A stretch of 28,724 nt of DNA, from positions 1 to 28,724 of IMG/VR virus record IMGVR_UViG_3300030390_000174. One strand, given 5' to 3'. The DNA is from a virus. The position numbers and the translations under genes are program-made. Below, piece by piece: positions 1 through 28,724 of the stretch (position 1 is its first letter; each line of letters starts with the position of its first letter). Below the pieces are notes generated by a model that saw only the letters and a list, made by a program, of their open reading frames with translations, made no database searches and was not told the origin of the DNA.

Positions 1-191
1 CCCCCCTCCTCAGTAGGCATACATATCTGCAAGTCAGGAAAGCCTTTTATATATCCCGTGGCCTTAGCCTTCACAGCCTGTTTAAAAGACGTTCTAATGC
101 CTCCTAAACTAGCACAGTATTTAACTTTTGGATATCTTAGCTTTAGATACTTTACTACTGCTTTTTGTACTTCTTCTTCTTGGTTTCTCAT
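1..191 (-). CDS. VRR-NUC domain nuclease, 3' end cut off by window edge
   Basis: The first 63 residues are visible, starting at an ATG at 189-191 (MRNQEEEVQK). The signature is the N-terminal acidic helix with E5-E7, then KAKATGYIKGFPDLQI (about 41-56), which carries the GxPD core of VRR-NUC nucleases. These PD-(D/E)xK-type nucleases in phages are thought to cleave branched DNA such as Holliday junctions. The second half, with the expected E/D-x-K metal site, lies beyond position 1. The start overlaps the 3' end of the preceding membrane-protein gene by 71 bases in another frame. Its place at the end of the replication gene cluster fits a recombination or resolution role. The family call is fairly sure; whether it is catalytically intact cannot be seen. 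Confidence 0.8.
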   Translation of the reverse strand, partial: MRNQEEEVQKAVVKYLKLRYPKVKYCASLGGIRTSFKQAVKAKATGYIKGFPDLQICMPTEEG

Positions 192-363
192 CTTTTATTT
201 CTTTTCTCCACTGCATCATCTTATTGTAAACCTTAAGATTGTTTTCTTCTATTGTTATTTCTAGCTCTTCTAACTGATAATTTACATAATCCTCTACCTC
301 TCTTATTCTTAAAGTTAAAAAAATGCTGTAAACTACTAGTGCTGATATTATTATTGCTGTCAT
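121..363 (-). CDS. Small membrane-anchored coiled-coil protein with basic tail
   Basis: 80 residues, family not recognised. An N-terminal hydrophobic segment (about 2-18) is followed by a charged helix likely to form a coiled coil (about 20-56) and a very basic Ser/Lys-rich end (KPRRRSTKSSSKVSKAK). The layout predicts one membrane span with a cytoplasmic or periplasmic helical tail, as in many small phage membrane or spanin-like proteins, but nothing specific supports lysis. The last 71 bases overlap the VRR-NUC gene, so the basic tail is encoded over that gene's start. ATG start at 361-363. The tail composition could be partly a by-product of this overprinting. Confidence 0.55.
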   Translation of the reverse strand: MTAIIISALVVYSIFLTLRIREVEDYVNYQLEELEITIEENNLKVYNKMMQWRKEIKDEKPRRRSTKSSSKVSKAKISKS

Positions 364-371
364 ATTTTTAT

Positions 372-611
372 TTAATATACTGTTTGTCCATACTGTCCTT
401 CTACATAAACACTCTTAAACACTATATCTAAGTCTTTATGCTTTGTTTTTGCGTTTCTTATTAGTTTTTTTCTTATTTCTGCACTATTTTGTATCATTTT
501 TACATCATTTGTCAAAGCAAATGTATCAATTAATTTGTATTGATAATGTTTATTGCTACCTTTTTTGCGGTAACCATACTCTATAATAACTCTATAGATA
601 GGGTTAGGCAT
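372..611 (-). CDS. Hypothetical protein
   Basis: 79 residues, not recognised. Begins MPNPIYRVIIEYGYRKKG and looks like a small mixed alpha/beta protein without membrane segments: a first strand (about 5-13), a second (about 22-31) and a basic helix around residues 45-58. It ends one base before the next upstream gene begins, inside the run of small early genes. No cysteines, no catalytic motif. Support is its position in a continuous same-strand gene chain and the absence of a competing frame. Confidence 0.6.
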   Translation of the reverse strand: MPNPIYRVIIEYGYRKKGSNKHYQYKLIDTFALTNDVKMIQNSAEIRKKLIRNAKTKHKDLDIVFKSVYVEGQYGQTVY

Positions 612-612
612 A

Positions 613-909
613 TCATCTTTGCAATTTAATTTTTAATGTGTTATTTTCTTTTTCTAAAAACTCTACCTTAACTCTTAACGCTGCTACCTCTGTGTTTAAA
701 TGCAAAACAGACTCAACACAATCGTCTTTATAACTTTCTAATCTATCTACCCTGCTTTTTAAATCGTCTCTATATATTGTTTCTTCGCTTTTAAGCTCTT
801 TTTGTTGCTCTCTCTTACTTCGTATTAGAAACTCATAGAACTTCCAACCACCCGCCCCAAAAACGACACTAATGGCTGTTATTATTATAGTTGTTATGTT
901 ATCACTCAT
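613..909 (-). CDS. Membrane-anchored coiled-coil protein
   Basis: 98 residues. One transmembrane segment (about 7-27, TTIIITAISVVFGAGGWKFY) is followed by a long charged helix (about 30-97) with heptad-like spacing of hydrophobic residues (VDRLESYKDDCVESVLHLNT...), predicted to form a coiled coil. This resembles the layout of inner-membrane spanins and of small coiled-coil phage membrane proteins, but it lies far from the lysis cluster at 7813-9167, so no function is assigned. Its ATG overlaps the stop of the upstream gene by four bases (ATGA), suggesting translational coupling. Confidence 0.65.
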   Translation of the reverse strand: MSDNITTIIITAISVVFGAGGWKFYEFLIRSKREQQKELKSEETIYRDDLKSRVDRLESYKDDCVESVLHLNTEVAALRVKVEFLEKENNTLKIKLQR

Positions 910-1319
910 ATTAAGCTCTTATGCAGTTTCTCCTGCTTTAATTTAAAATATATCCACAACCACATACTAGAATACCACATAGTTATAAATATATTTTTAA
1001 AATCTATCAATAAAAAACCTTCGTCCTCAGTATAAATACTGACTAAATATCTTATAGTGCTAAATAAATACAATATTAAATACAATCCTATAGATTTTAT
1101 AAGAAATTTTAAATTGTTAAGGTTAATAACTATTGTTAAGCTTAGTACAAGATAAGCCATATACAGCCAATAAGTATTAGGCTGCCCTAGCTCTAGCCAA
1201 TAATCGTATGTTGTCCACAACACCTGATTGTTAAACACATCAGACACGCACCACCACAAAAGCAATGGCTGAACGTCATAATAAACTAATATATTTTTTA
1301 TGTTTTGTATGTATTTCAT
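906..1319 (-). CDS. Multi-pass membrane protein
   Basis: 137 residues, rich in Trp, Tyr, Leu and Ile. Three to four hydrophobic segments are visible: about 15-30, 50-66 (TYWLYMAYLVLSLTIV), 71-92 (FLIKSIGLYLILYLFSTIRY) and 107-127. The C-terminus is basic and soluble. It overlaps both neighbours by four bases (ATGA at 1316-1319 and 906-909), so three genes are chained. Family unknown. Candidate roles for an early phage membrane protein include superinfection exclusion or holin-type activity, but the sequence supports neither specifically. Confidence 0.65.
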   Translation of the reverse strand: MKYIQNIKNILVYYDVQPLLLWWCVSDVFNNQVLWTTYDYWLELGQPNTYWLYMAYLVLSLTIVINLNNLKFLIKSIGLYLILYLFSTIRYLVSIYTEDEGFLLIDFKNIFITMWYSSMWLWIYFKLKQEKLHKSLI

Positions 1320-1699
1320 TTAAGCTTAAGCTTGTCTAATTCAAATTGCAAATGAGCTATAGCTTTTTCAATACACTCAACAGGAGATTTGTGTTTGTTT
1401 GCGCTTCTAAGCAAATATGTCGTAGCAGTTCCAATGTTATATGACAATTCAAAATCTTCTATTACTTTTCTTGCCTCGTATTTATGATGCTTACCTATAT
1501 AATAGTGAGGTATCTTATCGTTTTTAGGCTTTAAATCCATTGACCTAGCCCCTACAGGGTATAGTCCGCCCGTTCTTGTTTCGTGTTTTTCTTCTTTAAG
1601 ACCTAAATCATCTTTACTCATTTTCATTTTTGGATTTATATTTGTAGTTGCGCTCATATTTCTGTCGTATTCGTAATAGTATTTATTATGTTTAGTCAT
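1316..1699 (-). CDS. DUF3310-like protein
   Basis: 127 residues. The C-terminal half (about 72-127) has the DUF3310 pattern: a Tyr/Glu helix (YEARKVIEDFELSYNIGTAT), then TYLLRSANKHKS and a final helix VECIEKAIAHLQFELDKL. This small helical domain is widespread in phage early regions, often annotated as nucleotide-kinase-like, but its biochemical role is not established. The first 70 residues are polar and probably disordered, with GGLYPVGARSMDLKP just before a His-rich linker (HYYIGKHHKYEA). It sits between small membrane-protein genes. Family call moderately confident, function open. Confidence 0.7.
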   Translation of the reverse strand: MTKHNKYYYEYDRNMSATTNINPKMKMSKDDLGLKEEKHETRTGGLYPVGARSMDLKPKNDKIPHYYIGKHHKYEARKVIEDFELSYNIGTATTYLLRSANKHKSPVECIEKAIAHLQFELDKLKLK

Positions 1700-1700
1700 A

Positions 1701-1916
1701 TTAATTATTTTGTTGTTTATTATATAAATAATTTTTTTTTAAGCCTTTGTCAAAAAGATTATTAACAACGCTAGGTTCTATAATTTTATTTTTAACATAA
1801 GTATTTGCCATAAAAACAAAAGATTGAAAATCATCTTTAAGCAATATCTTTAATCGTTTTATCTTTTCTTTATTTTTGTTTTCTTTCGCTCTCAAATTTA
1901 TTAATTTTATTATCAA
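1701..1916 (-). CDS. Possible small basic protein with a TTG start
   Basis: An open frame of up to 71 codons with no ATG at its 5' end; the first usable start is TTG at 1914-1916, and an internal ATG lies at residue 36. The product is Lys/Asn-rich and helical (about 8-30 strongly basic). It overlaps the 3' end of the upstream membrane-protein gene by 47 bases. It fills a gap in an otherwise continuous gene chain, which is the main support. The composition is what AT-rich DNA yields by chance, so this could be spurious. Confidence 0.4.
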   Translation of the reverse strand: MIIKLINLRAKENKNKEKIKRLKILLKDDFQSFVFMANTYVKNKIIEPSVVNNLFDKGLKKNYLYNKQQNN

Positions 1917-2052
1917 ATTCTATAATATTTTTTTCTAATTCATTTTGCTCTATAGATGTTTTAAATATTGAAATTATAAATCCTATAAATAATCCTAATG
2001 AAAAAGAAATAAGTATTATTAAAAAAGGCTCTATTGTGCTTGTATATATCAT
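1870..2052 (-). CDS. Small single-pass membrane protein
   Basis: 60 residues. A long hydrophobic segment (about 8-30, EPFLIILISFSLGLFIGFII) is followed by a charged amphipathic helix (about 33-60) rich in Glu, Asn and Lys. The start ATG overlaps the stop of the upstream gene by four bases (2049-2052), a coupling pattern seen repeatedly here. Family not recognised. Topology suggests a membrane anchor with a short helical tail, like the proteins at 121-363 and 613-909, so this early region holds several proteins of the same layout. Confidence 0.6.
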   Translation of the reverse strand: MIYTSTIEPFLIILISFSLGLFIGFIISIFKTSIEQNELEKNIIEFDNKINKFESERKQK

Positions 2053-2405
2053 TTTAATAGTTTTGGTTGAGGTCTATAATGAGCTACAGATTTAGGTTCT
2101 TTTCCTTGACTTGTTACCTGATACTCAGCGTCCCACAATATGTCTCTCCAAGTCTTAATCCATTTGTAATATGTCTTAACATTAAGAGCAAACAAATCGC
2201 TGTTACGAACACCATTTCTAAATCCATTTTCTATATCAGAGAACATTAGACCTTTAAAATCTCTCTTGATATCGTCTGTTAAAGACTGAGCCAATATAAC
2301 TATGTCTTCCTGAGCCTTAGACTGTCCTAGCTCTACAAAAGTTTTGCTAATTAAGTCAACACACTTAAATATTAGTTCGTCTTTATTTTCTTGGCTAATT
2401 AACAT
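2049..2405 (-). CDS. Hypothetical replication-region protein
   Basis: 118 residues, mostly helical and soluble. Visible features: an N-terminal helix with KCVDLISKTFVELG, a central stretch MFSDIENGFRNGVRNSDLF (about 54-72), then NVKTYYKWIKTWRDILWDAEY (about 75-95), and a Pro/Lys-rich C-terminus (HYRPQPKLLK). The pattern of a helix followed by (L)NVKTYYKWI is, from memory, common next to replication initiators in Bacteroidetes phages, where such proteins may act as helicase-loader-like partners; this is a weak inference. Overlaps its upstream neighbour by one base (TAATG). Confidence 0.6.
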   Translation of the reverse strand: MLISQENKDELIFKCVDLISKTFVELGQSKAQEDIVILAQSLTDDIKRDFKGLMFSDIENGFRNGVRNSDLFALNVKTYYKWIKTWRDILWDAEYQVTSQGKEPKSVAHYRPQPKLLK

Positions 2406-2674
2406 TATTGCATCATTTTTCTATCCATAACAACTACGTCTCCGTGTATTGGGTCGTGATTACCATATACATATAGGCTTGTAGCAATTTCATTGTAAGG
2501 TAAATTAGTAATTTTAGCTTCTTCATTTATAACCATTACTCTTTCATCTCTTGTTTTAACTATTTGTATGTATCCATTGACAAAGCCTTGTAATTCTTTT
2601 AAGTTAAAAACATTATCTTGTTTAGGCTTAACGCTTTTAACATTTGCATCTGTGCTTATAATTTGTGCTTTCAT
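2405..2674 (-). CDS. DUF3846-like protein
   Basis: 89 residues. Residues about 25-85 match the DUF3846 pattern: LKELQGFVNGYIQIV, then VMVINEEAKITNLPYNEIAT and a closing IHGDVVVMD. These are the ELQ-fVgG-I, vNEEgk-lp-N--AT and GdVvv blocks of that family, which is common in phages and mobile elements and has no settled function. It starts in the AAATAATATG context shared with several other genes and lies directly downstream of the replication protein gene. Family assignment is by eye only. Confidence 0.65.
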   Translation of the reverse strand: MKAQIISTDANVKSVKPKQDNVFNLKELQGFVNGYIQIVKTRDERVMVINEEAKITNLPYNEIATSLYVYGNHDPIHGDVVVMDRKMMQ

Positions 2675-2675
2675 A

Positions 2676-3341
2676 TTATTTGTTTAATTGTTGTTTTTTT
2701 ATTATTTCTCTTGCTCCCTGCCAAGCATTTATTTGGCTCTTAATTTTATTGCTAGAATTAGGCTGATTAATTGTATTAGCCTCCCAAGTTCTTACAGAAG
2801 CTTTCCAATCTTTCATTGGATTCTTTCCAACCTTCCAACCATTACTTTCATAAAAGTTAAAAAACTTAAAAACATCTACATTGTTTTTTCTTTCTTTACA
2901 ATACAACTCTATCTCTTCCGTAGATGGCTTTTTAAAGCGTTTTAAGACAGGTTTTTCAGTAATCTCTCCCTCTATGCCCGCAACATCTACAGGGCTTATA
3001 CCCTCAATGTTATATACATCATACTTGTCTAGCAGCTTTATTACTGCTTGATGAGGTCTTGAGTTCTCGTTCAATGTACCATATTGAAAGTCTATAAACT
3101 TTGGAACAAACCATTTGTTACCCTTATCAAATATTTTAATATGACTTGCAAAAACTTTAGCTGCGTCTTTTTCGCTTATCTTACTACCTATTCTAATAGA
3201 GGCAACCTCAAAGTCTGTTTCCCAAACTCCTGCGTGGTTACAATCATCTAATATGTATAACCACAACAGCTTATACTTAGCAGGCAGGTTTCTTATAAAA
3301 CCTTTCTTCCACTTGTCTGTGTCTGTAAATCTTTTAGCCAT
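2676..3341 (-). CDS. Replication initiation / DnaD-like phage protein
   Basis: 221 residues. The N-terminus (about 1-55, RFTDTDKWKKGFIRNLPAKY) is a typical winged-helix-like start for Gram-negative and Bacteroidetes phage replication proteins. The C-terminal part (about 138-195) has the block PSTEEIELYCKER...FFNFYESNGWKVGKNPMKDWKASVRTW, which recurs at the end of phage replication and HTH proteins. The last 30 residues are polar with a basic end. The likely role is origin recognition or recruitment of host helicase; there is no helicase or polymerase motif. It lies directly downstream of the metallopeptidase gene (1-bp gap) and probably shares its transcript from the promoter at 4458-4490. 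Confidence 0.6.
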   Translation of the reverse strand: MAKRFTDTDKWKKGFIRNLPAKYKLLWLYILDDCNHAGVWETDFEVASIRIGSKISEKDAAKVFASHIKIFDKGNKWFVPKFIDFQYGTLNENSRPHQAVIKLLDKYDVYNIEGISPVDVAGIEGEITEKPVLKRFKKPSTEEIELYCKERKNNVDVFKFFNFYESNGWKVGKNPMKDWKASVRTWEANTINQPNSSNKIKSQINAWQGAREIIKKQQLNK

Positions 3342-3342
3342 A

Positions 3343-4425
3343 TTATTTGTTTTTATAGTAAGGAGTCTTAGTCAAATAACTATTGACTATTTCTCTATGC
3401 TCCATTGAACCATCATAATTATCAGATACATCTTCGTATTGGTCATAGTCTTCTTCTTCTACCTTACAAGATATATCGCTACAACAGTCTGAGCAATACC
3501 TGTAGTCGTCTCCAAAAGCACTCTTGCAAAGTTCTCCCTGACAATAGTAACAACTCTCATTACCATCACTATCTAACATAACCTCTTGAGCATCTTGATA
3601 CCAATAGTTTTTATTAGCACCCTTAAAGTCTCCCCAATCGCTAAAACTATATTCGTCTCTATAACTATGCTCGTATCTAACACAGCCTAAATCATTTACA
3701 ATATTAATAATCATATCTAAACAATTATTTGCATCTATAAACTCTACAATTTCTGAATCAGAATGAGGCGCGTAATAACCACAACTCATATTTGCTACAG
3801 CTATACCTATACCGTTTTCTGCTAATTGACCTACGTCTGTAATAGAACCTGAAGTTTCTGCATAACCATACTTAGATATAATTGGAAGTATAGCTTTTGA
3901 AAAAGAATCACTATAAAGTTGACCGCTAATTGAATTGACAAAATCTTTGCTGCCACGCCTGTCGCCTTGTAAACAATAAGCTACATCATTAAACCAAGAC
4001 ATATTTGCATCCCTACTACCTATGCAACCTATTTCTTCTGAATGAAAAAATACACATTTGATAGAGTCTTGACTCTTAAGCATTTCTAAAGCTAACCACA
4101 CACCTACTTTGTCGTCGCCACCTACACCTACCTGTACGCCCTTCTCTGCGTTAAAAGCAAACAAACAGTTGTCGTTGTCAAATACTTTGTAAAATTTATG
4201 TATGTCGTGAACTGTATCTGTATGTGCTACTATACAAGGATATAAATTAGAGTCGCCCTTAGTAATATATACGTTGTTATTTGTTACCTCTATCTTTGCT
4301 GAGGGAGCATTTTTTAAGCTATAACTAATAATGTACTTTATCATTGCCTCTTCTTTTCCGCTAGAAGTCTGTATTGATAACGCATCTATTAATCGTTTTT
4401 TCCTGCTTTTTAAAGTTTTATTCAT
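3343..4425 (-). CDS. Compact M20/M28-type zinc metallopeptidase with C-terminal Cys cluster
   Basis: 360 residues. All five ligand positions of a two-zinc peptidase of the M20/M28/M42 clan appear in order: H68 and D70 in VAHTDTV, D104/D105 in VGGDDKVG, the catalytic E130 with ligand E131 in HSEEIG, D155 in GDRRG and H221 in APHSDSE. Such enzymes remove residues from peptides or hydrolyse related amides in the cytoplasm. Only 66 residues separate D155 and H221, so the roughly 100-residue lid/dimer domain of classic M20 enzymes is missing. After the catalytic domain (to about 247) comes an acidic segment and a Cys cluster (C292, C295, C300, C311, C314, C315, C320) that could bind a further zinc. 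It is first in its transcription unit, about 30 bases downstream of a consensus-like promoter. Unusual cargo for a phage early region; the substrate is unknown. Confidence 0.82.
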   Translation of the reverse strand: MNKTLKSRKKRLIDALSIQTSSGKEEAMIKYIISYSLKNAPSAKIEVTNNNVYITKGDSNLYPCIVAHTDTVHDIHKFYKVFDNDNCLFAFNAEKGVQVGVGGDDKVGVWLALEMLKSQDSIKCVFFHSEEIGCIGSRDANMSWFNDVAYCLQGDRRGSKDFVNSISGQLYSDSFSKAILPIISKYGYAETSGSITDVGQLAENGIGIAVANMSCGYYAPHSDSEIVEFIDANNCLDMIINIVNDLGCVRYEHSYRDEYSFSDWGDFKGANKNYWYQDAQEVMLDSDGNESCYYCQGELCKSAFGDDYRYCSDCCSDISCKVEEEDYDQYEDVSDNYDGSMEHREIVNSYLTKTPYYKNK

Positions 4426-4457
4426 AGTGTTTTTTGTGTTTGATGATTAAATTGAGT

Positions 4458-4490
4458 GTAAATATAATAATAATATATATAACTACCAAA
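4458..4490 (-). promoter_or_regulatory. Bacteroidetes-type promoter for the peptidase/replication operon
   Basis: On the minus strand, TTTG at 4487-4490 is followed after 20 bases by TATATTTAC at 4458-4466, one base short of the Bacteroidetes TAnnTTTG -7 box. Transcription should begin near 4452, leaving about 27 bases before the ATG at 4425. A 17-base block over the -33 element (4481-4497) is shared with the promoter at 6397-6428. It sits immediately after the terminator at 4519-4591. Confidence 0.65.
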
Positions 4491-4518
4491 TAATTTAGGC
4501 GTTAAGTTTATATTATTT

Positions 4519-4591
4519 AAAAAAAGAAGGGGAAGTAAAGCTAAAACATTTAATACTATTAGTATTTTGCACGTTGTGTGCCTCCCCCCTC
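4519..4591 (-). terminator. Branched intrinsic terminator after the SSB-like gene
   Basis: In the minus-strand RNA, GAGGGGGGAG (4582-4591) pairs fully with CUUCCCCUUC (4526-4535), 10 bp including two G-U pairs, followed at once by seven U (4519-4525). The enclosed 46 bases contain two further hairpins: GCAC/GUGC (4569-4581) and AAUACU/AGUAUU with a 3-base loop (4552-4566). The U tract and position, eight bases after the stop at 4599, support termination. The G-U pairs make the outer stem weaker on the other strand. Confidence 0.75.
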
Positions 4592-4598
4592 TATATTG

Positions 4599-4850
4599 TT
4601 AAAATGGTAAGTCGTCTTCTGTTTTTGTGTTCTCTACAGAATCTTGCTTTGGAGGTTCGTATGTATTTTCATAAGCATAATGAGTAGCCCCTTTTTCTGA
4701 TGGCTCTCTTCTTTCTGCTATAGTAATATTTAGCCAACCTCTTTTTGCAATCTTTTGTAGGTCTTCTAATTTAAAACTTGCATTAAATAAATCTCCATAC
4801 TGCGTAGTTACTTTTTTTATACTGCTTGCTACATAATTTTTTTCTGCCAT
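4599..4850 (-). CDS. SSB-like protein with acidic DDLPF tip
   Basis: 83 residues. The C-terminus ends DDLPF, closely resembling the DDxPF tip by which single-stranded DNA-binding proteins recruit partner enzymes, preceded by a disordered acidic linker (about 60-78). The N-terminal part has strand-like segments (NYVASSIKKVTTQYGDLFNASFKL; WLNITIAERREP) compatible with a shortened OB fold, well below the roughly 110 residues of a standard OB domain. It is last in the 6370-4599 operon and is followed by a strong terminator. Inference: a phage ssDNA-binding protein or a mimic of the SSB tail acting on host repair proteins. Tail motif clear, fold uncertain. Confidence 0.6.
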   Translation of the reverse strand: MAEKNYVASSIKKVTTQYGDLFNASFKLEDLQKIAKRGWLNITIAERREPSEKGATHYAYENTYEPPKQDSVENTKTEDDLPF

Positions 4851-4854
4851 AATT

Positions 4855-5112
4855 TTATTTTTTTAATTTTGCTTTTACTCTTTTAGGATTAGAAACATAT
4901 TTTCTTTTGTAAATTTCTCTTACATATAATATTGATACAGATTTTCTTTTTTTTTGAAACTCTATTTCTTTTAATACAGTTTTATTAGTTTTCTCTTGCT
5001 CTCCACTATATTTAAAATAATTATCTAATTCTATTTGATTATTATTAATTTTGTTTTCATTTTCTTTTAGTGCTGTAAATTCTTTTACAACATTCATTCC
5101 TTCTTCTGTCAT
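4855..5112 (-). CDS. Hypothetical small protein with basic C-terminus
   Basis: 85 residues, not recognised. The first 45 residues are acidic and Asn-rich (about 15-33, ENENKINNNQIELDNYF) and the C-terminal 35 are strongly basic (EFQKKRKSVSILYVREIYKR, then NPKRVKAKLKK). An alternative start is M6. The basic end could contact nucleic acid. It lies between the HTH regulator and the SSB-like gene in one operon with short gaps. AT-rich composition makes the call moderate. Confidence 0.5.
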   Translation of the reverse strand: MTEEGMNVVKEFTALKENENKINNNQIELDNYFKYSGEQEKTNKTVLKEIEFQKKRKSVSILYVREIYKRKYVSNPKRVKAKLKK

Positions 5113-5120
5113 AAATATTT

Positions 5121-5426
5121 TTACTCACTTTTTACTAATAAAGATTCTATAGCTTTAAAATTTTCTTCTCCCTCTACTATAATAGAGTTAGATTCTAAAT
5201 CTACTTCTACAATATCTATTACGTCTTTTACATCTATATTTAAAAAGTTTGCTAATCTTTGCATTTGATAATACCTCATATAATAAGGCTTGTCTACATA
5301 CTTGTCTATAGTGCTGCCTTTAATATTTAATATTCTTCCAAATTTTTGTTTAGAGATTCCTCTAATTCTTAGTATAGCTTCTAATTCATTTTTAGAAGTT
5401 CTTACTTTATCATAATTATTATTCAT
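5121..5426 (-). CDS. HTH transcriptional regulator (XRE/Cro-like)
   Basis: 101 residues from the ATG at 5424-5426; the frame is open further upstream but that would overlap the preceding gene by 65 bases. Residues about 12-73 form a five-helix XRE-type HTH: NELEAILRIRGISKQKFGRI, then NIKGSTIDKYVDKP as the recognition segment and RYYQMQRLANFLNIDVKDV as helices 4-5. The remaining 25 residues are acidic, with short strands possibly for dimerisation. It is the only clear DNA-binding regulator in the window and is therefore a candidate to bind the repeated block at the two early promoters (inference). It is expressed within the operon started at 6397-6428, so autoregulation is possible. Confidence 0.75.
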   Translation of the reverse strand: MNNNYDKVRTSKNELEAILRIRGISKQKFGRILNIKGSTIDKYVDKPYYMRYYQMQRLANFLNIDVKDVIDIVEVDLESNSIIVEGEENFKAIESLLVKSE

Positions 5427-5436
5427 TTTTTTAATT

Positions 5437-5697
5437 TTATTTAAACATTCCATTTTTTGCAAACTGTTTGTATTGGTCTTTAGGGTCTGAATAAACTTCA
5501 TTTTCTTTTAGATGTTTTATTATTTCATCTGCTTCTAATTCAGTAAATCCTTTTTCAAAAATTTTATAAGATATTTCTTCTTGATTTAAAACACTTAAAG
5601 AGGTTCTTGGTAAAAGTCTGTCTATATAATCTATTTGCCAATACTCTGCATCTTTAGGCTTACCATCAACAATTTCATCTAACCAATCGTCATTCAC
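5437..5697 (-). CDS. Hypothetical protein, GTG start
   Basis: 86 residues beginning at GTG (5695-5697), whose G is shared with the TAG stop of the upstream gene; no ATG fits this frame. Acidic helical protein: DWLDEIVDGKPKDAEYWQID, then YIDRLLPRTSLSVLNQEEI and a helix GFTELEADEIIKHLKENEVY. The arrangement of an aromatic Q-x-x-YID-L segment, followed by eA-eII--L, resembles small helical proteins common in Bacteroidetes phage replication regions; their function is unknown. Located between the annealing-like protein and the HTH regulator. Confidence 0.6.
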   Translation of the reverse strand: MNDDWLDEIVDGKPKDAEYWQIDYIDRLLPRTSLSVLNQEEISYKIFEKGFTELEADEIIKHLKENEVYSDPKDQYKQFAKNGMFK

Positions 5698-6152
5698 TAA
5701 TCTACCATTTCGTCTTGACCAAATACTCCTTGCTCATAGAATCCTGCAATCTTAAGCACGACTCTTGACATAGCTCGTTTCTCAGCCATAGCTACAGGAA
5801 ACTTTTTACCACCTCCCATTAAATTATCCATAGAAGCTTCTCCAAACGACATCATATTTCTAACGTCTGTTTCTTTATTTCCTGTCTTCATACTTGCAGT
5901 AGCTCTCATTACTACCCATTCTTTTTCCATTACAACAGGCTCATAGGCTACAGATATGTTTTGTTTACTTACTATCTTATCTATTCCTGACCTAGTAATA
6001 ATAACAAAGCCTCTTTTATCTTTGTAAACGTCTTCTTCTACTAGACCATTTGCTTTAAATAATCTTCTTAGTGCATCTTTTTTAGTCTCTTTGACTTCGG
6101 TTTGTGTGTTTTCTACTTTTTTCATTTTAGTTTTAGTTAAGTTATTGCTCAT
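5697..6152 (-). CDS. Possible ssDNA-annealing (Rad52/Erf-like) protein
   Basis: 151 residues. After a polar N-terminus (1-28) there is a strand-rich segment (GFVIITRSGIDKIVSKQNIS; YEPVVMEKEWVVMRATASMK; then MMSFGEAS) followed by the helix FPVAMAEKRAMSRVVLKIAG (about 117-136). The order strand-strand-strand-helix with an AeKRA-sRa(l) helix is similar to Rad52-superfamily annealing proteins and related phage proteins, and the SSB-like gene four positions downstream fits a recombination set. This is an inference from pattern only; the protein is shorter than most such annealers. Otherwise treat as a conserved early phage protein. Confidence 0.4.
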   Translation of the reverse strand: MSNNLTKTKMKKVENTQTEVKETKKDALRRLFKANGLVEEDVYKDKRGFVIITRSGIDKIVSKQNISVAYEPVVMEKEWVVMRATASMKTGNKETDVRNMMSFGEASMDNLMGGGKKFPVAMAEKRAMSRVVLKIAGFYEQGVFGQDEMVD

Positions 6153-6169
6153 TTTTATTTGTTTTAATT

Positions 6170-6370
6170 TTATCCAAAAGGAATAATAAATGGTCTATCT
6201 TCATTGTGTGATTCTTTTCTTTCTGATTTAGCCATATCTCTATAATCATAATCCATAATAGGGTCGTCAAACTCTTGATTACAAGAAACACAAACATAAA
6301 AGTTAAATCTATCTTCATCTCCACACTCATCATAATCTGTTCCACAACACCTGCTTACTTGATATCCCAT
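6170..6370 (-). CDS. Small zinc-binding protein
   Basis: 66 residues with four cysteines arranged as CC (8-9), C16 and C27-x-x-C30 (SRCCGTDYDECG; YVCVSCNQEFDD), the spacing of a zinc ribbon. The remainder is acidic with Tyr/Asp repeats and a Pro-rich end. Chosen over the overlapping frame at 6142-6345 because the Cys pattern is coherent and its ATG at 6368-6370 lies about 20 bases after the predicted transcription start. It is the first gene of the operon that ends at 4599. Confidence 0.7.
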   Translation of the reverse strand: MGYQVSRCCGTDYDECGDEDRFNFYVCVSCNQEFDDPIMDYDYRDMAKSERKESHNEDRPFIIPFG

Positions 6371-6396
6371 AATTATTATTTTTAATTAATACTTAT

Positions 6397-6428
6397 GCAA
6401 ATATACAACAATTTATGAAACTGCCAAA
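6397..6428 (-). promoter_or_regulatory. Near-consensus Bacteroidetes promoter of the early operon
   Basis: On the minus strand, TTTG at 6425-6428, a 19-base spacer and TATATTTGC at 6397-6405 match the Bacteroidetes TTTG-N19-TAnnTTTG consensus exactly. Predicted start near 6390, about 20 bases before the ATG at 6370. The block at 6419-6435, covering the -33 element, matches the promoter at 4458-4490 at 16 of 17 positions, suggesting a shared regulator site. Confidence 0.8.
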
Positions 6429-6476
6429 TAATTTATAATGTTTTTGTAAAAAAAAAGTATTTAACCTAGTATTTAT

Positions 6477-6524
6477 CTTTAACTTTATCTTTAACTTTAT
6501 ATTTAACTTTATCTTTATCTTTAT
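6477..6524 (-). repeat. Four 12-bp tandem repeats upstream of the early promoter
   Basis: Four consecutive 12-base units, minus-strand consensus ATAAAGTTAAAG: 6477-6488 and 6489-6500 are identical, 6501-6512 has one change and 6513-6524 two. Each unit is itself built from two similar hexamers. They lie about 50 bases upstream of the -33 element. Possible roles are iterons of a replication origin or an array of regulator sites. Confidence 0.7.
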
Positions 6525-6529
6525 ATATA

Positions 6530-6546
6530 AGGGTATTAAATACCCT
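6530..6546. repeat. 17-bp palindrome with flanking ACCCTT repeats
   Basis: AGGGTAT-TAA-ATACCCT is a perfect inverted repeat next to the 12-bp repeat array. Two more copies of the half-site, ACCCTT on the minus strand, follow at about 6552-6558 and 6564-6569 up to the stop of the 6569-7654 gene. There is no U tract after it, so an operator is more likely than a terminator. The whole 198-base gap (6371-6568) thus holds promoter, tandem repeats and palindrome, but no gene. Confidence 0.55.
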
Positions 6547-6568
6547 ATGTAAAGGGTTAGTTAAGGGT

Positions 6569-7654
6569 TTAAAAATAGTGAGTTAGTCTTGCTACTTGAC
6601 CGCTTTTTTTATCGTGGATAAAAGCTTCGCAAGCTTTAGGTGCGCCTGTAAATCCTTTTCTTGAGTGCCAACTATCAGCAGAAGAAGGGCTGCGCATATA
6701 TTCTACAGTAACGCCAATATAATCTTTAGCATCAAGCCATTTATGTTTTACTTTATGATGTATATGATGTAAATAAAAATATCTATATTTAGTTTTAGCC
6801 CACATTTTAGGCTGTTCTTGAGCCATTAGTAGAGGTAAGTTATCCATTTTAGCTCCGTCTCCGTGTTCTAATCCTATAAAATTTTCTCCATAAACATAAT
6901 ATTTTCTATGTGCTACACTAATATCAAATTTTACATCATCAGCTTTTCTAAACCAACTTTTTAAAGTATGTGCTAAATGAAAGCCACTTTGATAATCGTG
7001 GTTACTCATACTATGTATAACATCTACAGGAGCTATTTCGCGCAGCATTTCTACACATTTAACATATAACATTAATGCTATCTCATAATGTTCCCACCAT
7101 TTACCATCTGTATCTTGATGTGTTCCTTTAGTAGTAGTTCCATATACAGAATCTATATGCAGTATATCATTACCAATACAAAATAAAACTCTATCTATGT
7201 TAAATCCTTTAGACTTAGCTATTAATCCATATACACCTTCTAAAACTCTATCTACAGCAGTTTCACAGTCATAATTTTCTCCTGTTTCTGTTTCGCTTGC
7301 ATATTTACCAATATGTATATCAGCAGGGTTTACAACTAAAAGATGAGTTCCTTTAGTTCTTAATATTTTAGTATAAGTTGGAGAGTATTCTTCTATGTAG
7401 TTATTTATTTTTTTAAAGATTTGATTTTCGTCCAAACCAAAATCTTCCTTTGTAACAATAGAGAATCGTAAATCTCCACTCATACTTTGCCAATGCTTTA
7501 CACTAACAATGTCTTTTTTTTCTATACCCCTTTCTTTTAAATGTAAATCTAAAGCTGTATTACCATTTATATTTTCTAAATCGTTACCCCTAAACTCATT
7601 AACAAGCTCAACCTCTTCTGCAGAAAGCCTTAATCTTTTACCTTTTAAGTGCAT
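6569..7654 (-). CDS. Calcineurin-like metallophosphoesterase
   Basis: 361 residues. The metal-binding motifs of the family appear in order: D112-x-H114 (ADIHIG), G161-N-D163, N218-H-D220, H264 (EHGD) and H297-x-H299 (HHIHH). Such enzymes hydrolyse phosphodiesters or monoesters; phage relatives are often annotated as DNA-repair exonuclease (SbcD/Mre11-like) or RNA/nucleotide phosphatases. The N-terminal 100 residues start with a possible HTH (LRLSAEEVELVNEFRGN) and contain no other known motif. No SbcC-like ATPase gene is visible nearby, so a lone enzyme. It follows the late terminator and has its own -7-like box at 7675-7683. Family certain, substrate not. Confidence 0.82.
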   Translation of the reverse strand: MHLKGKRLRLSAEEVELVNEFRGNDLENINGNTALDLHLKERGIEKKDIVSVKHWQSMSGDLRFSIVTKEDFGLDENQIFKKINNYIEEYSPTYTKILRTKGTHLLVVNPADIHIGKYASETETGENYDCETAVDRVLEGVYGLIAKSKGFNIDRVLFCIGNDILHIDSVYGTTTKGTHQDTDGKWWEHYEIALMLYVKCVEMLREIAPVDVIHSMSNHDYQSGFHLAHTLKSWFRKADDVKFDISVAHRKYYVYGENFIGLEHGDGAKMDNLPLLMAQEQPKMWAKTKYRYFYLHHIHHKVKHKWLDAKDYIGVTVEYMRSPSSADSWHSRKGFTGAPKACEAFIHDKKSGQVARLTHYF

Positions 7655-7674
7655 AATATGTTATATTGATTTTA

Positions 7675-7683
7675 GTAAATATA
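7675..7683 (-). promoter_or_regulatory. Candidate -7 box for the phosphoesterase gene
   Basis: TATATTTAC on the minus strand, identical to the -7 box at 4458-4466 and placed about 20 bases before the ATG at 7654. The nearest TTG (7698-7700) is only 14 bases upstream, shorter than the optimum, and lies within the U tract of the terminator, so the promoter may be weak or depend on a regulator. Confidence 0.4.
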
Positions 7684-7687
7684 TAAT

Positions 7688-7739
7688 AAAAAAAAGCCAA
7701 TAAAAAGAAAGAGCGAGAAGTTATTAACCTCTCACTCTT
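7688..7739 (-). terminator. Strong intrinsic terminator
   Basis: The minus-strand RNA from 7739 to 7709 forms a 14-bp hairpin with a 3-base loop, AAGAGUGAGAGGUU pairing with AACUUCUCGCUCUU, including two G-U pairs. It is followed by UCUUUUU and, after AUUGGC, eight more U. The G-U pairs become A-C mismatches on the plus strand, so the structure is directional. It ends transcripts of the late/lysis genes and of the short unit starting at 7781-7812. Confidence 0.85.
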
Positions 7740-7776
7740 AATTACTATAACTAAAACACATATTGAAAACACTCAA
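7690..7776 (-). ncRNA. Putative small RNA or attenuating leader
   Basis: A consensus promoter (7781-7812) is followed within about 70 bases by the terminator hairpin, so a transcript of roughly 70-85 nt is expected with no ordinary gene in it. Near its 5' end AUUGA/UCAAU can pair around a 6-base loop (7762-7777 region). It contains an ATG (7759-7761) opening a 7-codon ORF, MCFSYSN, whose stop (7738-7740) touches the first base pair of the terminator. It may be a free regulatory RNA or a leader controlling read-through into the phosphoesterase gene. Confidence 0.5.
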
Positions 7777-7780
7777 TAAA

Positions 7781-7812
7781 GCAAAGTTAATCTTATTTAT
7801 TTAATGTGCAAA
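7781..7812 (-). promoter_or_regulatory. Perfect Bacteroidetes promoter without an ordinary gene
   Basis: On the minus strand, TTTG (7809-7812), exactly 19 bases, then TAACTTTGC (7781-7789), a full match to TTTG-N19-TAnnTTTG. It begins right after the stop of the holin-like gene. Expected start near 7776. Only the short unit to the terminator at 7688-7739 lies immediately downstream. Confidence 0.75.
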
Positions 7813-8010
7813 TTATTTTTTAACTTTAGTATCAGCAATTCCTTGACCTAATACAAGAGCGGCAATACTCATTAAAATATTATTTACTTCTTCAGGGTTT
7901 AGCCCAAAATTATCGCTTAAAAATGTAGTTATAATACCAACTATTGTGTACCAAAACTTTTTACTTTTAAGCATTTTTCCTAATAAAAACTTCTCTAAAA
8001 ATTTGTTCAT
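7813..8010 (-). CDS. Holin-like small membrane protein
   Basis: 65 residues with a basic N-terminus (MNKFLEKFLLGKMLKSKK), a membrane segment (about 20-36, FWYTIVGIITTFLSDNFG), a short polar turn (NPEEVNN) and a second hydrophobic segment (about 45-60, ILMSIAALVLGQGIAD), ending TKVKK. Size and topology fit a two-span phage holin that opens the inner membrane for lysis, though the family is not one I can name. It directly follows the DUF5675 gene (1-base gap), which would form a lysis pair, and is the last gene before the terminator. Confidence 0.6.
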   Translation of the reverse strand: MNKFLEKFLLGKMLKSKKFWYTIVGIITTFLSDNFGLNPEEVNNILMSIAALVLGQGIADTKVKK

Positions 8011-8011
8011 T

Positions 8012-8425
8012 TTATCTATTTTTAATTACTAATTCAATTTTTCTTTCTAATTTCTCTTTAAATATTTTATCCATTAAAAGAGTATGAGCTGTTTTACTTT
8101 GATAAATTACATTATCTCCTCTCATCATTCCTGTTAAAATACAACCCCTACTATCTTTAGCTGAGTTACCTCTATGAAACAATATGTAGCTTCTATTAGG
8201 CACTTCTTCTAAAATTAAATGGTCATAATTTCTGCTCGCACTATCTTTTGCTAATCTAACTTTGCAATCATAAACACCTCTTGGCACGCAAGATATACTT
8301 TTTTCGTTATTATTCCACGCAAGTTCTAAAGTATATGAAATAAATTCTCCATTAAGGTAAAGTTTACCAATGACAGATTCATCAGTATAAGTTTCTCTTA
8401 CTATTAGAAGATTACAACTGTTCAT
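8012..8425 (-). CDS. DUF5675-family protein, candidate cell-wall enzyme
   Basis: 137 residues spanning one domain. Recognisable DUF5675 features are the N-terminal LIVRETYTDESVIGKLYLNG, the PRGVYDC turn (48-54) and the most conserved block, H84-R-G-N87 ... D91-S-R-G-C95-I (ILFHRGNSAKDSRGCI). That last block resembles the His and SxGC catalytic motif of YkuD L,D-transpeptidases, suggesting a Cys-based peptidoglycan enzyme; this is inference, as DUF5675 has no settled activity. Adjacent to the holin-like gene, and no other lysin is visible in the window, so it is the best endolysin candidate. Confidence 0.65.
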   Translation of the reverse strand: MNSCNLLIVRETYTDESVIGKLYLNGEFISYTLELAWNNNEKSISCVPRGVYDCKVRLAKDSASRNYDHLILEEVPNRSYILFHRGNSAKDSRGCILTGMMRGDNVIYQSKTAHTLLMDKIFKEKLERKIELVIKNR

Positions 8426-8546
8426 TAAATATTGCGTAAATTTTTACTCCTTTAACCTCTCTAATAAAAACTTTATTTTTTTTTACTTCAATTACTTTTT
8501 CCATATACTTAGGATTTTTAGAGTTAAGTTTTTTCTTTTTAGACAT
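8412..8546 (-). CDS. Small basic protein, 44 residues
   Basis: A short gene chained to both neighbours: its ATG overlaps the upstream stop by one base (TAATG) and its 3' end overlaps the DUF5675 gene by 14 bases. The product (MSKKKKLNSKNPKYMEKVIE...) is strongly basic at the N-terminus and ends in a strand-like segment VFIREVKGVKIYAIFNEQL. No membrane segment. Function unknown; the tight coupling argues that it is real despite its size. Confidence 0.6.
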   Translation of the reverse strand: MSKKKKLNSKNPKYMEKVIEVKKNKVFIREVKGVKIYAIFNEQL

Positions 8547-8989
8547 TATGCTGTTACTGCCATAAATTCAACATCACAAGCCGCTGTGTTTGCTATACCT
8601 AAAACAGAAGTAATGTCAGCTAAAGCTCCAAAAGTAGAACCTGTTATAGCGTCCATTTCGTTATTCATTAACAACAAAGATTCTCCTGCGGCTAATTTAA
8701 ACCAAAAGCTATCAGCTCCATTATATAGTCTTAAAGTTACAAAATTAGTATCATCTAAATTAGTTACTCTAAAATATACATAATCTGCAGCAACACCTAC
8801 ACCCGCACTATCTACTGCTTCCCAATTAAACAATGCTTTTTCTGTTGTCGCAACACTCATAATTCTTTGGTCTACCTGTCCATTTGAAGAAAATGTTTTA
8901 GTCGTTGTATTGCCATAACTAACATTGTTTAATGTGTAAGACTCTGTTATTGTTACTAATAAATCTGCTGCTGTTACTGTAGTTGCCAT
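8546..8989 (-). CDS. Probable small virion protein (decoration or fibre type)
   Basis: 147 residues, all-beta in appearance, low in Lys and Arg and rich in Thr, Ala and Val, unlike the enzymes around it. Starts MATTVTAADLLVTITESYTL, contains FRVTNLDDTNFVTLRLYNGA and WFKLAAGESLLLMNNEMDAI, and ends VEFMAVTA. The pattern of short strands around a 'values with tolerance for missing charge' surface is typical of head decoration or stopper proteins, but no family is recognised. It begins in the AAATAATATG context and follows the adaptor-side structural genes. Confidence 0.55.
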   Translation of the reverse strand: MATTVTAADLLVTITESYTLNNVSYGNTTTKTFSSNGQVDQRIMSVATTEKALFNWEAVDSAGVGVAADYVYFRVTNLDDTNFVTLRLYNGADSFWFKLAAGESLLLMNNEMDAITGSTFGALADITSVLGIANTAACDVEFMAVTA

Positions 8990-8990
8990 A

Positions 8991-9167
8991 TTATTTTTTT
9001 GTTTTTGTAAATTTATAAATTGAGAAACCTATAGCTATTAATAAAGATATAGTTGTTAATACCTCGTTAAAAGATGCTAATGAAATTCCTATTGCTCCTG
9101 CATTTGCTATTCCCACTTGAATAGTGTCTTCTATTGTATCTTTCATATCGTCATTATTAATTATCAT
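8991..9167 (-). CDS. Small membrane protein, 58 residues
   Basis: ATG at 9165-9167, overlapping the end of the upstream gene by 11 bases; an alternative start is M8. The sequence (MIINNDDMKDTIEDTIQVGI...) has an acidic N-terminal part, a Gly/Ala-rich stretch NAGAIGISLASF (about 22-33) and a clear transmembrane segment VLTTISLLIAIGFSIYKF (about 36-53) with a basic end TKTKK. Could be a holin, antiholin or a virion membrane-anchoring protein; its place one gene before the lysis group makes holin-related function plausible but unproven. Confidence 0.65.
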   Translation of the reverse strand: MIINNDDMKDTIEDTIQVGIANAGAIGISLASFNEVLTTISLLIAIGFSIYKFTKTKK

Positions 9168-9795
9168 ATCCTACCTCTATTGCTACTTTAAAAAATGCTG
9201 TTGCTGCAGTAGCTGTTTTAACCATAGCAAATAACAAATCGCCTCTACTTAATGTTGTTTCAGGATTTAAATTATTTACTTTTATTACTTTATCAAGACT
9301 TGCTAGCCCCGTAAAGGTTATCTCATTTAAAAGAATAGGAATAACAGCGTCAGGAGCCGAAGAGCTAGAAAGAGTAAGTTTACACAAAGCTACAGTTACA
9401 GTAGAAGTTGTTGTGCAATTACCTGATAAAAATATTTGCCTCAAAGAGCAAGGTTGTGTTACTGTTAAAGAATTTACTTTAAAAAAATCTCCACCATCAA
9501 TACTTTGATTACCTATTGTAGCAGAACCAAACGCTTGATTGTATTCATTAGGAGATTGCCCATCAGTCATATTTGCACCATAATAATAATTTGCATTATC
9601 TGAAGTTACATAGCCTTGTATATTAAAAATAGATTGTTTAAGTTCTGCTTTTTCTATCCAAATTAAACTACCATCAGTATTAGCAGTACCTGTTCCTGTG
9701 CTTTTAGAAAGTACAGTATCATTATTAGCAGACTCAAATCCTTTTGGATTATGTCTGTTTACATCAGTTAAATTTTTATGCTCGTTTGCTGCCAT
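9157..9795 (-). CDS. Probable virion surface protein
   Basis: 212 residues. The N-terminus MAANEHKNLTDVNRHNPKGF (about 1-20) is of the kind found in head-fibre or neck-whisker proteins of Bacteroidetes phages. The middle (about 50-110) is Gly/Asn-rich, and the C-terminal 100 residues look like a beta sandwich (SLTVTQPCSLRQIFLSGNCT ... TVTVALCKLTLSSSSAPD ... GDLLFAMVKTAT) with cysteines that could pair. It lies directly downstream of the adaptor gene. Role inferred from position and composition only. Confidence 0.55.
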   Translation of the reverse strand: MAANEHKNLTDVNRHNPKGFESANNDTVLSKSTGTGTANTDGSLIWIEKAELKQSIFNIQGYVTSDNANYYYGANMTDGQSPNEYNQAFGSATIGNQSIDGGDFFKVNSLTVTQPCSLRQIFLSGNCTTTSTVTVALCKLTLSSSSAPDAVIPILLNEITFTGLASLDKVIKVNNLNPETTLSRGDLLFAMVKTATAATAFFKVAIEVGYDN

Positions 9796-9806
9796 AGTTT
9801 ATTTTT

Positions 9807-10421
9807 TTAACAATCAGTACAACCACAGTTACAGTCATTTCCATTAACATAAGAAACGCCACAACTTCCACAACCTTCTATTCCATTATATCCAAAGATG
9901 CTATCATAAAATATCATTCCGTGATTTTTATATGTATTATTTAAAGACTTAGGCTTGTTAGCTGCAAAAGTAGGATATAAACCTGCTTGGTCTGCTCCAT
10001 TTAAAAAACCCATCATATCATTAGCAAAAATTTCTGCTTTTCTATATGTGTCTTGTTTAAAAGTATTATAATCATCAGGAGTTATTATTCTAGAAAACTC
10101 ATCTACATTATGAACTACACCGCTAGAAGTAATATTGCTCATTATATCATTTATAACTTCAAACCTAACAAACCAAGAGAGTGAAACTTGTAAATAAAAA
10201 TCCATTAATATTTGATTATTAGCACTTAAAGCATCTGTATTGTTTTCAAGTTTTAGTTCAGCATAAAATTTATCTCCAAGTAACGGTCTTATATGCGCTA
10301 ATTCAGAAAGAACAATAGTATTATTAGACACTAAAACAGGGTCTGTGTTTTTATTAGTAAAAGTATTTTCTATAACTTCTCCTGAAGTAACTAAGGTTTT
10401 ATATTGTCTTGTGTTTCCCAT
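9807..10421 (-). CDS. Head-tail adaptor-like protein with Cys-rich tail
   Basis: 204 residues. The N-terminal 170 residues are helical with features of head-tail connector proteins of Bacteroidetes phages (DUF6712-like): YKTLVTSGEVIENTF, then ELAHIRPLLGDKFYAEL (about 40-56) and NDYxxF-type helices. It sits immediately after portal (one base gap), where adaptors usually lie. The last 24 residues carry six cysteines (C184, C187, C197, C199, C201, C204) in GCGSCG...DCNCGCTDC, an unusual end that could bind metal or form disulfides in the virion. Adaptor call moderately confident. Confidence 0.65.
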   Translation of the reverse strand: MGNTRQYKTLVTSGEVIENTFTNKNTDPVLVSNNTIVLSELAHIRPLLGDKFYAELKLENNTDALSANNQILMDFYLQVSLSWFVRFEVINDIMSNITSSGVVHNVDEFSRIITPDDYNTFKQDTYRKAEIFANDMMGFLNGADQAGLYPTFAANKPKSLNNTYKNHGMIFYDSIFGYNGIEGCGSCGVSYVNGNDCNCGCTDC

Positions 10422-10422
10422 T

Positions 10423-11748
10423 TTATTGTTCTACTGTTATTTCTTTAGACTCGTCAGTTTCTCCATCTCCATCTGTATCTTTTTCTACAACTATAACTTC
10501 TCTATCTGCAACAAACATATCTCCATCTTCAAGCATAGGTAGCTCTTCATCAATTAATCTTCTTTGTTCATTTATTGTTAAAACCTCTCTAATATCTACA
10601 TCATTAGCATAAGATATTGGCGGCTCGTAATGAATACTTAAATCTTTAGGGTCAAAGCCCATTTCTTTATATAATATTGTTCTAATACCATTTAACAAAA
10701 GCTCTGATGTGTCTCTTATTACAGTAGTCATTACAAGGTCATAAGCTATTCTAATTTCACTACCTGTGTTATTCATTTTACCTGAACTAACAATTCCCGA
10801 AAGAGATGGCTGCCATCTGTTAGCTGTAATAATATTTTGGTCTGTAATTTGTTGTAGTTCTAGCCAACTACCTTCTTGGTCGTCTTTTATAATTTGAACA
10901 TTAGCAGGAGCTGTATCTCCATTTTTTACTATAAATAATATCTTACCATTATTTCCTTCTCCTACAAATTTCTTTTGTGCTTCTGTTACCATTTTCTGAG
11001 CTTCTTCCTCTCCCATATCTCCATTTATCTCTACAATAGCAGAAGGCTGAAAGCCATTTAAAAACTTTGTATGATTCCATTTACCAATCTCATAATCTAC
11101 TGCAATATGTTCTAAAGCAGCCACATAATCAGGAAGACCATAATAATTAAAAGTAGGCTCGTAATCTTTAAAGTGTATTACAAATTTATTGTGAGCAATT
11201 CTTGGATAAATAGGAAGCCTATACATTTTATCTTCTTGATTCCAATACTTACACCAATCAGAATTTACATATACTTCTTTTTTAGATTTAGACATTCTAA
11301 CAGTTGTAGCGTCTAAATGATAAATATTTACACCTCCTTCATACTTAACACATTCCATATAAGCATTACCAAAAGTATAATAATCGTCTGCTAATTTTTT
11401 AAACACATCTCTTAAAGATTCGTGGTCAGCATTAACATCTTCAATAAATTTTTCTAAATTTTCATTTCTACAAACAAATTTAGCGCCACTTGTAAAAACA
11501 GTTTTTTGTGCTAGTACACTTCTTTGAGTAGATGATTTTCTTTTTAATTCCGCTAAATATTGCGGAAATAAATTGTCTGTACCAAATGGAATCCACTTAG
11601 TATTAATATTTTTTATATCTTTTACTTCTCTTATGTTTGGAGGTATAGCTAAATCAAAAACCCCAAACTCAAAAGTATTACTTTTTTTAGCTGTCTTTCT
11701 TAGCTGACTCGCCTTTTTTGTTTGACTTTTTAGTGTTGCTTTCTTCAT
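10423..11748 (-). CDS. Phage portal protein
   Basis: 441 residues. The portal ring at a capsid vertex is the DNA entry channel and binds terminase and adaptor. Recognisable blocks: INTKWIPFGTDNLFPQYLAE (about 48-67), FKKLADDYYTFGNAYMECVK, the HLDATTVRMS segment and the C-terminal region RDTSELLLNGIRTILYKEMG. The N-terminal 22 residues are highly basic and overlap the upstream gene by 62 bases; the C-terminal 35 are acidic (DTDGDGETDESKEIT). Length is normal. Being encoded after the capsid rather than between terminase and protease is unusual. Confidence 0.85.
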   Translation of the reverse strand: MKKATLKSQTKKASQLRKTAKKSNTFEFGVFDLAIPPNIREVKDIKNINTKWIPFGTDNLFPQYLAELKRKSSTQRSVLAQKTVFTSGAKFVCRNENLEKFIEDVNADHESLRDVFKKLADDYYTFGNAYMECVKYEGGVNIYHLDATTVRMSKSKKEVYVNSDWCKYWNQEDKMYRLPIYPRIAHNKFVIHFKDYEPTFNYYGLPDYVAALEHIAVDYEIGKWNHTKFLNGFQPSAIVEINGDMGEEEAQKMVTEAQKKFVGEGNNGKILFIVKNGDTAPANVQIIKDDQEGSWLELQQITDQNIITANRWQPSLSGIVSSGKMNNTGSEIRIAYDLVMTTVIRDTSELLLNGIRTILYKEMGFDPKDLSIHYEPPISYANDVDIREVLTINEQRRLIDEELPMLEDGDMFVADREVIVVEKDTDGDGETDESKEITVEQ

Positions 11749-11902
11749 TAGACTTTGTTTTAATAATTATTGATGTAAGTTTTCTATCTTCGTAAAGATG
11801 AGCCAAAACTTCTTGTGAAGCATCACTCCAAGAAACTGTACCAAAATTAGATACTGAACTTCTCAAACCTTCATAATCTTTGTGAACTTTGTATTTTGAC
11901 AT
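11687..11902 (-). CDS. Small protein overlapping the portal gene
   Basis: 71 residues from ATG 11900-11902 (MSKYKVHKDYEGLRSSVSNF); the frame is open to another ATG at 11965, but that start lies right against the terminator at 11969-12008, so I prefer the shorter form. A globular first half (YEGLRSSVSNFGTVSWSDAS, EVLAHLYEDRKLTSIIIKTK) is followed by a Lys/Ser/Asn tail. The last 62 bases are read in a second frame as the basic portal N-terminus. A weak promoter-like TATCTTTA occurs upstream near 11927. Function unknown; similar small proteins occur next to portals in Bacteroidetes phages. Confidence 0.55.
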   Translation of the reverse strand: MSKYKVHKDYEGLRSSVSNFGTVSWSDASQEVLAHLYEDRKLTSIIIKTKSNEESNTKKSNKKGESAKKDS

Positions 11903-11968
11903 ATCTATATATATTTTTAAGTACGAAGGTAAAGATAATATATTTATTTTATCACAATCGCACATATT

Positions 11969-12008
11969 AAAAAGATATAAGCAGGGAGCTTTTAATAACT
12001 CCCCGCTT
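11969..12008 (-). terminator. Intrinsic terminator after capsid/tail-tube genes
   Basis: In the minus-strand RNA, AAGCGGGGAG (11999-12008) pairs with CUCCCUGCUU (11979-11988), 10 bp with one G-U, around a 10-base loop, followed by AUAUCUUUUU (U run at 11969-11973). The short offset before the U run may make it partial, allowing some read-through to portal. Confidence 0.7.
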
Positions 12009-12020
12009 TATCTATAATTA

Positions 12021-12602
12021 CTAAGATGTAGTTGCTGTTAAGTCTCCTGCAATAACTGTAATTGCCCCTGAATATTCAAGAGGTAATTCAAATTGTCTAG
12101 CAGTTAAAGTAACTGTAACTCCATTATCGTCTGCATAAGCAGCGCCACTTCCCCCTTCAATGCTTGTTAAGTTAGCATAAGTTTGATTTCTATCCCAAGG
12201 AGTTGAACCTTGAGATTGATTAGCATACTTATAACTCCAACCTACAACCATCATTTTACCTGAATTAAATTCAACTAAAGCTACTGGGCAAGCACTTTCT
12301 AAATTTGAAAGTTCGTGAAATCTAGCACCATCACAATCAGGAATGTAAAAAGAAACAGCACACTCATAAGATGTGCTTCCTCCTTCTTTTGCTCCTGTTA
12401 TTGTAAGAGATGCAGTTTCATTCTTAAACTCAAATCTAGCCCAAGGGTTTGTTACTGTTAAACCCGTTAAACTGTGAGTAACATTTAAAGATGATGGTGC
12501 AGCAGTTGCAATATTATCTAAATCCGTTAAAAGAATTTGTCTAATACCACCTACAGCATTTAAATCTCCGCAAGCTACTAATAATCCTGAATCTATTGCC
12601 AT
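12021..12602 (-). CDS. Probable major tail tube protein
   Basis: 193 residues, a beta-rich protein of the size of phage tail tube subunits. It begins MAIDSGLLVACGDLNAVGGI, continues with repeated short strands (SLTGLTVTNPWARFEFKNET; TSYECAVSFYIPD; KMMVVGWSYKYAN) and ends with LPLEYSGAITVIAGDL. It is encoded directly after the major capsid protein and before a terminator, so both abundant virion proteins share a transcript. No other tail tube candidate is visible. Alternative: a capsid decoration protein. Function inferred from size, fold impression and context. Confidence 0.55.
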   Translation of the reverse strand: MAIDSGLLVACGDLNAVGGIRQILLTDLDNIATAAPSSLNVTHSLTGLTVTNPWARFEFKNETASLTITGAKEGGSTSYECAVSFYIPDCDGARFHELSNLESACPVALVEFNSGKMMVVGWSYKYANQSQGSTPWDRNQTYANLTSIEGGSGAAYADDNGVTVTLTARQFELPLEYSGAITVIAGDLTATTS

Positions 12603-12628
12603 TTTGTTTTATTTTTTAAAGTTAATAA

Positions 12629-13720
12629 TTATACTAAACAAGCTCCATTTACTAGAGAGTTAAATCCATATTGGTAACCCATTGTAAAGTTAGAACGGAT
12701 ATACATATTATCAGAAACTTCATCATAAAACATTTTTAGCTGTGTATCAGGGTCTGTTACATTAGAACCAATAATTAAATTGTCTTTTGCAGCATAGATA
12801 CAACCTTGAGTTGCTTGGATTCCTTTTGTAGCACAAGTAAATAATGGAGGTAAATCAGCACCTGTTAAAGCTGTTAAAGCTACGTCCCACTCATACATAG
12901 GTACTAATTCAACACCTCTAAAACTTAATCTAGCATAATTTACACCTGATTGAGCTTCTGAATGTCCAAAATCAACTGCACCTGCTACTGAAACTGCTGT
13001 TAAAGCACCATAGTAAGCATTGTAGATATTTGGAGTTACAAACATTCTTTTTTCTGAAGCTGGAATTTGTTGTAATTCTGCTGAAGAGCCATCAAATACA
13101 GTAGTTAAAAGAGAAACTGCATCTGAAGCAGCTATAGTAGCACCAACTGCAATTAAGTTTCCTGCTGCTGTAGTAGCCGCAGTAACCTCATTCATTTGTG
13201 TTCCGTTAATTGCTCCACCTGCTGACATAGTTTTCCATAATCCATCTGCCCAAGTATAAGTACAATCAGCTACTGCTGCTGCAGTATTTCCTGCCCACAT
13301 ATTTCTTACAACATCTGATTGGATTCCGTGTCTTACTCTGTTTATAATTACTTCTGCCAACTGAGTTCCTGTTAAGTCAGGCATATTTAATCCATTCTTA
13401 TAAGACTCAACAATAAATTGGTCTTTAAACTCATCCCAACATTGTGTTTGTTTTACAGAAACATTAGAAACTGTAATTACTTTTGGAGCTACAGTAAATC
13501 CTGCAGGGTCGCAAGTATTTGTTGCTGAGCAACCTGTGTTTAATGCAGTTATTCCTGATAATTTAGGAGCTAACATTAAATTTTGTTTATATTTTACATT
13601 AGGGTAAACCGTGTAGTTACGCATAATATCATCAGAACGAAACATTGGTTCTAATAAAATTTGTGAAGCATAAGTTCCTTGGTAACTCGCTCCTAATCCG
13701 TCTAAAGCTATATTTGCCAT
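12629..13720 (-). CDS. Major capsid protein
   Basis: 363 residues. Placed right after the protease/scaffold gene. Typical features are the N-terminal arm (about 1-45), a DEFKDQFIVESYKNG helix (about 118-132, the E-loop/spine region), the long conserved stretch ASEKRMFVTPNIYNAYYGAL (about 222-241) and FRGVELVPMYEWDV (about 266-279), as in HK97-fold capsids of Bacteroidetes phages, and the ending NMYIRSNFTMGYQYGFNSLV. Several cysteines near residues 64-70 and 116 (GCSATNTC, QTQCWDE) could form disulfides. It is preceded by an unusual (TAAA)n leader. No processed N-terminal domain is apparent; the separate scaffold tail of the protease may serve instead. Confidence 0.82.
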   Translation of the reverse strand: MANIALDGLGASYQGTYASQILLEPMFRSDDIMRNYTVYPNVKYKQNLMLAPKLSGITALNTGCSATNTCDPAGFTVAPKVITVSNVSVKQTQCWDEFKDQFIVESYKNGLNMPDLTGTQLAEVIINRVRHGIQSDVVRNMWAGNTAAAVADCTYTWADGLWKTMSAGGAINGTQMNEVTAATTAAGNLIAVGATIAASDAVSLLTTVFDGSSAELQQIPASEKRMFVTPNIYNAYYGALTAVSVAGAVDFGHSEAQSGVNYARLSFRGVELVPMYEWDVALTALTGADLPPLFTCATKGIQATQGCIYAAKDNLIIGSNVTDPDTQLKMFYDEVSDNMYIRSNFTMGYQYGFNSLVNGACLV

Positions 13721-13724
13721 TTTT

Positions 13725-13750
13725 TATTTATTTATTTATTTATATTTATT
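13725..13750 (-). repeat. Tetranucleotide repeat upstream of the capsid gene
   Basis: Between the protease stop and the capsid ATG the minus strand reads AAATAAATATAAATAAATAA and on in TAAA units, about five copies, right up to AAAAAATG. No Shine-Dalgarno is present. A-rich, unstructured leaders raise translation in Bacteroidetes, so this probably serves the abundant capsid protein; copy-number slippage could tune it. Confidence 0.6.
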
Positions 13751-14114
13751 TTAATTTTGCTGCTAGAGCAGAGAAGAACTTTTCTTCTTTATTTTCTACT
13801 GCATTATCAATTACTGCAGGGTCTCCTTCAGTAGAAATTTCTGTACCCTTTGCATCAGCTTTACTTAATAAAGCATTTAGTCTTTCTACTTCTTGAGTAA
13901 GAGTTTCTTTTTCTCCACCCAATTCAGCAACAAAACTATCAAGTTCAGTAACTTTAGCTTCAAATGCAGAAAGTTTCTCAGAAACTTCTTTGTCATCAGC
14001 CATCATTACCTCTACCTCTTTAACGTCAGCAGTTTCAGACTCATTGCTATTTTTTACTTTAGCAATAATTTCGTCAACTTTAGCGTTAAACCAACTTTTC
14101 AATTCTTCGGTCAT
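13746..14114 (-). CDS. Possible nested scaffold protein (internal start)
   Basis: An in-frame ATG at 14112-14114 opens the last 122 codons of the protease gene (MTEELKSWFNAKVDEIIAKV...). It is preceded by an A-rich stretch, AAAAAGTAAAAAA, like the start contexts of real genes here, and it falls exactly where the protease domain ends and the coiled-coil begins. This repeats the lambda C/Nu3 arrangement, in which scaffold is also made alone. No direct proof of separate translation. Confidence 0.35.
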   Translation of the reverse strand: MTEELKSWFNAKVDEIIAKVKNSNESETADVKEVEVMMADDKEVSEKLSAFEAKVTELDSFVAELGGEKETLTQEVERLNALLSKADAKGTEISTEGDPAVIDNAVENKEEKFFSALAAKLK

Positions 14115-14747
14115 TTTTTTACTTTTTAAATTAACACTTAGTTTATTTTGAATTTCCTTGTCTGTTATATTTTTAAACTTAGAAACGTCATATTTAGCCG
14201 CTACTTTTATAGCGTCAGAGATAGAGTCAACAAATCCTAAATTAAAAGCTTCATCAGCACTTAACCAAGTCTCTTCGTCCATCATTTCTTGTACCTTATC
14301 ATAAGGTAATCTTGTTTTTTTTATGTAAATATCAGCAATTTCTCCACTAATTTTTTCTAATAAAGCTGCAGTTTTTCTCATTTCGCTAGCCTCTCCCATA
14401 GCACCACCCCAAGCATTGTGTATCATAAACAAAGAGTTTTCAGCCATTATAACCTCATCTCCCGCCAATGCAATTACACTTCCCATACTTGCAGCTATTC
14501 CTTCTATGTATATTGTAGTTTTTGCTGTTCTTTTTCTTAGAACATTATAGATAGCCATTCCTTCAAATACATCTCCACCTACACAATTTATATGAAGGTT
14601 CATTGGAACGTCTTTAAAAGCTTTTATTTCTTCAATAAAGCCTTGAGCAGTTACTCCATAAGCACCTATTTCATCAAATATATATATGTCAGCAATCTCG
14701 CTAGAAGACTCTGCCTTAATGTTAAACCAATTTTTATTCATAAACAC
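13746..14747 (-). CDS. ClpP-type prohead protease with scaffold-like C-terminus
   Basis: 333 residues. Residues about 18-185 form a ClpP/S49-like serine protease: the oxyanion GG at 57-58 (NCVGGDVFEG), nucleophile S87 in AASMGS, H110 in FMIHNAWGG and an acidic cluster D157-E159 before WLSADEA, which probably supplies the third residue. The enzyme matures the procapsid. After about residue 212 the sequence changes to a Lys/Glu-rich coiled coil (MTEELKSWFNAKVDEIIAKV, ... EKLSAFEAKVTELDSFVAEL) ending KFFSALAAKLK, as expected of a scaffold delivered as a fusion. It lies directly before the capsid gene and has a candidate promoter 25 bases upstream. Confidence 0.85.
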   Translation of the reverse strand: MFMNKNWFNIKAESSSEIADIYIFDEIGAYGVTAQGFIEEIKAFKDVPMNLHINCVGGDVFEGMAIYNVLRKRTAKTTIYIEGIAASMGSVIALAGDEVIMAENSLFMIHNAWGGAMGEASEMRKTAALLEKISGEIADIYIKKTRLPYDKVQEMMDEETWLSADEAFNLGFVDSISDAIKVAAKYDVSKFKNITDKEIQNKLSVNLKSKKMTEELKSWFNAKVDEIIAKVKNSNESETADVKEVEVMMADDKEVSEKLSAFEAKVTELDSFVAELGGEKETLTQEVERLNALLSKADAKGTEISTEGDPAVIDNAVENKEEKFFSALAAKLK

Positions 14748-14768
14748 AAAAATATTTTTATGTTATGA

Positions 14769-14776
14769 CAAAGTTA
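14769..14776 (-). promoter_or_regulatory. Candidate promoter of the protease-capsid operon
   Basis: TAACTTTG on the minus strand matches the Bacteroidetes -7 consensus and lies about 22 bases before the ATG at 14747. The -33 position, inside the end of the upstream gene, reads CTAA instead of TTTG, so it may be weak or need an activator. Together with the terminator at 11969-12008 it would define a protease/capsid/tail-tube unit. Confidence 0.45.
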
Positions 14777-14795
14777 CGCAGTTTCAGGAATAAAT

Positions 14796-15116
14796 TTAGA
14801 TAAGTATATTTTTGGTAATTACTTCTTTGTTTCTTTCTTTGTAAACAATGCTTTGTGCTTGTCTTTCAGAAATATCATATTTTATAGATAAGTCCATAAA
14901 AGTATAGGTTCTGTTGCCTTCATTCTTTCTTAACATACAATCAAAATCATATATTATCATATAATTTCTTAAGCGTTTTGGCTCAACTATTCCTTTTTCA
15001 ATAAGGTGCCTTAAAATATCTTTAGGTGTAGGGTCGTGCCATCTTTTAAAAATTTCAACTTCAGCAATATCTATATATTCTAAAACAATTTCTACTTTAT
15101 TTTGTCTTGATGCCAT
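14796..15116 (-). CDS. Hypothetical protein with HTH-like C-terminus
   Basis: 106 residues, helical and soluble. Starts MASRQNKVEIVLEYIDIAEV, has a central block IFKRWHDPTPKDILRHLIEK and ends with FMDLSIKYDISERQAQSIVYKERN, which looks like a helix-turn-helix of the kind that recognises DNA or interacts with partners (about 73-96). It lies between the small Cys proteins and the capsid promoter. A role as a late-gene regulator or in packaging is possible but unsupported beyond this motif. Confidence 0.55.
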   Translation of the reverse strand: MASRQNKVEIVLEYIDIAEVEIFKRWHDPTPKDILRHLIEKGIVEPKRLRNYMIIYDFDCMLRKNEGNRTYTFMDLSIKYDISERQAQSIVYKERNKEVITKNILI

Positions 15117-15117
15117 A

Positions 15118-15366
15118 TTAATTATTAGACTCCCAAAGATTGTTTACGTTATTCCAAAATTTAGTTACAGCTTTTCTACAGCCTATACAGCCAAGTTGTT
15201 GTTTTATGTGAGGAAAATGTCTGTGCCATTCATTAAACAAAATTTGTAAGCCATTAGAATTATATTTACCATTTTGTTCTATTGAAATATTATTTTGCTT
15301 TATTGCTTCAATAATTTTTACTTTATTTTCTTCAGTAACTTTATCGGCTATTATTTGTATTGTCAT
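15118..15366 (-). CDS. Hypothetical protein with CxxC motif
   Basis: 82 residues from the ATG at 15364-15366 (MTIQIIADKVTEENKVKIIE), chosen because it overlaps the upstream stop as ATGA; a start three codons earlier (15375) is also open. It has a basic/helical first half and a compact C-terminal block FNEWHRHFPHIKQQLGCIGC-RKAVTKFW with one Cys-x-x-Cys pair (about 59-62) and nearby His residues, possibly a zinc site. Family not recognised. Chained with the Cys-rich 15363-15563 gene. Confidence 0.55.
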   Translation of the reverse strand: MTIQIIADKVTEENKVKIIEAIKQNNISIEQNGKYNSNGLQILFNEWHRHFPHIKQQLGCIGCRKAVTKFWNNVNNLWESNN

Positions 15367-15563
15367 TCTTTCCATTTATTTATAGGGCAAACACCTAAAT
15401 ATTCTTTAGACAAAGTAGCTTTAGCGTCTATAAAGCAAGTACACTTACCACATCTTGCACCTTTACTCCATCTTGGATATCTAAGCATTGCAAAGTTTCT
15501 ATAAAAGTCGCATTTTTTACAGGTATCTAACCTATCTTGTTTTACTTTTTTACTAACAAACAT
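15363..15563 (-). CDS. Small zinc-ribbon-like protein
   Basis: 66 residues with six cysteines: C15-x-x-C18 (DTCKKCDFY), C38-x-x-C41-x-C43 (ARCGKCTCF) and C59 in GVCPINKW. The CxxC ... CxxCxC ... CPxxKW pattern is a recurrent small phage/Bacteroidetes zinc-ribbon type (similar to DUF6171-like proteins, from memory). It directly follows the tape measure gene and precedes a second Cys-x-x-Cys protein. Function unknown; may be a structural assembly factor or regulator. Confidence 0.65.
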   Translation of the reverse strand: MFVSKKVKQDRLDTCKKCDFYRNFAMLRYPRWSKGARCGKCTCFIDAKATLSKEYLGVCPINKWKE

Positions 15564-15575
15564 TTGTTTATATTT

Positions 15576-18389
15576 TTAAAATGTAGCTTCAGCCTCTATA
15601 ACTCCTACTGTATTTTGACTAGACGTAATGTCTGCTTCAACTACTATTACTTTACTTGATTGATTCATTGCCCCCATCATATCTTGCTGACCCGTAGCGT
15701 CAAATTGTGAACTAGCAAAAGAAGGCATATTCATTAAACCGCCATCAGCAAACTTAACACCACCACCTGCTGCGTTCATAGCTGATAACTGCCCTTTAAA
15801 CATTGCAGTACTTTTTTTATTAATCACAGCTTCTCCACCTTCTAGTTCTGCAACTCTTCCCCCTACTGCAAATTTTTCTCCTCCTTGTGCGTGAGACTTT
15901 CCGTGTACCATACCTCCATCTGCATATTTATTTACTATACCTCCTTCTCCAAATGTTAAAGTTTTTATTGACGCAAAAGCACTTGCTATAGCCGCAATAG
16001 TTGCTCCTATTGCAATAAGGTTTGCGGGAAATATAAGTTTTGCTTGTCCTGCAACTGCATTTGCAGCATTAGACAATGTGTTTATATTTGTTGCAATAGT
16101 ATCTATATTAGTAGCTAAAGTAGCAGCAGCAGTTATTTTAATTCCTAATTCTTTAACTTTTTGAAGTTTAGCTTCGTCTCCTGCTATTGTTATTAATGTT
16201 TTTCCTAAATCACTAACAGCCTTTATTTCTGCCTGTCTAGAATTGTCTACTTTTTTTAAATTATTTACTTTTAAATTAGTAAGCTCTGTCTCAAGTCGCA
16301 CTCTTTCTTCATACGCCAAAGTTTCATCATTTAAAAGATTGTTTATCATTTCTATTTGAAAATCTCTTAATTGCTGCTGAGCTTGTTCAATAGATAATGT
16401 TCCGTCTATAACATCTTTAACTAAATCATTCCACATTATTTGCTTAAACATTGCTGTATCAAATTGTTCTTTTTCTGCTTCTCCTAATACTATTGTAGCT
16501 TTAACTTGTTCGTCTAGTAATTTAACATTTTGAACTGCAAAATTAATTTTTTGTTGTTGTGCTTTTTTAAGCCTTATATCTTCTTCAAAATCATTCATTG
16601 TTCTAGCCACATAAGCATCTTTTAAACCTGCTTGACTTACGTGAAACATAGCATCAGCATTTTTTTGAGCCTGTAACCTATGAGCTTCTCTTGATTCATT
16701 TGCCGCAGCAACTTCTTCATCTATACGTTTCATAGCTATTTTTGCTCTTTGAACATCTTGTATAGAAGCAAGCTCCCCTTCTAAAGCTTTAATGATTTCT
16801 TGTCTATTTTGATATAATTTAGCATCTCCTAAAATAGTTTTATTCATTTTTTCCCAACTCTTATCTGTTTCTTCAACTTTCATTCTTAAATTTAAAACAT
16901 CAGTTGCTAAAACTAAAAGCAATGTTCCAACAGCCACATAGGGGTTGGCTAACATAGTAGTATATAAAGCTTTAATTCTAGTAATAAAAAGTTTTGTTGC
17001 GTCAGTAGCTTGTATTGTAGTTACAGCAAAAGCAGCAGTAGCTATATTAGCCGCAAATTGTACTGTTTTATATATACCTATAACCTTCGTTAGTGCTGCT
17101 ATTCCTTTAATAAAAGCAGCTATTGTTTTTCCGTGTTTTGATAATGTGTTAAAAAAGCTAGCTAAATTCTCTACAATACTTTGTAGTCCTGATGCAAAAT
17201 TTTCCATTACCGATATAGAAAGACCTTCCATTGCCGATTTAAGCCTTAATAAAGCTCCTTGTAAAGTGTCTCCCACTATGTCTGCCATTCTTTTACCTTC
17301 TCCTCCCGCATCTAATAAAGCATTTCTAAGTTCTACCGTTCCATCTGCAGTAGTTATCATTTGTTCAAAGGCAGCTGCCTGTCTTAAATCTACTACTTCC
17401 ATAACGTCAGCCATGCTACCACCTTGAGCAACAAATGCTTTCATAGCAGGTACTAAATCATCTAATCCGTGTATTGTTTTTCCAAAAGCTTTAGTCAAGT
17501 CTGAAGTTGGGTCTTGCATTTTTAATAAAATATTTCTTAACGAAGTACCTGCAATAGAAGCCTCAATACCTGAATCTGTTAGTTTAGACATTATTGCGGC
17601 AGTATCTTCAATAGAAAATCCTGCAGATTTTGCAATAGGTGCCACTTTAGTCATAGAGGTTTGCCACTTTTCTATACTCATAGCAGAGCTTGCAAAAGAA
17701 ACAGCCATAACATCTACAACTCTTTCTGTTTCATTAGCATTTAATCCAAAACCCCTAACTGCTGCTCCTGCAACTGTTGCTGCTCTAGCCAAATCTGTTC
17801 CTGTAGAAGTGGCTAAGTCCAAAGTGGCTTGTTGTGCGTCTAATATTTCTTGTGTTGTAAATCCTAATTTTGAATAATTTAACTGTAAATTACCTACTTG
17901 TTCTGCAGTAAAGAAAGTAGTCCTACCAAGTTCTTGTGCAGAATCTGATAATTGTTTAAATTCAGAAGCAGTTGCTCCTGAAATAGCATTTACTTTAGCC
18001 ATAACAAATTCAAATTCTGTAAAAGTAGAAACAACAGAACTTATAACTCTACTTACAGTTCTAAAAGCAGTAACAATAATACCAATAGCTGCAGCACCTT
18101 TTACAAATTGCTTAGCCATTGAGTTGTTAGATTTAGTAACTTTTTTTGTTACATCATTTGAATTTTTTAAATCTTTATTAAGTTTTCTTACCTCAGCAGA
18201 CTTATGCTTAACTTTAGTTGCTGTTTCGCTATATTGTTTAGCTCTTTTTTTACCTAAATGAGTTCCATCTGCAGTAAGTTTTTCTGTAGCTTTCATTTCC
18301 GCTCTTAAATCTTGCAATTCTTTTTTTAGCTTAGAAACTCTTTTAATGTTTTTAATCTCTACTTCTATTGCTACTTTTTTATTTAACAT
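15576..18389 (-). CDS. Tail tape measure protein (TP901 family core)
   Basis: 937 residues. An N-terminal charged coiled coil (about 1-90) is followed by the TP901-type core (about 128-345), recognisable by AKVNAISGATASEF, GRTTFFTAEQVGNLQLNYSK, DLATSTGTDL and GIEASIAGTSLRNILLKMQD. Hydrophobic segments follow (about 422-460 and 478-500), then a helical middle, then a further Ala/Thr-rich hydrophobic region, and a Gly-rich tail with GGMVHGKSHAQGGEKFAVGG and ELEGGEAVINKKS. The protein sets tail length and is ejected with DNA; at the usual 0.15 nm per residue it implies a tail near 140 nm. The frame on the opposite strand at 16945-17427 is a shadow. Confidence 0.9.
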   Translation of the reverse strand: MLNKKVAIEVEIKNIKRVSKLKKELQDLRAEMKATEKLTADGTHLGKKRAKQYSETATKVKHKSAEVRKLNKDLKNSNDVTKKVTKSNNSMAKQFVKGAAAIGIIVTAFRTVSRVISSVVSTFTEFEFVMAKVNAISGATASEFKQLSDSAQELGRTTFFTAEQVGNLQLNYSKLGFTTQEILDAQQATLDLATSTGTDLARAATVAGAAVRGFGLNANETERVVDVMAVSFASSAMSIEKWQTSMTKVAPIAKSAGFSIEDTAAIMSKLTDSGIEASIAGTSLRNILLKMQDPTSDLTKAFGKTIHGLDDLVPAMKAFVAQGGSMADVMEVVDLRQAAAFEQMITTADGTVELRNALLDAGGEGKRMADIVGDTLQGALLRLKSAMEGLSISVMENFASGLQSIVENLASFFNTLSKHGKTIAAFIKGIAALTKVIGIYKTVQFAANIATAAFAVTTIQATDATKLFITRIKALYTTMLANPYVAVGTLLLVLATDVLNLRMKVEETDKSWEKMNKTILGDAKLYQNRQEIIKALEGELASIQDVQRAKIAMKRIDEEVAAANESREAHRLQAQKNADAMFHVSQAGLKDAYVARTMNDFEEDIRLKKAQQQKINFAVQNVKLLDEQVKATIVLGEAEKEQFDTAMFKQIMWNDLVKDVIDGTLSIEQAQQQLRDFQIEMINNLLNDETLAYEERVRLETELTNLKVNNLKKVDNSRQAEIKAVSDLGKTLITIAGDEAKLQKVKELGIKITAAATLATNIDTIATNINTLSNAANAVAGQAKLIFPANLIAIGATIAAIASAFASIKTLTFGEGGIVNKYADGGMVHGKSHAQGGEKFAVGGRVAELEGGEAVINKKSTAMFKGQLSAMNAAGGGVKFADGGLMNMPSFASSQFDATGQQDMMGAMNQSSKVIVVEADITSSQNTVGVIEAEATF

Positions 18390-18390
18390 A

Positions 18391-18915
18391 TTATGCTATT
18401 TTTAATTGTATTACTTTTCCTGAAAAAACACTTCCTATTTCTGCGTCTATTGATTGAGCTATGTCTCTTTCTATTGCGTCTATTATTCCTGAACTTTCTG
18501 CTTTAGCAAAAGCATATCCTATAAAATTATATCTTCTTGGAGCTACCATTTCTCCTCCTTCCGTTAAATAATTACTTTGAAGCTGTGCAACAATATTTTC
18601 TGCATATTTAGCTATTTCTAATTCAGACATATTATTACTAATTCCTTTTTGTCCTAACCATCTTATTATAGTGCTTTCGTCAACTATAACTCCATTAGTA
18701 TCTCCTTCATTAACTATATTCATATAACTAACATCTGAAGCAACATCTAAAAACAAACTTCCGAAAAATTCGTTAATATCAATTTTAAAAGAATTATATA
18801 GTCTTCTTGAAGCAACGTGTTCTTGTTCTTCTAACTCGTCTTGTAAAGAGCTTATAAAAAACTTTCCCGCTCTTTTTAATCCTAATACTATTTTAGGGTA
18901 ATCTTCTTTAGCCAT
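18391..18915 (-). CDS. Neck / head-tail joining-like protein (HK97 gp10-like)
   Basis: 174 residues. The pattern LKRAGKFFISSLQDEL then SRRLYNSFKIDINEFFGSLF and SDVSYMNIVNEGDTNG (about 60-75) resembles the gp10-like family, in which an N-terminal helix is followed by a small beta domain with a 'Y-ivneG' loop. The C-terminus AFAKAESSGIIDAIERDIAQ is helical. Such proteins complete the tail or join it to the head. It lies directly before the tape measure gene (one base gap), whereas this family is usually near the portal. Moderate confidence. Confidence 0.55.
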   Translation of the reverse strand: MAKEDYPKIVLGLKRAGKFFISSLQDELEEQEHVASRRLYNSFKIDINEFFGSLFLDVASDVSYMNIVNEGDTNGVIVDESTIIRWLGQKGISNNMSELEIAKYAENIVAQLQSNYLTEGGEMVAPRRYNFIGYAFAKAESSGIIDAIERDIAQSIDAEIGSVFSGKVIQLKIA

Positions 18916-19094
18916 TAGTCTTCTATTGTTCCTTGATTATCTCTTCTTAAAACTGTATGAGAATTACCAAACCTATCATTAGCTACAATATTTACTAAAT
19001 ACTCTACAGAGCCAATAGTTACGGTCATATAAACTTCTAGTCCACTTGTAGCGGCTATTCCTGAATCACTTATTTCATTATCTATATTTGGCAT
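18915..19094 (-). CDS. Small protein in the tail module
   Basis: 59 residues from ATG 19092-19094, in the AAATAATATG context; the frame is open further upstream but that would overlap the 948-residue gene by 59 bases. Beta-rich: MPNIDNEISDSGIAATSGLE, then VYMTVTIGSVEYLVNIVAND and a short basic loop. One-base overlap with the next gene. No family recognised; possibly a small baseplate or neck subunit. Confidence 0.5.
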   Translation of the reverse strand: MPNIDNEISDSGIAATSGLEVYMTVTIGSVEYLVNIVANDRFGNSHTVLRRDNQGTIED

Positions 19095-19104
19095 ATTATT
19101 TTTT

Positions 19105-21951
19105 TTACCAACCTCTATTTGGGTCGTATGTTTGCGCACCATTTGGATTCCAACTTCCGTCATTTTGATTTAAAGTAGGAGCGGTAGATGTAGGAACACC
19201 CATATCTACCCATTCAACTAATTCTACTTTAGTAGTTTTATTAGATTGCGGCTTATAGTCTATAACTTTATTTATTCTCCAATAAACCCCATCTATATAT
19301 ATTAATTTTTTAATATCTAAATTAGCTATATCTGATATAGTTAGATTAACGTGTAATGTTCTAACTCTAGGATTATTTATAATCATTTCTATCATATTTT
19401 TATAAAACTTTTCATACAAACCGACCCCTATCACATAAGGCTTGGTGTAAACACCAATACTTGAAGGCTGCTCTGTAAAGTCTCTAACCCAAACATTACC
19501 ATAAGTTAAAACAAGAGAGGTAGAATCGTCTCTGTTAATAGAAGTAGCTTGAGGGTAAATATTAGATAAAACACCTCCTGAAGCGGGAGTGTTATAATTT
19601 ATATGCAAAGGCATATTGCTATTAGCTATTATTGTTTCGGTATTTCCACTCCAATTTTGAATAGTTGCTCTTTTAGATGTTGTAGAATTTTGTGAAATAA
19701 CATCAAATTGAGCATCAGGAGAATATTTTTTCCAATATAAAAGTCTAGGTAAAAAACCATAACCCTTTACAGGTCTCTCCCAATCGTTTTGACTTGTAGT
19801 TCCTCCTGATTCTTTTTCTTGCCATAATGCCGAAATGTAAGGAGGGTCTGTTTGTCCTTGAACTGAATCTCTATCTTTAACTGTCATAGTTCCTGCAAAA
19901 AAAGGATTTTCAAAAGTAGTAGTACCTCTTTCAAATTCATCTGAAAAGCTTTCAAAATAGGGATAGTTGTCTAATATTTCTTCAAAATAATTTATACCTC
20001 TTTGCTCTACGTTTAAATCCTGTCCGTCTGTTTTGTATTTAAAAACAATATCTCTTTTAAATGATTGCTTTAGCCAATTATCTACATAGTCTTGCGACCT
20101 GTCTAATTTATAAGTCCAATCTATAGCTTCATTTAATGGTCTGTAAAAATCATTAAAAGGTTCTATATTAACTACTTTAGAAACTTCATTTGTTTGAAAT
20201 TGTAAATTAAAAGAATGAGCAACTCCTTTAATAAAATCTAATTGCTTGTAGTCTTTATTAATAACATTTTTTAAATCATACGTTTGTCCATATTGTGCGT
20301 TAAGAGGGTCTATAGAAATTCCGATAAAACCATTATGAGACCTTCCTGAGCTAATGTTTTTATCAGCAAACAAATACCAATCTCCCGTTAGTGTTGTTCC
20401 CGAATTTACAGGAACAGTGGTTTTTCCTCTTACTTTGAACCTGAACTTAACTACATCTCCCTTGTTAAGATATATTGTAGTTTCTGAATCTTCTAGTTCT
20501 CTAGTTGAATTTAATGAAGAACCTCCATTAGAACTTCCAACATTAAAAGCATAATCAATCATACCTTCAGAGCCACCAACAGAATGAAATTGATTGTCTC
20601 CTACTGTTTTTACCAATATGTCTACCCTAGAATATTTAGTTATATATTGAAGGTTTGTTATACTTGTTCCTGTAGTTGAAAATGCAGCTAAATGAACACA
20701 AAAATTACTTATGTTTATAATGTATTTGCCATATTCTGAAATTACAAATTCTTTGTTATTAGAAGTATTCCAACCATAATTTGTAGGGTCTGCAGGAATT
20801 CCTGTTCCATTTAAAGATAAATTAAATCCTGATGGAGTTCCTAAAATTATATCTTCACTAATTATATCGGCATTAGAATTACTAACTACTTGTGTAAATT
20901 GATTTTTAAAAACTAATTGACTAGAAGCATCTACTGTTGGGTCTAAATTCCAATATAACTGTAAAGAAAAAGCATCATATCTTACATCAGCATTATTATA
21001 TTTAAAATTAGGAAGTGAAAATAATAGCCTTTTAAATGTTTCGCTTTCTATAAAAACAGAATTTATGGTATATCCCGCTTGAGTAAATATTTCTTTAAAA
21101 ATATCATACACCCATATACAAGGTCTCCAATCGCAACTTGGCTGAGGGTTGTTCATTGGATTTCCTGATACTGTTCCATTATACCCTGTATATCTAGAAG
21201 GAACTGATGTTAAAAAAGTATAATTTACAAAATATGTGTACCAAGTATCTAAAAGTTGTATTGCATAATCTTCTCCGTCAGGGTTAAAATCTCCATAGGT
21301 AATTATCGGATAAACTAAAGGAGTAACAGAGCCTGCTGTAGCTACCCTGTTTTGATATTCAGCATCATCATTATCCCAAGTAGACTTTATTCCTTCTTTA
21401 TTTATTTTTAAATTTACACCTGTTCCGTTTGTTCCATCAGGAGCTAGTCCATCAGTAGTTTTTCCATTTAAATACTCCCAAGCACTTCCTTCAGTAGTTT
21501 CATCTGAACCATCATACCCTAAATCTTTTAATAAAGAATCCCCTATAATAGTAGTCCAACCTATATTGTCTCCATAAAATACACAAGAATAATATTCAGG
21601 CTTATTTTTAAGACCTACAGCAGATAACTGAAGATACCCTTCTACAGAAAATAAATTATTAAAAATAACTCTACAGGGTTTTTTATTTGTTAAAGTGTTA
21701 GTAGAAAAACTATTGGCAATATATACGTTTTTATAAAGTAAATTATTATTTTTAGTTGCAGGAATTTTGAATGTTTTACTAAACGTACCTTTTCTAGCGT
21801 CAATGTCTTTTATATCTGCAATAGAAAAAGTTAACGCTAAAGGAAACTCAGAATGATTAGAAACATCTAAAGAGCCAACTACGCTTTTGTTCCAATCAAT
21901 ATCTCCACCATCATAAAAATAATCTAATAACTCTATATTAACTACATTCAT
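19105..21951 (-). CDS. Large tail-tip / distal tail protein
   Basis: 948 residues. The N-terminus contains SEFPLALTFSIADIKDIDAR and KGTFSKTFKIPATKNNN (about 34-70), a signature of large tail proteins in Bacteroidetes phages, probably of distal-tail or baseplate-hub type. The rest is a long series of beta-rich domains with aromatic and Asn-rich loops (e.g. GVNLKINKEGIKSTWDNDD, TIYLNKGDVVKFRFKVRGK), ending with a Pro/Asn-rich tail (PTSTAPTLNQNDG). A segment around 560-620 (FIKGVAHSFNLQFQTNEVSK) looks like a separate folded domain. It lies between the CBM-bearing tail protein and the tape measure block. Exact role unproven. Confidence 0.65.
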   Translation of the reverse strand: MNVVNIELLDYFYDGGDIDWNKSVVGSLDVSNHSEFPLALTFSIADIKDIDARKGTFSKTFKIPATKNNNLLYKNVYIANSFSTNTLTNKKPCRVIFNNLFSVEGYLQLSAVGLKNKPEYYSCVFYGDNIGWTTIIGDSLLKDLGYDGSDETTEGSAWEYLNGKTTDGLAPDGTNGTGVNLKINKEGIKSTWDNDDAEYQNRVATAGSVTPLVYPIITYGDFNPDGEDYAIQLLDTWYTYFVNYTFLTSVPSRYTGYNGTVSGNPMNNPQPSCDWRPCIWVYDIFKEIFTQAGYTINSVFIESETFKRLLFSLPNFKYNNADVRYDAFSLQLYWNLDPTVDASSQLVFKNQFTQVVSNSNADIISEDIILGTPSGFNLSLNGTGIPADPTNYGWNTSNNKEFVISEYGKYIINISNFCVHLAAFSTTGTSITNLQYITKYSRVDILVKTVGDNQFHSVGGSEGMIDYAFNVGSSNGGSSLNSTRELEDSETTIYLNKGDVVKFRFKVRGKTTVPVNSGTTLTGDWYLFADKNISSGRSHNGFIGISIDPLNAQYGQTYDLKNVINKDYKQLDFIKGVAHSFNLQFQTNEVSKVVNIEPFNDFYRPLNEAIDWTYKLDRSQDYVDNWLKQSFKRDIVFKYKTDGQDLNVEQRGINYFEEILDNYPYFESFSDEFERGTTTFENPFFAGTMTVKDRDSVQGQTDPPYISALWQEKESGGTTSQNDWERPVKGYGFLPRLLYWKKYSPDAQFDVISQNSTTSKRATIQNWSGNTETIIANSNMPLHINYNTPASGGVLSNIYPQATSINRDDSTSLVLTYGNVWVRDFTEQPSSIGVYTKPYVIGVGLYEKFYKNMIEMIINNPRVRTLHVNLTISDIANLDIKKLIYIDGVYWRINKVIDYKPQSNKTTKVELVEWVDMGVPTSTAPTLNQNDGSWNPNGAQTYDPNRGW

Positions 21952-24056
21952 TAGTTTCTTTGTGTTTGAACTTTATGAGCTAAAGTATATTCTATATTAA
22001 AAGTAACTAATCCTGATTCTTGGTTTAAAATATCTATATCGGCATTATTTATAATAACAGGAATATATCCTTTAGTAGAAGGTCTTTGATATGGATTATC
22101 TGTATTATTTCTTTTAGTAGCGTCTGTGTCCATTTCAATCCATACATTTGGAGATGTCATTATTTCTTGAAGCCAATCAGCAGACTGTTTATTTAATGGC
22201 TCTGTATATACGCTATTGTTTTTATTTGCGCTTACACTTAAGACTTCTCTGCCTCCTTTATATAAATTACCACCTCTCATTGTGTTAGAAACATAATTAC
22301 TAGGGTCGTGCAAAGTTTCTGAAGTAGCATTTGTGTATTGATTTTGAATCCAAGTTCTGTCCGCACTTTTTATTTCTACTGTGTTTTTTTCTATTGACAA
22401 CTTTTCAGTTACATTTCTTTTAGCGGTATAGCTATCTACCCCTCCCGCTCTATTAAGCCAATGAAATCTTACAAACCCAAAAGGTGTATTAGCAGTTTCT
22501 CTATCTATGTTAAAATACCTATATTCTGTTGCTCTAAGCGTTGCAGGACTTTCTTGTACTGAAAGACTATATATAGAGCCTGTAAAGCTACCCTGAGCAG
22601 CTAAACCAAAATTAACATTTGAATCAGTTTCAGCAAAAGTAGCAGTATAAAACTTTCTTCCTGTTGCAGTAACATTAAAGGCTAAATCTTGACTACCAAA
22701 TGTTTGAATAACTAAATGACCACTTGTAAGCTCTACGTCTGCGGTAAAAGTATATGTCTTTCCCGATAAAGTACCTATATTTTGAAAAACATAACTTGTA
22801 GCAGATGTTCCCGTCATAGCTCCTGTTGCGGTGTCTATAGCCCAACCATTAGTACCTGACTGATTCCAATTAGTATTAGTTGCAAAATTTCCATTTGTTA
22901 CTAAATTATCTTCAGCAGTTGTATATCGCAAAGACGCTTTATAATATTGTGTTGAAGAATCTATTTGGTTAGTCAAAACATTACCCGCATCATCTTGTGC
23001 AAACAAATTAATATATGCAGGAGAAACATTTTGTGCGCATAAAACAGATTGTAATTGTTTAAATACAACTAAATTGTTTCTTACTTCAGTTGTTAGATTT
23101 GAATTAAAATCTGAAAGATAACATTCATTTTGTGCAACCCCAACACTTGAATATGTAGTTATTTTAATTCTAGTTTTACTTGCATAATTAGAGCTATAGG
23201 CGCTATTAAATAGTTTATATTGATACCAATATAACCACTCTGCCTCTTCATCTGTTCTTACATTTTTAGCAAAAGGAAAAAGTGAAGCCCCTGATGAAGC
23301 TGTAAAGTTTGGACAAAAACTCATAAACCCCCTAGGGTTAGTAGGATTTGCGCTATATTCTCTAATTAAAAATTTTGCATAATAATAAGGGTTATCTAAT
23401 TCAAATTGAGCCAAAGAATTTATAACGCATATTTTATTAAATTGTAAAGGGTTTTGTGATACTTTTTTAATAGTTCCATTAGCTATTATTACTTCAGGAG
23501 TAGCATAAACCCAAACGTGCCTAAAAGCGCCATTAGGAGAAACATTATAATTGCTAATTGAGCTTGTAACATTATCTTGTTTTGTTGTTCCGCCATTCAT
23601 ACCTCCATAAATAGAGCTTTGCCAAGTACCTTTTTTTATAGGTACTAAACTATAAGAAAGAACATCTTGACAAATTGAAGATATATCTACAGTAAATCTT
23701 TGATTGTTTAAAGCAGGAGCGCCCGCTATATAACTTTGATTTGCTATATCTCTAGTTTTTTTAATTGAAGTAGTTAAAGTCCAATTATTTATATCAGAAG
23801 GAGGTGGGGAAATTGTAGTAGTATATACATCAAATATCATATTTATTATATCTCCTTTATTACTACTAATGTTAAAACTATTTTTGTTTGGAGCTTGGTT
23901 ATCTTTTAAACCATTCCACATTACTTGAAACCTTAAATTTGAATTTGCACTTATTAAATTATTGCCTCTTCTTGTACGAGACATTTCATATAGTTGACTT
24001 CCTGTATAGTCTACAGGTTGTATTCCTGCAAATATTGAGCCTTTGTATTTTGCCAT
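21951..24056 (-). CDS. Large tail protein with inserted carbohydrate-binding-like domain
   Basis: 701 residues. The N-terminal 380 residues are a beta-rich structural region (MAKYKGSIFAGIQPVDYTGS; NPYYYAKFLIREYSANPTNP; EWLYWYQYKLFNSAYS). From about 383 to 503 comes a jelly-roll domain of CBM4/9-like type, beginning NLVTNGNFATNTNWNQSGTN and closing FTGSIYSLSVQESP. The host domain then resumes (TLRATEYRYFNIDRE...VRFHWLNRAGGVDSYT). The insertion sits between matching strands, so it was probably added to a pre-existing protein. Role inferred: tail-tip or side structure that touches host glycans. Overlaps the next gene by one base. Confidence 0.65.
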   Translation of the reverse strand: MAKYKGSIFAGIQPVDYTGSQLYEMSRTRRGNNLISANSNLRFQVMWNGLKDNQAPNKNSFNISSNKGDIINMIFDVYTTTISPPPSDINNWTLTTSIKKTRDIANQSYIAGAPALNNQRFTVDISSICQDVLSYSLVPIKKGTWQSSIYGGMNGGTTKQDNVTSSISNYNVSPNGAFRHVWVYATPEVIIANGTIKKVSQNPLQFNKICVINSLAQFELDNPYYYAKFLIREYSANPTNPRGFMSFCPNFTASSGASLFPFAKNVRTDEEAEWLYWYQYKLFNSAYSSNYASKTRIKITTYSSVGVAQNECYLSDFNSNLTTEVRNNLVVFKQLQSVLCAQNVSPAYINLFAQDDAGNVLTNQIDSSTQYYKASLRYTTAEDNLVTNGNFATNTNWNQSGTNGWAIDTATGAMTGTSATSYVFQNIGTLSGKTYTFTADVELTSGHLVIQTFGSQDLAFNVTATGRKFYTATFAETDSNVNFGLAAQGSFTGSIYSLSVQESPATLRATEYRYFNIDRETANTPFGFVRFHWLNRAGGVDSYTAKRNVTEKLSIEKNTVEIKSADRTWIQNQYTNATSETLHDPSNYVSNTMRGGNLYKGGREVLSVSANKNNSVYTEPLNKQSADWLQEIMTSPNVWIEMDTDATKRNNTDNPYQRPSTKGYIPVIINNADIDILNQESGLVTFNIEYTLAHKVQTQRN

Positions 24057-24058
24057 AT

Positions 24059-25210
24059 TTAATAAATATTATATTTTTTGTTTAAATAACTTTTTATTTT
24101 TTCTATATCATAATCGCCTAAAGCAGAATTATAAATAATAGCTTCTTGTATATTTCCTTTTAAATATTTGGTTGATGCAAATCCTATTGAAAAATTAGAC
24201 GTGTTAAATACAGTTGTATCATTATAAGCTCCATCTGTAGATGTTGCTGTTATATTGCTTCCCATACTGTCATAATCAACTCTTAAGTTTTTACCGCTTA
24301 ATTTAACCATACCAATAAAATAATTTGTAGTATCTGAAGTGTTTAATTCGTTAGTTATTAATGTTGTACCATCAAAAACTTTACTTTTAAATTTATTTGT
24401 AGAAGAGCTTTCTATATCTATTTTTCTTGTTCCATCATTATATCTAAATATACCTCCTAATTCTGCAGGAGTTTTACTTATTGCATTAAGAACATAAAAC
24501 ATAGTAAATTCAGTTGTTATAAGGCTATTAGATGTTGATGTAAATAAATCATTAATACCATCAAACTCAATTCTTGTTTTATCATTAGCTCCATCATAAG
24601 TATATCTTAATGGTTGATTCCCTGAAGTTGTTTGAATTAAATTATTAACAGAATTTGATTGGTCTCCCCAAACAGAAACTTTTTTTGTAGGTATGCTAAA
24701 TGTCAATCCACTATCAGCTTTATACCAAGAAACTAAGTTTGATAAATCTGTAGGATAAACAGATTGCGGTCTAAAACACTTACTAAACACTTTCCAAGTA
24801 AACGTCATTCTTATTTGAATTAATTGGTCATTAGCAACTTCTTTTACTCTTTCTACTTGCACATCTTCTCCTTCTAAATATCCTGTTACTATACCATCTT
24901 GATAAAATTTTAAAAACATATCTAACCACTCATTACCTAAATCTTGTAGGTTGTCCCATCTTTGGTCTAAATTTACATTTGCTTGTGCTGTTCTGTTATA
25001 TAGGTCTGAAAAATATATTTCAAAAGTATAAAGCTCCCAACCATTATTTAAAGATACTTCAGGAAAAACTGAAGATGGAGGGGTAATTAATATTGAAGGG
25101 TATTGAGTATTATGATTATCATTAAATTCTTCTGTATAGCCAAAAAACTTATCTCCATAAGTCCATTTGTTTTTCATTACCGTTACTATATCTGTTAGTC
25201 TTATTGCCAT
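24059..25210 (-). CDS. Tail terminator-like protein fused to LamG/ConA-like domain
   Basis: 383 residues in two parts. Residues 1-150 (MAIRLTDIVTVMKNKWTYGD ... WELYTFEIYFSDLYNRT ... LIQIRMTFTWKVFSKCF) have the size and alpha/beta order of tail completion/terminator proteins. Residues about 155-383 form a concanavalin A-like (LamG-type) domain: LVSWYKADSGLTFS, IEFDGINDLFTS, TMFYVLNA and the closing IQEAIIYNSALGDYDIEKIK. LamG domains usually bind glycans or other ligands. The fusion would place a binding domain on the tail shaft end. Terminator call is by context; the LamG call is firm. Overlaps the frameshift product's stop by one base. Confidence 0.65.
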   Translation of the reverse strand: MAIRLTDIVTVMKNKWTYGDKFFGYTEEFNDNHNTQYPSILITPPSSVFPEVSLNNGWELYTFEIYFSDLYNRTAQANVNLDQRWDNLQDLGNEWLDMFLKFYQDGIVTGYLEGEDVQVERVKEVANDQLIQIRMTFTWKVFSKCFRPQSVYPTDLSNLVSWYKADSGLTFSIPTKKVSVWGDQSNSVNNLIQTTSGNQPLRYTYDGANDKTRIEFDGINDLFTSTSNSLITTEFTMFYVLNAISKTPAELGGIFRYNDGTRKIDIESSSTNKFKSKVFDGTTLITNELNTSDTTNYFIGMVKLSGKNLRVDYDSMGSNITATSTDGAYNDTTVFNTSNFSIGFASTKYLKGNIQEAIIYNSALGDYDIEKIKSYLNKKYNIY

Positions 25211-25521
25211 TATGTAATTTTATTTGGATTATGTATTTTTTCTTGAACTTTTGATTCGTATTCATTTTTAGCTGTAATCCAACTTAAATAGCTTAAAACC
25301 TTATATAAATTTGTTTGCTTTACACTATCTATACCATTGTAGCCATCAATATTAAAAACACCTTTTTCCGCTAGTAAATACAAGCTATTAAGCCAACCAA
25401 ATGGCTGAACATAAATATCATATAAGCTTTTTGTTTTTACTATCATTTCACTTTGTCTTTTTTCGCCAAATACATACTTGAAAGTTGTGTTAATTTTCTG
25501 TTTTGCTGAGTCAAAAAAAAA
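25210..25521 (-). CDS. -1 frameshift extension of the tail assembly chaperone
   Basis: A frame that follows the 25443-26141 gene with a -1 offset. It has no ATG before residue 31 (its first possible start is a TTG at 25533), and its first codons read the same run of T as the upstream gene. The predicted product joins 209 codons of the upstream gene with 101 codons of this one (310 residues), passing through ...EFGFFFDSAKQKINTT. This is the gpG/gpGT arrangement of tail chaperones. Residues include DIYVQPFGWLNSLYLLAEKG and TNLYKVLSYLSWITAKNEYE, helical, as expected of the T part. Confidence 0.75.
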   Translation of the reverse strand, partial: FFFDSAKQKINTTFKYVFGEKRQSEMIVKTKSLYDIYVQPFGWLNSLYLLAEKGVFNIDGYNGIDSVKQTNLYKVLSYLSWITAKNEYESKVQEKIHNPNKIT

Positions 25522-26141
25522 CCGAACTCCCAAATGATATCCATTGATAAGTTTCTAAATTTTTCTGTTTTATCAGGTATTATATCATCATCATATTTTT
25601 CATCTATTTTTCTGCATAAAATTGCCATTTGCTCAGGCAATACATCAAACTTTCCGTGCTTCATAGACTCAATATACATATCAAGCTGCGTTGCCTCTAT
25701 GTAGTCTCCATAAGTATTTTGTTTAAGAAACTCAGAAGGAAAGTAATAAGTTTCTCCTTCACACTCAAAAGACCTTTTGTCTTTTGGCTTATAATCTTCC
25801 ATTAATTTATCTAATACAGAAATAACTTTAGCCACACTATTAACATCCACAAGATTCATTTGCTCTTTGTCTAAGCCTGTCATATATCCAAAAAGTTCTT
25901 TATTTAATTGTATGTTTTGAAACTCCTCTAGTTGATTATTAGAAAACTCTACATAAGATTCTAAATGATTTTCTTCTTCTTTTTCTCCTTTAGAGTTTTT
26001 AATTAAATTTGCTCTATCATAATGAGTTTTAATTATTGTAATCATACCGCACCAATAATCTAAAGTCATATCTTTCCATTCAGTAGGAATTACAACTTCT
26101 TTTTCTTCTCCTTCTTGTTTAAGACCAATAGTTATACTCAT
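25443..26141 (-). CDS. Tail assembly chaperone (gpG-like)
   Basis: 232 residues. Begins MSITIGLKQEGEEKEVVIPT and continues EWKDMTLDYWCGMITIIKTH (about 21-40), the start typical of tail chaperones. A helical middle with an acidic linker (GEKEEENHLE) and the C-terminal NLSMDIIWEFGFFLTQQNRK follow. The gene ends normally at 25443 or continues by frameshift at 25515-25521. Such proteins coat the tape measure protein during tail assembly; unusually, this gene stands right after the terminase and eleven kilobases before the tape measure gene. A 79-base gap to the terminase has no clear promoter. Confidence 0.7.
   Translation of the reverse strand: MSITIGLKQEGEEKEVVIPTEWKDMTLDYWCGMITIIKTHYDRANLIKNSKGEKEEENHLESYVEFSNNQLEEFQNIQLNKELFGYMTGLDKEQMNLVDVNSVAKVISVLDKLMEDYKPKDKRSFECEGETYYFPSEFLKQNTYGDYIEATQLDMYIESMKHGKFDVLPEQMAILCRKIDEKYDDDIIPDKTEKFRNLSMDIIWEFGFFLTQQNRKLTQLSSMYLAKKDKVK
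25513..25521 (-). other. Slippery T9 site for -1 frameshift
   Basis: The minus strand has nine T in a row, read in the upstream frame as GGT TTT TTT TTG, so the heptamer T-TTT-TTT (25515-25521) fits the X-XXY-YYZ rule. Slipping one base back gives TTT GAC TCA and enters the downstream frame. The frames overlap by 91 bases around it. No stem or pseudoknot was verified. Confidence 0.75.
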
Positions 26142-26220
26142 ATATTTTTATTCGGATAATTTCGCAATTATAATAATTTTTTTAATACTATACTAGAAGT
26201 TTTTGGAAATCCAAGTAACT

Positions 26221-27675
26221 TTAAGAAAAATATAATATTTTAGAATGATTCCACATATTTTTATTTATAGCCATAACCAAACAATCTACCATATCGTCGT
26301 GTTTAGCTGAAGGAAATTTTATAAGTTGCTGCAAAAACTCTTCATTCCAATCTCCTTTTAATAAACTTACTCTTCCTGTCTCTAAAGAAGCACTTATATC
26401 TTGCACTCTAGCCACTTTATCTTTAGATGGCGGCTTATCTTCCCTAACATTTAAACCTGTTTCTTTTTTTAAGGTTTGAACAATAGATTTACCTGAAGCT
26501 TTAGGCTCTACATATACCCTGCTTCTATTGGTATAGCCATTTTTTGCTACCCATTGAGGTATAAACTTTACTAAATCAGGAAATTCTTTATAAACATTAA
26601 CACAATCTATGATTTGCCACTTATTATCTTTAAATGTATAAGCCAATAATGCTGAAGGGTCATTCTTTTCATTTGCAGTATATGCAGGGTCTATAACAAA
26701 ATCTACAGTTGTTTGTTCTGTTGTGTGCTTGTATTGGTCTATTTTAAACCAATCTGAGCGTATCATTCCTGAATTTAATGGTGTAGGTGTCTGCATAAGC
26801 TGTCCTGCGTACCCATAGCTTCCTAGAGCCTGTTTATAGTCATCTAATATATCTCTACTAAACCTGTCTGACCAAAACAATCCATTTTCATCATAATTGT
26901 CTTTTAATATCTTAGGTTTTAAATCATCTGAAAGCTCAGCAGGAATACATATATGTTTATATTTTAATCTACTATTACCATTACTTAAAAGAAATCCACT
27001 TAAATCGTTATCGTGAATCCTCTGCATAATAACAATCCTAACTCCTGTTAATGGATTATTAAGCCTAGAATAAAATGTAGTTCTATACCACTCATTAGCA
27101 TTTTCCCTTTCTATTTCTGAAGCTGCGTGTTGAGGCGATACAGGGTCATCTACTAGTAGAAAATCTCCCCCCTGCCCTGTTACCGTACCCCCAACTGATG
27201 TCGCCCTTCTTACTCCTAAAAAATTATTTTCGTATCTTGCTTTTAAATTTTGGTCTTTTTTAATGTGAAATATATCAGACCATCTATCTTTAAACCAATC
27301 TGAATTTATTATATCTCTACTTCTTGTAGCGTGTTCAATAGATAAATCTGCTGAATATGAGGCGGTTATAAATCTAAACTTAGGATTTTTAATCCAAGCC
27401 CATACAGGAAACATAACAGTTACTAAAAGTGATTTGGTAGAACGAAAAGGGATATTAATTACTATATCCTTTGTCTTTGGTTTGTTTGCAATTATTCTTT
27501 CGGCTTCTTTTTGTAAAATATCGCATAGATATTTATGATGCCAATTAGTAGAAAGCTCAATAGAAGGTTCAACAATGTGCCAAGCTTGTTTAAAAAATTC
27601 GTAAAATGATAATTCGCATAATTTTTTCTCTAATGCAAATTTTAAAGCGTCATCAGTTGTTTTCAATTTGGTCAA
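26221..27675 (-). CDS. terL: Terminase large subunit, TTG start
   Basis: 484 residues. ATPase: a Walker A variant IPFRSTKS (75-82), motif GGDFLLVDDPV with Walker B (172-177), and a coupling motif VIMQRIHDNDLSG (215-227). Nuclease: D329 in FVIDPAYTANEKNDPS, then YVEPKASGKSIVQTL and the metal residues D460/D461 and D464 in KHDDMVDC. It cuts and pumps DNA into the prohead. The only start that keeps the ATPase intact is TTG (27673-27675), as a TAA lies just upstream in frame and no ATG occurs for nearly 90 codons. It overlaps the small subunit gene by 23 bases, suggesting coupled translation. Confidence 0.9.
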   Translation of the reverse strand: MTKLKTTDDALKFALEKKLCELSFYEFFKQAWHIVEPSIELSTNWHHKYLCDILQKEAERIIANKPKTKDIVINIPFRSTKSLLVTVMFPVWAWIKNPKFRFITASYSADLSIEHATRSRDIINSDWFKDRWSDIFHIKKDQNLKARYENNFLGVRRATSVGGTVTGQGGDFLLVDDPVSPQHAASEIERENANEWYRTTFYSRLNNPLTGVRIVIMQRIHDNDLSGFLLSNGNSRLKYKHICIPAELSDDLKPKILKDNYDENGLFWSDRFSRDILDDYKQALGSYGYAGQLMQTPTPLNSGMIRSDWFKIDQYKHTTEQTTVDFVIDPAYTANEKNDPSALLAYTFKDNKWQIIDCVNVYKEFPDLVKFIPQWVAKNGYTNRSRVYVEPKASGKSIVQTLKKETGLNVREDKPPSKDKVARVQDISASLETGRVSLLKGDWNEEFLQQLIKFPSAKHDDMVDCLVMAINKNMWNHSKILYFS

Positions 27676-28057
27676 GTTTTGTTCTTAAATCTTCAATGCT
27701 CACATCATCATTAAGTTCAATCTTGACTTTCTTGGTTGTTTTATCATTTATTTCTGAGGAAGAAAGTTTAGGAACTGTATAATTAAGCAATTTAGATATT
27801 GCATTAATATAAGCTTCAGGATTTTCAGTAAATAGTGCGTCTAATGCCATTCTAATTTTTGTTGAGTGTCCTTCTAACGCCCAAGTTAGTGCATTTCTGC
27901 TAATTTTCGTTACTGAAACATTGTTTTTTTCTCCTTTTTTTCTTCCCTCTAGGTTACGAAGACCTCCGTTTGGGAAATATTTTTTACTTACATCTGAATA
28001 AGGATTTATCTTATTAATGTTTTTTTCTTGTAGTCTTTTTCTTTCTTCGTCTGACAT
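27653..28057 (-). CDS. Probable terminase small subunit
   Basis: 134 residues directly before the large terminase, overlapping it. The N-terminus is basic (MSDEERKRLQEKNINKINPY) with GGLRNLEGRKKGEKNNVSVT, followed by helices SRNALTWALEGHSTKIRMAL and NPEAYINAISKLLNYTVPK and an acidic C-terminus (EDLRTKLDQIENN). This fits the small subunit that binds the packaging site, though the DNA-binding fold is not clearly recognisable. Shares one base with the stop of the upstream gene (TAATG). Confidence 0.6.
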   Translation of the reverse strand: MSDEERKRLQEKNINKINPYSDVSKKYFPNGGLRNLEGRKKGEKNNVSVTKISRNALTWALEGHSTKIRMALDALFTENPEAYINAISKLLNYTVPKLSSSEINDKTTKKVKIELNDDVSIEDLRTKLDQIENN

Positions 28058-28428
28058 TATAATTTTTTTATTGAATTTGTCAGCTTAACAATATACTCAT
28101 CAAGCTCATCATCTAATAAAGAATTAGTTAGTGCGTCATAAGTTTCTTCTTCTATTTTTGCGTCATAAGTAAATAAAATACTCATTTCCTTTCCATCTCT
28201 CTCTACATTTACTTCTAACTCTCCCGTAGAATGTAACTTCTCCATCATATCTGTTGTAAAATTAAAATGATAATCGTGTTCATCATCTCCGTAATACTTT
28301 CTTTTTTTATTTGACTCGTCTAAATCATAATCAGCATTAGCAGTTTCACACTCAGCAAGAGTATTATATTGACATTCTCCACTTTCTCCCCATCTCCACT
28401 TACCATTTTCACATTCTTTACAAGGCAT
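28057..28428 (-). CDS. Hypothetical protein with N-terminal Cys motif
   Basis: 123 residues. The first 27 carry four cysteines in MPCKECENGKWRWGESGECQ ... EC, with CxxC then C-x-Y-NTLAEC, a motif I know from several Bacteroidetes phage structural proteins as a separate small domain. The remainder is acidic, with strand-helix elements (DYHFNFTTDMMEKLHSTGEL, EMSILFTYDAKIEEETYD). Function unknown; position next to the terminase suggests packaging or head role. Confidence 0.55.
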   Translation of the reverse strand: MPCKECENGKWRWGESGECQYNTLAECETANADYDLDESNKKRKYYGDDEHDYHFNFTTDMMEKLHSTGELEVNVERDGKEMSILFTYDAKIEEETYDALTNSLLDDELDEYIVKLTNSIKKL

Positions 28429-28432
28429 ATTT

Positions 28433-28582
28433 TTAATTTTTAATTCTTACGCTATCTCCGTTAATTACTCCATTATTCATTTCAATAATATCTTCTATAC
28501 TAGCCACGCCACCACAAGGCTGTTTTGTTTTACAACAAGCCAATAAACAAACAAATACAAATAATACAATAATCTTTTTCAT
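28433..28582 (-). CDS. Small lipoprotein
   Basis: 49 residues from ATG 28580-28582. Basic start MKK, hydrophobic core IIVLFVFVCLLA and a lipobox LLAC with the acylated Cys probably C16; the mature part is CKTKQPCGG... with a short polar tail ending VINGDSVRIKN. It follows the preceding stop without a gap (TAA-ATG). Phage lipoproteins this small include outer-membrane spanins and superinfection-exclusion proteins; the sequence alone does not separate these. Confidence 0.7.
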   Translation of the reverse strand: MKKIIVLFVFVCLLACCKTKQPCGGVASIEDIIEMNNGVINGDSVRIKN

Positions 28583-28724
28583 TTATTCAGGATTAGCAGG
28601 TGTCCAAGCAGCAGTATTTACTATTGCTAAAATTTCTTCGTGAGTATATTGGTCTAATCCATCTAAAAAAGTTGGAGTATCGCCCTCAAATTTAGCAATA
28701 AATAAAGTACCATCTACAGACTTT
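28583..28724 (-). CDS. C-terminal part of a hypothetical gene, cut by window edge
   Basis: The last 46 residues of a gene running off the right edge (ends ...LDQYTHEEILAIVNTAAWTP-ANPE). The fragment is acidic with a helix HEEILAIVN and a Trp/Pro-rich end. No family recognised. Its stop TAA is immediately followed by the lipoprotein ATG. Confidence 0.55.
   Translation of the reverse strand, partial: KSVDGTLFIAKFEGDTPTFLDGLDQYTHEEILAIVNTAAWTPANPE

Follow-up and report, generated by a model that had tools for sequence, protein, structure and literature searches.

What is encoded by the 125 bases at positions 7,688 to 7,812 of this viral DNA, which lie between the late genes and an exonuclease/phosphoesterase gene? 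The window, as used here, is the whole stretch of DNA that was analyzed (28,724 nucleotides of an IMG/VR viral record), the main genes of which are on the − strand. Within it, 158 non-coding bases separate a 65-aa ORF from the exonuclease gene and contain a promoter, a short transcript, and a terminator, in that order (Table 1). A preliminary description had proposed a full-consensus promoter and a 14-bp terminator with no ordinary gene between them, and all of this held: the promoter matches the consensus exactly, the 14-pair stem is followed by a T-rich tail, and no ordinary gene was found between the 65-aa ORF and the exonuclease. Exact TTTG-N19-TAnnTTTG promoters occur four times in the window, versus 0.3 expected (four were reached in 0 of 60 shuffles), and the 79-nt transcript folds at −20.6 kcal/mol, compared with −10.3 in shuffles (z = −4.3, 0/200). 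The promoter and terminator are real, beyond chance, and the terminator is likely also the end of the late operon. Mapped promoters of Flavobacterium psychrophilum have their −7 box, TAnnTTTG, at −12 to −5 (PMC9723704), and the 5′ end of the small RNA is therefore predicted at about 7777, adjoining the 7776 of the preliminary description. A second strong terminator-like hairpin (12008-11979, − strand; 12 pairs, then T-rich) was observed inside the late block, between the genes at 12021-12602 and 11687-11965.

Table 1. Positions of the predicted small RNA, its signals, and the neighboring and candidate target genes in the window
Feature	Positions	Strand	Remarks
M42-peptidase-like gene, predicted target	3343..4425	−	PF05343, phrog_4191
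Leader of peptidase-like gene	4426..4458	−	predicted pairing site AAACACAAAAAACACU at 4441-4426, directly before AUG
Near-consensus promoter of peptidase-like gene, TTTG-N20-TATATTTA	4459..4490	−	read from sequence
First gene after exonuclease, predicted target in most other clades	6170..6370	−	own promoter 6428-6398
Exonuclease/phosphoesterase gene	6569..7654	−	phrog_704
Predicted small RNA, ~75 nt	7702..7777	−	covariance model match
Terminator hairpin, 14 pairs, 3-nt loop	7709..7739	−	T-rich tail 7708-7702
Linker with conserved UAGUUA core	7740..7761	−	alignment; duplexes
5′ hairpin AUUG-AGUGUUUU-CAAU	7762..7777	−	loop 7773-7766; stem covaries in family
Promoter TTTG-N19-TAACTTTG	7782..7812	−	exact consensus; −33 box 7812-7809, −7 box 7789-7782
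65-aa ORF, without family match	7813-8010	−	end of late block
DUF5675 protein	8012-8425	−	precedes 65-aa ORF in late block

Searches with the exonuclease and the 65-aa protein provided a set of 150 loci, and a covariance model was built from 29 sequences. The element was present in approximately 90 viral contigs by this model (a few loci share one contig), all from related uncultivated marine phages; the window itself matched at 7696-7800 with 89.9 bits and an E value of 1.7e-14, being among the model's own sequences. Close relatives, in which the exonuclease was about 85% or more identical, had the same promoter in the same place, and the promoter box, both hairpins, and the linker were retained in relatives, the conservation on which the preliminary description had staked its reading. 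The covariation it had proposed to look for was likewise found, with compensatory changes in both helices across related contigs that, for the 5′ hairpin and terminator taken together, exceeded 500 of 500 shuffles and every slid control. Two alignments, one fitted to the model and one not fitted to structure, agreed on this. In the terminator stem, 8 of the 14 pairs had changed on both sides, with 99% of cells paired. It is thus very probable that the 125-base stretch is a gene for a small RNA, equipped with a promoter and a terminator of its own, and the element appears to be a discrete non-coding transcription unit.

The element was absent from relatives with a gap of only 6-22 nt before the exonuclease. 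No Rfam family matched in the window or in five relatives, and the Rfam matches that emerged at a lax threshold were rejected as chance only. In the stretches examined of Flavobacterium phages of Muminvirus and Lillamyvirus, which keep the exonuclease, no convincing model match was found, and among bacterial genomes a single MAG contig carried the exonuclease, with the small RNA absent. Matches from a broad scan with a DNA pattern were mostly due to chance and were sorted by the covariance model. A more distant phage (L140, 7390-7540) has, at a different place, a promoter box, then TAGTTAGTTATTTAGTT, then a strong terminator; weak model matches in L145, L146, L149, and L150 are similar, and this type of element may be the same RNA in minimal form. 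The best leaders for it in G019 were unconvincing. Divergent RNA forms with a longer, GC-richer first hairpin were seen directly after the 65-aa ORF homologue in L088 (6160-6330) and L070 (5741-5857), and by eye the L088 linker, ACATTAGTTTAGTTAAG, is approximately the complement of its peptidase leader, AACTAACTAATGTTTAAC.

Weak opposite-strand matches to the model in L113, L064, and L132 proved to be leaders of a downstream gene read backwards. Being reverse complements of such target leaders rather than paralogues of the RNA, they showed that the RNA and the leaders are complementary, and this led to a search for targets. When the RNA loop plus linker was scored against start regions, two targets recurred in many phages. 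One, at about +1.4 kb, is the gene that immediately follows the exonuclease, and the other, at +3.4 to +4.7 kb, is M42-peptidase-like. Across the 15 other genomes that matched the model clearly (30-62 start regions each), the peptidase leader ranked first in eight (G001-G005, G007, G008, and G015) and second in three (G006, G009, and G014), which makes 11 in all; shuffled RNAs did as well in 0-3 of 100 cases. These counts are not independent, because the phages are related. For the remaining four, the G013 record ends before the gene would be reached, G010 has a divergent RNA, G017 belongs to the window's clade, and in G016, which shows no peptidase leader, the top five start regions were all leaders with the motif. 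Among divergent RNA forms (G010, G011, and G012), the peptidase leader fell outside the top four.

In most clades, the complementarity of the loop and linker extends over almost the entire 5′ leader of early phage genes and keeps a single register. The duplex register common to the family places the loop, AGUGUUUU(C), on (G)AAAACAC or GAAAACGC, which lies at the AUG or no more than a few bases away, and the hairpin arm and linker on the CUAACUAACUA part of the leader. Duplex energies reached −37.9 (L064), −31.1 (L040), and −30.8 and −30.1 kcal/mol (L037), with 0 of 500 shuffles as good, and pairing recurred in loci fetched by the peptidase alone (L314, −25.5; L317, −26.0; L341, −30.6). RNAs paired better with their own leaders than with swapped ones (0/20,000 permutations for the first gene and 280/20,000 for the peptidase). 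Start regions carrying the motif pair TAACTA and AAAAC(A/G)C numbered 15 of 252 in phages that have the RNA and 0 of 277 in relatives that lack it; composition accounts for part of this signal, as the reversed control motif TTAGTTA was also somewhat enriched (9/252 versus 1/277). Conservation, covariation, and complementarity across the family can be read directly from these sequences.

The peptidase-like gene has a further peculiarity. Within its motif GGDDKVG(I/V)*IAL, nine loci (L036, L070, L088, L325, L326, L328, L329, L331, and L334) carry an in-frame TGA where others have TGG (Trp). General recoding is excluded because elsewhere the aligned genes of G011, G012, and G014 use TGG 48-72 times and contain no other in-frame TGA. 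The codon may reflect readthrough, a split gene, or something else.

We consider it probable that the element specifies a phage-encoded, trans-acting antisense small RNA whose loop and linker pair with early leaders and thereby block translation. From the patterns above we infer that the RNA is transcribed and pairs in the cell, that it represses its targets, and when it acts, as follows. The host main sigma factor would start the small RNA at about 7777, and the transcript would end at the terminator common to the late operon. The 5′ hairpin would present the AGUGUUUU loop and the linker would be single-stranded, so that both could pair with early phage mRNA leaders in a duplex spanning the leader from near its 5′ start to the AUG. 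Foremost among the targets would be the M42-peptidase-like gene, joined in most clades by the first gene after the exonuclease. In a Bacteroidota host, such a duplex would block translation of early genes. Repression is to be expected of a leader duplex because initiation in Bacteroidota is described (PMC6847099) as proceeding without Shine-Dalgarno sequences and as tuned by mRNA structure. Because the terminator is common with the late operon, late transcription could add small RNA and so turn off early genes.

The preliminary description had also called for a search for antisense targets in host and phage. Within the phage this search succeeded for the family, in which complementarity to separately encoded mRNA appears conserved, but pairing was not significant in the window phage alone. 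There, AGUGUUUU would pair with AAAACACU immediately before the peptidase AUG at −14.6 kcal/mol, with 64 of 500 shuffled RNAs as good, and the leader AAACACAAAAAACACU-AUG fits the RNA's AGUGUUUU plus UGUGUUU in the family register; the leader of the first gene has lost the motif, with a duplex of just −7.8. Among clade-mates, shuffled RNAs were as good in 3 of 500 cases for L084, 44 of 500 for L002, and 51 of 500 for L007, and changes that look compensatory by eye were seen in L002 (leader ACUAAAUAC, RNA GUAUUUUAGU) and L084 (leader ACCAAACACA, RNA UGUGUUUUGGU). The pairing thus finds weak support in the window phage itself. The poor pairing of the window clade with its own leaders is what would be expected if the small RNA were aimed at host mRNAs or a protein and the match to phage leaders were secondary, a reading that we regard as unlikely though not negligible, given that the match to phage leaders is position-specific, extends along leaders that are long, and is found together with the RNA in many phages.

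Another reading makes the element an attenuator, with the promoter serving the exonuclease operon and the terminator conditionally read through. The preliminary description had offered a small regulatory RNA or an attenuator as alternatives, and only the former is borne out, by the conserved promoter, the covarying hairpins, and the conserved complementarity to phage mRNA leaders. The position of the element suits attenuation, as it lies directly upstream on the same strand, with a strong terminator about 50 nt before the exonuclease gene. However, a TAnnTTTG promoter consensus follows the terminator in many relatives, where it precedes the matched exonuclease frame by 34-50 nt. This makes it unlikely that the exonuclease is controlled by attenuation, and its gene probably forms a transcription unit of its own. 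The window itself has just a weaker promoter consensus (TATATTTA) between the terminator and the exonuclease. No alternative antiterminator fold was seen. The 7-codon ORF that the preliminary description placed on the transcript (MCFSYSN) is present in the window but not conserved, and we consider it incidental, because relatives L002 and L003 lack an ATG there and L005 and L007 would encode other peptides. Attenuation would also leave the conserved loop and linker unexplained, and as a full account of the element it is quite improbable.

The exonuclease leader was likewise rejected as the main target, since notable complementarity was confined to the sister clade (0-4 of 200 shuffles as good in L008, L011, L016, L022, and L111), compared with 27 of 200 in the window and more in most clade-mates. 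Predicted pairing falls mainly on two other genes, the peptidase-like one and the one that first follows the exonuclease. In five loci (L028, L030, L040, L044, and L055), the TAnnTTTG box ends only a few bases before the exonuclease ATG, so that the exonuclease mRNA would have almost no leader or none at all.

Alternatively, the shared motifs, which are oppositely oriented in the small-RNA gene and the target leaders, could serve a phage regulator as DNA operators. They lie just 3′ of promoters in both places, and a Cro/C1-type protein is encoded at 5121-5501. Yet one block lies within a covarying hairpin loop, and the spacing of the two blocks is unequal between the RNA and the leaders, which suits pairing better than binding by one protein, and we hold the operator reading to be very improbable. 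That the stretch is merely a late-operon terminator with an incidental promoter match is extremely improbable. The late genes do reach their end at this point, and the stem is a strong one, but conservation is as good in the promoter box, 5′ hairpin, and linker as in the stem.

How would an antisense RNA of this kind relate to known systems? In the c4 RNA, pairing near the ribosome-binding site involves two separate blocks. The c4 antisense RNA of phage P1, which is about 77 nt and trans-acting, represses synthesis of the phage Ant protein (PMC8546580), and the predicted RNA resembles it in being phage-encoded, of similar length, and trans-acting on a phage mRNA. However, c4 is processed from a longer transcript, whereas the window RNA has its own predicted promoter and terminator, another host phylum, and no Rfam match, and its predicted targets are the peptidase-like gene and small genes without a known family rather than an antirepressor operon. 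Since it lacks an Rfam match and its predicted targets differ, it falls outside the c4 family. Lambda OOP RNA, whose antisense pairing with cII leads to RNase III decay (PMC12197685), is also a short phage antisense RNA with a phage (in this case regulatory) mRNA as its target, but the window RNA and its targets are kilobases apart and on one strand. VpdS and PreS, which are small RNAs of phages infecting proteobacteria and work with Hfq (PMC12197685), share with the predicted RNA a stand-alone gene and base-pairing in trans; the RNA described here differs in its predicted targets, phage leaders, and in its host phylum, Bacteroidota. Small-RNA regulation is known in that phylum from Bacteroides thetaiotaomicron, where the RNAs are chromosomal and have metabolic targets (PMC7366714), unlike the phage-encoded RNA of the window. 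No base-pairing RNA encoded by Bacteroidota phages was found in the literature searched, and the element is best filed as a new, putative family of phage antisense small RNAs.

This family combines a conserved anatomy, named targets in the phage, and signs that RNA and leader co-vary, and the model can therefore be tested by reporters in a flavobacterium. We tentatively suggest, as a possibility short of likely, that a group of marine Bacteroidota phages may give several early genes similar TAAC-type leaders and encode one anti-leader RNA, complementary to nearly the whole leader, which would be made at the end of the late operon and turn down the early regulon at once in hosts without Shine-Dalgarno pairing. 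The family would also offer a natural probe of how initiation is blocked at leaders without Shine-Dalgarno sequences.
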